Below are positions 1-33,863 of a stretch of 33,863 bases of DNA, one piece after another. The stretch's first letter is position 1. Each line of letters opens with the position of its first letter. Below the pieces are notes generated by a model. It made no database searches, was not told the origin of the DNA, and saw nothing but the letters and a program-made list of their open reading frames with translations. The stretch comes from an uncultured Oscillospiraceae bacterium. GTDB taxonomy: Bacteria; Bacillota; Clostridia; Oscillospirales; Oscillospiraceae. The DNA lies in NCBI GenBank assembly GCA_944385475.1, contig CALWXJ010000053.1, positions 1 to 33,863 on the forward strand. The letters run 5' to 3'. The translations under genes and the position numbers were made by a program.

Positions 1-1
1 G

Positions 2-358
2 CTGATGTTTGACGGGGCCTATGCCTGGGGCTGGCAGTCCATGCTGCTGGACTACCTGGTGGCCTTCACCCCCCTGGGCCTGGCGGGGTTGTTCCGGGGC
101 AAAAAGTGGGGACTGTTCGTGGGGACCATCGTGGGCTGCTTTGCCCGCTTCGTCATCCACTACATCAGCGGCGTCACGGTGTATAAGATCGTGGCTCCCA
201 CGGAGTTTTTGAACCACACCTTCTCCAGCCCCTCTTTATACTCTTTGGTGTACAACGGATCTTACATGCTGCCCAACACCCTCATCGCCCTGGTGCTGGC
301 CGCGGTTTTGTACAAACCCATGAAAAAGTACATCCTGGGCACCGACCTGAGAGGGTGA
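2..358 (+). CDS. thiT: ThiT-like thiamine ECF transporter S component (3' part)
   Basis: This is the C-terminal 118 codons of a small membrane protein; the frame runs off the left edge, so the start is not visible. ThiT is the substrate-binding S component of an energy-coupling-factor transporter that takes up thiamine. Visible support: a hydrophobic segment with the run LDYLVAFTPLGLAGLF, then FVIHYISGV and YSLVYNGSYMLPN, which fit the last three membrane helices of the ThiT family, and a basic C-terminal end. The stop is followed within 10 bases by a strong terminator, so this is the last gene of its transcript. A TPP riboswitch is usual upstream of thiT but would lie outside the window. Another S component of the same fold is the main alternative. 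Confidence 0.82.
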   Translation: MMFDGAYAWGWQSMLLDYLVAFTPLGLAGLFRGKKWGLFVGTIVGCFARFVIHYISGVTVYKIVAPTEFLNHTFSSPSLYSLVYNGSYMLPNTLIALVLAAVLYKPMKKYILGTDLRG

Positions 359-367
359 TGTTTTCTG

Positions 368-401
368 CCGGCGCGCCTTTTGGCGCGCCGGTGTTTTTTT
401 T
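368..401 (+). terminator. Rho-independent terminator after thiT
   Basis: A perfect 10-bp stem CCGGCGCGCC/GGCGCGCCGG with a TTTT loop is followed by a run of eight T (394-401). It separates thiT from ppdK. Confidence 0.93.
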
Positions 402-444
402 GCGGGCATTTCCCCCGGCAGCGGCAGGTTTTTTCCTTTTTATA

Positions 445-473
445 TTGTTTTTTGGACTGGTTACCGGTATAAT
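445..473 (+). promoter_or_regulatory. Sigma-A promoter of ppdK
   Basis: A consensus -10 TATAAT lies at 468-473. A weak -35 TTGTTT lies at 445-450 with a 17-bp spacer. The predicted start near 480 gives a leader of about 85 nt before the ppdK start codon. Confidence 0.65.
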
Positions 474-565
474 ATGGAAGAACGATGCAATGGTTTGACC
501 CTGTACGGCGGGAGCTGGACCCCTTTTCGGAATTTGGACGCGATATTACAAACGGAGGAATGAGT

Positions 566-3199
566 ATGGGAAAAAAATACTGCTACCTGTTCACAGAAGG
601 CAACGCCAACATGCGGGAGCTGCTGGGCGGCAAGGGCGCCAACCTGGCGGAGATGACCAATATCGGATTGCCGGTGCCTCAGGGCTTTACCATCACCACC
701 GAGGCCTGCACCCGCTACTATGAGGACGGCCAGAAAATCAGCGACGAGATCATGGCCGAGATCATGGAGTACGTAGAGAAGATGGAGTCCATCACCGGCA
801 AGAAGTTCGGTGACCAGGAAAATCCCCTGCTGGTCTCCGTCCGCTCCGGCGCCCGGGCCTCCATGCCCGGCATGATGGACACCATTTTGAACCTGGGCCT
901 CAACGAGGACGTGGTGGAGGTCCTGGCCAGAAAGTCCGGGAACCCCCGCTGGGCCTGGGACTGCTATCGCCGCTTCATCCAGATGTACTCCGACGTGGTG
1001 ATGGAGGTGGGCAAGAAATACTTCGAGCAGCTCATCGACCAGATGAAAGAGGCCCGGGGCGTCAGCCAGGACGTGGAACTCACCGCCCAGGACCTCAAGG
1101 AGCTGGCCGGCCAGTTCAAGGCCGAGTACAAGGCCAAGATCGGTGAGGACTTCCCCTCCGACCCCAAAGAACAGCTCACCGGCGCCATCAAGGCGGTGTT
1201 CCGCTCCTGGGACAATCCCCGGGCCAACGTCTATCGCCGGGATAACGACATCCCCTCCTCCTGGGGCACCGCCGTCAACGTCCAGTCCATGGCCTTCGGC
1301 AACATGGGGGACGACTGCGGCACCGGCGTGGCCTTCACCCGCAACCCTGCCACCGGCGAGAAAAAGCTCTTCGGCGAGTTCTTGACCAACGCCCAGGGCG
1401 AGGACGTGGTGGCCGGCGTCCGGACCCCCATGCCCATCGCCGAGATGGCGGAGAAATTCCCGGAGGCCTTTGCCCAGTTCGAGAAGGTCTGCCAGCTGCT
1501 GGAGAGCCATTATCACGACATGCAGGATATGGAGTTCACCGTGGAAAACGGCAAGCTCTATATGCTCCAGACCCGCAACGGCAAGCGCACCCCCGCCGCC
1601 GCCCTGAAGATCGCCTGCGATCTGGTGGACGAGGGCCAGATCGACGAAAAGCAGGCCGTGGCCATGATCGAACCCCGGTCTCTGGACGCCCTGCTCCATC
1701 CCCAGTTTGACGCGGAGGCCCTGAAGAAGGCCCCGGTGATGGGCAGCGCCCTGGCCGCCTCTCCCGGCGCCGCCTCCGGCAAGATCGTCTTCACCGCTGA
1801 GGATGCCAAGGAGTGGGCCCAGCGGGGAGAGAAGGTGGTACTGGTGCGTCTGGAGACCTCTCCTGAGGACATCGAGGGCATGAAGGCCGCCCAGGGCATC
1901 CTCACCGTCCGGGGCGGCATGACCTCCCACGCCGCCGTGGTGGCCCGGGGCATGGGCAAGTGCTGCGTCTCCGGCTGCGGCGCCATCACCATGAATGAGG
2001 CGGAAAAGTGCTTCACCCTCTCCGGCAAGACCTTCCATGAGGGGGATTGGCTCTCCCTGGACGGCTCCACCGGCAAGATCTATGACGGCGCCATCCCCAC
2101 GGTGGACGCCTCTGTGGGCGGCGACTTCGGCCGGATCATGGCCTGGGCGGACAAGCACCGCCGCATGAAGGTGCGCACCAACGCCGACACCCCCTATGAC
2201 GCCCGCAAGGCCCGGGAGCTGGGGGCCCAGGGCATCGGCCTTTGCCGCACGGAGCATATGTTCTTTGATGAGGACCGTATCCCCGCCATCCGGGAGATGA
2301 TCTGCTCGGACACCGTGGAGCAGCGGGAAAAGGCTCTGGCCAAGCTGGAGCCCATGCAGCAGTCCGACTTTGAGGGCATCTATGAGGCCATGGAGGACTA
2401 TCCCGTCACCATCCGCTTCCTGGATCCCCCGCTGCACGAGTTCCTCCCCACGGAGGAAGACGACATCGCCCTGCTGGCCAAGGATATGGGCAAGACCGTG
2501 GCGGAGATCAAGGCCATCATCGCCTCCCTCCACGAGTTCAACCCCATGATGGGCCACCGTGGCTGCCGCCTGGCCGTCACCTATCCCGAGATCGCCGTGA
2601 TGCAGACCCGGGCCGTCATCAAGGCCGCCCTGAACGTCCAGGCCCGCCATCCCGAGTGGAACATGGTCCCGGAGATCATGATCCCCCTGGTGGGCGAGGC
2701 CAAGGAGTTCAAGTACGTCAAGGACATCGTGGTGAAGACCGCCGACGAGCTCATCGCCGCCGCCGGCAGCAGCATGAAGTACCTGGTGGGCACCATGATC
2801 GAGATCCCCCGGGCCGCCCTCACCGCCGACGAGATCGCCAAGGAGGCCGACTTCTTCTCCTTCGGCACCAACGACCTCACCCAGATGACCTTCGGCTTCA
2901 GCCGGGACGACGCCGGCAAGTTCCTGGACGCCTACTACGATAAGAAGATCTATGAGAACGACCCCTTCGCCAAGCTGGACCAGGTGGGCGTTGGCAAGCT
3001 GGTGGACATGGCCTGCAAGCTGGGCCGCTCCACCAATCCCAACTTGCACCTGGGCATCTGCGGCGAGCACGGCGGCGACCCCTCCTCTGTGGAGTTCTGC
3101 CACCGCACGGGGCTGGACTATGTCTCCTGCTCTCCCTTCCGGGTGCCCATTGCCCGGCTGGCCGCCGCCCAGGCCGCCATTCGGGAGCTGAACAAGTAA
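566..3199 (+). CDS. ppdK: Pyruvate, phosphate dikinase
   Basis: Interconverts pyruvate, ATP and phosphate with phosphoenolpyruvate, AMP and pyrophosphate in the cytosol; in anaerobic clostridia it often serves pyrophosphate-linked glycolysis or PEP supply. The 877-residue product has full family length. An ATP-grasp part (about 1-340) carries GGKGANLAEM and SVRSGARASMPGMMDT. The central swivelling domain has GGMTSHAAV with the phospho-carrier His at residue 455 and Thr453, the site used for regulatory phosphorylation in plants. The C-terminal PEP/pyruvate barrel has LCRTEHMFF, GHRGCRL, FSFGTNDLTQ and GICGEHGGD with the catalytic Cys at 832. These positions match the well-studied Clostridium symbiosum enzyme almost exactly. 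The ATG at 566 is chosen because GGAGG (554-558) lies 7 bases upstream; the in-frame ATG at 560 is too close. The gene is monocistronic between its own promoter and terminator. Confidence 0.97.
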   Translation: MGKKYCYLFTEGNANMRELLGGKGANLAEMTNIGLPVPQGFTITTEACTRYYEDGQKISDEIMAEIMEYVEKMESITGKKFGDQENPLLVSVRSGARASMPGMMDTILNLGLNEDVVEVLARKSGNPRWAWDCYRRFIQMYSDVVMEVGKKYFEQLIDQMKEARGVSQDVELTAQDLKELAGQFKAEYKAKIGEDFPSDPKEQLTGAIKAVFRSWDNPRANVYRRDNDIPSSWGTAVNVQSMAFGNMGDDCGTGVAFTRNPATGEKKLFGEFLTNAQGEDVVAGVRTPMPIAEMAEKFPEAFAQFEKVCQLLESHYHDMQDMEFTVENGKLYMLQTRNGKRTPAAALKIACDLVDEGQIDEKQAVAMIEPRSLDALLHPQFDAEALKKAPVMGSALAASPGAASGKIVFTAEDAKEWAQRGEKVVLVRLETSPEDIEGMKAAQGILTVRGGMTSHAAVVARGMGKCCVSGCGAITMNEAEKCFTLSGKTFHEGDWLSLDGSTGKIYDGAIPTVDASVGGDFGRIMAWADKHRRMKVRTNADTPYDARKARELGAQGIGLCRTEHMFFDEDRIPAIREMICSDTVEQREKALAKLEPMQQSDFEGIYEAMEDYPVTIRFLDPPLHEFLPTEEDDIALLAKDMGKTVAEIKAIIASLHEFNPMMGHRGCRLAVTYPEIAVMQTRAVIKAALNVQARHPEWNMVPEIMIPLVGEAKEFKYVKDIVVKTADELIAAAGSSMKYLVGTMIEIPRAALTADEIAKEADFFSFGTNDLTQMTFGFSRDDAGKFLDAYYDKKIYENDPFAKLDQVGVGKLVDMACKLGRSTNPNLHLGICGEHGGDPSSVEFCHRTGLDYVSCSPFRVPIARLAAAQAAIRELNK

Positions 3200-3217
3200 G
3201 CCCCTTCCCAAAGGCGC

Positions 3218-3259
3218 AAAAAGCCCCGCCCCCTTATCTCAGGAGGCGGGGCTTTTTTT
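3218..3259 (+). terminator. Rho-independent terminator after ppdK
   Basis: The stem AAGCCCCGCC/GGCGGGGCTT is extended by A/T pairs and ends in seven T (3253-3259). It lies just 10 bases upstream of the -35 box of the methyltransferase promoter. Confidence 0.93.
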
Positions 3260-3268
3260 CAAAGGGGA

Positions 3269-3298
3269 CTAGACATTTCCCCCGTTTTCCGGTATAAT
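3269..3298 (+). promoter_or_regulatory. Promoter of the methyltransferase gene with CTAG in the -35 box
   Basis: The -35 TAGACA (3270-3275, five of six consensus bases) and the -10 TATAAT (3293-3298, consensus) are separated by exactly 17 bp. The tetramer CTAG at 3269-3272 covers the first three bases of the -35 box, including the strongly conserved third-position G. The predicted start near 3305 gives a leader of about 23 nt. Confidence 0.85.
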
Positions 3299-3327
3299 GG
3301 CCTTACACCACAAAAAGGGAGAACGCC

Positions 3328-4374
3328 ATGATCACCTCGTCTTTTCAATTCACCCATGCCGCCGCCCAGCACATGGCGGCGGTCCCCGACGGCTCTGTGG
3401 ACCTCATCGTCACCTCGCCCCCCTATCCCATGGTGGAGATGTGGGACGACTGCTTTTCCCGGCAGAGCGGGGCGGTGGCGGCGGCCATGGAGGCCGGGGA
3501 CTGGGACGGCGCCTTTGAGCAGATGCACCGGGTGCTGGACGGCGTGTGGGACGAGTGCTGCCGGGTGCTGCGCCAGGGGGGCTTCGCCTGCATCAATATC
3601 GGCGACGCCACCCGCAGCTGCGGCGGCACCTTCCGCCTGTTCTCCAACCACGCCCGGATCCTCCGCGCCCTGGAGGAGCGGGGCCTTTTCTGCCTGCCGG
3701 ACATCCACTGGAGAAAGCCCTCCAACGCCCCCAGCAAATTCATGGGCTCGGGGATGTATCCCGCCGGGGCGTATGTGACCTATGAGCACGAGTATATCCT
3801 CATCTTCCGCAAGGGGGGCAAGCGGGTGTTCCGCACCAGGGACGAGGTGGAGCGCCGCAGGGAGAGCGCCTATTTCTGGGAAGAGCGCAACACCTGGTTT
3901 TCCGACCTGTGGGAGATCAACGGCGCCCCCCAGGCCCTGAAAAACTGCCCCTCCCGGGCCCGGAGCGCCGCCTTCCCCCTGGAGGTGCCCTACCGGCTGG
4001 TGAACATGTACTCGGCTTATGGGGACACGGTGCTGGATCCCTTCGGGGGCCTGGGCACCACCGCCCTGGCCTGCGCCGGGGCCATGCGCAGCTGCCGGAT
4101 CTATGACGCCGACGCCGCCCTGCTCCGCTGTGCCCGGGATCTCTTTGCCCATAGCCTCCCCCTGTTCCAGGCCCTGCCCCGCCAGCGCCTGGAGCGGCAC
4201 CAGGCCTTCCTTTCCGCCCTGGATCCCCAGGCCCGGGAGCGGTGCTATCAAAACCTGCCCCACGGCTTTTTGGTGAAGACCCAGCAGGAGCGGCAGCTGC
4301 GCCTCTACCGGCCCCAGTCCATCGCCCCCCTTGGGGCGGAGGGCTTCACCCTCTCTTACGCCCCGTGGGAATGA
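3328..4374 (+). CDS. Type II DNA (cytosine-N4)-methyltransferase, likely CTAG-specific
   Basis: Transfers a methyl group from S-adenosylmethionine to DNA, protecting it from the partner nuclease encoded next door. The 348-residue protein has the catalytic motif IV as TSPPY (residues 29-33), followed by PMVEMWDD, and the SAM-binding motif I as DPFGGLGTT (237-245). This catalytic-first order is that of beta-class enzymes. The SPPY form of motif IV, rather than D/NPPY, favours N4-cytosine as the target. The start ATG at 3328 has AAGGGAG about 6 bases upstream. The gene stops 4 bases before the end of the convergent nuclease gene, with no terminator between them, so the transcripts should overlap. 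The CTAG specificity is inferred from the partner nuclease family. The type of enzyme is secure; the exact target is not. Confidence 0.88.
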   Translation: MITSSFQFTHAAAQHMAAVPDGSVDLIVTSPPYPMVEMWDDCFSRQSGAVAAAMEAGDWDGAFEQMHRVLDGVWDECCRVLRQGGFACINIGDATRSCGGTFRLFSNHARILRALEERGLFCLPDIHWRKPSNAPSKFMGSGMYPAGAYVTYEHEYILIFRKGGKRVFRTRDEVERRRESAYFWEERNTWFSDLWEINGAPQALKNCPSRARSAAFPLEVPYRLVNMYSAYGDTVLDPFGGLGTTALACAGAMRSCRIYDADAALLRCARDLFAHSLPLFQALPRQRLERHQAFLSALDPQARERCYQNLPHGFLVKTQQERQLRLYRPQSIAPLGAEGFTLSYAPWE

Positions 4375-4378
4375 GACC

Positions 4379-4972
4379 TCACTCCTCCACCTCCACCTTC
4401 AGATCTCCCCCCTTGCTCACCTGATAGTAGATCATGGTGGTGTCGATGGTCTCCGGCAGGCGGTCCATGGTCTTATAGGACTTGGGCTTGATGGAATAGG
4501 CCTTTTTCCCCACAAAGCCGTCCACCCCCTTTGCCTCCTCCTCCGGGGTGGCCAGGCGCCACGGCTTGCCCTTTTCCTTGGAAAGCGCCGCCAGGATGGA
4601 TTGCTGATAGGAAAGGCCGGCATAGGTCTTTTCCACCACCAGGTCCTCCACCCAGGAGCGCACCAGCTCCGGGGTGATCTCCTCCAGGGCCTCCCGGAGG
4701 TTTTCGATCTGATGGCAGATCTTCTCCGTGGCGGTGTCCACGGCGTGGGGATACTGCTGGCGGTACCACTGCCGCCACCCCTCCACAGAGGGCTCCTCCG
4801 CCTCCCGGCGGTACTGGGGGAGCAGCTGGGACATCTGCCCCACCACCCGGGGGCGGGTGCCCTGGGCGGTTTGATTGGCGCAGTTGATCAGCTGCGTGGT
4901 GTATTTGGGAAAGGTGGCTTTGGACGGGGCCGACTTCCCCTCCAGCTCCTCTTTGCGGATCTTAAACTCCAT
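4379..4972 (-). CDS. MjaI-family type II restriction endonuclease
   Basis: Predicted to cut unmodified DNA at the site protected by the adjacent methyltransferase. The 197-residue protein carries near its N terminus the run TFPKYTTQLINCANQ followed by TAQGTRPRVVGQMSQLL. I recognise this as the hallmark of the MjaI restriction-enzyme family, whose founder recognises CTAG. The match is from memory of the family, so the family call is probable and the specificity is inferred. The rest is mostly charged helix with a C-terminal lysine-rich part (KKAYSIKPKSYKTMD). The ATG at 4972 is chosen because AGGAGG (4986-4981) lies 8 bases upstream; an in-frame TTG at 5047 has no such site. It is convergent with the methyltransferase gene and has its own promoter about 165 bases upstream. 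Confidence 0.78.
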   Translation of the reverse strand: MEFKIRKEELEGKSAPSKATFPKYTTQLINCANQTAQGTRPRVVGQMSQLLPQYRREAEEPSVEGWRQWYRQQYPHAVDTATEKICHQIENLREALEEITPELVRSWVEDLVVEKTYAGLSYQQSILAALSKEKGKPWRLATPEEEAKGVDGFVGKKAYSIKPKSYKTMDRLPETIDTTMIYYQVSKGGDLKVEVEE

Positions 4973-5134
4973 GACGGATCCCTCCTGCTGCAATTTTTCC
5001 TCTGCCTCCGCCTCTCCTGCGGGGCGGAGGATTTTTTCGCTTCCCAAGGCACCCTCTCCCCCGCCCGGGGCAGCCAGGGCGGAGCCGGGCGCCCATTCAA
5101 GGCGGCTCCCGGCGGGCTATGTACCTTCAAAAAA

Positions 5135-5163
5135 ATTATAACATCTCCTCCCCCCGGTGAAAA
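5135..5163 (-). promoter_or_regulatory. Promoter of the endonuclease gene
   Basis: On the minus strand, -35 TTTTCA (5163-5158) and consensus -10 TATAAT (5140-5135) are spaced by 17 bp. The predicted start near 5128 leaves about 155 nt before the endonuclease ATG. No controller-protein gene or operator is visible. Confidence 0.7.
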
Positions 5164-5236
5164 GGGCCCTGGGAGGGCCTTCCGCTTCCGAGGGGATGGC
5201 CGGGAGGCCTTTTGTATTTTTCGGAAAAAATGTCTC

Positions 5237-5264
5237 TTGCTTTTTGTGCAAAAGAGCGTATACT
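5237..5264 (+). promoter_or_regulatory. Probable promoter of the MATE gene
   Basis: A -35 TTGCTT (5237-5242) and a -10 TATACT (5259-5264) are separated by 16 bp, about 80 bases before the MATE start codon. Confidence 0.55.
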
Positions 5265-5345
5265 GAAAAACCGTGAGAAATTTTGGCCCCGTGGGACGGA
5301 GGCTTCCCCCCTCCCGGAGCAGACAAGGCAGGGAGTGTTTTCACC

Positions 5346-6719
5346 ATGGAAAAAGATTTGACAGTGGGCCAGCCCCGGAGCGTGTTGTGGCGGTTTTGCC
5401 TGCCCCTCTTCGGCAGCATCCTCTTCCAGCAGCTCTACAACGTGGCCGACAGCCTGGTGGCCGGCCGCTTTGTAGGGGAGACGGCCCTGGCGGCGGTGGG
5501 CAACAGCTATGAGGTGACGCTGATCTTCCTGGCCTTCGCCTTCGGCTGCAGCATCGGCTGCTCGGTGGTGGTCTCCCGGCTCTTCGGCGCCCGGCGGACG
5601 GGGGAGATGAAGACCGCCGTGTCCACCGCCTTCCTCTCCAGCGCCGTGGTGTGCCTTTTGCTGATGGCGGTGGGTCTCACCCTGGGCACCACGCTGCTGC
5701 AGGCCATGAAGACCCCGGCGGAGGCCATGGCGGACTCCGCTCTCTACCTGCGGATCTATGTGCTGGGCCTGCCCTTTGTGTTCTTATACAATGTGGCCAC
5801 CGGCGTCTTCTCCGCCCTGGGAGATTCCCGCACCCCCTTCCTCTTCCTGGCCTGCTCCTCCGTGGGCAACATCCTGGTGGACATTCTCTTCGTCACCGCC
5901 TTCCACATGGGGGTGGCAGGGGTGGCCTGGGCCACCTTTTTGTGCCAGGGCATCAGCTGCGTCCTGGCGGTGTGGACGGTGCGGCGGCACCTGGGGGCCA
6001 TTCCCACCCAGGGGGAAGCCGTGCTGTTCTCCTGGTCCCTCTTCCGGCAGATCGCCGTCATCGCCGTGCCCAGCATCCTCCAGCAGAGCTTCATCTCCGT
6101 GGGCAACCTCTTTATCCAGGGGGTCATCAACAGCTTCGGCACCAGCGTCATGGCGGGATACTCCGCGGCGGTGAAGATGAACAACCTGGTGATCACCTCC
6201 CTCACCACCCTGGGCAACGGCATCTCCAACTACACCGCCCAGAACCTGGGGGCCGGCAAGCCCCACCGGGTGAAGGCTGGGTTCCGGGCAGGCCTGGGGC
6301 TGACGTGGGCGCTGTGCCTGCCGCTGATGGCCCTGTACTTCTTTTCCGGGGCGCCTTTGGTGGGGCTGTTCACCGACGGCTCCGCCCAGGGGGCCGTGGC
6401 AGTGGGGGTGCAGTTTTTGCAGGTGCTCTCGCCTTTCTACCTGGTGGCTGCCGCCAAGCTCACCGCGGATGGGATCCTCCGGGGGGCGGGGCTCATGGGC
6501 CGGTTCATGGCCGCCACCTTCACGGACCTCATCTTGCGGGTGGTGCTGGCGGTGGCCCTCTCAGACCTTCTCCACTCTCCCCTGGGGATCTGGTGGGCCT
6601 GGCCGGTGGGCTGGTGCGTGGCCACGGTGATGTCCCTTTGCTTTTACCACTACGGGCCCTGGCGCCAGGCCTCTCCCGCAGGGGAGGAAGTGCTGGAAGA
6701 GGCCGGGCAGGAGGCCTGA
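5346..6719 (+). CDS. MATE-family multidrug/metabolite exporter
   Basis: A polytopic inner-membrane protein of 457 residues, the usual size for MATE transporters, which export cationic drugs or metabolites in exchange for sodium or protons. It begins with PRSVLWRFCLPLFGSILFQQLYNVADSLVAGRFVG, split here as the family's first helix and the NVADSLVAGRF signature, then AAVGNSYEV. Two halves of six predicted helices follow, the second starting near FRQIAVIAVPSILQQSF with another SVGNLFIQGVIN run. The ATG at 5346 has GGGAG 10 bases upstream; earlier in-frame codons lack a ribosome site. The substrate cannot be told from sequence. It stands alone between its own promoter and a shared terminator with lepA, and nothing ties it functionally to the restriction unit. 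Confidence 0.9.
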   Translation: MEKDLTVGQPRSVLWRFCLPLFGSILFQQLYNVADSLVAGRFVGETALAAVGNSYEVTLIFLAFAFGCSIGCSVVVSRLFGARRTGEMKTAVSTAFLSSAVVCLLLMAVGLTLGTTLLQAMKTPAEAMADSALYLRIYVLGLPFVFLYNVATGVFSALGDSRTPFLFLACSSVGNILVDILFVTAFHMGVAGVAWATFLCQGISCVLAVWTVRRHLGAIPTQGEAVLFSWSLFRQIAVIAVPSILQQSFISVGNLFIQGVINSFGTSVMAGYSAAVKMNNLVITSLTTLGNGISNYTAQNLGAGKPHRVKAGFRAGLGLTWALCLPLMALYFFSGAPLVGLFTDGSAQGAVAVGVQFLQVLSPFYLVAAAKLTADGILRGAGLMGRFMAATFTDLILRVVLAVALSDLLHSPLGIWWAWPVGWCVATVMSLCFYHYGPWRQASPAGEEVLEEAGQEA

Positions 6720-6742
6720 CGCCTCCGGCATACAGGAAACAC

Positions 6743-6778
6743 AAGCGGCCCGCCGGGTTTTCCCCCGGCGGGCCGCTT
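6743..6778. terminator. Bidirectional hairpin between MATE gene and lepA
   Basis: A perfect 15-bp stem (6743-6757 with 6764-6778) and a 6-base loop lie between two convergent genes. T-rich tracts are short on both sides (CTTTGCTGTT on +, CTTGTGTTT on -), so termination may be partial. Confidence 0.7.
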
Positions 6779-6815
6779 TGCTGTTCCAAGTCCTCCCCAT
6801 CCGGGGAGGGAAGGC

Positions 6816-8621
6816 TTACTCGTCCAGCTTGAGCACTGCCAAAAACGCCTCTGTGGGGATCTGGACAGAGCCCAGAGAGCGCATTTTTTTCTTGCCCTCC
6901 TTCTGCTTTTCCAGCAGCTTTTTCTTGCGGGTGATGTCGCCGCCGTAGCACTTGGCCAGCACGTCCTTGCGCATGGCCTTCACCGTCTCCCGGGCGATGA
7001 CCCTTCCGCCGATGGCCGCCTGGACAGGCACCTCAAAGAGCTGGCGGGGGATGTTCTCCTTGAGCTTTTCGCAAAGCCGCCGGGCCCGGGGATAGGCCTT
7101 GTCCTTGTGGGCGATGAAGCTCAGGGCGTCCACCCCCTCGCCGTTGAGCTTGAGGTCCACCTTCACCAGCTCGCTGGGCCGGTAGCCGGAGAGCTCATAG
7201 TCCAGGGAGGCGTAGCCCTTGGTATTGGCCTTGAGGGTGTCGAAGAAGTCATAGATGATCTCGTTTAAGGGCATCTGGTAATGGAGCTCCACCAGGTGGG
7301 TGTCCAGATACTGCATGTCCTTGAACTCCCCCCGGCGCTCCTGGCACATGGGCATGATATTGCCCACATACTCGTTGGGGGCGATGATGTTCACCTTCAC
7401 ATAGGGCTCCTCCGCCCGCTCGATGGTGGCGGGGTCGGGGTAGTTGTGGGGATTGTCCACGGCCACCATGGTGCCGTCGGTCTTGTAGACGTGGTAGATG
7501 ACGGAGGGCAGCGTGGTGACAAGGTCCAAATCGAACTCCCGCTCCAGCCGCTCCTGGATGACCTCCATGTGGAGCATCCCCAAAAAGCCGCAACGGAAGC
7601 CGAAGCCCAACGCCACAGAGGACTCCGGCTCAAAGGAGAGGGAGGCGTCGTTGAGCTGGAGCTTTTCCAGGGCGTCCCGGAGGTCGGGGTACTTGGACCC
7701 GTCCTCGGTGTAGATGCCGCAGTACACCATGGGCTGCACAGGGCGGTAGCCCGGCAGGGCCTCAGCCGTGGGATTGGCGGCATCGGTGACGGTGTCGCCC
7801 ACCCGGGTGTCCTGGACGTTTTTGATGCTGGCGGTGAAATAGCCCACCTCGCCGGCCTCCAGGGCGTCGCAGGGCTCCATCCCCAGGGGCAGCAGGTGGC
7901 CGCACTCCACCACCTGGTAGGCGGCGCCGGAGGCCATCATCTTCACCTGCGCCCCGGTGCGCAAGGTGCCCTCCATCAGCCGGCAGTACACAATGACTCC
8001 CCGGTAGCTGTCATACTGGCTGTCGAAGATCAGCGCCTTCAGGGGGGCATTCACATCCCCGGTGGGGGCCGGGACGTTCTTCACGATGTCCTCCAGGACG
8101 GATTCGATGTTGATGCCCATTTTGGCGGAGATCTCCGGGGCGTCCATGGCGGGCAGGCCGATGATGTCCTCCACCTCGTGCTTGGCCTTCTCCGGGTCCG
8201 CCGCCGGCAGGTCGATCTTGTTGATCACCGGCAGGATCTCCAGGTCGTGCTCCATGGCAAGGTAGGTGTTGGCCAGGGTCTGGGCCTCCACCCCCTGGGT
8301 GGCGTCCACCACCAGCACCGCCCCTTCGCAGGCCGCGAGAGACCGGGAAACCTCATAGTTGAAGTCCACATGGCCCGGGGTGTCGATGAGGTTGAGCTCA
8401 TAGACCTCCCCGTCCTGGGCCTTATAATTGAGCTTCACCGCCCGGGCCTTGATGGTGATGCCCCGCTCCCGCTCCAGATCCATGTTGTCCAGCAGCTGGT
8501 CGGCCATCTGCCGCTGGGACACCGCCCCGCACGCCTCCAGCAGCCGGTCCGCCAGGGTGGACTTGCCGTGGTCGATGTGGGCGATGATGGAGAAGTTGCG
8601 GATGTTGGATTGCTTTGTCAT
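6816..8621 (-). CDS. lepA: Elongation factor 4 (LepA), translational GTPase
   Basis: A ribosome-associated GTPase linked to back-translocation and to 30S subunit biogenesis. The 601-residue length is typical. The G1 loop AHIDHGKST is at residues 14-22, the switch region has [12 protein letters not shown]3 is DTPGHVDF and G4 is NKIDLP. The C-terminal LepA-specific domain ends near [18 protein letters not shown], the expected family signature. The ATG at 8621 is used because GGAGGG (8637-8632) lies 10 bases upstream; the earlier ATG at 8639 overlaps that ribosome site. It lies 96 bases downstream of the SGNH gene in the same direction, with a GC-rich hairpin lacking a T tract between them, so some read-through from the XRE-MBOAT-SGNH unit is possible. 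Confidence 0.97.
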
Positions 8622-8717
8622 ATCAGGTAAACCCTCCATAGGTGCCCCCGCGCCCCTCCTCCCGGGAGCGGCGCGGGGCGCAGCGAAATCAGCTCCGTGG
8701 GTCCCGGCAAAGACGCC

Positions 8718-9770
8718 CTACGCCCCCTGGGCCCAGATACGCTCGTAATCGTAGTTTACCACAAACTGCCGCAAATCGTCCAGCACTTCCCGGTAGCTCT
8801 CCAGGTGCAGGCAATGCTCCCCCGTGGGCATGGACTGGGCCATGGCATAGGTCACCCGCCCCGCCACATGGAGGTGGTCGGCATAGTTGTCAAGATCGGT
8901 GATGGTATCATAGTCGTTCATGAAAAACTGCAGCTGCACATTGTCGTAGGCCAGGAGGGTCCGGGCCGTCTCCTCCAGCAGGGCCAGCATGGCCTCTGTC
9001 TGGCCGGTGCGCTGCATCTTGTCCCAAAAGAGGATGCTGTACGGGGAGATATAAAAGATAAACTCCGTGTCCGAATGTGCCTCCAGCCAGCCCTGCACCA
9101 CCGACAAATTGGCCCGGCAGTTCTCCAGCAGGGCGTCGGCGGGGGCCATGGGGCTCACCGTCTCCGGCCGCTCATAGCTCCCCAGGGCCAGCTCCCGGCT
9201 GAAAAAGACGTTGCCGTCCCACACGAAGGCGTCCTGGATGTTCTGGACCTCTCCGGCGTCCTTTTTCATCACCGTGTAGGCCGAGCGCATCAGAGCGTCC
9301 TTATTCAAAAGGTAGGCAATGTCATTGAAGGGATTGTGGTCATAGAGATACTCCGGCAGCTGACTGGGGGCCTCCGCCGGGTCCCGGGCCAGGAGGTTGG
9401 GATCCAGCCCGAAGATCACCCGCCGGACGTCCTGGCAGCTGTAGGCATAGTCCAGGGCCTGCCCAAACTCGGCAAAGCTGCCGTTGGGGAAGGTCACCTT
9501 CACCGTGGTGGTATCATAAAAGACGTCAAACCAGAAGGCGCGGTAATTGGCCGCCAGGGAAGAGCCCATGAACACCGTCTCGTATTCCTGGGTCCGCAGC
9601 AGCCCCGCCCCCTGGGCCCGCTGGTCAAACCACACCTCCCCCTCCGGGTCGGGGGCGTGGTAGTGGAAAAAGGGGTCCACCGCCGCCACAGCGGCGGCGC
9701 ACAGCATCCCCAGGCCGCACACCAGGGCCAGGGCCAGGGCGGCCCAGCGGCGGCAGGTCAATCGCCTCAT
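8718..9770 (-). CDS. Membrane-anchored SGNH/DltD-like protein paired with an MBOAT acyltransferase
   Basis: A 350-residue protein with one N-terminal membrane anchor (about residues 9-31) and an extracytoplasmic remainder. The block [11 protein letters not shown] places a candidate nucleophile serine at 70 or 71. [11 protein letters not shown] near the end supplies a D298-x-x-H301 pair, as in SGNH hydrolases. Proteins of this type (DltD, AlgJ/AlgX, PatB) work with a neighbouring MBOAT protein to move acyl, usually acetyl, groups onto cell-surface polymers. The ATG at 9770 has AAGGAGGT (9785-9778) 7 bases upstream; that site overlaps the stop of the MBOAT gene, so the two are tightly linked. 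The polymer and acyl group are not known; peptidoglycan or a teichoic/exopolysaccharide chain are candidates. Confidence 0.78.
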
Positions 9771-9783
9771 CCAGGCCACCTCC

Positions 9784-11190
9784 TTAAAATCCGGAATAGA
9801 TGAAGCTGCCCATGGCGCTGAGGGACAGCAGGCTCCACAGGGAGATCCCCACCCCCCAGAAAAGCCGCGCCGCCGTGGGGCGGAAGGACTTCAGCCGCTC
9901 CGAGGCGCTGCCCGGCAGCAAGCTCACCACCGCCCCCACAGCCACCACGGCCGCTGCGGCCAGAGGCGCCCCGGCGTCCTTCACCCCCGGCAGCAGCGCC
10001 CCCAGGGCGGTGACCTCCGCGTCCAGCACCCCGGAAAAGAGGGCCTCCCCCGGCAGGGCGGCGCCCCCCGCCACGGCGGAGCGGAGCATCGCCATGGCGC
10101 CGGAGAGGTCCGGCGCCCGGAAAAAGACCCAGGCCACCGTCAGGAAAACCGCCGTCATGGCCCAGCGCAGCGCCTTGGGCAGGCGCTGCCGCCCCGCTCC
10201 CCAGGCCCGCTCCACGATCTGGGCCAGGCCGTGGAGGGCCCCCCAGATCAAAAAGGTCCACCCCGCCCCGTGCCACAGCCCGCTGATGAGGAAGACCACG
10301 AGGATGTTGCGGTAGGTCCGGAGGGCACCCCGTCGGCTGCCCCCCAGGGGGAAGTACACACACTCCCTTAAAAACGCGGTGAGGGTGATGTGCCAGCGGC
10401 GCCAGAACTCCCCCACCGACAGCGCCCGGTAGGGGGCGCGGAAGTTGTCCGGCAGGGAGATGCCCAGAAGGGCCGCAAGGCCCGCGGCAATGTCACAGTA
10501 GCCGGAGAAGTCCAGATACAGCTGCAGGGCATAGGCCACCATCACCAGCCACGCCCCCGGCGCGGACAGGGCGGCGGGATCCGCCCAGCCGTTGTCCACC
10601 AGGATCCCCAGATTGTCCGCCAGCAGCACCTTTTTTCCAAGGCCCACCGCCACGGACCACAGCGCCGGGGCCGTCTGCCCCGCCCCGGGGGAGGGCCCCC
10701 GGCGCACCTGGGGGCAGAAGTCCCCGGGGCGCAGGATGGGGCCGGAGGTCACCGTGGGGAAAAAGAGGCTGCAGGCCCCCAGCTCCCCCGCCGTGGGGCG
10801 GCACAGCCCCCGGGCGGCGTCGTGGAGGCACCAGAGCTGCTGGAAGGTGAAAAAGCTCAGCCCCACCGGGGCCCAGGGGGCACTGAGGGCGCCGCCGGTG
10901 AAAAAGCCCAGGTATTTGAATCCCGCCAGCACGGCGATGTGGTAGCCGCACCCGGCCCACAGCCCCCAGGACCGGCCCCGGGCCAGGAGCTTCAGGCACC
11001 CCCAGGTGACAGCCATGCCCGCCGCCAGCACCAAAAGACCCAGGGGGCCCTGGGGGTTTGCCAGATAAAAAAGGGCCGACACCGCCGTCAGCACCCCAAG
11101 GCCCCGGGCCCCTCCCCGGCCCAGGGCAAAGCGGCACAGGGGCACCGCCGCCCCCAGGGCCACCCAGCTCCAAAGCGACTGCAGGTTCAT
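9784..11190 (-). CDS. MBOAT-family O-acyltransferase (AlgI/DltB/PatA-like)
   Basis: A 468-residue membrane protein with about ten hydrophobic segments. MBOAT proteins pass an acyl group across the membrane to an extracytoplasmic acceptor. Family features seen are FFTFQQLWCLHD, the ALQLYLDFSGYCDIAAGLA run, NFRAPYRALSVGEFWRRWHITLT and the catalytic region SGLWHGAGWTFLIWGALHG with the invariant His at residue 307 and a second His at 320. Length and motifs fit AlgI/PatA-type members. The ATG at 11190 overlaps the stop of the upstream XRE regulator (ATGA), implying translational coupling. The SGNH protein downstream is the expected partner. Codon use and base composition match the surroundings. 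Confidence 0.92.
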   Translation of the reverse strand: MNLQSLWSWVALGAAVPLCRFALGRGGARGLGVLTAVSALFYLANPQGPLGLLVLAAGMAVTWGCLKLLARGRSWGLWAGCGYHIAVLAGFKYLGFFTGGALSAPWAPVGLSFFTFQQLWCLHDAARGLCRPTAGELGACSLFFPTVTSGPILRPGDFCPQVRRGPSPGAGQTAPALWSVAVGLGKKVLLADNLGILVDNGWADPAALSAPGAWLVMVAYALQLYLDFSGYCDIAAGLAALLGISLPDNFRAPYRALSVGEFWRRWHITLTAFLRECVYFPLGGSRRGALRTYRNILVVFLISGLWHGAGWTFLIWGALHGLAQIVERAWGAGRQRLPKALRWAMTAVFLTVAWVFFRAPDLSGAMAMLRSAVAGGAALPGEALFSGVLDAEVTALGALLPGVKDAGAPLAAAAVVAVGAVVSLLPGSASERLKSFRPTAARLFWGVGISLWSLLSLSAMGSFIYSGF

Positions 11191-11876
11191 TTCGTCCGCT
11201 CCATCAGGGCGCTGAGGCGGGTGTCGGCGCTGCCCAGCACCTGGGTCAGGCTCTGGCAGCGGCCGGGATAGGCGGCGGAGAGGGCCTCCGTGGAGAGGTC
11301 GGGAAAGGCCTCCTTCTCCGCCTGCCGGCGGGCCAGGGCCCGTTCATAGACCGCCTCGGAGAGCTTCATGTCCGCATCACACACCCCCACGGCGCACGCC
11401 CCGGGGGAGAGGGAAAAGAGGCTCTCGTTCCCCCCGGCGGCTCGGTAGAGGTGGCGGTAGAGGCGGTAGACACAGCTGCCCAGGCAGTTGGCGGCAGCGT
11501 TGATGCCCTCCTTGTCCCCCACCTTGCCCAAAAGGGCGAACAGCACCCCCACCGCCCCGGAGAGGAGCTTGCTTTGCAGCGTGGCCAGGATGCTGCCCTG
11601 GAGGACGTTCCCCGGCTCCGCGGCGGAGAGGATCTCCTCCGCCGTCAGGGCGGCGCCCTCCCGGAACAGGGTGCGGCCCAGGATGAAGTCGGCGCTGACG
11701 TGGTAGTAGTCGCACGCCCGCACCACAAAGGCAAGGCCCGGTTCCCGGATGCCGTTTTCATAGTGGCTCAAAAGCGCCTGGGAGATCCCCAGGTCCGCCG
11801 CCGCCGTGCGCTGGGAGACCCCCCGCTCCTGCCGCAGCAGGGAAAGGGTCCGGGAAAATTCCGTTGTGGATGCCAT
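11187..11876 (-). CDS. XRE-family transcriptional regulator coupled to the MBOAT gene
   Basis: A 229-residue protein with an N-terminal Cro/CI-type helix-turn-helix (about residues 8-66), seen in SLLRQERGVSQRTAAADLGISQ followed by ALLSHYENGIREPG, split across helices 1 to 4. The C-terminal 160 residues are an all-helical region I do not recognise; they include two cysteines and could sense a signal or allow oligomerisation. The ATG at 11876 has GGGAG 6 bases upstream. The stop overlaps the MBOAT start by 4 bases. A perfect 16-bp inverted repeat lies directly upstream over the likely promoter, so autoregulation of the whole three-gene unit is the simplest model. The function of the C-terminal part is unknown. 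Confidence 0.85.
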   Translation of the reverse strand: MASTTEFSRTLSLLRQERGVSQRTAAADLGISQALLSHYENGIREPGLAFVVRACDYYHVSADFILGRTLFREGAALTAEEILSAAEPGNVLQGSILATLQSKLLSGAVGVLFALLGKVGDKEGINAAANCLGSCVYRLYRHLYRAAGGNESLFSLSPGACAVGVCDADMKLSEAVYERALARRQAEKEAFPDLSTEALSAAYPGRCQSLTQVLGSADTRLSALMERTK

Positions 11877-11907
11877 TGCTATCTCCCTCTTTCTCACACA
11901 AATAAAT

Positions 11908-11944
11908 ACACGCCGTATAGTTTAACAGAAACTATACGGCGTGT
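11908..11944. promoter_or_regulatory. Perfect 16-bp inverted repeat: candidate operator/promoter of the XRE-MBOAT-SGNH unit
   Basis: ACACGCCGTATAGTTT (11908-11923) and its exact reverse complement (11929-11944) are separated by AACAG. Read on the minus strand, a TTTACA -35-like box and a TAAACT -10-like box, 17 bp apart, fall within the two arms. A protein bound here would block RNA polymerase. The repeat starts 31 bases upstream of the XRE start codon. No T tract follows, so it is unlikely to be a terminator. Confidence 0.75.
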
Positions 11945-11979
11945 AAAGAGGATTTCCGGGTTTTTTCCCCGGGGCGGGG

Positions 11980-12861
11980 TCAAAACAGCCCCACCTGGCC
12001 CATGAGGTCATCTCCCCCGATGGTGCGCAGCTGCTGGGCGTTTTCCTCCACCAGGCGGTCGGTGACGGCCATCTTCCGGATGATGTCCTTTACCGTAAGA
12101 TCCAGGGCGGTACCCGGGGAGTAGTCCGCGGGGAAGATAAAATCCACCCGCCCCCTGGCCAGCAGCTCCTCCACCCCGGGGCGGTTCGCCGCCTGGTACA
12201 CGGCGATGGCCTGGCCGCCGTAGGAGCGCATCATCTTCATGCAGGGCACGTCGGAAAGGCCGTCCCCCACATAGATCATGTTGGTGAAGGGCACCCGCTT
12301 GGAGTCATCGGGCATGGAGTCGTTGAGGGTCTTGTCGTCGGAGACGTCCAGCACCCCTTTGTTGATGCGGTAGACGAACTGGGTCTTGGCGGTAAAATTC
12401 ACCGCCAGCTTGGGCCACACCGGGGCCCCCGTGGAGTCGTAGTAGAACTCGCTGGCGTAGATCTCCTTGAATTCGCCGCTGATGCCGCAGCCCTCGATGA
12501 TCTCCCGCAGGCCTGAGGAGATGATGTAATGCTCCACCTGGACCCCCTGCTGGGCGCCGAAGGCGTTGATGCGGCCAAACCACGTCTCCACCCCGGGAAA
12601 GAGGACGATCCCCCGCCCCTTTTCCACCAGGTCCGCCCGGGTGAAGGGCATGTTTTTCCGCTCCGCCTCCCGGAGCATGGTGTACATTTAGGCCAGGATG
12701 CCGTCCATCCGGTGGCGGCGGCCGAAGTCATTGGCCTCCGCCCAGAACTCCCCGGGGGTCATCCCCAGGGAGGGGATGAAGGCGTAGTTTTGCATGTCCG
12801 TGGTGCAAAGGGTCTTGTCAAAGTCGTACAAAAAGGCGATGATGGGCGTCTGCCCCGGCAT
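11980..12861 (-). pseudogene. HAD-family phosphatase gene interrupted by an in-frame TAA
   Basis: Two adjacent open stretches in the same frame form one HAD (haloacid dehalogenase) hydrolase of 293 residues, split by a single TAA at 12690-12688. The N-terminal part has motif I as YDFDKTLCTTDMQNYAF; the C-terminal part has motif IV as YVGDGLSDVPCMKMM. Across the break the sequence reads GILA-stop-MYTML. In relatives I recall, this site is a tyrosine (ILAYMYTM), so one base change from TAT or TAC would explain it. The start ATG at 12861 has GGGGGAGG 6 bases upstream. An ATG directly follows the stop, so a C-terminal fragment could be made, but it would lack the catalytic aspartates of motif I. 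The break is a substitution, not an indel. The substrate is unknown. Confidence 0.8.
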
Positions 12862-12880
12862 GGCGAGCCTCCCCCTTTCC

Positions 12881-12912
12881 AAAAAAAAGCGGCTCTTATG
12901 AGCCGCTTTTTT
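12881..12912 (-). terminator. Terminator of the miaB-to-divIVA operon
   Basis: The stem GAGCCGC/GCGGCTC with an ATAA loop (minus strand) is extended by six A/T pairs and ends in a run of eight T on the minus strand (12888-12881). It lies 7 bases after the divIVA stop. Confidence 0.92.
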
Positions 12913-12919
12913 GATGGTT

Positions 12920-13603
12920 TCAATCTTCCCGGCTGTAATTGCGGCCGAATTTCAAGTCGTCCAGGTTCAGCCGGCGGGTGGCGTCCGGGTCCCGCTGGAA
13001 GGGGTCCTCCAGGGGCTCTTCCTGGGAAGCGGGCTCCTCCGTCTGCTCCTGCGGGGCCTCCTCCTGGACTTCGTCACTGCGGGCAAAGGCGGAGAGCACC
13101 GTCTCCTCGATCTCGCTGACGGGACTTTCCTCCTCCGGGGCGGGCAGGTCCACCGGCAGCTGGGGCAGCTGCTCCAAAGACTCCAGCTCCTTCTGGCACA
13201 CGGAGCGGCACTGGGCGATGAACTCCGCCAGGGCGATCTGCCCCTGGGTCATCCGGGCCTGGGTCTCGTCGATCTCCTTTTGCAGCTGGGCGATGCGCTC
13301 TTTGGCGTTGGCCTCCGCCTCCTCCAGAAGACTCTGCCGCTTGCTCTCCGCCTCGTGGACGATGGAGTCCGCCATCTTCTGGGCGGCCAGAAGGGTGGCC
13401 CGCATGGAGTCCTCCGTGGCCCGGTAGTCCTCCACCTTCTCCACCAGGACCTTCATCTTGGCCTTCAGGGCGGCGTTTTCCTTGTAGAGGGCCGTATAGT
13501 CGTCCGTGACCTCATCCAAAAACTCATCCACCATGGCCATATTGTAGCCGCCCACCATGGACTTGGCAAAGGCGTGTGTGGAGACTTCCTGCGGTGTCAG
13601 CAT
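12920..13603 (-). CDS. divIVA: DivIVA-family cell-division/polarity protein
   Basis: A cytoplasmic coiled-coil scaffold that binds curved membrane at septa and poles. The 227-residue protein starts MLTPQEVSTHAFAKSMVGGYN, which fits the DivIVA N-terminal lipid-binding domain with the usual tract YNMAMVDEFLDEV. Residues about 30-150 are a long heptad-like coiled coil, and the last 70 residues are acidic and low-complexity, as is common. The ATG at 13603 has a GAGGG site 5 bases upstream. It is the last gene of the operon, 18 bases after sepF, matching the conserved sepF-divIVA order of Firmicutes. Confidence 0.93.
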   Translation of the reverse strand: MLTPQEVSTHAFAKSMVGGYNMAMVDEFLDEVTDDYTALYKENAALKAKMKVLVEKVEDYRATEDSMRATLLAAQKMADSIVHEAESKRQSLLEEAEANAKERIAQLQKEIDETQARMTQGQIALAEFIAQCRSVCQKELESLEQLPQLPVDLPAPEEESPVSEIEETVLSAFARSDEVQEEAPQEQTEEPASQEEPLEDPFQRDPDATRRLNLDDLKFGRNYSRED

Positions 13604-13621
13604 AGCGTCCCTCTCCCTCCC

Positions 13622-14056
13622 TTAAAAATACAGGCCGTTGTTTTCCAGCTCGTCAATGAGGTCCCCCTCGATATCCACGTGATAGGGGGTGATGATGTAA
13701 GTGTTGGCGGCCACCCGCTTGATCTTGCCCTCCCCGGCATAGGCCACGCCGGAGAGAAAGTCGATCAGGCGCCGGGCCACGTCCTTGTTGGTGGACTCCA
13801 GGTTCAAAACCACCGTGCGCTTGTCCTTGAGATGGTCTGCGATCTCCGAGGCGTTTTCAAACCGCTCCGGCTTCACCAGCACCACCTTCAGCTGGGTGGT
13901 GGCGTGGATGTTCACCACTTTGCCCCGCCGGTCCTCGGCCTTGCCGCGGCGCTCTTCAAAGGAGTCCCGCCGGGGCTCCTCCTCAAAGTCCTCAAACTCC
14001 TCGTCCTCATCCTCATAGGGATGGGCCAGCTTCTTCAGTTCATCCAAGATGCTCAT
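13622..14056 (-). CDS. sepF: Cell-division protein SepF
   Basis: Anchors FtsZ to the membrane and shapes the septum. The 144-residue protein begins with a short amphipathic membrane-targeting helix (MSILDELKKLAHPY), followed by an acidic and arginine-rich linker to about residue 45. The globular SepF core carries VVLVKPERFENASEIADHL, KRTVVLNLEST, and DFLSGVAYAGEGKIKRVA, all family signatures. The ATG at 14056 has AGGAGG 7 bases upstream. It lies 29 bases after yggS and 18 before divIVA. Confidence 0.96.
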   Translation of the reverse strand: MSILDELKKLAHPYEDEDEEFEDFEEEPRRDSFEERRGKAEDRRGKVVNIHATTQLKVVLVKPERFENASEIADHLKDKRTVVLNLESTNKDVARRLIDFLSGVAYAGEGKIKRVAANTYIITPYHVDIEGDLIDELENNGLYF

Positions 14057-14085
14057 GGCTCTACCTCCTGTGGGGGCAAAGCCCC

Positions 14086-14781
14086 TCAGACGTTATAATG
14101 CCGGGCGCCGAAAATGGCGGTGCCCACCCGGACCATGGTGGCGCCGCAGCGGACGGCGTCTTCATAATCCCCGCTCATGCCCATGGAAAGGCAGGTTAAC
14201 TCATTATGGAACAATTTTGCGTTAATGTCAACATAAAGTGCCTGAACTTCCCGAAAATACCGCATATTGGTATCCCGATCGCTGTCAGCGGGGGGGATGG
14301 TCATCAGACCCCGGACGCGGACGTGGGGGCAGGCCAGGGCGGCCTGGGCCCCGGCAAAAACGTCCTCCGGGAAAAAGCCGCTTTTGGCCTCTTCCCTGCC
14401 CACGTTGACCTCCAGCAGGATATCCTGCCGGAGATCCATCCGGGCGGCGGTCTTTTCGATCTCCTCCAGCAGCTCCAGCGAGCCCACGGACTGGATCAGG
14501 GCCACCTTTCCCACCACTTTGTTCACCTTGTTGCGCTGGAGGTGGCCGATGAAGTGCAGCGGCGCCCCCTCATAGGCGTTTTCCGCCAGCTTCTCCGTCA
14601 TCTCCTGCACCCGGTTTTCTCCCAGGGCGTCGATGCCATCGGCGATGGCCTCCCGGCAGGCGGCGGCGTCATTCATCTTGCTGGCGCCCACCAGGGTGAT
14701 CTCCTCCGGGCGGCGGCCGGCGGCCACAGCCGCGGCGGCAATGTTGGAACGGACCTGTTGGATGTTTTCTTTGATTGACAT
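14086..14781 (-). CDS. yggS: YggS/PLPBP-family pyridoxal phosphate homeostasis protein
   Basis: A single-domain TIM-barrel protein that binds pyridoxal 5'-phosphate and keeps vitamin B6 and amino-acid pools in balance. The 231-residue length is normal. The PLP lysine is K35 in ITLVGASKMN; other signatures are ALGENRVQEM, HFIGHLQRNKVNKVV and LSMGMSGDYEDAVRCGAT near the end with the phosphate-binding MVRVGTAIFG. The start could be the ATG at 14781 (10 bases after an AAGGA site) or the in-frame ATG at 14787 (4 bases); spacing favours 14781. Its place beside sepF matches the conserved ylmE-sepF neighbourhood of Firmicutes. Confidence 0.94.
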   Translation of the reverse strand: MSIKENIQQVRSNIAAAAVAAGRRPEEITLVGASKMNDAAACREAIADGIDALGENRVQEMTEKLAENAYEGAPLHFIGHLQRNKVNKVVGKVALIQSVGSLELLEEIEKTAARMDLRQDILLEVNVGREEAKSGFFPEDVFAGAQAALACPHVRVRGLMTIPPADSDRDTNMRYFREVQALYVDINAKLFHNELTCLSMGMSGDYEDAVRCGATMVRVGTAIFGARHYNV

Positions 14782-14831
14782 AGCCATGCCTTCCTTTTTT
14801 TCTTTCTCTTGACGATTGTTTTTTTGATTCC

Positions 14832-16100
14832 CTACCCAATGACTTTGCCGTCATACAGGTCTTTGGCCGTAACAATGACTTCCTCCCCCGGCCGCAGGCG
14901 GTCCTTCTCCTCCTGGGCGGTGGAGCGCAGCAGCACGAAGTCCTCCCCGGAGTACACCACCTCCGCGGGCTTGAAGGTGGCCTCCGCCCCCAGGACGCAG
15001 TACACGCCGGTGGTCTGGACGGTGGTCTCCTCCTCTTGGGTGACGGTCTCCTCCACCACCCGCAGCGCCTCCTTGGGCACCCGGATGCCGGTGACGTCCC
15101 GGTAGACCACCCGGGCGCTTTGCTGGCGCAGCAGCGTCAGCTGGGTAAGGTAGGTGTCCCCCCGGAGGACCACCACGCACTGGCCGTTCTCCTCCGGGCC
15201 CACCTGGTCCACGGTGACCGCCAGATCCTCGTCCACGCCCTTGGAAAACCGCAACAGCAGGCTCTCCCCCTGCTGCTGCAGCTCCGCCTCCCGGTCCTCC
15301 AGCGCCTGGGCCTCCTCCACGTCCATCACCGCGGCGTAGTACCAGGTGTCCCCCAGGATCAGCTTGCCGGTGGAGGAGGTGACGGTGGTGTCGGCGGTGA
15401 CGGACCCCAGCTGGGAGGGGGTCATGTCCGTGAGGCTCTGGGGGGTGAGGACGGTCTCATAGCCGTCCACCACGGCGGAGTACACCCCCGCCTGGGACGC
15501 CCGCACCGTGCGCACGGACCCGGCGGACTGGCTTTTCAGGGCGGAGCGCTGGGCCTTGAGCTCCTGGATCTGGACGGTGAGGTCCTCGCCCCCGGAGTAG
15601 GTGTAGTCCCGCTTGAGCACCAGGGAGCGCAGGCTCTGTCCCTCCTCCTCCGCCCGGTCCAGCCGCCCCTGGGTCAGGTCCTGACGGTAGCGGAGGATGC
15701 TCTGGAGGATCTGGCTGTCCAATTTCAGCGAGGCCTCCACGCTCAAAAGGGACTCCTGGGCGTACTCCAGCTGCTCGATGCGGCCGTCCAGAAGCTCCAT
15801 CTCCGTCTGCCGGTCCAGGGAGGCCTGGTCGGAGTAGACGGCGGCCACCTGGCCCCCCTTGCTCACCCGCTCCCCCTCAGAGCGCAGGATCTGCAGCAGC
15901 CCGCCGGACTCATCCGGCAGCAGCGTCTCCTCCCGCACCACATACCCGGAAAGATCCATCCCCTCCTCCACCTCATAGGTGTAGGTGAGGGTGGTGGTGA
16001 GGGGGTCGCTGAAATACCGCAGCCCCTGGGTGCCGAAATACAGCACCACCAGCGCCGTCAGCAGAATCATCATGGCCTTTGTTCCGGGAGAGTTGTTCAT
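14832..16100 (-). CDS. HlyD-like membrane-anchored adaptor protein in the division cluster
   Basis: A 422-residue protein with one N-terminal membrane helix (about residues 9-27) and an extracytoplasmic remainder. It shows a HlyD/RND-adaptor layout: a beta/biotinyl-lipoyl-like stretch (GYVVREETLLPDESGG, then VSKGGQVAAVYSD), a helical hairpin (about 85-165), a return to the lipoyl half (VRASQAGVYSAVVDGYE) and a beta-barrel part. Such adaptors normally bridge to an outer membrane or an ABC exporter, but no exporter or outer-membrane gene is nearby. Related genes sit upstream of yggS-sepF in other clostridia, as I recall, suggesting an envelope or division role. The ATG at 16100 lies 38 bases after hfq. 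The function is not established. Confidence 0.72.
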   Translation of the reverse strand: MNNSPGTKAMMILLTALVVLYFGTQGLRYFSDPLTTTLTYTYEVEEGMDLSGYVVREETLLPDESGGLLQILRSEGERVSKGGQVAAVYSDQASLDRQTEMELLDGRIEQLEYAQESLLSVEASLKLDSQILQSILRYRQDLTQGRLDRAEEEGQSLRSLVLKRDYTYSGGEDLTVQIQELKAQRSALKSQSAGSVRTVRASQAGVYSAVVDGYETVLTPQSLTDMTPSQLGSVTADTTVTSSTGKLILGDTWYYAAVMDVEEAQALEDREAELQQQGESLLLRFSKGVDEDLAVTVDQVGPEENGQCVVVLRGDTYLTQLTLLRQQSARVVYRDVTGIRVPKEALRVVEETVTQEEETTVQTTGVYCVLGAEATFKPAEVVYSGEDFVLLRSTAQEEKDRLRPGEEVIVTAKDLYDGKVIG

Positions 16101-16138
16101 AGCCGCTCCTTCTCTGCCCCTCCCTCCCCGCCGGGCCG

Positions 16139-16369
16139 TTACTGCCCGCCGTCCTCCAGATCCACCGGACGGGCCGGGGCAATGGTGGAGATGGCGTGCT
16201 TGTAGATCACCTGCTGGCGGCCCTCGCTGTCCAATACCACCACGAAGGCGTCATATCCCGTGAGAACGCCCCGCATCTGAAAGCCGTTCATCAAAAACAG
16301 CGTCAGGGGCACTTTTTCCTGCCGGGCCCGCAGAAGGAAGAGGTCTTGTAAGTTCGCTTTTGTTTGCAT
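16139..16369 (-). CDS. hfq: RNA chaperone Hfq
   Basis: Sm-fold protein that forms hexameric rings and pairs small RNAs with mRNAs. The 76-residue product starts MQTKANLQDLFLLRARQEK, which keeps the NLQD part of the proximal RNA site. The Sm1 strand region reads VPLTLFLMNGFQMRGVLTGYD and is followed by the Sm2 signature YKHAIST. The ATG at 16369 has AGGAG 8 bases upstream. It lies 51 bases after miaA, the same miaA-hfq order as in many bacteria. The C-terminal tail is short, as is usual in Gram-positive Hfq. Confidence 0.96.
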   Translation of the reverse strand: MQTKANLQDLFLLRARQEKVPLTLFLMNGFQMRGVLTGYDAFVVVLDSEGRQQVIYKHAISTIAPARPVDLEDGGQ

Positions 16370-16420
16370 ATGCTTCGCTCCTCATCTCTTTTTCTGGATG
16401 GGGCGCGCCCCACCTCAGGC

Positions 16421-17365
16421 CTATCCTAAGCCCTGGGCGGAGAGGATTTGTGTCGAAATCTGGAGGGCCCGGGCAAAATCCCGCTCTTTTTCCCACCAGA
16501 TCCAGTGGATGTCTTCTTTTCGCCGCAGCCATGTCAGCTGCCGCTTGGCGTACTGCCGGGAGTGGAGCTTCACCGCCTCAATGGCCTGGGCGGCGGTGCT
16601 GCGGCCCTCCGCCACCGCCAGAAACTCCTTGTAGCCGATGGCCTGCAGGGCGGTGGCGTCCCGGGGGAGGCCCTGGCGCAGCAGCGCCTCCACCTCCTGC
16701 AAAAGGCCCGCCTCCACCATCTTGTCCACCCGCAGGTCGATGAGGGCCTTCATGTCCTCCCGGTGGGCAAACTGCAGCCCGATCCAGGTGGCGTCGTACC
16801 GGGGGGGGAGGCGCCGGGTGCGGGCGTTGTGGGCGGTGATGGTCTCCCCCGTCTCCGCATAGACCTCCAGCGCCCGGAGGATCCGCTTGGTGTCCGCCGG
16901 ATGGAGCCGCGCCGCCGCCTGGGGATCCACCTGGGCCAGCCGCTCCAGCAGCGGCGCGATGCCCGCCTCTTTCAGCTGCCGCTCCAGATGCCGGCGCACA
17001 GCTCCCCCCGCCTGCCCCGGGGCGAAGGCGGTGCCCCGCACCAGGGCGTCCATCCAAAGGCCGGTGCCCCCCACCACGATGGGCAGCTTCCCCCGGGAGA
17101 GGATGTCGTCCACAATGGGGGCCGCCTGGGCCACATACCGGGCGGCGGACCACTGCTCCGTGGGCTCCGCCACCCCCACCATGTGGTGGGGGATCCCCTG
17201 CATCTCCTCTTCCGTGGGGGCGGCGGTGCCGATGGTGAGCCCCCGGTAGATCTGCATGGAGACGGCGGAGACCACCTCCCCGGAAAAACGCTTTGCCAGC
17301 AGCACCCCCAGGGTGGTCTTGCCGCAGGCGGTGGGTCCCGCCACGCAGACGATCCTCGGCGCCAT
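16421..17365 (-). CDS. miaA: tRNA dimethylallyltransferase MiaA with an altered catalytic motif
   Basis: Adds a dimethylallyl group to N6 of A37 in tRNAs that read codons starting with U, the step before MiaB. The 314-residue length is normal. The P-loop GPTACGKT is at residues 10-17; VVGGTGLWMDAL, KRILRALEVY and AIGYKEF are family motifs, and the C-terminal part has KRQLTWLRR. In the region that usually reads SADSMQ(I/V)Y, this protein reads SAVSMQIY. The aspartate that acts as catalytic base (Asp42 in E. coli) is Val35 here; the codon is GTC, one base from GAC. The downstream GTAKP is GTAAP. The ATG at 17365 has AAGGAGG 6 bases upstream. It lies between mutL and hfq. Activity is in doubt; the family assignment is not. 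Confidence 0.94.
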   Translation of the reverse strand: MAPRIVCVAGPTACGKTTLGVLLAKRFSGEVVSAVSMQIYRGLTIGTAAPTEEEMQGIPHHMVGVAEPTEQWSAARYVAQAAPIVDDILSRGKLPIVVGGTGLWMDALVRGTAFAPGQAGGAVRRHLERQLKEAGIAPLLERLAQVDPQAAARLHPADTKRILRALEVYAETGETITAHNARTRRLPPRYDATWIGLQFAHREDMKALIDLRVDKMVEAGLLQEVEALLRQGLPRDATALQAIGYKEFLAVAEGRSTAAQAIEAVKLHSRQYAKRQLTWLRRKEDIHWIWWEKERDFARALQISTQILSAQGLG

Positions 17366-17420
17366 GGTCTGCCTCCTTCCCGTCTTCCCCCGCCCCCGGG
17401 ACGGGGACGGGCAGGGCGTC

Positions 17421-19349
17421 TTACGCCCGCTTGAATAGTTTTTCCAGCTGATACTTCGTCAGCTTCACCGCCACGGGGCGGCCGTGGGGGCAATAGCGGA
17501 CACGGCCGCTTTGCACCTGCTCCACAATGGCCCGCAGCTCCCGCTCATCCGTGTGCCAGCCGCCCTTGATGGCCGCCTTGCAGGCCATGGTGTGCAGCAG
17601 CTGCTCCCGGCGCTGCTCCGGGCTGCGGGAGGTCCGCAGGCCCTGGGCCATCTCCTCCAGGATAGAGGGGACGTCCCCGCTCTGGACGTCCCCGGGCACC
17701 TCCCGCACCAAAAGGGTGCCGTCTCCAAAGTCCTCGCAGGCAAAGCCCAGCTCCTCCAGAAGGGGGAGGTTTTCCAGCAGGGCCTCCGTCTCCTCCCGTC
17801 CCAGCTCCACCGGGATGGGGGTGAGCAGCGTCTGGCGCATGGGGGGGGCCTGCCGGGCCTGGAGCCGGTCAAAATTCATCCGCTCATGGGCGGCGTGCTT
17901 GTCGATGAGGTAGACGTCCCCTTCGCCGCTCTCACAGACGATGTAGGTCCGCAAGATCTCCCCGGCGATGCGCCAGGGGGCCTCCCCCTCCGTCTCCGGC
18001 AGGGCCTGCTGCCCCGGCACCTCCTCCCGGGGGATGGCGGGAGGGAAGGGACGGGGGGCGGTCTGGTCCTCCCCCCGGCTCGGCGCCGTCTCCCGAGGCG
18101 GGGGGACGTCCAGGGCGCTCCGCCCCGCTGCCCCCTGCAAGGTCGCGGTAGCGGCGGAGGATGGCGCCGGGGCGGGGCGGACAAGGGGCGACGCGTCCCG
18201 CACCTGCGTCTGCCGCCGCAGCTCCGTGTCCCAGGCGGGGGCCCTGCCCCCCGCCCGGGGGGCGGAGGGGGCGGCGGCCGTCTCCCGGCGGAAGGCGGCG
18301 GCATCCATGGTGCGGAAGGCCTCTCCCGGGGCCCGGGGGGTCCCGGGGATCCCGGCGGAACTGCCCCGGGCGTTCAGGCAGTCCAGCACGGTGTGGTACA
18401 CCGCGTCAAAGACCTCCTTCTCCCGGGCGAATTTCACGGTGGTCTTGGCGGGGTGGACGTTGACGTCCACCCCCGTCACCGGCAGCGTCACATGGAGCAC
18501 GCACCCGGGGAACTTCCCCTTCATCATCTGGTTGCGGTACCCCTCCTCCAGGGCCGCTGTGAGCAGCTGGGACTTGATGAAGCGGCCGTTGACGAAAAAG
18601 GTCTGCATGGCCCGGGAGCCCCGGCCGAAGAGAGGCTGGGTGACAAAGCCCTCCACCGCCACCTCCCCGCCCCGGCCGGACACGGGGATCAGGCTCTTGG
18701 CAAAGTCCCTGCCCTGGGCGGCATAGATGGCGGAGAGGAGCTCCCCGTCCCCGGGGGTGTGGAGGGCGGCGACCCCATCCTTGATGAATTTAAAGGAGAT
18801 CTGGGGGTGGGACAGGGCCAGGTGCTGCATGAGCCCCGCCACGGCGGCGGTCTCGGCGCTGTCCTTCTTCATGAACTTCAGCCGGGCGGGGGTGTTGTAA
18901 AAGAGGTCCTGCACCCGGATGGTGGTGCCCCGGGGGGCGCCCCAGGGCTCCACGGCCCCGGCCTTCCCCCCCTCCAGGGCAAGGCGGGCCCCCGTCCCCC
19001 CCTCCTGGCAGGAGACGATGTCCACCCGGCTCACCGCGGCGATGGCCGCCAGGGCCTCTCCCCGGAAGCCCAGGGTGGCGATGGCCCCCAGATCCTCCGC
19101 TGTGCGCATCTTGGAGGTGGCGTGGCGCAAAAAGGCGGTGGGCAGCTCCGACGGGGCGATGCCGCAGCCGTCGTCCGTCACCCGGATGAGGCCCATACCG
19201 CCCCGCTGGATCTCCACCACGATGGCGCCGGCGCCGGCGTCCACGGCGTTTTCCACCAGCTCCTTCACCACGCTGGCGGGGCGCTCCACCACTTCCCCGG
19301 CGGCAATGAGATCCGCCACATGGGGCTGTAACTGCAGGATATGGGGCAT
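17421..19349 (-). CDS. mutL: DNA mismatch repair protein MutL
   Basis: Links mismatch recognition by MutS to strand incision. The 642-residue protein has the GHKL ATPase motifs in the N-terminal third: ELVENAVDAGAG, DDGCGI, ATLGFRGEALAAI and GTTIRVQDLFYNTPARL. A proline/alanine/arginine-rich linker spans about 335-445. The C-terminal nuclease-type domain has DKHAAHERMNFD, ACKAAIKGG and CPHGRPVA, so the metal-binding endonuclease motifs are present; the usual DQHAxxExxxxE reads DKHA with a final D. Bacteria without MutH rely on this nuclease. The ATG at 19349 has AAGGAGG 6 bases upstream. mutL is separated from mutS by two membrane-protein genes. Confidence 0.95.
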   Translation of the reverse strand: MPHILQLQPHVADLIAAGEVVERPASVVKELVENAVDAGAGAIVVEIQRGGMGLIRVTDDGCGIAPSELPTAFLRHATSKMRTAEDLGAIATLGFRGEALAAIAAVSRVDIVSCQEGGTGARLALEGGKAGAVEPWGAPRGTTIRVQDLFYNTPARLKFMKKDSAETAAVAGLMQHLALSHPQISFKFIKDGVAALHTPGDGELLSAIYAAQGRDFAKSLIPVSGRGGEVAVEGFVTQPLFGRGSRAMQTFFVNGRFIKSQLLTAALEEGYRNQMMKGKFPGCVLHVTLPVTGVDVNVHPAKTTVKFAREKEVFDAVYHTVLDCLNARGSSAGIPGTPRAPGEAFRTMDAAAFRRETAAAPSAPRAGGRAPAWDTELRRQTQVRDASPLVRPAPAPSSAATATLQGAAGRSALDVPPPRETAPSRGEDQTAPRPFPPAIPREEVPGQQALPETEGEAPWRIAGEILRTYIVCESGEGDVYLIDKHAAHERMNFDRLQARQAPPMRQTLLTPIPVELGREETEALLENLPLLEELGFACEDFGDGTLLVREVPGDVQSGDVPSILEEMAQGLRTSRSPEQRREQLLHTMACKAAIKGGWHTDERELRAIVEQVQSGRVRYCPHGRPVAVKLTKYQLEKLFKRA

Positions 19350-19384
19350 AGGGGCCCTCCTTTCTCGTTGCTTGCTCCCGCCCC

Positions 19385-19849
19385 TTATGTCCGGGGCAGG
19401 GCCTGGTCCACCGCGTCGGCAAAGGCCCGCAGAAGGGCCGTCCCCTCCGGGACGGCGGCAGCCACCAGGAGGCGGTTTTTTCCCGTGGTCTCGATGTTCA
19501 CCGTCAGATGCTCCCCCTCCGTCCAGCGGTGGAGGCGGCGGATGGAGGCAAGGGGGATCTCCTCCCCGTCCAGGATCAACGCCTCCAAGTCCAGCCGCCA
19601 CGCCACCTCCCGGCGCTTGGGGGGACGGCGGCGGTTCAGGGCGTCGGACAGGATGGGGTAGAGGACGAACACCAGGATCAGCGTCACCACGGCGGCGGCG
19701 ATCTGCAGCGGCATTCCCCCGATGGGGGAGAGGCGCTTCATGACCCCCGTCACCACGGCGGCGATCACCGCCGTCAGGGCCACGGTGGCGCCGGCCGCCG
19801 CGGCCTTCCGGGAAAAGGTCCCGGTATCCAAAATCAGCGTGCCTTGCAT
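19385..19849 (-). CDS. Small two-helix membrane protein of unknown function
   Basis: A 154-residue protein not recognised by name. It has two predicted membrane helices (about residues 16-36 and 44-65), then a basic stretch NRRRPPKRREVAWRLD and an 80-residue soluble tail rich in beta strand (LILDGEEIPLASIRRLHRW, HLTVNIET). The tail resembles bacterial PH-like or YcxB-like domains, but this is only a pattern impression. The ATG at 19849 has AGGAGG 6 bases upstream. It lies 20 bases after the CPBP protease gene and 35 before mutL, so it is co-transcribed with both. Confidence 0.72.
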   Translation of the reverse strand: MQGTLILDTGTFSRKAAAAGATVALTAVIAAVVTGVMKRLSPIGGMPLQIAAAVVTLILVFVLYPILSDALNRRRPPKRREVAWRLDLEALILDGEEIPLASIRRLHRWTEGEHLTVNIETTGKNRLLVAAAVPEGTALLRAFADAVDQALPRT

Positions 19850-19869
19850 GGCCGCCCTCCTCTCTTTTT

Positions 19870-20574
19870 TCAAACCATGGCCCACACGCTCAGCGCGTTG
19901 GCCGCCACATGGACCATCACCGAGGGCCACAGCGTGCCGCTGTGGTCATAGGCCCAGCACAGCACCGCCCCCGGGGCCAGATACTGGATCACCAGCCAGA
20001 GGTACGCCGCGTCCTGCCGCTCCAGGGCGATCTGCCAGACGTGCATCAGGGCAAAGAGGCCGCAGCTCACCCCATAGGCCACCCACCGGCTCTTCCCCCG
20101 CAGAGCGCCGAACACCAGTCCCCGGAACAGCACCTCCTCCACAAAGGGGGCCAGAAGCACCACTACCACCGCCGTCATCCGGGGCGCATCCAGCATCTGG
20201 GCGGAGATGGCGGCGTCATTTAAGTTGGTGCGCCCTCCCGCCAGGGCGGCGCCGAGGCGGTAGATCAGCTCATTGAGGCCGTACAGCCCCACAAGGCCCA
20301 TAGCCGCCGTGCGGCAAGCCTCCCCCAGGTTCTGGGCGAAGCGATGGCAGGTGCGGCCCAGAAAGCCGTGGAAGATCACCACCGTGGCCGCAAAGAGCAG
20401 GTAGTAGCACACGGCGGTCCTGGCAGCGGGAGAGAGGCGGATGTCCAACCCCCGCTCCACCAGGTCCAAAACAGGGTCCGCCGCCAGGGGCAGCACCAGC
20501 AGATAGAGGACGAAAAACACCGTGCCGGCCACCTTCTCCCCGGCGGTGAGATCGGCGATCTTGCGCTTTGCCAC
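19870..20574 (-). CDS. CPBP-family intramembrane metalloprotease (CAAX-like)
   Basis: A 234-residue polytopic membrane protein of the CPBP (Abi/CAAX protease) family, zinc-type proteases with the active site inside the membrane. The motifs are intact: EEVLFRG (E146, E147, R151), FALMH (H178) and HVAAN (H222, N226). About seven hydrophobic segments are visible. The start is GTG at 20574, with AAGGAG 8 bases upstream; no better ATG exists. In other bacteria family members process exported peptides or give bacteriocin immunity, but no peptide gene is nearby. It lies 47 bases after mutS and is transcribed with the repair genes, an unusual setting. The substrate is unknown. Confidence 0.88.
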   Translation of the reverse strand: MAKRKIADLTAGEKVAGTVFFVLYLLVLPLAADPVLDLVERGLDIRLSPAARTAVCYYLLFAATVVIFHGFLGRTCHRFAQNLGEACRTAAMGLVGLYGLNELIYRLGAALAGGRTNLNDAAISAQMLDAPRMTAVVVVLLAPFVEEVLFRGLVFGALRGKSRWVAYGVSCGLFALMHVWQIALERQDAAYLWLVIQYLAPGAVLCWAYDHSGTLWPSVMVHVAANALSVWAMV

Positions 20575-20621
20575 ACCCAGCGCTCCTTTCTTTCCAGGCG
20601 TCCCGGGACGCTCCGGCGGAT

Positions 20622-23231
20622 TTAAAGCAGCTTTTGCCGCAGCTGATAGAGAAGGCCCAGGGCCTCAATGGGGGTGAGGGTATCCGGCTGGCAGCGCCGC
20701 AGGGCCTCCAGCACCTCCCCCTCCGCCACGGCGGAGAGGCTCACCTGCCCCTCCTCCCTCCGGGCGGGGGCGGGGGCGGCGGAGGCGTCCTGCGCCTCCA
20801 GCTCCCGGAGGATGGCCTTGGCCCGCTGCACCACCCCCTCCGGCAGTCCCGCCAGGCGGGCCACCTCGATGCCATAGCTGCGGTCCGCCCCCCCGGGGAC
20901 GATCTTGCGCAGGAAGATGATCTCCTCCCCCCGGGTCTTGACGGCGATGTTGTAATTCACCGCCCCGGGAAGGCTGCCCTCCATCTCCGTCAGCTCGTGG
21001 TAATGGGTGGCAAAGAGGGTCTTGGCCCCCAGGGTCTTCCGGTCGGCGCAGTACTCCAGCACCGCCCGGGCGATGGACATGCCGTCAAAGGTGGAGGTGC
21101 CCCGGCCGATCTCGTCCAGGATCAGCAGGGAGTTGCGGGTGGCGTGGCGCAGGATGTCCGACACCTCCGTCATCTCCACCATGAAGGTGGAGGCCCCGGC
21201 GGAGAGGTCGTCGCTGGCGCCGATGCGGGTGAAGATCCGATCCACCACGCCGATGCGGGCGGACTTGGCGGGGACGAAGGAGCCCATCTGGGCCATGAGC
21301 ACCATCAGCGCCACCTGGCGCATATAGGTGGATTTGCCCGCCATGTTGGGGCCGGTGATGATGGCCACCCGGTCCTGCTCCTCCCCCATGAAGGTGTCGT
21401 TGGGAACGAAGAGGGTGTCCTTCAGGACCTGCTCCACCACGGGGTGGCGCCCCTCATGGATCTCGATGGTCCCGGACTCGTCCACCTCCGGGCAGCAGTA
21501 ACCGTTGCGCACCGCCACCGCCGCCAGGGAACAAAGGGTATCCACCTCCGCCACGGCGGCGGCGGAGCGTTGGATCCGGGGGGCCTGGCGGGAGAGCTCC
21601 TGGCGCAGCTGGGTAAAGAGCTCATACTCCAGGGCGGCAAGGCGCTGGTCGGCGGTGAGGATCTCCTGCTCCAGGTCCTTGAGCTCCTGGGTGATGTACC
21701 GCTCGGCGTTCACCAGGGTCTGCTTGCGGATATAGGTGTCGGGCACCTGGTCTTTGAAGGAGTTGGACGCCTCGATATAATACCCGAAGACCTTGTTGTA
21801 GCCCACCTTCAGGGTGCGGATGCCGGTGCGCTCCTTTTCCCGGGCCTCCATCTGGGCGATGAGGCCCTTGCCCCCCTTTAAAATGCCCCGCAGACGGTCC
21901 ACCTCGGCGTTGAACACGTCCCGGATCATGCCCCCCTCCCGCACGGAGTAGGGCGGCTCGTCGCACAGGGTCTGCCCGATGCGCTCCGCCAGATCCTGCA
22001 GGGGGTCCAGCTGCTGTCCCAGCTCCTGCAGCCGCCGGTGGGAAAAGCCCTCCAGCAGCCGGTGAAGGGATGGCAGACGCTCCATGGCGCAGCGCAGGGA
22101 GACGAAGTCCCGCCCCCCGGCGGTGCCGTAGACGATGCGGCCCACCAGCCGCTCCATATCCCCCAGCCCCGTCAGGGCGGCAATGAGGTCCTCCCGGGGG
22201 ATGGTGGCCTCCACCAGGGCGGCCACGGCGCCGCTGCGGCGGCGGATGGCCGCCACGTCCAGCAGCGGCCGCTCCAGCCAGGTGCGCAGCATCCGCCCCC
22301 CCATGGGGGTCTTGGTGCGGTCCAGCACCCACAGAAGGCTCCCCTTTTTCTCCTTGCTGCGAAGGGTGGCCGTCAGCTCCAGATTCCGCCGGGCGGTGAG
22401 GTCCAGCTCCATGTACCGGCCCTGCTGGTAATAGTCCAGGTCGTTGATGTGGCTGAGGTCCGTCTTCTGGGTCTCATAGAGATAGTGCAAAAGCCCCCCC
22501 AGGGCCAGGGCGGCGGCGGGGTTGTTCCGGGGCAGGGCGGCAAAGGCCTCCTCCCCGAACTGGGCCCGGATGTTCTTTTCCGCCTCCCCCAGCTCAAAGC
22601 GGCTGGGGGCGCTGCGCTCCACCCGGCAGTGGAACTTGTCCCGCAGGGCATCCACCAGGCCCGTCTCCTCCGCGGCCAGCGGGCTGAGCACCGCCTCCGC
22701 CGGGGCAAAGCGCCCCAGCTCGTTGATGACATGGCCCACCCGCTCCGCCCCGGAAAAGGCGGTGAGATGGGCCTTGCCGGTGGAGATGTCGCAAAAGGCC
22801 ACCCCGGCGCACTCCCCATCCACATAGATCCCGCACAGGTAGTTGCCGGCGGTCTCGTTGAGGCAGGCGGCGTCGATGACGGTGCCGGGGGTCACCACCC
22901 GGATGATGTCCCGCTTCACAAGGCCCTTGGCGGCGGCGGGGTCCTCCATCTGCTCGCAGATGGCCACCTTGTACCCCTTGGCGATGAGCCGGGCGATATA
23001 GGCCTCGCTGGCGTGATAGGGCACGCCGCACATGGGCACCTGGTCCTGGGCGGGCTTTGCGTGCTTGCCGTGGTCCCGGGAGGTCAGCGTCAGGTCCAGC
23101 TCCTTGGCCGCCAGCTTGGCGTCGTCGGCGAACATCTCATAAAAGTCCCCCAGCCGGAAAAACAAGATGGCGTCCGGGGTGTCTTTTTTGATCTCCAGGT
23201 ACTGCTTCATCATGGGGGTCAGTTCCGCCAT
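20622..23231 (-). CDS. mutS: DNA mismatch repair protein MutS
   Basis: Recognises mispairs and small loops in DNA. The 869-residue length is typical. The mismatch-reading F-x-E motif is F30-Y31-E32 in RLGDFYEMF. The clamp and lever regions span the middle, and the C-terminal ABC ATPase has GPNMAGKSTYMRQ (Walker A), LILDEIGRGTST (Walker B and following loop) and ATHYHEL. The C-terminal end (LTPIEALGLLYQLRQKL) fits the MutS tail. The ATG at 23231 has AAGGAGGG 5 bases upstream and lies 11 bases after the miaB stop, so the two are tightly linked. Confidence 0.97.
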   Translation of the reverse strand: MAELTPMMKQYLEIKKDTPDAILFFRLGDFYEMFADDAKLAAKELDLTLTSRDHGKHAKPAQDQVPMCGVPYHASEAYIARLIAKGYKVAICEQMEDPAAAKGLVKRDIIRVVTPGTVIDAACLNETAGNYLCGIYVDGECAGVAFCDISTGKAHLTAFSGAERVGHVINELGRFAPAEAVLSPLAAEETGLVDALRDKFHCRVERSAPSRFELGEAEKNIRAQFGEEAFAALPRNNPAAALALGGLLHYLYETQKTDLSHINDLDYYQQGRYMELDLTARRNLELTATLRSKEKKGSLLWVLDRTKTPMGGRMLRTWLERPLLDVAAIRRRSGAVAALVEATIPREDLIAALTGLGDMERLVGRIVYGTAGGRDFVSLRCAMERLPSLHRLLEGFSHRRLQELGQQLDPLQDLAERIGQTLCDEPPYSVREGGMIRDVFNAEVDRLRGILKGGKGLIAQMEAREKERTGIRTLKVGYNKVFGYYIEASNSFKDQVPDTYIRKQTLVNAERYITQELKDLEQEILTADQRLAALEYELFTQLRQELSRQAPRIQRSAAAVAEVDTLCSLAAVAVRNGYCCPEVDESGTIEIHEGRHPVVEQVLKDTLFVPNDTFMGEEQDRVAIITGPNMAGKSTYMRQVALMVLMAQMGSFVPAKSARIGVVDRIFTRIGASDDLSAGASTFMVEMTEVSDILRHATRNSLLILDEIGRGTSTFDGMSIARAVLEYCADRKTLGAKTLFATHYHELTEMEGSLPGAVNYNIAVKTRGEEIIFLRKIVPGGADRSYGIEVARLAGLPEGVVQRAKAILRELEAQDASAAPAPARREEGQVSLSAVAEGEVLEALRRCQPDTLTPIEALGLLYQLRQKLL

Positions 23232-23242
23232 GGTCTCCCTCC

Positions 23243-24661
23243 TTATTTCTCCGCCACCCGGCCGTACAGGGCCCAGGTGTTGCTGCCGGTGATCTGGGCG
23301 TTCACAAAGCGCCCCATCAGCGACGGCTCCCCCTGCAGCCGCACCAGGCGGTTGCCCTCCGTCCGGGCGGTGAGGGGAAAGTCGGCCTCGCCGCTCTCCC
23401 CGTCCACCAGTACCTCCACCGTCTTGCCCACATAGGCGGCGTGGAGCCGGGCGGACATGGCGTTTTGCACCTCCAGGAGCTTGTCGAACCACGTTTGCTT
23501 CTCCGCCCGGGGGACGGGGTCGGGCATCTGAGCGGCCCGGGTGCCGGGGCGGGGGGAGTAGAGGAAGGTGAACAGGGCGTCATAGCCCACCTCCTCCACC
23601 AGGGAGACGGTGTCCATGGCCTCCGCCTCCGTCTCCCCGGGGAAGCCGATGATGACGTCGGAGGTCAGCACCAGCCCCGGCATCACAGACTTGGCGTAGC
23701 GGATGAGGTCCAGATACTGCGCCCGGGTGTAGCGGCGGTTCATCTCCCGCAGCACCCGGTCGTTGCCGGACTGCACCGGCAGGTGCAGCTGCTTTGCCAC
23801 ATGGCCGCAGCGGGCCATGGTGTCAAAGAGTTTTTTCGTGGCGTCCTTGGGGTGGCTGGACATGAAGCGGATCCGGTATTTCCCCGGGATCTTGTCGATG
23901 TCCGCCAAAAGGTCGGCAAAGTCGTAGCCCAGGTCCAGGTCGTTGCCGTAGGAGTTGACGTTCTGCCCCAGGAGGGTGATGTCCTTATACCCCGCCTCCA
24001 CCAGGCCCCGCACCTCCGACAGCACCGCCGCCGGCTGGCGGCTGCGCTCCCGGCCCCGGACGTAGGGCACGATGCAGTAAGAGCAGAAGTTGTTGCACCC
24101 ATACATGATGGACACCCAGGCCTTGACCCCCTTCTCCCGCACCATGGGGATGCCCTCCGCCAGGCGGCCGTCCTCGTCCTCCACGGAAAAGACCCGCTTT
24201 TTCGTCTCGTACACCTGAAAAAGCAGCTCCGGGAACTTCCACAGGGCGTGGGGGCCGAACACCAGATCCACGTGGCGGTAGGACTCTTTGATCCGCCGGG
24301 CCACCCGCTCTTCCTGGGCCATGCAGCCGCAAAGGCAGATCACCTGCTGGGGATGCTCCTTTTTCGTGTGGGTCAGAGCCCCCAGGTTGCCGAACACCCG
24401 CTGCTCGGCATGCTCCCGCACGGCGCAGGTGTTGAGGATCACCACATCCGCCGCCCCGGGGTCCTGGGTGAGGGAAAAGCCCATCTCCTCCAGCATGCCC
24501 ATGAGCATCTGCCCGTCCGCCACGTTCTGCTGGCAGCCGAAGGTGTCCACGCAGGCCGCCGGGGGGACCGCCCGGCTTTCAAACAATCCCCGGACCCGGT
24601 CCTGAAATTCCCGCTGGCGGGCCAGGTCCGCCTCCGGGATCTGTACGCTTTTGCGCTCCAA
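23243..24661 (-). CDS. miaB: tRNA-2-methylthio-N6-dimethylallyladenosine synthase MiaB
   Basis: Radical-SAM methylthiotransferase that adds a methylthio group to C2 of i6A37 in tRNA, using two iron-sulfur clusters. In the 472-residue product the N-terminal domain has its three cluster cysteines (C43 in FGCQQN, C79 in NTCAVR, C113 in CGCMAQ). The radical-SAM cluster is CNNFCSYC (C189, C193, C196). A C-terminal TRAM domain follows. The usual first-cysteine context GCQMN reads GCQQN. No ATG is available near the 5' end; TTG at 24661 is chosen because GGAGGG lies 6 bases upstream, whereas TTG at 24676 overlaps that site. It is the first gene of the long operon that also holds miaA. Confidence 0.95.
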   Translation of the reverse strand: MERKSVQIPEADLARQREFQDRVRGLFESRAVPPAACVDTFGCQQNVADGQMLMGMLEEMGFSLTQDPGAADVVILNTCAVREHAEQRVFGNLGALTHTKKEHPQQVICLCGCMAQEERVARRIKESYRHVDLVFGPHALWKFPELLFQVYETKKRVFSVEDEDGRLAEGIPMVREKGVKAWVSIMYGCNNFCSYCIVPYVRGRERSRQPAAVLSEVRGLVEAGYKDITLLGQNVNSYGNDLDLGYDFADLLADIDKIPGKYRIRFMSSHPKDATKKLFDTMARCGHVAKQLHLPVQSGNDRVLREMNRRYTRAQYLDLIRYAKSVMPGLVLTSDVIIGFPGETEAEAMDTVSLVEEVGYDALFTFLYSPRPGTRAAQMPDPVPRAEKQTWFDKLLEVQNAMSARLHAAYVGKTVEVLVDGESGEADFPLTARTEGNRLVRLQGEPSLMGRFVNAQITGSNTWALYGRVAEK

Positions 24662-24698
24662 TTTCTCACCCTCCAAATTAAGATACTTTAACTAATCT

Positions 24699-24727
24699 AT
24701 CATAGCATTTTCCCCTGCAAAGCGCAA
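24699..24727 (-). promoter_or_regulatory. Extended -10 promoter of the miaB-to-divIVA operon
   Basis: On the minus strand an extended -10 TGCTATGAT (24707-24699) has a weak -35 TTGCGC (24727-24722) at 17 bp. It lies in the only A/T-rich stretch upstream of miaB. All gaps between the eleven genes downstream are under 60 bases. Confidence 0.65.
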
Positions 24728-24828
24728 GAAGCGGCAAAAAAATTCCCCCCGGCGGGAGGGGGCCGGCACCCCCGGAACCGGAGGGGGCGCAGCCGCCGGG
24801 AGAGGGGCCGGCGGCGGGAGGCGGAGAG

Positions 24829-24871
24829 AAAAAATCCGGGACGGCCGGGGCTTTCGCCCCGGGCCGTCCCG
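24829..24871 (-). terminator. Terminator of the DUF134/NifX-like gene
   Basis: A 15-bp GC-rich stem with one bulged base (24837-24851 with 24856-24871) and a 4-base loop ends on the minus strand in GGATTTTTT (T run 24834-24829). It lies 17 bases after the gene's stop. The next 100 bases up to the miaB promoter hold nothing else recognisable. Confidence 0.9.
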
Positions 24872-24888
24872 AAAGGGTCCTCCCGATT

Positions 24889-25653
24889 TCAGCCGCAGGT
24901 ATGGCCGCCGCAGCCGCCTCCATGGTGGCCGCAGCCCTGGCCCTCCTCATGGTGGCCGCAGGTGTGGCCCTCCCCGTGGTGGTGGTCGCAGGTGGCGCTC
25001 TGGGAGGCCGTTAGCGTCCCCTCCAGCAGCCGCTGCACCTGCTGGTCGGCGCTGCCGGAGCAGCCGGCATACAGCCGGATCCCCGCCTCCGCCAGGGCCA
25101 TCTGGGCACCGCCGCCGATGCCGCCGCAGATGAGGCAGTCCACCCCCCGCTGGGCCAAAAAGCCCGCCAGGGCGCCGTGGCCGCTGCCCTGGGTGTCCAC
25201 CACCTGGGCCTGCTGCACCGCGCCGTCTTCCACGGTGTAGATCTTGAATTGCTGGGTGTGGCCAAAGTGGCCGTACACCAGCCCGTCTTCATACGTCACT
25301 GCGATTTTCATATCCGTTGCTTCCTTTCTTCCCCTGGCGGCCATCCGTCCCCCGCAGGTCTCCCCCCGGGGGCAGAGGTCGTAGCTCCCCCCGCCGATGA
25401 CCAGAGGCCGGCCCTCCACCAGGGCGGCGGAGACGTTTTGCCGGGCCTGGGCATAGATCCGCTGCACCGTGGCCCGCCCCACCCCCAGCCGGGCGGCGGC
25501 GGCGGACTGGTCCAGCCCCAGGTAGTCAATGAGGCGCAGCGTCTCATATTCCTCCACCGTCAAAGGCACCGCCGCCTTTGCGCCCTGTTCCGGCCGGAAA
25601 CAGCGGCACGCAGGCAGCGAGCAGACCCGGCGGCTTTTGATCCTGCGGGGCAT
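24889..25653 (-). CDS. DUF134 DNA-binding domain fused to a NifX/NifB-like metal-cluster domain
   Basis: A 254-residue two-domain protein. Residues 1-100 are DUF134: MPRRIKSRRVC, RCFRP, then LTVEEYETLRLIDYLGLDQ and a sigma-factor-like helix-turn-helix (AAARLGVGRATVQRIYAQAR). Residues 115-220 are a dinitrogenase iron-molybdenum cofactor type domain (MKIAVTYEDGLVYGHFGH, CLICGGIGGGAQMALAEAGI), which binds metal clusters. The last 33 residues hold nine His and five Cys, a likely metal-binding tail. No nitrogenase genes are near. The ATG at 25653 has AAGGAGGG 6 bases upstream. An internal ATG at 25311, opening the second domain, has AAGGAAG 8 bases upstream and may allow a separate product. Two matching palindromes flank its promoter, so a metal- or redox-responsive autoregulator is a reasonable guess. 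Confidence 0.85.
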   Translation of the reverse strand: MPRRIKSRRVCSLPACRCFRPEQGAKAAVPLTVEEYETLRLIDYLGLDQSAAAARLGVGRATVQRIYAQARQNVSAALVEGRPLVIGGGSYDLCPRGETCGGRMAARGRKEATDMKIAVTYEDGLVYGHFGHTQQFKIYTVEDGAVQQAQVVDTQGSGHGALAGFLAQRGVDCLICGGIGGGAQMALAEAGIRLYAGCSGSADQQVQRLLEGTLTASQSATCDHHHGEGHTCGHHEEGQGCGHHGGGCGGHTCG

Positions 25654-25671
25654 GGAGATCCCTCCTTATTT

Positions 25672-25683
25672 GGGTATATGCCC
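25672..25683. promoter_or_regulatory. Candidate operator copy 1 (GGGTATATGCCC)
   Basis: A 12-bp near-palindrome between the -10 box and the ribosome site of the DUF134/NifX-like gene. It differs at one base from copy 2. Centre-to-centre distance to copy 2 is 52 bp, about five DNA turns. Confidence 0.6.
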
Positions 25684-25685
25684 AA

Positions 25686-25712
25686 AATATACCTTTCAAG
25701 GGCGGTTGTCAA
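25686..25712 (-). promoter_or_regulatory. Promoter of the DUF134/NifX-like gene
   Basis: On the minus strand a consensus -35 TTGACA (25712-25707) is followed by TATATT (25691-25686, 15-bp spacer) or TATTTT (25689-25684, 17-bp spacer). It lies between the two matching palindromes. Confidence 0.7.
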
Positions 25713-25743
25713 GAAAAAATTCCGGGCATATGCCCGGAATTTT
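25711..25743 (-). terminator. Terminator of the lspA-pseudouridine synthase unit
   Basis: A perfect 28-bp palindrome (25716-25743) centred on GGGCATATGCCC is followed on the minus strand by a T run (25719-25714). It lies 23 bases after the pseudouridine synthase stop and abuts the next promoter. Confidence 0.8.
25724..25735. promoter_or_regulatory. Candidate operator copy 2 (GGGCATATGCCC)
   Basis: A perfect 12-bp palindrome just upstream of the -35 box. It is the core of a longer 28-bp palindrome that also serves as terminator for the pseudouridine synthase gene, so its conservation may reflect either role. Confidence 0.55.
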
Positions 25744-25766
25744 ACCTCCCCCCTCTTCCGCCGTCC

Positions 25767-26684
25767 TCACTGCCGCTGCGCCAGCTTCCGCAGCACCGCC
25801 CGGAACTCCTCCGGCAGGGGACAGGTGAGCTCCACCACCTTCCCCGTCCGGGGGTGGACGAAGCGCAGCCCCACGGCGTGGAGGCACTGGCCCTGAAGGC
25901 CGGGGACCGCCTTTTTGGCCCCGTACCCCGTGTCCCCCAGGATGGGGTGGCCGAGATAGGCCATGTGGAGGCGGATCTGGTGGGTGCGCCCCGTCTCCAG
26001 GCGGCAGCGTACATGGGTGAAGCCCGGATACCGGGCGATGACCTCCCAGTGGGTGACGGCCCGGCGGCCCCCGGGCACCACCGCCATCTTCTTGCGGTCT
26101 GTGGGGTTGCGGCCGATGGGGGCGTCCACGGTGCCCCTGTCCTCCCGGAGGTTCCCCACCACCACGCACTCATAGGTCCGGGCCAGGGTGTGGTCCTGGA
26201 GCTGGGCGGAGAGCCTTTGATGGGAGAAGTCGTTTTTCGTCGCGATGATGAGTCCGGAGGCGTCCCGGTCGATGCGGTGGACGATGCCCGGCCGCAATGT
26301 CCCGCCGATGCCGGAGAGGGAGTCCCCGCAGTGGTGCAAAAGGGCGTTGACCAGCGTCCCGTCGCTGTGGCCGGGGGCGGGATGCACCACCAGCCCCTTG
26401 GGCTTGTTCACCACGATGACGTCGTCGTCTTCATACACGATGTCCAACGGGATGTCCTGGGCCACCGCCTCCAGAGGCTCCGGGTCCGGCAGGGCCACGG
26501 AGAGGATCTCCCCCCCGGTGAGGCGGTAGTTTTTCCCCAGGGGCTTTCCCTCCCGGGTGACGGCCCCGGCGGCGCACAGCCTGGCGGCGGCGGAGCGGGT
26601 CACCTCCTCCAGATGCTCTGCCAGGAAGGCGTCCAGCCGCCCCCCGGCGTCCTCAGGATCCACTTGCAGCGTCCGGATTTCCAT
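25767..26684 (-). CDS. RluA/RluD-family pseudouridine synthase
   Basis: Converts uridine to pseudouridine in rRNA or tRNA. The 305-residue protein has an N-terminal S4-like RNA-binding domain (about 12-60: GGRLDAFLAEHL, RLCAAGAVTREGK) and the catalytic domain with HRIDRDASGLI, where D139 is the nucleophile. LETGRTHQIRLHMAYLGHPILGD is split here as the RTHQIR and GHPILGD family motifs. The ATG at 26684 overlaps the end of lspA by 32 bases and has only a weak AAGGGG site, suggesting translational coupling. The lspA-ylyB order is conserved in Firmicutes. The exact target uridine cannot be told from sequence. Confidence 0.93.
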   Translation of the reverse strand: MEIRTLQVDPEDAGGRLDAFLAEHLEEVTRSAAARLCAAGAVTREGKPLGKNYRLTGGEILSVALPDPEPLEAVAQDIPLDIVYEDDDVIVVNKPKGLVVHPAPGHSDGTLVNALLHHCGDSLSGIGGTLRPGIVHRIDRDASGLIIATKNDFSHQRLSAQLQDHTLARTYECVVVGNLREDRGTVDAPIGRNPTDRKKMAVVPGGRRAVTHWEVIARYPGFTHVRCRLETGRTHQIRLHMAYLGHPILGDTGYGAKKAVPGLQGQCLHAVGLRFVHPRTGKVVELTCPLPEEFRAVLRKLAQRQ

Positions 26685-27189
26685 GGGAGCGCCCCTTTTT
26701 GTCGTATTTTTCATAGAACCACAGGTAGTAGATGATCCCCAGCACCGCCCCGGAGACGATGGCCATATCCGCCACGTTGAACACGGGGTAAGCGGGCCAG
26801 AAGGTGAAGTGGAACATGTCCACCACATACCCCAGCCGCACCCGGTCCAAAAGATTGCCCAGGCCCCCGGAGAGGATGAGGCACCCGGCGGCCACCCCCA
26901 GGGGGTGCCGGACCATGCGCCGGGCCAGCACATACGCCACCGCCAGCACGATGAGGCCCGTCACCGCCACCAGCAGCCACCGGCTGCCGGAAAAGCTGGA
27001 CCAGGCGGCGCCGTAATTGTGGACCCGCGTCAGCTCCACCACCCCCGGGAGCAGGGGCACCGCCGGGTCGGCGGTGGCATACAGGGCGGGGGAGGCCGGG
27101 GGGGCAAAGGTGTTCACCGTCCACCCCTTCACCCACTGGTCCAGGCCCAGGACCCCCAGCCCCAGCAGGGCACAGAGCACATACTTCAT
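26653..27189 (-). CDS. lspA: Lipoprotein signal peptidase LspA (signal peptidase II)
   Basis: Aspartic protease of the membrane that cleaves signal peptides from lipid-modified prolipoproteins. The 178-residue protein has four predicted membrane helices. Catalytic aspartates are D115 in GGLGNLLDRVRLGYVVD and D141 in FNVADMAI. The NxGAA loop appears as HNYGAAWS. The ATG at 27189 has AAGGAGG 5 bases upstream. The end overlaps the pseudouridine synthase start. Upstream is a 165-base gap holding GC-rich hairpins but no clear promoter. Confidence 0.95.
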   Translation of the reverse strand: MKYVLCALLGLGVLGLDQWVKGWTVNTFAPPASPALYATADPAVPLLPGVVELTRVHNYGAAWSSFSGSRWLLVAVTGLIVLAVAYVLARRMVRHPLGVAAGCLILSGGLGNLLDRVRLGYVVDMFHFTFWPAYPVFNVADMAIVSGAVLGIIYYLWFYEKYDKKGRSHGNPDAASGS

Positions 27190-27300
27190 GAGATCCTCCT
27201 TCTCCTCCTTCCCCCGCCGGCGGGGCGGGGAGGGGGGCAGGCGCCCGGGGGGCGCCCGCCTTATTTTGCCCAGTGTACACGGTTTCCCGGGAAATTGCAA

Positions 27301-27328
27301 CCGCCCCCGGCCCTGGGGCCGGGGGCGG
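27301..27328 (-). terminator. Possible weak terminator after ileS
   Basis: A 12-bp GC stem (27301-27312 with 27317-27328) lies 27 bases past the ileS stop. The following minus-strand bases (TTGCAATTT) are only partly T-rich, so read-through into lspA is possible. A second hairpin, GGCGCCC/GGGCGCC (27240-27256), lies between here and lspA. Confidence 0.5.
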
Positions 27329-27354
27329 GGGAAGGCGCTCTCCCGCGCCGGGAC

Positions 27355-30168
27355 TTAAAACTGGGGCAGCTTGCGCACCACGGCGGCGCACCGGGCGCAC
27401 AGCGTGGGGTGATCCGGATCGGAGCCCACGGTGGAGGTCTGCATCCAGCAGCGCTGGCACTTGGCTCCGGCGGCCTCCCGCACCTCCACGGTGAGGCCCG
27501 GGAAGGCGGTGCCCCGGCCCACCACGGCCTCCGCCGCGGGGTCGGCCCCCGAGACGGAGCACTCCGAGACGATCAGCAGCTCCGCCAGGTTCAGCCCCGC
27601 CATGGCCATCAGGGCCCGGGCGGTCTCGTCGTCGCCGGCGTGGAGGATCACATGGGCCTCCAGGGCCTTGCCGATCTTCTTCTGGGCCCGGGCGGTCTCC
27701 AGCACGGCGTTGACGTCGTCCCGGAGCTTCTCCACCAGGGCCCACTTTTCCATGGCCTCTTCAGAGAGGGCATACTGGGTGAAGGGCTGGTGCATGTCGT
27801 TGAAGACCACGTTGCGCCCGTCGTCGTCGCTGCGGTGGGGCATGGACTGCCAGATCTCATCGCAGGTGTAGGCCAGGATGGGGGCGCAGATCCGGGTCAT
27901 GGTGTCCAGGATCAAAAACAGGGCCGTCTGGGCGCTGCGGCGCTTGCGGCCGTCTTTTTCCTCGCAGTAGAGGCGGTCTTTGATGACGTCCAGATAGAAG
28001 TTGGACATGTCCACCACGCAAAAGTCGTTGACGGCGTGGGTCACCACCAGGAACTCATAGTCGTCATAGGCCTTGAAGCAGCGGGTGATGAGGGCACCCA
28101 GGCGGGTGATGGCCCAGCGGTCCAGCTCCTCCATCTCCTCCGGGGGCACCAGGTGGTCGGGGTCAAAGCCGTCCAGGTTCCCCAGGCAGTAGCGGGCGGT
28201 GTTGCGGAACTTCAGATAGTTCTGGCTAAGCTGCTTGAAAATGGCGTCGGAGCAGCGGACGTCGGCGTGGTAGTCGGCGCTGGCGGCCCACAGGCGCAAA
28301 AGGTCCGCGCCGTACTTGTCCATGATCTCATAGGGGTCCATGCCGTTGCCCAGGGACTTGTGCATGGCCCGGCCCTCGCCGTCCACAGTCCAGCCGTGGG
28401 TGACGCACTCCTTGAAGGGCGCGCCTTTGCCGAAGGCTCCCACGGCGGTGAGCAGAGAGGACTGGAACCAGCCCCGGTACTGGTCCAACCCCTCCAGGTA
28501 CATGGTGGCGGGCCAGAAGCCCTGGTCCCGCTTCATGGCGGCAAAGTGGGTGGACCCGGAGTCGAACCAGCCGTCCAGGGTGTCCTCCTCCTTTTCAAAG
28601 CCGGATTTGGACCCGCAGTGGGGGCAGGCAAAGCCCACCGGCAGGATCTCCTCCGCCGTCTTTTCAAACCAGGCGTTGGAGCCCTCCTTCTCAAAGAGGG
28701 CGGAGATGGCGGCGATGGTCTCGTCGGTGCAGATGGGCTTGCCGCAGTCCTTGCAGTAGACAACAGGGATGGGCAATCCCCAGCGGCGCTGGCGGGAGAT
28801 GCACCAGTCGGTGCGCTCCCGCACCATGGACTTCATCCGGTCGATGCCCCACTCCGGCACCCAGCGCACATCATCGCAGGCGGCGCAGGCCTCGTCCTTG
28901 AAGGACTCCACGGAGCAGAACCACTGGGGGGTGGCCCGGAAGATGATGGGGCCCTTGCACCGCCAGCAGTGGGGATAGGAGTGGACGATGTCCTCGCTGG
29001 CAAAGAGCATGCCGCTCTCCTTCATATCGTTCAGGATGACGGGGTTAGACTCCTCGGTCTTCATGCCGGCATACTTGCCGGCGTAGTCGGTGTGGCGGCC
29101 CTGGTCGTCCACCGGCACCACCATGTCCATGCCGTAGCGGCGGCAGGTCTCATAGTCGTCGGCGCCGAAGCCCGGGGCGGTGTGGACGCAGCCGGTACCG
29201 GAGTCCATGGTGACATACTCCGCCAGCAGCAGCCGGGAGGTCTTGGGCAGGAAGGGGTGGTCGGCCAGCATGTTCTCAAAGAAGTCGCCGGTATGGGTCT
29301 CGGCGATCTCCCAGGTGTCAAAGCCCCCCAGCTTCATCACCTTGTCCACCAGGGCCTCGGCCATGATATAATACTCCCCATTGGGGGCCTTCACCACGGC
29401 ATAGTTCTCCCGGGGGTGGAGGGTGATGCCCAGGTTCCCCGGCAGGGTCCAGATGGTGGTGGTCCAGATCACGAAGAAGAGCTTGCTTTGATCGTACCCC
29501 GGGAGCTTGCCGCAGTCGTCGTGCATGGGGAACTTCACATACACGGTGGTGCAGGGATCGTCCTGATACTCGATCTCCGCCTCCGCCAGGGCGGTCTCGT
29601 CCTTGGGGCACCAGTACACGGGCTTGAGGCCTTTGTAGATATAGCCCTTTTTGTACATCTCCCCGAAGACCTTCACCTCCTGGGCCTCAAAGCCGGGGTT
29701 CATGGTGGCGTAGGGGTGGGCCCAGTCGCCGATGACGCCCATGCGCTGGAAGCCCTCGCTCTGGACGTCCATATAGTGCCGGGCGAAGTCGTGGCAGGCG
29801 GAGCGGAACTCCGGCACGCTCATCTTCTTGCGGTCCAGCTTGTTCTGCTTGATGATGGCGGACTCAATGGGCATGCCGTGGTTGTCCCAGCCGGGGATAT
29901 AGGGGGTGTAGTAGCCCCGCATGGCATAGGAGCGGGTGATGAAGTCCTTGATGGCCTTGTTCAGGGCGTGGCCCATGTGCAGCGCGCCGTTACTAAACGG
30001 AGGGCCGTCGTGGAGGTTAAAGAGGGGCTTGCCCTCGTTCTTCTTCAAAAGCTCTCCGTACACGTCCTGCTCCTGCCAGCGGCGGAGCATCTCCGGCTCC
30101 CGCTTGGGCAGTCCCGCCCGCATGGGGAAGTCGGTTTTGGGCAGATTGATGGTCTTGTTGTAATCCAC
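27355..30168 (-). CDS. ileS: Isoleucyl-tRNA synthetase
   Basis: Class I synthetase that charges tRNA-Ile and edits misactivated valine. The 937-residue length is typical. The HIGH motif is HMGH (64-67) in NGALHMGHALNK. The KMSKS loop reads AMHKSLGN (A601-S605), keeping the last Lys-Ser; I believe this form occurs in related clostridia. The C-terminal zinc site is CQRCW and CARC. The start is GTG at 30168 with AAGGAG 9 bases upstream; the in-frame ATG at 30195 has no ribosome site. It follows a small zinc-ribbon gene and an Ile-specific T-box leader, so expression should rise when tRNA-Ile is uncharged. Confidence 0.97.
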   Translation of the reverse strand: MDYNKTINLPKTDFPMRAGLPKREPEMLRRWQEQDVYGELLKKNEGKPLFNLHDGPPFSNGALHMGHALNKAIKDFITRSYAMRGYYTPYIPGWDNHGMPIESAIIKQNKLDRKKMSVPEFRSACHDFARHYMDVQSEGFQRMGVIGDWAHPYATMNPGFEAQEVKVFGEMYKKGYIYKGLKPVYWCPKDETALAEAEIEYQDDPCTTVYVKFPMHDDCGKLPGYDQSKLFFVIWTTTIWTLPGNLGITLHPRENYAVVKAPNGEYYIMAEALVDKVMKLGGFDTWEIAETHTGDFFENMLADHPFLPKTSRLLLAEYVTMDSGTGCVHTAPGFGADDYETCRRYGMDMVVPVDDQGRHTDYAGKYAGMKTEESNPVILNDMKESGMLFASEDIVHSYPHCWRCKGPIIFRATPQWFCSVESFKDEACAACDDVRWVPEWGIDRMKSMVRERTDWCISRQRRWGLPIPVVYCKDCGKPICTDETIAAISALFEKEGSNAWFEKTAEEILPVGFACPHCGSKSGFEKEEDTLDGWFDSGSTHFAAMKRDQGFWPATMYLEGLDQYRGWFQSSLLTAVGAFGKGAPFKECVTHGWTVDGEGRAMHKSLGNGMDPYEIMDKYGADLLRLWAASADYHADVRCSDAIFKQLSQNYLKFRNTARYCLGNLDGFDPDHLVPPEEMEELDRWAITRLGALITRCFKAYDDYEFLVVTHAVNDFCVVDMSNFYLDVIKDRLYCEEKDGRKRRSAQTALFLILDTMTRICAPILAYTCDEIWQSMPHRSDDDGRNVVFNDMHQPFTQYALSEEAMEKWALVEKLRDDVNAVLETARAQKKIGKALEAHVILHAGDDETARALMAMAGLNLAELLIVSECSVSGADPAAEAVVGRGTAFPGLTVEVREAAGAKCQRCWMQTSTVGSDPDHPTLCARCAAVVRKLPQF

Positions 30169-30245
30169 GCTCGTTCTCTCCTTATCTAAAATCATAAATC
30201 ATATGGTAAGCCGACATCTTGCCTGTCCCGGCGCCTGCGCCGGGC

Positions 30246-30467
30246 TCAAATACGGGGGGAAGCGTTCTTTCCCGGCAGCAGCACCGTCACCTGGCATACC
30301 TCACACCGCTCCGCCGCCACGTTGCGGTCAAGACTCCAGTCCTTGATGGGGATGTCCCGCTGCCCCCGCAGAGCAGAGGCCTTCTTCCTCCCCGGGGTAA
30401 ACAGGGTCCTTCCCCCGCAGTATACCCACCCAGGCTCCATTTCCCGTCCGCACTGGGGACAGCGCAT
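30246..30467 (-). CDS. Small zinc-ribbon protein of unknown function
   Basis: A 73-residue protein with two Cys pairs, CPQC at residues 3-6 and CEVC near residue 56, that could form one zinc ribbon. Between them is a stretch with GWVYCGGRTLF and an arginine/lysine-rich loop. It resembles the widespread DUF6487-type zinc ribbons. The ATG at 30467 is preceded by GGAGGT at 7 bases; a GTG at 30476 overlaps that site. It lies between the T-box leader and ileS, so it is under the same tRNA control. Its role is unknown. Confidence 0.75.
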   Translation of the reverse strand: MRCPQCGREMEPGWVYCGGRTLFTPGRKKASALRGQRDIPIKDWSLDRNVAAERCEVCQVTVLLPGKNASPRI

Positions 30468-30483
30468 CTTCCTCACCTCCGGA

Positions 30484-30768
30484 AAAATGAAAAGGCGCCT
30501 TGTCTCTTTTCAAGAGACAAAGCGCCAAAAACACTCTGCGGTACCACTCTTCCTGCCGCCCCCTTCCGGGGCGCGGCCCCTCACAGCCCGCCTCCACGGG
30601 CCGACGGAATAACGCCCGTCACACGTCCACGCCTACTCGCGTCGTCTTTCAGCAGGAGGCTCCAAGGTGATTTTCTCCCCGCGTCCCCGGCCGCCTCGCA
30701 CCGTAGCGGCGGCTCTCTTTGCGGTTCCAGGGGGGTACTCGTCCTTATCCACGCCAATTTCCATATTC
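30484..30768 (-). ncRNA. T-box riboswitch leader, isoleucine-specific
   Basis: A leader RNA that senses uncharged tRNA and controls termination ahead of the zinc-ribbon gene and ileS. Read on the minus strand, it has stem I features (GGATAAGGACGAGTA and AGAGAGCC, GGTGCGAGGCGG), a specifier region GAAAATCACCTTGGAG with codon ATC (Ile) at 30671-30669, and the T-box core GTGGTACCGC (about 30547-30537). The variable base after TGG is T, which pairs with the A73 discriminator of tRNA-Ile. The terminator stem (30526-30494, 15 bp with one G-U) ends in a T-rich tract TTTTCATTTTT. The 5' end is set by the promoter just upstream. Confidence 0.93.
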
Positions 30769-30774
30769 CAGCTC

Positions 30775-30802
30775 ATCATATCACGAATTCCCCGTTTGTC
30801 AA
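30775..30802 (-). promoter_or_regulatory. Promoter of the T-box/zinc-ribbon/ileS transcript
   Basis: On the minus strand, consensus -35 TTGACA (30802-30797) and -10 TATGAT (30780-30775) are separated by 16 bp. The predicted start is near 30768, just ahead of stem I. Confidence 0.88.
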
Positions 30803-30838
30803 CCGCTTTGCGGGAAAAATCCCCCGGGGAGGCCCTTT

Positions 30839-30876
30839 GGGGGAAATTTTTTCCGGAAAAGAAAAAATTTTTCCCC
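30839..30876. repeat. A/T-rich imperfect inverted repeat between divergent genes
   Basis: GGGGGAAATTTTTTC (left arm) pairs with GAAAAAATTTTTCCCCC (right arm) apart from a two-base bulge, around a short CGGAAAA loop. It lies between the T-box promoter and the secreted PepSY gene. The remaining bases up to 30994 hold no clear promoter. No T run follows, so it is not a classical terminator. Confidence 0.55.
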
Positions 30877-30994
30877 CGGTGCGATAAACGCCCCTCAAAG
30901 GACGTTAATGGGATAGAACAAGGCGGGCGGAAAAGCGCTGCCGCCCCCCATGCGCGAATTTGTTACCATGAAAATGATAAAAAGGAGAACGCAT

Positions 30995-31786
30995 ATGAAA
31001 AAGACCAATTTCTTCAAGGGCTTCGGCTCCGGGCTGCTGCTGGCGGTGCTGGTGACCGCCCTGTGCGCCACCGCCTCCGCTGCCTCCCGCCGCAACATCG
31101 ATGTGGAAGACGGCATTTCCATCACCCTCAACGGCGCCACCTTCACCCCCCGGGACGCCAGCGGCAAAGAGGTGGACGTCTTCTTGTACAACGGCACCAC
31201 CTATGTCCCCGTCCGGGCCATCAGCGAAATGATGGGCATGGACGTCCAGTTTGACTCCGCCACCCGGACGGTGGTCCTCACCACTGCCGACCGCTCCGCC
31301 TCCCAGGGGAGCAGCACCTCCTCCGCTTCCTATATCGGCGCGGAGAAGGCCAAGTCCATCGCCCTGCAGGACGCCGGCGTCAGCGCCTCTGCCGCCGTGT
31401 TCCTCCGGGCCCAGCTGGACTGGGACGACGGCCGGGCGGAGTACGAGGTGGAGTTCTACAGCGGCAACACCGAGTACGACTATGAGATCGACGCCCTCAC
31501 CGGCGCCATCCTCAGCGCCGACCGGGATGTGGAGAACTTCACCGTGCCCACCACCTCCACCTCCTCCGCTTCCTATATCGGCACGGAGAAGGCCAAGTCC
31601 ATCGCCCTGCAGGACGCCGGCGTCAGCGCCTCCTCCGCCGCCGGGATGCGGGCCCAGCTGGACTGGGACGACGGCCGGGCCCAGTACGAGGTGGAGTTCT
31701 ACAGCGGCAGCACCGAGTACGACTATGAGATCGACGCCGTCACCGGCGCCATCCTGGGCCGGGACCGGGACAGCCGCTGGGACTGA
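30995..31786 (+). CDS. Secreted protein with copper-amine-oxidase-like N domain and two PepSY-like repeats
   Basis: A 263-residue exported protein. The signal peptide (MKKTNFFKGFGSGLLLAVLV, cleavage likely after ATASA at about 30) is followed by a stalk domain of the copper amine oxidase N-terminal type (FLYNGTTYVPVRAISEMMGM, then TRTVVLTT). A serine/threonine linker leads to two nearly identical PepSY-like units, each with YIGxEKAKSIALQDAGVSAS and LDWDDGRAxYEVEFYSG. The two units are 243 bp apart in the DNA. Such proteins are common at the clostridial surface; the stalk domain is thought to aid anchoring and PepSY may inhibit proteases or bind ligands. The ATG at 30995 has AAGGAG 7-8 bases upstream. 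Confidence 0.85.
   Translation: MKKTNFFKGFGSGLLLAVLVTALCATASAASRRNIDVEDGISITLNGATFTPRDASGKEVDVFLYNGTTYVPVRAISEMMGMDVQFDSATRTVVLTTADRSASQGSSTSSASYIGAEKAKSIALQDAGVSASAAVFLRAQLDWDDGRAEYEVEFYSGNTEYDYEIDALTGAILSADRDVENFTVPTTSTSSASYIGTEKAKSIALQDAGVSASSAAGMRAQLDWDDGRAQYEVEFYSGSTEYDYEIDAVTGAILGRDRDSRWD
31314..31783 (+). repeat. Tandem duplication with 243-bp period within the PepSY gene
   Basis: Bases from about 31314 match those from about 31557 with a constant offset of 243 bp (81 codons) and no indel that I can see. The units differ at few positions, most of them in one short patch (VFL versus AGM). Confidence 0.88.
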
Positions 31787-31836
31787 GGGCCGCCGGACAG
31801 ACCTCCCCTGCCCCTTTCCGCCAAAGATGAAAAGGA

Positions 31837-31865
31837 CCCCCGCCCATCTGGGCGGGGGATTTTTT
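31837..31865 (+). terminator. Terminator after the PepSY gene
   Basis: A perfect 9-bp stem CCCCCGCCC/GGGCGGGGG with an ATCT loop is followed by ATTTTTT. Confidence 0.92.
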
Positions 31866-31917
31866 CCTCTGATGGGGGCGGGCGGAGCCCCTTTCCGGGG
31901 GCGCGGTCCTCCCCGCC

Positions 31918-32073
31918 CTACTGATACCGGAACTGCCGCCGGGCGTATTCGTCCACGCAGCGCAAAAACATCTCCCGGCTGCGAAACTCCACCACCTGCC
32001 ACCCCGGCTCCGGGTGGAAGGAGACGATGCGCTTTTCCACGTCCACCTACACCCGCCACACCTGCTCCTCCAT
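31918..32073 (-). pseudogene. Small protein copy A, broken by an in-frame TAG
   Basis: Read on the minus strand this frame gives MEEQVWRV-stop-VDVEKRIVSFH and ends in FLRCVDEYARRQFRYQ. It is clearly homologous to copy B at 32448-32618, which reads VWRVWVD at the same place. The TAG at 32049-32047 replaces the conserved tryptophan (TGG), a single base change. A GGGGAGGGG ribosome site 3-5 bases before the ATG is still present. The full form would have 51 residues. It is divergent from the small XRE gene, with twin operators between. The function of the family is unknown to me. Confidence 0.8.
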
Positions 32074-32111
32074 AATCCCCTCCCCGTTTTTTGCGGTTTT
32101 GCCTCTATTTT

Positions 32112-32126
32112 ATGCGATTATTGCAT
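32112..32126. promoter_or_regulatory. Candidate XRE operator 1 (ATGCGATTATTGCAT)
   Basis: A 15-bp imperfect palindrome. It matches the reverse complement of operator 2 at 13 of 15 positions. It lies between the broken small gene and the XRE gene. Confidence 0.7.
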
Positions 32127-32136
32127 AAAATGCAAC

Positions 32137-32151
32137 ATGCAATTTTCGCAT
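32137..32151. promoter_or_regulatory. Candidate XRE operator 2 (ATGCAATTTTCGCAT)
   Basis: The second 15-bp palindrome, 25 bp centre to centre from operator 1, ends 4 bases before the -10 box of the XRE gene. Binding here would occlude the promoter. Confidence 0.7.
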
Positions 32152-32155
32152 ATCC

Positions 32156-32161
32156 TATAAT
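32156..32161 (+). promoter_or_regulatory. -10 box of the small XRE gene
   Basis: Consensus TATAAT with no good -35 at normal spacing; the -35 zone is occupied by operator 2. Confidence 0.6.
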
Positions 32162-32190
32162 TTTCCCATGGGGAGAGAGGAGGCGGCGCC

Positions 32191-32430
32191 ATGTACCGGA
32201 GACTGCGGGACCTGCGGGAGGACCGGGGGCTGAACCAGACAGCCCTGGCGGGGGTGCTGCACGTGTCCCAGGCCACGTATTCCCGCTATGAGAGCGGGGC
32301 GCTGGACATCCCCAGCACCGCCCTCATTGCCCTGGCCCGGTTTTACCGCACCAGCACCGACTATCTTCTGGGCCTTACCGACGATCCCCTTCCCCCCGCC
32401 GCCTCCAAAACAAAACAGGACGCCCTTTAG
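32191..32430 (+). CDS. Small XRE-family regulator
   Basis: A 79-residue protein that is almost only a Cro/CI-type helix-turn-helix: RLRDLREDRGLNQTALAGVL, then HVSQATYSRYESG and ALIALARFYRTSTDYLLGLT, the usual five-helix pattern. The short tail ends KTKQDAL. The ATG has AGGAGG 7 bases upstream. Two matching 15-bp palindromes precede the gene, fitting autorepression. It sits between two copies of a small protein gene, both on the opposite strand. The stop codon lies inside its own terminator loop. Confidence 0.9.
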   Translation: MYRRLRDLREDRGLNQTALAGVLHVSQATYSRYESGALDIPSTALIALARFYRTSTDYLLGLTDDPLPPAASKTKQDAL

Positions 32431-32445
32431 GCGTCCTGTTTTTTT
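32412..32445 (+). terminator. Terminator overlapping the XRE stop codon
   Basis: The stem ACAGGACGCC/GGCGTCCTGT flanked by A and T runs has a CTTTA loop; the TAG stop lies across the loop and stem. Seven T follow (32439-32445). It lies between the convergent XRE and small-protein genes. Confidence 0.92.
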
Positions 32446-32447
32446 CG

Positions 32448-32618
32448 TCACTGATAGCGGTATTGTTTGCCGGTGTACTCATCCACGCACCGCAGGAACA
32501 TATCCCGGTTATAAAACTCAATGAGCTGGCAGCCCTCTTCCTCATGGAAGGACACCAGACGCCGCCGGGTATCCACCCAAACGCGCCACACCGTTTCCGC
32601 CGTCATCGTTTTCTCCAT
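32448..32618 (-). CDS. Small protein copy B, unknown function
   Basis: A 56-residue protein: METVWRVWVD-type start (here MEKTMTAETVWRVWVD), then RLVSFHEEEGCQLIEF, and a C-terminal FLRCVDEYTGKQYRYQ. No signal peptide or membrane segment. The ATG at 32618 has AAAGGAG 8 bases upstream. It is a paralogue of the broken copy at 31918-32073, sharing the FLRCVDEY and RYQ end. Similar short hypothetical proteins occur, as I recall, in other gut clostridia, sometimes in several copies. No function is known to me; the neighbouring XRE regulator suggests a regulated, perhaps partner, role. Confidence 0.8.
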   Translation of the reverse strand: MEKTMTAETVWRVWVDTRRRLVSFHEEEGCQLIEFYNRDMFLRCVDEYTGKQYRYQ

Positions 32619-32709
32619 GGAAAAGGCTCCTTTCACTGGATCTTTTACCTCTCTTCTCTTAAGACGATCAAGCGGGGGGTTTTGTTTCATATTTTTGAAA
32701 AAAATTTTT

Positions 32710-33387
32710 TTACGACTCCTCCAGGGCCTCCGCCCCGGCGGCCACATCCTCCAAAAACGCCTGCCAGGCCTCCGGATGGTCCACATAGTATTTCGGGCAG
32801 ATCTTGCCGGAGACGTCGTAGTGGCGGATGACGTCCTCCTCCGCCTTTAGATGGAAGGTGCTGCAAAGCCAGGCCGTCAGCTCCACCACCCGCTCATAGG
32901 TGACGGGGGAGAACTCCCCCGTCTCATCGCCATGGCACACCTCGATGGAGATGGTGTCGTCGTTGCGGGAGTTGGAGGCATAGGCCACCTCCGTCAGGGG
33001 GACGCACTGGATCACCTCCCCCTCCAGCCCCACGATGAAGTGGCTGGAGGCGTAGGTCCCCTCCTCCCCAGAGGACAGGGAGGTAAAATAATTGCGGTTG
33101 GCCTGGGCGGAGGTGGCGGGGTTGCCCACATAGTGGATCACCACCCCCCGGATCTTCTTCAGGGGCGTGCCGGGGCGGGACCAGGGGTTGAGGGGCAGCA
33201 GATCCTCCTCCACGTACCCCGGCACCGCCACATCCTCCCCCGGCAGGCCCCGGGGGAGAAGATGCGCCACCAGCGCCGTCACCGCCGCCGCCAGGACCAC
33301 TACTACCGCGGTCTTGCGCAGCCGCCGTCTCCGGCGGCGCACCCGGGGCCGCACCCGGGGACAGGGTTTCGTCGCGCCAGGGCCCAT
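32710..33387 (-). CDS. N-acetylmuramoyl-L-alanine amidase (Amidase_2/PGRP fold), membrane-anchored
   Basis: Predicted zinc enzyme that cuts the bond between the glycan strand and the stem peptide of peptidoglycan. With the start at 33387 it has 225 residues: an arginine-rich cytoplasmic end (RVRRRRRRLRK), one membrane helix (about 26-44) and an extracytoplasmic Amidase_2 domain. Zinc ligands are probably H85 (VIHYVGNP), H188 (IRHYDVSG) and C196 (KICPKYY). YASSHFIVGLEGEVIQCVP is the typical central strand region. The start is uncertain: ATG 33387 lies 4 bases after the upstream stop and lacks a ribosome site, so re-initiation is likely; ATG 33408 is an alternative that overlaps the upstream gene. 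Confidence 0.88.
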   Translation of the reverse strand: MGPGATKPCPRVRPRVRRRRRRLRKTAVVVVLAAAVTALVAHLLPRGLPGEDVAVPGYVEEDLLPLNPWSRPGTPLKKIRGVVIHYVGNPATSAQANRNYFTSLSSGEEGTYASSHFIVGLEGEVIQCVPLTEVAYASNSRNDDTISIEVCHGDETGEFSPVTYERVVELTAWLCSTFHLKAEEDVIRHYDVSGKICPKYYVDHPEAWQAFLEDVAAGAEALEES

Positions 33388-33391
33388 GGTG

Positions 33392-33863
33392 TCAGTATGT
33401 GTATACATAGCTGCTGACGGAGGTGTCCGGGGCGGTCTCCATGGCCATGGTGTCCTGCCAGGCCTCCTCCCGCTGGGCCTCCTCCTGGGCATAGAGGTCC
33501 TCATAGGTGATGAGGTCCTCCTCCGTCACCAGGCCCAGCTCCTGCAGGCACGCCACGGTGCTCACCATGTCCGGCCACACCGCCACGGTGATCCAGTTCC
33601 GGGACTCATAGCTCTCCCCCCGCTCCTCCACGAAATAGGTGAACTGCAGGTCCAGGCCCAGGGCATAGGCCCCGTCGTTGCTCTGGTCAAACCAGTCGTA
33701 GTTGCCCCAGGTGCCCGCCTCCAGGTCCGCGCCGATCGCCGCCAAAAGGGCGGCGCTCTCCCGGCTGCCCAGGTCATAGCCCTCTTCCCGGGCATCTACG
33801 TACAAACTGCCGCCGCTGATGGTGTAAGCGTCGTCGTTTAAGTGCAGGCGCTGCTCCTTCATC
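33392..33863 (-). CDS. Unknown protein, C-terminal part (runs off the window)
   Basis: At least 156 residues, extending past the right edge; the Met near the edge may be internal. The protein is acidic and soluble-looking here, with aromatic-rich stretches (GTWGNYDWFDQSNDGAYALG, then LQFTYFVEERGESYESRNW) and a tail of short charged helices ending VSSYVYTY. I do not recognise a family. Its stop lies 4 bases before the amidase ATG, so the two genes are probably coupled. Confidence 0.7.
   Translation of the reverse strand, partial: MKEQRLHLNDDAYTISGGSLYVDAREEGYDLGSRESAALLAAIGADLEAGTWGNYDWFDQSNDGAYALGLDLQFTYFVEERGESYESRNWITVAVWPDMVSTVACLQELGLVTEEDLITYEDLYAQEEAQREEAWQDTMAMETAPDTSVSSYVYTY

Follow-up and report, generated by a model that had tools for sequence, protein, structure and literature searches.

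The stretch of DNA analyzed here (the window) is the whole of contig C53 (33,863 bases, or 33.9 kb), which belongs to a genome of 1.73 Mb that is 86% complete. CTAG was counted over the full window, and the genes were studied up to about 8 kb. This region carries, in order, a thiamine transporter fragment, a PPDK gene with its end at 3199, a likely terminator, a promoter that contains CTAG, the gene for a DNA methyltransferase (MTase), a convergent endonuclease gene, and the gene for a MatE transporter. The features of concern are as follows.

3223 to 3259, forward strand: likely terminator of the PPDK gene, with an inverted repeat (3223-3230/3245-3252) followed by seven T
3269 to 3272: CTAG, predicted to be where the enzymes methylate and cleave, present as a single copy in the window and at the same position in L002, L003, L007, L136, and L059
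3270 to 3275, forward strand: -35 element TAGACA, in which the bottom-strand C of CTAG lies opposite the G at -33
3276 to 3292, forward strand: 17-nt spacer, with 24 to 47% identity among relatives and identical only in the L007/L136 pair
3293 to 3298, forward strand: -10 element TATAAT, invariant across the six aligned promoters
3328 to 4374, forward strand: DNA methyltransferase of 348 aa, N6_N4_Mtase (PF01555, 1.7e-36)
4379 to 4972, reverse strand: MjaI-family restriction endonuclease of 197 aa from the ATG at 4972 (PF09568 RE_MjaI, 9.3e-57), convergent with the MTase
5135 to 5163, reverse strand: candidate endonuclease promoter TTTTCA-17-TATAAT with TG before the -10 element, lacking CTAG and proposed from its consensus match only

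The original prediction had placed a near-consensus -35/-10 pair at 3269 to 3298, with CTAG over the first three bases of the -35 box, and this is indeed what the sequence contains; the remaining base of CTAG is the one just before that box. A promoter scan of positions 1000 to 6000 returned two promoter-like sites, versus an average of 0.6 in shuffles, and TAGACA-17-TATAAT matches 11 of the 12 consensus bases. The end of the -10 box is separated by 29 nt from the ATG of the MTase gene at 3328. The inverted repeat at 3223 to 3259 is absent from the terminator-scan list, presumably because its 14-nt loop exceeds the loop limit of 8 used in the scan. With this likely terminator closing the PPDK gene, the MTase probably depends on, and is transcribed from, its own promoter. 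If CTAG is the recognition site, the predicted target of the enzyme overlaps a core element of the promoter of its own gene.

The MTase shows the beta order of motifs, with SPPY (residues 30 to 33) ahead of DPFGG (residues 237 to 241), and the endonuclease scores 191.9 bits against PF09568, versus a cut-off of 22.7. The MTase is 45% identical to that of plasmid pFZ1, which is likewise encoded convergently to an MjaI-family endonuclease; we take this plasmid to be the carrier of MthZI. M.MthZI is described as a characterized N4-methylcytosine CTAG enzyme, and deletion of a gene set including HVO_0794, its homolog in Haloferax, is described as abolishing N4-methylation at CTAG, in excerpts of PMC5867850. 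The two domain matches and the identity to the pFZ1 enzyme bear out the earlier assignment to the MjaI/MthZI family, and the choice of CTAG as the likely target gains support both from this homology to published CTAG enzymes and from the extra loss of CTAG in system-bearing genomes (see below). Hence, the locus probably encodes a type II restriction-modification system that is specific for CTAG and belongs to the MthZI/MjaI kind, its specificity and N4 chemistry being those predicted from its relatives. Among the matches listed, a detectable endonuclease open reading frame (ORF) lies near 56 of the 117 loci analyzed and is convergent in 51 of these 56. All six loci with the CTAG promoter described below have a convergent MjaI-family endonuclease ORF, which is partial in L007 and L136, where it matches only positions 37 to 156 of the 241 in the profile and may be broken or diverged.

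The tetranucleotide CTAG has been largely lost from the sampled genomes. The window holds 1 copy versus 62 on average over 100 dinucleotide shuffles and an expectation of 20.9 by a trinucleotide Markov estimate, and a sample of 281,242 bases from the same genome holds 8, with 188 expected; if this sample is typical, the genome retains about 50 copies. Three of the eight sampled copies lie in tRNA genes, two for tRNA-Thr and one for tRNA-Met (L021:83-158, L026:328-404), as if RNA structure had demanded their survival. Four of the five remaining copies sit on two contigs shorter than 4 kb, which could be foreign to the bin. Across the five genomes that bear the arrangement of CTAG promoter and MTase (G000, G291, G293, G086, and G773), we counted 19 copies in 557 kb sampled versus 513 expected, one of the 19 being the promoter copy of G291. 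For seven relatives whose search did not recover the MTase, six from the same genus as the window and one from that of G086, the count is 58 copies in 307 kb sampled versus 223 expected. The observed-to-expected ratio is 0.04 in the former set and 0.26 in the latter (Fisher test, about 1e-12). Thus, CTAG is avoided by the whole group and far more so by the genomes that bear the system. No CTAG other than the promoter copy occurs in the 33.9 kb of the window, in the 20 kb around the gene in G291, in the 19.9 kb around it in G293, or in the 8.9 kb of L059, for which the scarcity is known from this locus; the corresponding stretches of G086 (20 kb) and G773 (11.3 kb) each have one further copy. 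Given the rarity of CTAG in the window and in the sample of its genome, its exact placement at the -35 element of the MTase gene is far beyond chance.

We then considered the promoters of related MTases. The word CTAGACA-17-TATAAT lies upstream of six of them (that of the window, L002, L003, L007, L136, and L059), and both CTAGACA and TATAAT are unchanged in all six aligned promoters. The first five are among the nine close homologs recovered from the searched genomes of the family (E < 1e-60, with the MTase of the window included); the other four of the nine lack the strict promoter. L059 comes from a Bacillota metagenome-assembled genome (MAG) in a named collection from which the best 80 of 549 relatives were taken. 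In the wider family, the strict promoter is present, among the matches listed, in 6 of 116 MTase upstream regions, a set that includes two repeats (L038 of L004 and L052 of L006), and most members are without it. Outside the upstream-region counts, CTAG is likewise absent from the 250 nt upstream of L303 and from the upstream regions of two weaker homologs, L008 and L009, while a motif search at L167 and L168, loci around endonuclease matches, yielded no MTase. Relaxing the pattern to any CTAG at -35 with a TAnnnT -10 element gave 7 hits in 113 upstream regions, a number that shuffles can also yield (mean, 3.3; maximum, 8), and the evidence presented here is that of the strict pattern alone. 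The set of 113 omits L038, L052, and L173; the MTase of G730 (L135/L173), whose upstream region has no CTAG, is absent from both this set and the tree of 111 MTases described below.

Several other candidates were set aside. The sequence CTAGATA-17-TATGAT at L174 is doubtful, as that 4-kb locus has 8 CTAG and the site is missing from L175 and L056, which are closely related to it; a second CTAG lies 14 bp farther upstream. More distant upstream copies (L047, L061/L062, L065, L073, and others) do not match even the loose pattern. The MTases of L061 and L062 are identical and share their CTAG context at -53, and the two MAGs are labelled Parabacteroides and Gastranaerophilales, which suggests either recent transfer or mis-binning. 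Searches of phages recovered no relative of the MTase. Viral contigs yielded 17 (L118 to L134), and the strict promoter is absent from all of these. Some of them lie in CTAG-rich DNA (e.g., L122, with 34 CTAG in 9 kb), and they are possibly phage-borne protection against CTAG restriction.

The sequences around the two conserved words have diverged widely. The 40 nt upstream are 7 to 35% identical among the six and 40% identical in the pair L007/L136. The tree of 111 MTases places the six in two well-supported groups. The proteins share 49 to 59% identity both between these groups and within that of the window; L059 is 68 to 70% identical to L007 and L136, which are themselves 96% identical. 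End branches in the group of the window reach 0.6 to 0.8 changes per column. A topology test does not reject a single clade for the six (p-AU 0.47), which means that separate inventions need not be assumed; the simplest history is a single origin with long retention thereafter. On a simple consensus scale that we devised, each of the six promoters scores 9.2, while among 32 further MTases from the clade around them, which is mostly Bacillota, 31 fall below this value, with a median of about 7; the promoter of L046 (TTGACA) also reaches 9.2, and that of L054 reaches 9.1. The CTAG group looks like a strong promoter combined with a brake.

The alignment of relatives for which the original prediction had called favors it, as CTAG is kept in their -35 element although TTGACA-17-TATAAT is, within the family, about 30 times as common as TAGACA-17-TATAAT. 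The same seven-letter and -10 words in all six, the spacers that have diverged outside the near-identical L007/L136 pair, and the CTAG-depleted genomes together match the pattern expected of a site kept by selection, a standard that we added to those for promoter-methylation control. As CTAG is retained where it is largely missing elsewhere, and despite an A at -34 that departs from the best -35 element, the comparison points to selection for CTAG itself.

The position of the site within the -35 element suggests how such a brake might work. In paired N4-methylcytosine, the methyl group lies in the major groove and replaces a hydrogen available to a glutamate. The helix that bears E585 is kept in the best sigma-70 region 4 match of the genome (the main sigma factor of the host), and we take its sequence to be the same as that of Escherichia coli. 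Portions of a review (PMC2613000) state that E585 of sigma-70 contacts the template-strand C of the -33 base pair and that E585Q relaxes specificity at -33; the contact is given as -33G and -31C in a portion of PMC10911233 and as -32 and -33 in one of PMC5101437. Since E585 reads the C at -33 and its helix is kept, methylation of the template strand should weaken the promoter. Unmodified DNA, upon first entry or in enzyme shortage, would present a near-consensus sigma-A promoter with high MTase output. An N4-methyl group on the template C at -33 would remove the hydrogen-bond donor that E585 of sigma region 4.2 reads, and the methylated promoter would be weakened to maintenance-level MTase synthesis; the C of the top strand, at -36, lies beyond the hexamer. 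Replication would leave an unmethylated template C in one daughter only, and a pulse of MTase would come from one of the two copies. With the endonuclease gene convergent and no CTAG near it, the brake would act on the MTase alone. We consider it probable that the strong promoter of the MTase gene is braked by the product of its own enzyme, both the sign and the size of the effect being predicted ones.

Other regulators were sought in the flanks of the locus. A C-protein gene was not found beside the MTase and endonuclease genes, whose neighbors encode PPDK and MatE, and the scanned ORFs of at least 40 aa in the gaps at 3200 to 3327 and 4973 to 5345 had no Pfam match; the search covered the flanks except for two long ORFs that run antisense to the genes for PPDK and the MTase. 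The claim that the unit has no visible controller thus holds among the flanking ORFs tested. Nor did Pfam show an N-terminal regulatory domain of the SsoII/EcoRII/Ecl18kI kind in the MTase, whose MTase domain match spans residues 24 to 256 with no other Pfam domain. This bears on an alternative in which the MTase protein sits on the CTAG of the -35 element and blocks RNA polymerase irrespective of methylation. A target inside the -35 box would serve such autorepression equally well, and conservation cannot tell binding from methylation. However, no domain of the SsoII kind was found ahead of the MTase domain match, which starts at residue 24, and a short target should be weakly held once modified; we regard repression by binding as unlikely.

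It is also rather improbable that the CTAG is incidental, with TAGACA an acceptable -35 variant inherited in the clade and the preceding C there by chance. Counts over 101 family genomes are 2785 for TTGACA-17-TATAAT, 91 for TAGACA-17-TATAAT, and 10 for CTAGACA-17-TATAAT, and two of these ten are MTase promoters (G000 and G086). The 91 occurrences suit an incidental origin, as does the compatibility of the tree with a single one, and so does the use of the full word elsewhere. In 400 family genomes, CTAGACA-17-TATAAT occurs at 31 places in 26 genomes, versus 4 for a reversed control pattern; 5 of the 26 have it as an MTase promoter, and 18 of the other 21 were searched without the MTase being found. 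In three genomes of one genus (L149, L150, and L151), it precedes a glyceraldehyde-3-phosphate dehydrogenase (gap)-like gene, and in three of another genus (L152, L153, and L154), it precedes a flagellar basal-body-like gene; these gene names were assigned by eye, and the MTase was not found in these genomes. As the word also stands at such ordinary genes, CTAGACA is usable as an ordinary -35 element. Against this, the sampled genomes with the arrangement hold about 4% of the expected CTAG, and yet the promoter copy stays while spacer and flanks diverge. Further, C precedes TAGACA in only 10 of the 91 background cases, including the two MTase promoters, versus 6 of 6 here, and in each of G000, G291, G293, G086, and G773, the MTase promoter is the only CTAGACA-17-TATAAT in the genome.

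A role of the promoter CTAG as an endonuclease target, with cutting or binding at low methylation silencing the MTase and killing the cell (addiction), is compatible with the endonuclease ORF adjoining the MTase in all six and with the site being among very few CTAG in the sampled genome, but it is very improbable, because any other CTAG could serve for killing, with no need of a precise position at -33 or of a 17-nt spacer, and because L007 and L136 keep the promoter despite their partial endonuclease match. The proposal that methylation of the promoter site controls MTase synthesis is strengthened in part by the architecture, the family, and the conservation of the site, and it is tempered by the use of the same word at ordinary genes and by its absence from most MTases of the family. 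With methylation as the brake, a further and more tentative possibility is a replication-coupled methylation gauge, in which only the daughter with the newly made, unmethylated template strand would fire and the promoter, with few CTAG left in the genome, would read the enzyme level directly; loss of CTAG and retention of the promoter would then be one evolved circuit across diverged Bacillota.

Control of this kind has precedents in CfrBI, AhdI, and LlaDII, whose target sequences differ from CTAG. The CfrBI site presumably overlaps the -35 element of its MTase gene, with N4-methylcytosine as the mark. In the excerpted text of a review (PMC12707154), promoter methylation is described as a rare way of controlling type II systems, with these three as examples; methylation of its own site in the promoter region is said to block RNA polymerase at the MTase promoter of CfrBI, while in AhdI (also in an excerpt of PMC5333194) and LlaDII, it affects the MTase gene alone. 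The CfrBI genes are divergent with overlapping promoters, and methylation shifts the polymerase to the endonuclease promoter, whereas the genes here are convergent and the site is in the MTase promoter only. AhdI also has a controller protein according to that excerpt of PMC5333194, unlike the present locus, where none was found among the flanking ORFs. The MthZI (pFZ1) and MjaI systems differ from that of the window in their archaeal host, and the convergent MTase and MjaI-family endonuclease of pFZ1 resemble those described here; the pFZ1 MTase gene (L180) has no CTAG in the 250 nt upstream. HVO_0794, the CTAG MTase of Haloferax volcanii, is described in part of PMC5867850 as an orphan without an endonuclease, and the Haloferax relatives L108 and L115 also show no CTAG within 250 nt upstream. 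A literature search, with subscription papers mostly beyond its reach, found no report of promoter-methylation control in CTAG systems.

Thus, the kind of control is already known from CfrBI, AhdI, and LlaDII, and what looks to be new, judging from the conserved promoters, is a conserved case in CTAG systems of the MthZI/MjaI type. With other CTAG nearly absent from the sampled genomes, the retained copy clearly points to selection, and the six natural promoters, which share one seven-letter word and have mostly unrelated spacers, are ready material for a test. In these bacteria, one methyl group on the template base read by sigma at -33 could be the whole regulator.
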